DNA of 11,640 bases from assembly GCA_027051265.1 (NCBI GenBank), contig JALTZH010000173.1:1-11640 (forward strand). The letters run 5' to 3'. The notes under the pieces were generated by a model. The model was not told where the DNA came from, searched no databases, and saw only the letters and a list, made by a program, of their open reading frames with translations. This stretch comes from an archaeon (GTDB lineage Archaea; Hydrothermarchaeota; Hydrothermarchaeia; JALTZZ01; JALUTC01). The translations under genes were made by a program, and so were the position numbers. The first letter of the stretch is position 1; each line of letters opens with the position of its first letter. Below are positions 1 through 11,640 of this stretch, in pieces.

Positions 1-377
1 CTATCATCCACAACTTCTTCAGCTATAGGTATATCATCCAAAGAATTAAAATAACAGCCGAAAACTTCGGTATTAAAGTTAAACCTGTCGATGAACGTAA
101 TACCTCCTCTCGTTGCCCTTGGTGTGGATCAGTCAAGTTCGTTAAAAAAGGTAGATTGTTTAAATGCCTTAACTGCGGTATAGAAGCTCATAGAGATGTC
201 GTTGGTGCTCTAAATATAGCCCTCGTCTCAATGATGCCCTCTAAGCCGAATCGGCGACGATGTAGGCTTAGAGGGTTCGAGAGAGGATGGTTTAACCGGG
301 TACTTTGCCAATCCGTGCTTCTGCGAGTTTCTCCCGCAGAAGCACAAACCTCCCCGCAAAGAATCCTCGCACCTTAG
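1..377 (+). CDS. tnpB: TnpB, RNA-guided nuclease of IS200/IS605 (C-terminal part only)
   Basis: The reading frame is open from base 3 to the stop at 375-377; the N-terminus lies left of the window. Visible are the linker ...DERNTSSRCPWCGS, a zinc ribbon with two Cys pairs (codons at 114, 123, 165 and 174), and EAHRDVVGALNIA, whose Asp (codon at 195) matches the last RuvC catalytic residue of TnpB. This is the classic TnpB/OrfB C-terminal signature. TnpB proteins are RNA-guided DNA nucleases that cut at a short transposon-adjacent motif and help retain the element; some have been co-opted by the host. After about residue 80 the protein becomes a basic, low-conservation tail translated through the hairpins of the right end, which is common in this family. 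Whether the N-terminal half is intact cannot be seen here. Confidence 0.9.
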   Translation, partial: IIHNFFSYRYIIQRIKITAENFGIKVKPVDERNTSSRCPWCGSVKFVKKGRLFKCLNCGIEAHRDVVGALNIALVSMMPSKPNRRRCRLRGFERGWFNRVLCQSVLLRVSPAEAQTSPQRILAP

Positions 378-395
378 CGCGGGGAGGAGGTCAGA
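1..395 (+). mobile_element. Right portion of an IS200/IS605-family element (5' part outside window)
   Basis: The stretch holds the C-terminal part of a TnpB reading frame and ends in a G+C-rich inverted repeat followed by GGTCAG. The layout CCTCCCCGC, then GAATCCTCGC, then GCGGGGAGG is the usual form of archaeal IS605-type right ends. This local G+C richness contrasts with the A+T-rich genes around it, which fits an imported element. The left end, any tnpA and the exact left boundary are outside the window. The right boundary is estimated at about 388-395 from the end of the hairpin and is not proven. Confidence 0.75.
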
Positions 396-411
396 CAAAT
401 CTTAACATTTT
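230..411 (+). ncRNA. Probable omega RNA (reRNA) from the tnpB 3' end, guide beginning near 396
   Basis: Three consecutive perfect stems occur on the plus strand. They are CCCTCTAAGCC 237-247 with 265-275 (11 bp, 17-nt loop), GTGCTTCTGCG 315-325 with 335-345 (11 bp, 9-nt loop) and CCTCCCCGC 349-357 with 379-387 (9 bp, 21-nt loop). In studied TnpB systems the guide RNA is made from this place, the tnpB 3' end plus right end, and the guide is the host sequence just beyond the element. By analogy the guide would begin near 396 (ACAAATCTTAACATTTT). RNA ends are estimates; no promoter or processing site was identified. Confidence 0.55.
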
Positions 412-469
412 CGTTGCATCCGCTAAACGTGATTTTAAATTTTTATATAAACTCTCACTAAATCACTCC

Positions 470-491
470 TTAAGCTTTTTTGGTTTTATCT
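470..491 (+). terminator. T-rich tract after tnpB/omega RNA, possible archaeal terminator
   Basis: The plus strand reads AAGCTTTTTTGGTTTTATCTT between the transposon and the convergent coiled-coil gene. Archaeal RNA polymerase stops at oligo-T tracts without needing a hairpin, so this could end rightward transcripts from tnpB. Support is by composition only. Confidence 0.3.
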
Positions 492-887
492 TTATAGCAG
501 TTTCGTTAAAATTATAGAAACAAGGGTTAGGATTATACCTATAAATGTTCCCAGCATAAATTTTGTAAGAATCTCCAATCTTTTTTCTAAGCTTGTAATT
601 TTTTCATCAAATTTCATCTCTAAGCTTTTCATTTCTTTTCTTAAACCTTCAACCTTAACATCAACGTATTCCTTCAAATAATTCTTCAACATTTTTTCCG
701 TTACTCTAATCTCATTTCTTAATCTATTCTCAACGTCTTTGATCACATTTCTAAGTTTATCGATATCGTCTTTAGTAGCGACTTCTTTCAGAACAGCTTT
801 AACGATTAATTTTCTAAATCTCAAAGCGATATCTGTTGCTAAAATATCTACAATCCCCGCTCTCGCTTCTTCATCCCTCTCAAACAT
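492..887 (-). CDS. Small coiled-coil protein with C-terminal membrane anchor, function unknown
   Basis: The protein has 131 residues. An N-terminal helical, charged part (1-37) is followed by a long Lys/Glu-rich segment (about 38-108) with hydrophobic heptads (IDKLRNVIKDVENRL, LEMKFDEKITSLEKRLEIL) that should form a coiled coil. It ends in a single hydrophobic segment of about 20 residues (MLGTFIGIILTLVSIILTKL), which would be a tail anchor. No enzyme motif is visible. Such small coiled-coil proteins, sometimes DUF1640-like, are frequent in archaeal genomes and are often found near mobile elements, but I cannot place it in a named family with certainty. The ATG at 885-887 is not preceded by a clear SD site; a TTAAATTT stretch about 25 bp upstream suggests leaderless expression. 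The gene faces the tnpB element and ends about 100 bp from its right end. Confidence 0.72.
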   Translation of the reverse strand: MFERDEEARAGIVDILATDIALRFRKLIVKAVLKEVATKDDIDKLRNVIKDVENRLRNEIRVTEKMLKNYLKEYVDVKVEGLRKEMKSLEMKFDEKITSLEKRLEILTKFMLGTFIGIILTLVSIILTKLL

Positions 888-1014
888 CCATCATCTATCA
901 AAGAAAAAAATTTAACTTCGAAAATTTTCATATTGTCTAAATAATATTTAGTTGTTTGCATTTATGGATTCATAATCCTTAATGCCGGGAATGATATAAG
1001 ATCTAAAGGATTTA

Positions 1015-1029
1015 TATACTTGTAGTATT
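1015..1029 (+). repeat. Direct repeat TATACTTGTAGTATT, left copy
   Basis: This is identical over 15 bases to 3251-3265 and in the same orientation. The upstream flanks also share blocks in the same order: GGGAA (987 and 3219), AGATC, and TA-A/G-AGG. The two copies bracket the ATPase/Toprim gene pair. They may be traces of the event that inserted the pair, or a shared promoter element. Confidence 0.6.
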
Positions 1030-1137
1030 GAAAGTAGAGTTAAGGCCTCCATGTAAGTGATTAAATGCAAACTGAAAAATAAACTGATGAATTAACGAAA
1101 GCTATGGTATATAAAATTAATTTCAACAGAACAAAAT

Positions 1138-1145
1138 TATATATG
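1138..1145 (+). promoter_or_regulatory. TATA box candidate for the ATPase/Toprim operon
   Basis: TTATATAT lies 55-62 bp before the ATPase ATG. With archaeal spacing (start site about 25 bp downstream) it would give a leader of about 30 nt carrying the SD site at 1188-1192. A second TATA-like TTTATAAAA (1162-1170) would start transcription too close to the SD and is less likely. Confidence 0.45.
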
Positions 1146-1187
1146 TGTACTGTTAATATTTCTTTATAAAAAATAAGATAAAAATTT

Positions 1188-1192
1188 GGAGG
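1188..1192 (+). promoter_or_regulatory. Strong Shine-Dalgarno site of the ATPase gene
   Basis: GGAGG lies 7 nt before the ATG at 1200-1202. It is the clearest SD in the window. Most other first genes here look leaderless, so this gene uses a different initiation mode from its neighbours. Confidence 0.75.
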
Positions 1193-1199
1193 AAATGTT

Positions 1200-2570
1200 A
1201 TGTTCGAGTTCAAAATTCGTGAATTTTATATAAAAAACTTTAAGAGTTTAAAAGATATCACCTTAAAACTTAACAATTTTAACGTAATCGTTGGTCGTAA
1301 TGCTTCCGGAAAAACAAATATTGTTGAAGCTTTTAAACTATTCAGAGATGTTTATCACTATCGTTATGACATTCCATTCTTTAACCCTTTCTATGAATGG
1401 GGTGGATATCAAAACGTTGTTTGGCAAGGAAATGAAGAACTACCAATACAATTGGGGTTCAGAACATATATTGAAGATTATGATGTATATTATGAAAAAT
1501 ACATAACTGGTTATGGTGGTAGGTTTGAAATTTTAAAGGAAAGATTATTCGTGAAAGGTTATGTTGATATAACAATCGAAGGAAATAAACTCATTATCAT
1601 GCATGATTCAAAATTCATTGAAAAAATTTGGAACAAAATTAAGAGTTTATCTAAAAGTATTTTCTCCATGCGTTATTTGAAAGAAGCTTTATCGGAAAAA
1701 GAATCCATAACGTTTCAGGAATATGAACTACTTGAACGTAGATTGGGAATTATGAGTGGGTGGTCTGCTACGTATACTAATGATTCATCAACGGCAGTAA
1801 TTCTTTTACATATTCCTGTTAAAAATGAAAGATTTCCAATAATAATTTCTCCAACAATTAAGATTAAGAGAAAAATTCAGCTTCGTTTACCTAGAAGAAT
1901 AGAGCTTAAGGAAGAAATCAGACATGTACCTCTCGTAACATATATTTTTTCATCGGAATTCATTTCGCAATCACAAATTTTAATATTAAGGCAATTGAAT
2001 TACAAAGCAATAACTACACCGCAACCTGTTAGAAGGGAGCTAATATTGAAAGAAGACGGTAGTAACTTGGCAAATGTTCTCTTAACATTATATTCTGATA
2101 GGGGAATCCCTGAGCGAATAGTTCGAGTAATAAATTCCATATTTGGTAACGTTGAAATAAAACCTAAGATAACGGATGATGGAAGAGTATACATTGAAAT
2201 CTTGGAAAATGGACTCAAATTACAGCCGAAAATGGTTTCAGATGGTTTTTGGAAACTATTAACAATTTTAACAGCAATAGAATTAAATCCACACATAATC
2301 GTAATTGACGAGTTAGAAAATTCATTGCATCCAGAGGCTATTGAATATGTAGTGGATGAACTAAAGAATTCGAAAAGCATTGTAATTGTAACAACACACT
2401 CACCAGCGGTTGTTGATATAATAGATCCAAAAGATTTAATATTGCTTGAAAAGGATGTAGAAGGAAAAACAATAGTCAAGAGGATTGAAAATCCTGAGAA
2501 AATAAAGAAATGGTTATCGGAAAACGGTATTACGTTGAGTGAAGGATGGTTATATGGTGATATCTTCTAA
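1200..2570 (+). CDS. AAA15/AAA21-type ABC ATPase, probable ATPase subunit of a two-gene defence system
   Basis: The 456-residue protein has the RecF/SMC-like ABC ATPase layout in one chain. The N-terminus IREFYIKNFKSLKDITLKL precedes Walker A GRNASGKTN (32-40). A variable middle insert (about 60-260) contains aromatic-rich and basic segments. An ABC signature-like VSDGFWKLL (346-354), Walker B IIVIDELE (366-373) with LHPEA after it, and an H-loop TTHSP (398-402) follow. The C-terminal WLSENGITLSEGWLYG is typical of the COG4637/COG1106 predicted ATPases. This family includes the ATPase parts of OLD nucleases, RloA/AbiLi and PARIS AriA. There is no nuclease domain in the chain itself; the next gene, overlapping its end, supplies a Toprim-like protein. 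I infer that they form a complex in which the ATPase senses or clamps and the Toprim partner acts. The start is set by a strong SD. Direct phage-defence function is inference. Confidence 0.88.
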   Translation: MFEFKIREFYIKNFKSLKDITLKLNNFNVIVGRNASGKTNIVEAFKLFRDVYHYRYDIPFFNPFYEWGGYQNVVWQGNEELPIQLGFRTYIEDYDVYYEKYITGYGGRFEILKERLFVKGYVDITIEGNKLIIMHDSKFIEKIWNKIKSLSKSIFSMRYLKEALSEKESITFQEYELLERRLGIMSGWSATYTNDSSTAVILLHIPVKNERFPIIISPTIKIKRKIQLRLPRRIELKEEIRHVPLVTYIFSSEFISQSQILILRQLNYKAITTPQPVRRELILKEDGSNLANVLLTLYSDRGIPERIVRVINSIFGNVEIKPKITDDGRVYIEILENGLKLQPKMVSDGFWKLLTILTAIELNPHIIVIDELENSLHPEAIEYVVDELKNSKSIVIVTTHSPAVVDIIDPKDLILLEKDVEGKTIVKRIENPEKIKKWLSENGITLSEGWLYGDIF

Positions 2571-3078
2571 AAGAATTTTAATACTAACTGAAGATACGTA
2601 TGGTATCGATTTTTTTCGTAAATTGATTAATAGATTAAAATCTCAAAGATTTATAAAAATTAATTATAGCTTTAAATATAGGAGATATCCAGGCGTTTGC
2701 AATTCAAAACTTTGTAGAATATTAAAATCCATTGGTAATAATTTGGTTAAAATTATTATAGTAGCAGATGCAGATGGAATGAATAAAAACCACGTCAAAA
2801 GTATGATTGAAAAACATATTCCTAATGAATTTAAAAATATAACAAAATATATAATTTTTAATCATTGCATTGAGGAGTGGATTTGTGAAGGATTGGGAGT
2901 TACTAAATGTTTTTCACATAATCCTGTACATATTCTAAATAATTATCTCAGACAAAATAAAGGAAGAGAATACGAAAAGTATATGTTACCTTCCTTTGCT
3001 GATAAATTAGACTTAAAAAAATTGCTGAACAATCAAGAGTTTAAATACTTTTTAAATTGTATAAATTGTAAATGTTAA
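2554..3078 (+). CDS. Toprim-like protein (RloB/DUF4276-like), partner of the upstream ATPase
   Basis: The protein has 174 residues from the ATG at 2554, which overlaps the ATPase gene by 17 bp and follows AAGGATGG. A GTG at 2539 would add five residues and is less likely. The pattern matches a Toprim fold: a first strand RILILTED with an acidic residue (E13), a helix GIDFFRKLI, then KIIIVADADG with a DxD pair (D72, D74). Next come FNHCIEEWICEGLG (E107, E108), like the conserved IExW motif of RloB/DUF4276 proteins, and a Lys-rich DKLDLKKLL. Toprim proteins of this kind cut nucleic acid using Mg2+ bound by these acids. In AbiL, PARIS and related systems a Toprim gene lies next to an AAA15-type ATPase as here. 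Four cysteines in the C-terminal half, three of them in the last six residues (CINCKC), are unusual and might bind metal. Family assignment is moderate. Confidence 0.68.
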   Translation: MVISSKRILILTEDTYGIDFFRKLINRLKSQRFIKINYSFKYRRYPGVCNSKLCRILKSIGNNLVKIIIVADADGMNKNHVKSMIEKHIPNEFKNITKYIIFNHCIEEWICEGLGVTKCFSHNPVHILNNYLRQNKGREYEKYMLPSFADKLDLKKLLNNQEFKYFLNCINCKC

Positions 3079-3150
3079 TAAAGTAAATTAAACTTTAAAA
3101 ACGTTAGATAATTCGTTTTTATTCTTTTATCATAGTTTCCATCAAGAATT

Positions 3151-3178
3151 AGGAGAATATTTTATCTTCCTCCTTTTT
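3151..3178 (+). terminator. Hairpin plus T run, probable end of the ATPase/Toprim transcript
   Basis: AGGAG (3151-3155) pairs with CTCCT (3170-3174), and the T run continues to 3178. The stem is short with a 14-nt loop, so the T tract is the stronger signal. It lies 73 bp after the Toprim stop codon. Confidence 0.42.
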
Positions 3179-3250
3179 ATTATGCAACAAGGTAGAAGTA
3201 AACAAGATCTACAGGATTGGGAAACAATTTAGATCCTAGAGGTTCTAAGC

Positions 3251-3265
3251 TATACTTGTAGTATT
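3251..3265 (+). repeat. Direct repeat TATACTTGTAGTATT, right copy
   Basis: This is the exact partner of 1015-1029. It runs directly into the TATA-like TTAAATATA of the next gene, so it may belong to the promoter. The part GTAGTATTAAATAT (3258-3271) occurs again, exact over 14 bases, at 8799-8812 in another promoter region. Confidence 0.6.
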
Positions 3266-3273
3266 AAATATAG
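3264..3273 (+). promoter_or_regulatory. TATA-like box of the aminotransferase gene
   Basis: TTAAATATAG is centred about 25 bp before the ATG at 3293, the spacing expected for a leaderless or nearly leaderless archaeal transcript. AAGG at about 3279-3282 is only a weak SD candidate. Confidence 0.4.
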
Positions 3274-3292
3274 TATTTAAAGGTATTGTAAA

Positions 3293-4396
3293 ATGAGGAT
3301 AAGAATATCTCAACCTTTAATTAATAAGGATGAATTTCTCGAATACCTAAACAATATTTTATCGAACAATGAATTTAGTTATGGAAAATATCTCGAATTG
3401 CTGGAGATGGAATTTAAAAAGTACGTTGGAGTTAGGTATTCTTTAGCAACATCTTCTGGAACATCAGCTTTATTAGCAGCGTTTGCATCACTGGATTTAA
3501 AACCCGGAGATAAATTTATAGTACCATCTTTTACATTCATAGCATCTGCATCTTCAGGAGTATTTTTGGGATATATTCCAATTTTTGCTGATATAGATGA
3601 AGAAACATATAATATACGAGTAGATGAAGTCAAAGAAAAATTAGAAGAAGATGATAAAATAAGAGCTATTGTCGTCGTACATCTCTATGGATTACCAGCT
3701 GATATCGGTAAAATAGTTAAGATCGCAAAAGAATATGGTGTTTACATTATAGAGGATTGCGCTCAAGCATTGGGAGCGGAATACCATAATAGAAAAGTAG
3801 GAACTTTTGGAGATGTGGCAATCTTTAGTTTTTATCCAACAAAAATTATTACAACAGGAGAAGGAGGAATGCTGGTTACAAACAATGAGGATATTTATTT
3901 AAAAGCAAAAGCGTTTATAAACCATGGTCGTGCAGATAATTCTTACCTTCATAAATCTCTTGGATTGAATTTTAGAATGTCAAATTTAAATGCAGCACTA
4001 GGAGTTGTACAGATTAAAGAGTTGGATAAAATAATCGAGAAGCGAAGAATAATTGCTCGTATTTATAATGAAAATCTCAAAGACCTTGTGATTGTACCAA
4101 AAGAACCAAACTACATGAGGCATGTATACAACATTTATACGATAAGAGTTAAAAGTACTGTAAGGGATCGATTGATATCATATTTAATTAACAAAGGAAT
4201 AGAAGCAAAAATATACTATCCTATTCCTCTACATATGCAACCTGTGTTTAAAAAGTACAGTTATAATAAAAGATTAAAATACGTCGAAAAGATATGTAAA
4301 GAAGTCCTATCTATACCAATACATCCTGCAATGAATGAGGAAGAAATACACTACGTTATTGATTCTATAAAAAAATTTTTCGGTTATGAAAGCTAA
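3293..4396 (+). CDS. DegT/DnrJ/EryC1 family PLP-dependent sugar aminotransferase
   Basis: The protein has 367 residues, the normal family length. It shows the fold-type I features of sugar aminotransferases: SSGTSALLAAF (54-64, phosphate and cofactor binding), VPSFTFIAS (77-85), HLYGLPAD (130-137), EDCAQALGAEY (154-164, with the Asp that contacts the pyridine nitrogen) and SFYPTKIITTGEGGM (179-193), whose K184 forms the Schiff base with PLP. FINHGR and FRMSNLNAALG are also conserved. The family usually transfers an amino group from glutamate to a keto sugar nucleotide for surface glycans or N-glycosylation; the exact sugar cannot be read from the sequence. No glycosyltransferase or sugar nucleotide gene lies next to it, so it is a single gene between two accessory segments. 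The ATG at 3293 is used; the first strand and the N-terminal RIRISQPLI are complete. Confidence 0.93.
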   Translation: MRIRISQPLINKDEFLEYLNNILSNNEFSYGKYLELLEMEFKKYVGVRYSLATSSGTSALLAAFASLDLKPGDKFIVPSFTFIASASSGVFLGYIPIFADIDEETYNIRVDEVKEKLEEDDKIRAIVVVHLYGLPADIGKIVKIAKEYGVYIIEDCAQALGAEYHNRKVGTFGDVAIFSFYPTKIITTGEGGMLVTNNEDIYLKAKAFINHGRADNSYLHKSLGLNFRMSNLNAALGVVQIKELDKIIEKRRIIARIYNENLKDLVIVPKEPNYMRHVYNIYTIRVKSTVRDRLISYLINKGIEAKIYYPIPLHMQPVFKKYSYNKRLKYVEKICKEVLSIPIHPAMNEEEIHYVIDSIKKFFGYES

Positions 4397-4867
4397 GTAT
4401 CCTTCCGTAATGAAATGATACTGTAGGAGAGAATGAACGAGAGTGTGGTTGGAAATATTTGCTTACGTCAAAATTAAATTATGTATCAGCCTAACCGCTA
4501 AGCAAATTAGTTACAAGAAAGTAGCTCCACTACCGTTCGGTAAGACAGTAGTAACGATGCGAACCTGCCTGAGGGAGTAAGATACCTGCAATAATGATGC
4601 ATTTGTAACATTAAAATACTTTTGTTGACACTCTATGATGATACCATATAGTTTGGAGAAAACAAGTTAGAATATGTTATTTATAATTATATTTGAATTA
4701 AAAAATGAAAAATCTTCCACCTTTGCTCGATATGTTGCTACGAACTAAACCCGAATGGGTAGAGCTTTATAAAGACATATGAAAGTCCCCAAAAGCCCGT
4801 TGATGAAACCTAAGACAGGAAGATTCTCCACTACCAATGAATCAAAAGTCTTAAAAGTAGCGGAGAG
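4397..4867. other. 471-bp stretch without a convincing gene; degenerate IS605-like or structured-RNA region
   Basis: No coding frame longer than about 40 residues is convincing. G+C in patches (4510-4600, 4740-4870) is higher than in the surrounding intergenic DNA. CTCCACTACC occurs twice (4525-4534, 4826-4835), each time followed by GTAG and then GAAC. GGAGAG-NNN-GAACG occurs at 4426-4439 and 4862-4875, near both ends. Complementary arms include ATTTGCTTA 4457-4465 with 4499-4507, the palindrome TACCGTTCGGTA 4531-4542, GTTACAA 4510-4516 with 4603-4609, and AATCTTCC 4711-4718 with 4818-4825. A non-autonomous or decayed IS200/IS605 derivative is my first guess; an unrecognised structured RNA is the alternative. 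Confidence 0.5.
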
Positions 4868-4869
4868 TC
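4822..4869 (+). repeat. 13-bp hairpin at the rnhB 3' end, similar to an IS605 right end
   Basis: GATTCTCCACTAC (4822-4834) pairs with GTAGCGGAGAGTC (4857-4869), with 11 Watson-Crick pairs, one G-U and one mismatch, around a 22-nt loop. Its shape and its end (TAGCG..GGAG..GTCAGA) match the right end at 349-394 (TTAGCGCGGGGAGGAGGTCAGA). It touches the rnhB stop codon, so on the minus strand it would sit just after that gene. Confidence 0.5.
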
Positions 4870-5509
4870 AGAACGGTAATTCACAATAAAAAAAATCATT
4901 TTTTAATTTCGTTAACGTTTTCCAGCTGGTTCTAACAATTTCAGGTATCTTTTTGTATTTCATGTAATATTCCTTAATAAACGATATCGTTTTTATATCC
5001 GAAGGATATCCAGAACCAAAATCGCCGTATGTTTTTTTTAGGTTTTCAATCTCAGTATCCCTAATAACTTTAGCAATAATAGATGCAGCGGATACGATAA
5101 TATATTTCGAATCGGCTCTATTTTCTGAGATTATTTCACAATCATAGTTCAGCCTTTTTTTAAGTTCTTTTTTTAAAGTATTTGGATTACTATAAAACGA
5201 GTCAATATATATTTTCTTAAGTCTTTTTCTATTTAAGACCTTTACAATCTCTTCAAGCTCCAATTTATTTAAACTAGATTTCAATACGTACTCGTCGATT
5301 TTTTTTGGTTCCAATTTAATTATATCATATTTAAACCTCTTAGAAATATTTTTAAACAATATCTTTCTTCTTATTTTTGTTACCTTTTTAGAATCTCTGA
5401 CGCGTAATTTTTTCAAATAATCCTCTTCATGTTCTTCTAAATATATTATACAAATGATTAATGGTCCGATTAAACTCCCCCTACCGGCTTCATCGATACC
5501 GCAAATCAT
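4868..5509 (-). CDS. rnhB: Ribonuclease HII
   Basis: The protein has 213 residues, normal for archaeal RNase HII. It starts MICGIDEAGRGSLIGPL, the diagnostic DEAGRG motif. The four metal-binding acids are visible: D6 and E7, D103 (IYIDSF) and D133 (RADSKY), followed by VSAASIIAKVIRD. GSGYPSD (165-171) carries the Tyr that reads the RNA-DNA junction in this family. The enzyme cuts RNA in RNA-DNA hybrids, removing single ribonucleotides and Okazaki primers. The start overlaps the argS stop in a TCAT/ATGA arrangement, indicating translational coupling as last gene of lysK-argS-rnhB. The C-terminus (ELPF) is short, without an extended PIP box tail. The last bases overlap the hairpin at 4822-4869, so the neighbouring element abuts or replaced the original 3' end. 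Confidence 0.96.
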   Translation of the reverse strand: MICGIDEAGRGSLIGPLIICIIYLEEHEEDYLKKLRVRDSKKVTKIRRKILFKNISKRFKYDIIKLEPKKIDEYVLKSSLNKLELEEIVKVLNRKRLKKIYIDSFYSNPNTLKKELKKRLNYDCEIISENRADSKYIIVSAASIIAKVIRDTEIENLKKTYGDFGSGYPSDIKTISFIKEYYMKYKKIPEIVRTSWKTLTKLKNDFFYCELPF

Positions 5510-7164
5510 ATTTCTTCAAGAGGTTCAATACCAAGAATTTTAAACGAATTTTCTAAAACGATCTTAGTTACGTTGATTAAGTTCAATCGAAAAGCTTCTT
5601 CTTTTGAACCGATTATTCTCTCACTATTGTAAAATCGATGAAAGATATCCGCCAGTTGTAGTAAATAGTTGGCTATCATATGTACACTTCTTTTCTCGGC
5701 TGCTTCTTTAACGATTTTCGGAAACTTTGATACGGTTTTTATAAGATTTTTTTCGTTTTGCGTAACGTTATATATTTCAAAATTTTCAGGTGCGGGTTTT
5801 TTCTTGAGGACTTTACATATTCTTGCATAAGCATACTGGATATATGGTAAAGAATTTCTTTCAAAATTCAACACCTCATCCCATTTAAAAGTTATTTTTC
5901 TTTCGGGAGAGACTCTTACTATATAGAATTTAAGACTACCTATACCCAGTTTTTCCGAAATGATTCTTTTCTTTTCCTCAGGTAAATCTTTTCTTCTTTT
6001 AGAGACTTCTTCGTATGCTTTTTTAATACATTCTTCTATTAGAGTATCAACAGAAATATAGATTCCTCTTCTCGTTGAAATCTTTCCTTCAGGAATTGAA
6101 ATGAACTCATGAATTATGAATTCGGGCTCTTTTTCCTGAAGAATTTTTAGAACAGCTTTTAACTGTCTAGCTACCAGTTTATGATCTGAACCAAATATAT
6201 CAATTATTATATCGAAGTTCCTCGATTTAAAAACATGATAAGCGATATCTCTCGTTGTATACAACGTTGTCCCATCACTTCTTTTCAATATCAATTCTTT
6301 ATCTATACCAAATTCTTTTAAATCTAGGTATGAAACTTCATTTTCCTTATAAAATCTTGTTCTTTTTAATCTGTTTAAGACATTTTCAACCTCACCATTA
6401 AACACGAAATCACTCTCATATATAAATTTGTCGTGCTTTATATTTAAACGACTCAACGTTTCTCGTATTCCTTTCAAACAATACTCAACAATATTTCTAA
6501 CTTCTGTTTTAAAAATTCCTTTCTCGTATTTTTTCATTATCTCTCTTACTTCTTTTTCAGCTTCAGAATTTTCTTCCAAATATTTATTTGCTTTAACATA
6601 TACGTCAGCTATTGCATGATCGTTCTTCTTTTTTTTATCCAGAGGAAACTTCTTTAAACCAAATAACAAAATAGCGACTTGTCTACCCATATCATTCACG
6701 TAGTAATGTGTTTCAACCTCGTATCCATTAAAGCGTAGAAGTCTTGCCAACGAATCCCCTATTATTGCATTTCTCAAATGTCCAACATGTAGCGGCCCGT
6801 CTGGATTTGCGGATGTGTGTTCGATCACAACCCTTTTCCTCGTTTTTAAACCGGAGCCGAAGAGTTTACCTTTATTTTTTACTTCAAGTATCAAATCTTT
6901 TGCGAATTTATTATAATCTATATGAAAATTAATATAACCATTTATATTTTCAATTTTATGTATATATTTATATTTTCTTATATTGATTTTGTTAAGAATT
7001 TCTTCTGCAATTTCTACTGGTTTTCGTTTTAAAGATTTTGCAAGTTTAAATGCTACATTTGTAGAAAGGTCTCCGAATTTTTCTTTAGGTTCTTCTAAAG
7101 TAAAATCAACATCAAGTACGCTTTTAAGACAGGATTTTACTTCCTCTTCAAATCTCTCAAACAT
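5506..7164 (-). CDS. argS: Arginyl-tRNA synthetase (class I)
   Basis: From the ATG at 7162-7164 the protein has 552 residues, about normal length. An N-terminal Add1 domain (about 1-100) precedes the catalytic core with IEHTSANPDGPLHVGHLRN, where HVGH (126-129) is the HIGH motif. Then come THYYVNDMGRQ and DGTTLYTTRDIAYH (297-310), FGSDHKLVARQ, and KISTRRG (361-367), the relaxed KMSKS equivalent usual in archaeal ArgRS. The C-terminal DALR helical domain (LPYIQYAYARICKVL) binds the anticodon. It charges tRNA-Arg with arginine in the cytoplasm. An in-frame GTG at 7176 would add four residues. I prefer the ATG because GGTG (7174-7177) sits 9 nt before it as an SD site. The start overlaps the lysK end by 8 bp and the stop overlaps the rnhB start by 4 bp, so it is the middle gene of the operon. 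Confidence 0.96.
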   Translation of the reverse strand: MFERFEEEVKSCLKSVLDVDFTLEEPKEKFGDLSTNVAFKLAKSLKRKPVEIAEEILNKINIRKYKYIHKIENINGYINFHIDYNKFAKDLILEVKNKGKLFGSGLKTRKRVVIEHTSANPDGPLHVGHLRNAIIGDSLARLLRFNGYEVETHYYVNDMGRQVAILLFGLKKFPLDKKKKNDHAIADVYVKANKYLEENSEAEKEVREIMKKYEKGIFKTEVRNIVEYCLKGIRETLSRLNIKHDKFIYESDFVFNGEVENVLNRLKRTRFYKENEVSYLDLKEFGIDKELILKRSDGTTLYTTRDIAYHVFKSRNFDIIIDIFGSDHKLVARQLKAVLKILQEKEPEFIIHEFISIPEGKISTRRGIYISVDTLIEECIKKAYEEVSKRRKDLPEEKKRIISEKLGIGSLKFYIVRVSPERKITFKWDEVLNFERNSLPYIQYAYARICKVLKKKPAPENFEIYNVTQNEKNLIKTVSKFPKIVKEAAEKRSVHMIANYLLQLADIFHRFYNSERIIGSKEEAFRLNLINVTKIVLENSFKILGIEPLEEI

Positions 7165-8764
7165 TTTCTGAAACACCTTTAAAATGCGAGATTACAAACT
7201 TTCTATCTAAACTAGCTATTAAACTTGCAGCTCTTGGTCCATAATGTCGATTCAATAAAGATATATAGATTGCACGGAATGCTTCTTTCTGATCAATACC
7301 TATATTTCTAGAGGTTTCGTATATCGCATCATGAATTTCATTTATACCTGCATCAGGATGAGATTCAAGCCATTCAGCAAATTTCTTTAAGAATCTTTTC
7401 TGCTCGTCACTCAATTTGTTTAAAATTTCTCTGTAATCTTTGACAATTTTTATCCTTGAATCCTCAGGTATAAATTCTTTTACGAAGTTTCTTGCCAATT
7501 CTATTCTTTTTAATATATATTCTTTAAGTTCTTCATTGTAATGACCGCTTCTCTTCAAACTGTTAATTATGGAATCCAAATCGTTAAAAATCTGAACTAA
7601 AACTATTAGATGTGAATATGGAACGTTTATGAACGGTTTAATATCTTTAGTTTGAGAATAATAATACAATTTCTTATAGTTATATTCTTCCTTCTTATCT
7701 TTTAACTTGATCTTGTTATGAAAAATTCCCGAAGCTTTATCGTATTCATCGTATAGTTTTGGAACATCATTCCAATTGAAATTTCTCGCTTTCATCAGCT
7801 TTTTTGCATATAAAAATCTTAAAAGCTCTGGTTCAGCGACTTTAAGCCAGTCTTTTGGATAAATAACGTTTCCAACGCTTGCGGACATCTTTTTTCCTCC
7901 TATCATAATATGTTCGTAAAATATTGGTATTGGTGCTGGATGATTTAGCACGTGCTCACAAATCTTTGCATTTATCCAAAAAGCAGAATCCGGAACTATA
8001 TACTCTTTACCCGCTCCTTCAGTAGCTACATTCCACCTATACCATTGAGCGGCCCATTCTCCTTTCCATGGAATCTTTCCCATAACGTTTAGTATATTAA
8101 CCTCTTCCTCATATCCACAACCTTTTGCAAGATATTTTTCAAACATATAATCTTCACAACGATAATGGGCTTTATTTCCATTTATACTAAGAATTCTTGT
8201 TGTTATTATCTTTCCACAGTTCTTACATACTATAAGAAATGGTAACCAATCTTCCTTTTTAACGATCTTTCTTATCTTCTTCAAGTTTTTAATGTATTCT
8301 TCTAAAACCTTTTTAAACGAACCTTTTTTGTATTCTTTACTCATGAAGAAAATTTCGGGTTCATTTTTTAAGAAATTATTCATAACGTCTAGGAATTCTG
8401 ATAAGAAGTGATCGGAATAACTTTTATGGCATCCGTAGGGGTCTGGTATCAAGCATACAGGTTTACCTATATAGGTTTCGAATTCTTTTGGAACTTGCTT
8501 TGGAATTTTTCTCAACGGATCCATATCCTCCGCAACCCATATCAGTTTCGCATCGTAACCCATTTCTTGTAAGGCAGTTACAACAATATCTCCTCTTATC
8601 GTATCACTTAATCTACCTATATGTAAAACCCCAGATATCGATGCTGAACTCTTAACGATAAAAAATTTCTTCGTATCTGAAATCTCTTTATCCATGACTA
8701 GGAACTTTTTACGTTCTATTATCTCTCTGGCTTTCTTCTCTGCCCAAAATATTTCTTCCTTCAT
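7157..8764 (-). CDS. lysK: Lysyl-tRNA synthetase, class I
   Basis: The protein has 535 residues. The class I nucleotide-binding motif is SGVLHIGRLSD (HIGR at 48-51, a HIGN/HIGH variant). WVAEDMDPLRKIPKQVP follows, typical of the archaeal class I family. The signature KMSASVGN (292-299) is nearly diagnostic of class I LysRS. A zinc ribbon is visible with C180/C183 and C203/C216. WAAQWYRWNVATEGAGKEY recognises lysine and ATP in this family. The helical C-terminal part resembles the class I GluRS anticodon domain. The enzyme charges tRNA-Lys and is unrelated to the class II LysRS of most bacteria and eukaryotes, so it supports an archaeal origin. It is first in the operon with argS and rnhB. TTATAAAAA about 14-22 bp before the ATG and the lack of an SD suggest a leaderless transcript. 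Confidence 0.97.
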   Translation of the reverse strand: MKEEIFWAEKKAREIIERKKFLVMDKEISDTKKFFIVKSSASISGVLHIGRLSDTIRGDIVVTALQEMGYDAKLIWVAEDMDPLRKIPKQVPKEFETYIGKPVCLIPDPYGCHKSYSDHFLSEFLDVMNNFLKNEPEIFFMSKEYKKGSFKKVLEEYIKNLKKIRKIVKKEDWLPFLIVCKNCGKIITTRILSINGNKAHYRCEDYMFEKYLAKGCGYEEEVNILNVMGKIPWKGEWAAQWYRWNVATEGAGKEYIVPDSAFWINAKICEHVLNHPAPIPIFYEHIMIGGKKMSASVGNVIYPKDWLKVAEPELLRFLYAKKLMKARNFNWNDVPKLYDEYDKASGIFHNKIKLKDKKEEYNYKKLYYYSQTKDIKPFINVPYSHLIVLVQIFNDLDSIINSLKRSGHYNEELKEYILKRIELARNFVKEFIPEDSRIKIVKDYREILNKLSDEQKRFLKKFAEWLESHPDAGINEIHDAIYETSRNIGIDQKEAFRAIYISLLNRHYGPRAASLIASLDRKFVISHFKGVSENV

Positions 8765-8777
8765 ATTTATTTTAAGG

Positions 8778-8786
8778 TTTTTATAA
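8778..8786 (-). promoter_or_regulatory. TATA box of the lysK-argS-rnhB operon
   Basis: On the minus strand TTATAAAAA lies about 14-22 bp before the lysK ATG. This matches a leaderless or very short leader. It lies in an 82-bp region shared with the divergent RAM/hel308 pair. Confidence 0.45.
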
Positions 8787-8798
8787 CATTATGATTTC

Positions 8799-8812
8799 GT
8801 AGTATTAAATAT
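8799..8812 (+). promoter_or_regulatory. GTAGTATTAAATAT, repeated promoter-like element before the RAM gene
   Basis: Fourteen bases are identical to 3258-3271 in front of the aminotransferase gene, and GTAGTATT also occurs at 1022-1029. TTAAATAT within it is TATA-like and sits 35-42 bp before the ATG at 8847. It may be a shared promoter element or simple A+T-rich coincidence. Confidence 0.35.
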
Positions 8813-8826
8813 TTTTTTTAAAATTT

Positions 8827-8842
8827 ATAACGTTTTCGTTAT
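8827..8842. promoter_or_regulatory. 16-bp perfect inverted repeat, candidate operator for the RAM/hel308 pair
   Basis: ATAACG-TTTT-CGTTAT lies 5 bp before the RAM-gene ATG and overlaps where transcription should start. A dimeric regulator bound here would block the pair. It could equally be a chance palindrome in A+T-rich DNA. Confidence 0.35.
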
Positions 8843-8846
8843 TATT

Positions 8847-9077
8847 ATGGTTCGTGCATATATTGAAATAAAGGTTGAATCAGGAAAAGAAAAGGATGTG
8901 AGAAATGAGTTAAGAAAAATACCGGAAGTTAAATTAGCAGATATAATAACGGGTGATATTGATATAATTGTTGTTGTTGAAGCCGAAACTTACAACGATA
9001 TTGCGAACATTATCCTAGAAAAGATTAGAAGAATTCCTGGAATAGTAAGAACGGAAACACATATAGCTTTTGAATGA
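8847..9077 (+). CDS. Stand-alone Lrp/AsnC ligand-binding (RAM) domain protein
   Basis: The protein has 76 residues with the beta-alpha-beta-beta-alpha-beta pattern of the RAM/AsnC_trans_reg domain. It comprises VRAYIEIKV, helix KEKDVRNELRKI, ADIITGDIDIIVVVEA with the conserved G36-D37-x-D39 turn, helix TYNDIANIILEKI, and RRIPGIVRTETHIAF. The DNA-binding helix-turn-helix of full Lrp proteins is absent and there is no room for it upstream, because lysK lies divergent at 8764. In the family such short proteins form ring-shaped oligomers, bind amino acids or other small effectors, and modulate partner proteins. Its stop overlaps the hel308 start (ATGA), so the two are translated together. Whether it senses an amino acid for the divergent tRNA synthetase operon or serves the helicase is unknown. 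Confidence 0.9.
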   Translation: MVRAYIEIKVESGKEKDVRNELRKIPEVKLADIITGDIDIIVVVEAETYNDIANIILEKIRRIPGIVRTETHIAFE

Positions 9078-11640
9078 AAGAAATTGAAATACTTAAAAAT
9101 TATGGTATTCCAGAAAATATAATTTTTGAGTTTAAAAAAAGAGGTATAGAATATTTATATGACTATCAGTTCGAAGCTATTGAAAAAGGATTATTGAATT
9201 TGAAGGAATCTTTTGTAATCTCTGCTCCAACAGCTAGTGGAAAGACTTTATTAGCAGAATTATTGATCATCAAATATTTGATAGAATATCCTGATAAAAA
9301 AGCTTTATATATAACGCCGTTAAAATCTCTTGCAAAAGAAAAATATGAACTGTTTAAAAGTTATGAAAAATTTGGATTAAATGTTGCAATTTCTACTGGA
9401 GATTATGATTCGAGTGATGAATGGCTTGGGAACTATGATATAATAATAACAACTATTGAAAAAGCCGATAGCTTAATGAGACATAATTCCTCATGGTTAA
9501 AGGATGTAGGTGTTACGATTGTTGATGAAATACATCTGATCAATGATAGAGATAGAGGAGCGACGTTAGAAATTTTGATAGTAAAGTTGAAAAGAACATA
9601 TAATCCTCTTTTATTAGCATTATCTGCAACAATACCAAATGATAACGAAATAGCAGAATGGCTTGGAGCAAAACTCGTTAGAAGTAATTTCAGACCGATT
9701 AAATTAAGAGAAGGTGTTCTATACAATCATATTGTTTATTTTTTGGATGGCGAAAAGAGAATAAAAAAATTTTACGGAGATGAAGTTCTTGATGCTGTAT
9801 TAGATACAATAAAAGAGGACGGTCAATGCTTGATATTTGTTAACAGTAGAAATGCAGCCGAAAATCTTGCGATTAAACTATCAAACGTGATGAAAAAACA
9901 TCTTAAACCGGAGGATAAGAGAACGTTGCTAAAGATTTCCAGAGAGATTTTAAAAATTCTTGAAGAACCAACAGATACGTGCAAAAAGTTATCATCATGC
10001 ATAGCCGGTGGAGTTTCATTTCATCACGCTGGATTATTATCGAAGCATAGAGAATTCGTTGAAAAATATTTTAGGGATAGAATTATAAAGGTTATAGTTG
10101 CAACTCCAACATTAGCAGCTGGTGTAAATCTTCCAGCTAGAAGAGTTATTGTTAGAGATTATGTAAGATATGATAAGAGAGGATTATCCTACTTACCAGT
10201 ATTTGAAGTAAAACAAATGTTCGGAAGATGTTTGGTTGAAGATACAATTATTAAGACTAATCTTGGTTTTTTGACAATAAATGAGATACTGAGAAGATTT
10301 GATGATATATATTTTATTAGCTATAATTTTAAGAAAAAAAAGTTTGAACCAGTTAAACCCATCTACTTTACTAAAAGGATTGAGAAGCGATTATTAAGTA
10401 TAAAATTAAAGAACACAGAAATAACTTTAACGGAGGATCATCCAATATTAAGTTATAGTCAGGGATTGTTATGGAAAGAAGCGAGAGATTTAAAACCTGG
10501 AGATTATGTAATAATTTATGATAGAGGAAAAATTTTAAAGGAAGAAATACTTCATGTTTATAATTTTTCTACAAATTGTTATGTTTATGATTTTTATTTA
10601 GAACGTAATCATAATTTTATAGCCAACAATTTTCTCGTCCATAATTCTGGAAGGCCCGAATATGATGAAATAGGAGAAGCTTTTTTGATAGCTAAGAGTA
10701 AAAATTCAATGAAAGAATTAATAAGACGATACATAATATCCAGTCCGGAAAAAATAGAATCAAAACTTGCTATTGAGAGAAATTTAAGATTTCATATATT
10801 GGGATTAATCGCATCTGAAATGGTAAACGATATTGATACGTTGATTAATATTCTTAAGGATACGTTCTATTATTACCAATATCGTAGAATAGATTTCGAA
10901 GAAAAAATTTATGAAATAATTGAATTTTTGGTTAAAAACAATCTGATAAAAGTTAAGGATAACGAAATGAAATCAACACCAATTGGTAAGAGAGTTGTTG
11001 AGTTATACATAGATCCAGAAACTGCCACGATGTTTATTACTTCGTTACATAGACAAAAAAGAAATAAAGACTTCTTTTATATATTTACGATTTCAAAATC
11101 CTATGAAATGCCAAAACTAACTATAAAGCTTTCTGAAAAAGAAATTTATGAGGAAATGCTTGAAAAATATTCAGATGATATTTTTGTTGGAGAACATGAT
11201 ACTTACGAAAATATTCTGGAGTGTTTAAAAATTTCTTCAATAATACTAGACTGGATTAACGAATATAAAGAAAATTATATCCTACAAAAACATAATATTG
11301 CACCTGGAGATTTAAGATCAAGAATAGACGTTGCAGAGTGGTTAGTATATTGTTTAAGAGAATTATCTAAGCTTATAAAAAAGGAAGAATTTAATTATCT
11401 GGATAGATTAATGAAAAGAATAAAATATGGCGTTAAAGAAGAATTGCTGGATTTAGTTAGATTGGAAGGAATTGGTAGAGTAAGAGCACGGTTTCTTTTT
11501 AAAATTGGAATTAGAAGTGTAGATGATATTGTTAAGATAGGAAAATCAAAGATGAAAAAGATATTAGGAGAAAAAGTTGGTGAACAAATTTATCTCAAGG
11601 CTCTGGAAATATATAACTGTAAAAATTTCAATACTAAAAG
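9074..11640 (+). CDS. hel308: Hel308-type Ski2-like DNA helicase interrupted by a mini-intein (3' end outside window)
   Basis: 855 codons are visible, about 716 without the intein, so nearly the whole protein is present; no stop occurs before the edge. Motifs occur in Ski2-like order: Q motif near DYQFEAI (30-36), Walker A APTASGKT (51-58), TPLKSLAKEK (81-90), DEIH (151-154), SAT (184-186), CLIFVNSR (252-259), FHHAG (316-320), motif V ATPTLAAGVNLPAR (343-356) and motif VI QMFGR-SGRPEYD, split by the intein at residues 386-524. A winged-helix/ratchet part and a C-terminal helix-hairpin-helix follow (LLDLVRLEGIGRVRARFL onward, about 791). Hel308 unwinds forked DNA 3' to 5' and acts at stalled replication forks. 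The start ATG lies in the ATGA overlap with the RAM gene; the N-terminus matches the family length. HhH and motif V spelling favour Hel308 over Lhr or ASCC3-type relatives. Confidence 0.93.
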   Translation, partial: MKEIEILKNYGIPENIIFEFKKRGIEYLYDYQFEAIEKGLLNLKESFVISAPTASGKTLLAELLIIKYLIEYPDKKALYITPLKSLAKEKYELFKSYEKFGLNVAISTGDYDSSDEWLGNYDIIITTIEKADSLMRHNSSWLKDVGVTIVDEIHLINDRDRGATLEILIVKLKRTYNPLLLALSATIPNDNEIAEWLGAKLVRSNFRPIKLREGVLYNHIVYFLDGEKRIKKFYGDEVLDAVLDTIKEDGQCLIFVNSRNAAENLAIKLSNVMKKHLKPEDKRTLLKISREILKILEEPTDTCKKLSSCIAGGVSFHHAGLLSKHREFVEKYFRDRIIKVIVATPTLAAGVNLPARRVIVRDYVRYDKRGLSYLPVFEVKQMFGRCLVEDTIIKTNLGFLTINEILRRFDDIYFISYNFKKKKFEPVKPIYFTKRIEKRLLSIKLKNTEITLTEDHPILSYSQGLLWKEARDLKPGDYVIIYDRGKILKEEILHVYNFSTNCYVYDFYLERNHNFIANNFLVHNSGRPEYDEIGEAFLIAKSKNSMKELIRRYIISSPEKIESKLAIERNLRFHILGLIASEMVNDIDTLINILKDTFYYYQYRRIDFEEKIYEIIEFLVKNNLIKVKDNEMKSTPIGKRVVELYIDPETATMFITSLHRQKRNKDFFYIFTISKSYEMPKLTIKLSEKEIYEEMLEKYSDDIFVGEHDTYENILECLKISSIILDWINEYKENYILQKHNIAPGDLRSRIDVAEWLVYCLRELSKLIKKEEFNYLDRLMKRIKYGVKEELLDLVRLEGIGRVRARFLFKIGIRSVDDIVKIGKSKMKKILGEKVGEQIYLKALEIYNCKNFNTK
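10229..10645 (+). other. Mini-intein (139 residues) inside Hel308 motif VI
   Basis: The segment is in frame and begins with Cys (CLVEDTIIKT, block A). Block B is ITLTEDHPIL, a TxxH at intein residues 68-71. Block F is YVYDFYLERNHNFIA, with D121 and H128. Block G is FLVHN, with penultimate His138 and terminal Asn139; the next host residue is Ser. All residues for class 1 splicing are present: Cys1, TxxH, His, Asn and Ser+1. The short linker between blocks B and F has no LAGLIDADG or other endonuclease, so the intein cannot home by itself. Removal joins QMFGR to SGRPEYD, a good Ski2-like motif VI (usual form QMxGRAGRPxYD, with Ala replaced by Ser). Coordinates are set by these junctions and should be exact. 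Confidence 0.95.

Follow-up and report, generated by a model that had tools for sequence, protein, structure and literature searches.

A two-gene ATPase–Toprim pair of archaea: a probable immune module of the split OLD type, with a swapped central ATPase cassette in a related lineage

A stretch of 11,640 nucleotides from an archaeon of the Hydrothermarchaeota (hereafter the window) carries on its forward strand two overlapping genes, here called A and B, for an ABC-type ATPase and a small protein with Toprim motifs. A preliminary description, made from the sequence alone, regarded this pair as a defence or toxin-like cassette of a divergent type, akin to AbiL or PARIS. This raises the question of whether the two genes form a unit, to which of the known ATPase-Toprim systems they are closest and what the pair does in the cell.

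Gene A (1200..2570, 456 aa) was assigned by profile matches to the ABC-type ATPases of the AAA_21/AAA_15 kind with an OLD/AriA/PtuA-like head (Pfam AAA_21, E = 1.6e-24; AAA_15, 2.8e-19). All four motifs that had been claimed for it are present: Walker A GRNASGKT (1293..1316; G32, N34, G37 and K38 invariant) and, read from sequence and alignment, the ABC signature VSDGFWK (SDG; 2235..2255), Walker B IIVIDELEN (2295..2321) and the H-loop TTHSP (2391..2405). As known ABC head profiles (Rad50, PtuA, OLD) cover mainly residues ~1–50 and ~245–410 of A, the middle of the protein is left largely unexplained. In alignments, this central region (1542..1994, boundaries approximate) corresponds to a stretch that is an exchangeable hypervariable cassette in related lineages. 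Its place in the fold was taken from profile coverage only, as the two-sequence structural model of A was poor (pLDDT 43). In the profile phrog_3940, one segment aligns with the C-terminal part of A and a later one with B, as a fused ATPase-Toprim relative would give.

Gene B (2554..3078) starts with an ATG at 2554, overlaps A by 17 bp and encodes, judged by sequence, model and conservation, a stand-alone small Toprim protein of 174 aa; length and overlap agree with the preliminary description. The ED, DADG and IEEW motifs, previously likened to those of Toprim and RloB-like proteins, could all be placed by alignment: Toprim motif 1 (E13, D14) at 2587..2604, the DxD motif DADG (D72, D74) at 2767..2778 and IEEW with E107 at 2869..2880, followed by a YxK motif (Y140, K142) at 2971..2982. 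Across 35 homologues no substitution is seen at D72, E107, Y140 or K142, while E13, D14, P124, L145 and F163 are conserved in at least 90%, so that these motifs are not due to chance; position 74 is D or E in most homologues, with exceptions. The cysteine-rich tail, which had been thought to set the protein apart, is absent from nearly all relatives and is therefore no family trait. The catalytic set of OLD comprises E, E/D, D, D, T/S and E plus K or R (PMC7049728). Of this set, B has candidate counterparts of E, D, D, E and K, with K142 being a candidate equivalent of OLD K562, while no position in B could be matched to OLD E404 (second metal-B acidic residue).

An AlphaFold model of B, for which the window protein and a single relative were used, reached a pLDDT of 82 and a pTM of 0.80. 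Its order of strands and helices (beta-alpha-beta-alpha-beta-alpha-beta) is that of Toprim, and the acidic residues follow strand 1 (E13), strand 3 (DxD motif) and strand 4 (E107). Among the families listed by VIA-align, the top structural match was PH0156 from Pyrococcus horikoshii (2p62; Z 10.2, 160 residues, 4.0 Å) and the second was the OLD C-terminal region (Z 7.8). The lower rows, spanning Z 5.5–6.7, included further OLD structures (6.5–6.7), GajA (6.1), T7 primase and topoisomerase I; as rows with Z under 8 may be common folds and most values for B are middling, the structural likeness to OLD and GajA would be insufficient on its own. A Foldseek search with the model gave no match below E = 0.001. 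The assignment of B as a Toprim protein rests on the VIA-align comparison together with topology and conservation, and by its predicted structure B is indeed the Toprim protein that had been proposed. PH0156 itself is a structural-genomics protein without assigned function, and the match suggests a small Toprim protein here as well. At the profile level, window B alone matched no Pfam or NCBIfam model and gave marginal matches to two PADLOC models, mad4 (E = 0.0037) and AbiLii (0.02), while among the 35 B proteins values of 2.2e-8 were obtained for RloB, 1.5e-8 for mad4, 6.1e-5 for DUF4276 and 0.0018 for DUF3226.

The putative promoter and ribosome-binding site of the pair were read from the sequence at 1137..1192 on the plus strand. 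The strong Shine-Dalgarno sequence noted earlier is real (GGAGG, 1188–1192, upstream of A), and TATA-like candidates exist as well; the one at ~1163–1172 fits poorly, as it would place the start site at or after the Shine-Dalgarno sequence, which makes 1137–1144 the better promoter candidate. As to the claimed terminator, a search found no hairpin; a T-rich tract read from the sequence at approximately 3116..3128 (plus strand) is a possible archaeal terminator. Of the IS605 element described earlier, no more than a piece is seen, a TnpB-like C-terminal fragment (156–377) close to where the contig begins, with a zinc-finger motif and the sequence HRDVVGALNIA. Also beside the pair, on the minus strand (492–887), a 131-aa coiled-coil-like protein with a hydrophobic C-terminal tail is encoded, for which no family scored above its cut-off. 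Downstream lie a DegT aminotransferase gene (E = 7e-116) and, after it, genes read as rnhB, argS and lysS. In the window, the neighbouring genes are thus metabolic or serve tRNA charging, and no defence island surrounds the pair there.

The flanking stretches, described before as structured and non-coding, turned out to be degenerate copies (975–1034, upstream of A; 3206–3268, upstream of the DegT gene) of a dispersed element of ~112 bp, which consists of a CRISPR leader with the hairpin GTTCCCGATCCTCAGGGTCGGGAA and a single CRISPR repeat. This element occurs ~20 times in the window's own genome (e.g., C128:12342-12453), often just upstream of an ORF; its leader part was not found in the congener G001 or in G002, and an Rfam search of the window gave no match. 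The same genome contains a CRISPR array near a contig end (C128:12434-14213, L146; 27 repeats of the 28-nt unit GTTTAAGCTATACTAGTAGTATTGAAAG with ~40-nt spacers) and further CRISPR repeats on contigs C84, C121 and C27. As the element is dispersed and often lies just upstream of genes, the idea that the repeat-like flanks are ends of a mobile cassette or a CreTA-like RNA was dropped, and no role of the element in the A-B pair is claimed.

Whether A and B belong together can be answered from their neighbourhood across archaea. At each of the 53 B loci that could be tested (a count that leaves out one case at a contig end), A is the gene immediately before B and has the same orientation; this holds for 5/5 loci in the window's phylum, and the two genes mostly overlap or lie within ~35 bp of each other; the adjacency of homologues on which the preliminary description depended is thus borne out. 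Since an independent search for A in the window's phylum also returned exactly the five full-length B loci, the pair is regarded as a unit, and it consists of two separate genes in every complete copy. It extends over at least three phyla of archaea, and about 50 homologues of A were identified. In the window's phylum 4/23 genomes contain it (omitting a 33-residue B fragment match in G002), and so do about 16 of the 61 genomes of genus g18, which, from its gene content, is probably Thermococcus. B was found in 20/115 genomes of the phylum of G088 and in 35/398 genomes of the Thermoproteota, the phylum of a Desulfurococcales archaeon, where several copies are decayed by stops or fragmentation. 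One genome of the window's phylum, G017, holds two diverged pairs (G017:C21 and G017:C26; L009 and L012), with B proteins 45% and 33% identical to window B and a shorter central region in L012. No copies of the pair were found in IMG/VR viral contigs or in the plasmid and phage collections searched, and spread by viruses or plasmids was therefore rejected.

Regarding known systems, the database models nearest to A are, by profile score, defence models, which we count in favour of defence. HEC-01A is its best PADLOC match (E = 2.6e-37), followed by mad3 (1.6e-30), AbiLi (3.1e-27) and, ranking below these three, AriA (7.7e-25). HEC-01 (Hma-embedded candidate 01; HEC-01A + HEC-01B) is likewise two-component, yet its HEC-01B models matched only up to 15 of the 35 B relatives, and weakly (best 1.1e-6), and did not match window B at E ≤ 0.1; papers on the HEC-01 mechanism were not found in the literature searched. 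AbiL combines the ATPase AbiLi with the small Toprim/RloB-like AbiLii, but the match of window B to AbiLii was just E = 0.02 and that of the best relative 5.2e-6, so that the kinship claimed earlier is at most distant. Judged by these profiles, HEC-01 and AbiL appear to be the nearest catalogued entries, albeit distant ones. PARIS (AriA/AriB, class 4 OLD) resembles the pair in being split into an ABC ATPase sensor and a Toprim effector; in that system, recognition of phage proteins by AriA sets free AriB, a Toprim protein that cuts tRNA (PMC12409363, PMC11455837). Nevertheless, membership of PARIS itself is rejected, as no DUF4435 (AriB type) match was obtained among the 35 B proteins at E ≤ 0.1 and PARIS-type class 4 OLD has been described as restricted to bacteria (PMC12796447). 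B instead belongs to another Toprim family, on the RloB/DUF4276/AbiLii side.

Like the OLD family (P2 OLD, TsOLD, GajA), the pair combines an ABC ATPase with a Toprim domain whose conserved residues are E, DxD, E plus one that is basic. Of the features that define the OLD superfamily, the ABC ATPase motifs as well as the Toprim fold and residues were found, whereas the single chain of classes 1–3 and 5 was not: OLD and GajA carry both domains in one chain, and their partner genes are different or lacking, while A-B is split into two genes. Gabija was rejected, as no UvrD-like helicase GajB follows and the next gene is the DegT aminotransferase. MADS, too, pairs an ATPase (MAD3) with a small partner of the same kind (MAD4), as reflected in the mad3 and mad4 matches given above, but A scores far below the NCBIfam MAD3 cut-off (108 vs 420 bits) and the DegT gene stands downstream in place of a MADS operon, so that MADS was rejected as well.

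In our reading, to which we assign a probability of roughly two in three, A and B form a two-gene module for archaeal immunity, of the split OLD type, in which A serves as sensor and gatekeeper and B as metal-dependent nuclease effector. This division of roles is our leading hypothesis and is modelled on PARIS. According to it, A would hold B inactive until the central cassette, which is inserted into the ATPase head and separates its two halves, serves to recognise a trigger of viral or other foreign origin. An ATP-dependent rearrangement would then release or activate B. The target of B might be host tRNA, following PARIS, or DNA, following OLD and Gabija; its cleavage would stop the infection and probably cost the cell its life. 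That the cassette senses the trigger, that A inhibits B, what B cuts and that the pair defends the cell are all inferred. The defence reading is built on three observations, i.e., the patchy and base-precise presence of the pair, its decay, and the exchange of the cassette independently of both the catalytic ends of A and B. Such behaviour, as far as sequences tell, is unlike that of a housekeeping enzyme or a plain antitoxin and like that of a recognition element under changing invaders. The divergent defence cassette proposed in the preliminary description accordingly stands as a conserved ATPase-Toprim unit, on comparative evidence most likely one of defence, without its PARIS membership. 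The strongest of this evidence, the precise empty sites and the swapped cassette, lies outside the window sequence. Against the immune reading weigh the missing copies in the phage, viral and plasmid collections searched, the lack of a defence island in the window and the absence of cassette exchange between L008 and L009.

In genus g18 the pair sits between pth2 and truD wherever both sides were checked, and in genomes of this genus that lack it pth2 usually abuts truD directly. TGAG is common to both junctions of the pair at this site. Comparing the junctions of one genome with the pair (L069/L018, GTGTGA-GCGG...GATTGAGATGGATC) with an empty site (L074, GTGTGAGAGATGGATC) shows that the pair is present or absent to the base, although truD is near-identical in the two genomes (branches just 0.016 long for L069 and 0.007 for L074). 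On a truD tree of 30 genomes its presence changes at least 6 times, 5 of the changes being forced by well-supported branches. A second empty site is found in the window's phylum, where glyS abuts a zinc-ribbon gene in G013 and the pair lies between them in G007 and G017; the comparison covers these two sites, with the window's own site lying outside it. The pattern suggests that the pair is exchanged through homologous recombination in the flanking genes.

Precise gain and loss are also compatible with addiction modules. A might simply neutralise the nuclease B, and the pair would then be kept through post-segregational killing or because it stabilises its locus, with no virus being sensed. 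The overlapping genes, the small nuclease-like protein, the clean gain and loss and the decayed copies would all fit, and PARIS itself has been termed a toxin-antitoxin system (PMC11455837). However, an antitoxin interface should co-vary with its toxin, and addiction does not predict a cassette that is exchanged independently of the flanks of A and of B; moreover, copies were absent from the plasmid collection searched. We therefore consider an addiction module unlikely.

The central cassette emerged from an alignment of 16 ATPases from the G088 lineage, the majority of which come from the pth2-truD site. In windows of 25 residues, mean pairwise identity is 84–92% up to residue ~100 and mostly 70–92% from residue ~276 onwards, but falls to 10–21% in the centre (residues 126–250). 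This variable centre spans ~120–150 residues and occurs in four unrelated types. Types and flanks are unlinked: on the flank tree, 9 changes of type are required (mean of shuffled labels, 8.7), and flank identity averages 84.5% for pairs of the same type and likewise for pairs of different types. Identity of the flanks correlates with that of B (rho 0.86), while the values for flank and centre (0.14) and for centre and B (0.11) are low. B shows no comparable stretch, the minimum pairwise window identity being 44%. At the DNA level, L011/L015, L021/L023 and L022/L027 are ~80–95% identical in the flanks and 31–50% in the centre, after which identity rises again; for the ATPases of L011 and L015, which differ in type, a flank identity of 94% was obtained. 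As several of the genomes compared consist of one or two contigs, this pattern is no binning artefact.

One could argue that the centre of A merely evolves fast under weak constraint and that the pair is an ordinary HEC-01/AbiL-like member. Segments inserted between the lobes of ABC ATPases often show little conservation, and L008 and L009, close relatives of the window pair, diverge only gradually, with no cassette exchange seen between them. Yet the centres fall into discrete types that are ~35–60% identical within and mostly without BLAST similarity between types. Furthermore, at 4-fold sites the centres are at background level (18–31% identical) next to flanks at 49–80% in L011/L015, L021/L023 and L022/L027, or at 58–80% in the closest different-type pairs (L021/L023, L022/L025, L022/L027). 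Conversely, L011 and L017 are identical at all 34 compared 4-fold sites of the centre, while their flanks differ at 20–36% of such sites (64–80% identity). Fast evolution under weak constraint thus appears clearly improbable, and these sequence comparisons argue that the central cassette is swapped in the g18 (probable Thermococcus) lineage. A similar pattern in L042/L043 (flanks 87–100%, centre 20–70%) suggests cassette exchange also in one Thermoproteota pair. The cassette of L017 (G173) resembles that of L011 but lacks ~48 residues (ATPase residues ~200–250) and is possibly decaying. Window A is closest to the alpha centre type (E = 1.7e-7). A Pfam search with the central cassettes gave nothing above chance, and published reports of cassette exchange in OLD-type ATPases were not found in an incomplete coverage of the literature. 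From its pattern of exchange, the swapped cassette is probably the trigger sensor.

Finally, a housekeeping role in DNA processing or the cell cycle, for which the archaeal OLD-type ATPase-nuclease Cran1 (class 5 OLD, Sulfolobales) sets a precedent, being without antiviral effect in tests, is the least probable explanation and very doubtful, as Cran1 is fused, essential, located beside a membrane-protein gene and vertically inherited with a tree following the Sulfolobales species tree (PMC12796447), whereas A-B is split and patchy, hence not Cran1, and is missing from most genomes, repeatedly gained and lost at fixed sites, often broken and subject to cassette swaps.

A more far-reaching view may be taken, towards which we lean neither for nor against: a small set of unrelated, ancient cassettes would recombine between near-identical ATPase ends at a fixed locus while the Toprim effector stays constant, with specificity being swapped as in the recognition domains of type I restriction systems, and the pair would represent a widespread innate-immune module of archaea. 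Innate immunity is poorly characterised in archaea, and the A-B pair spans at least three of their phyla. If the cassette is the trigger sensor, sequence comparison alone would mark the invader-recognising part of an OLD-type ATPase, and this role would be directly testable with near-identical ATPases that carry different cassettes and come from culturable archaea.
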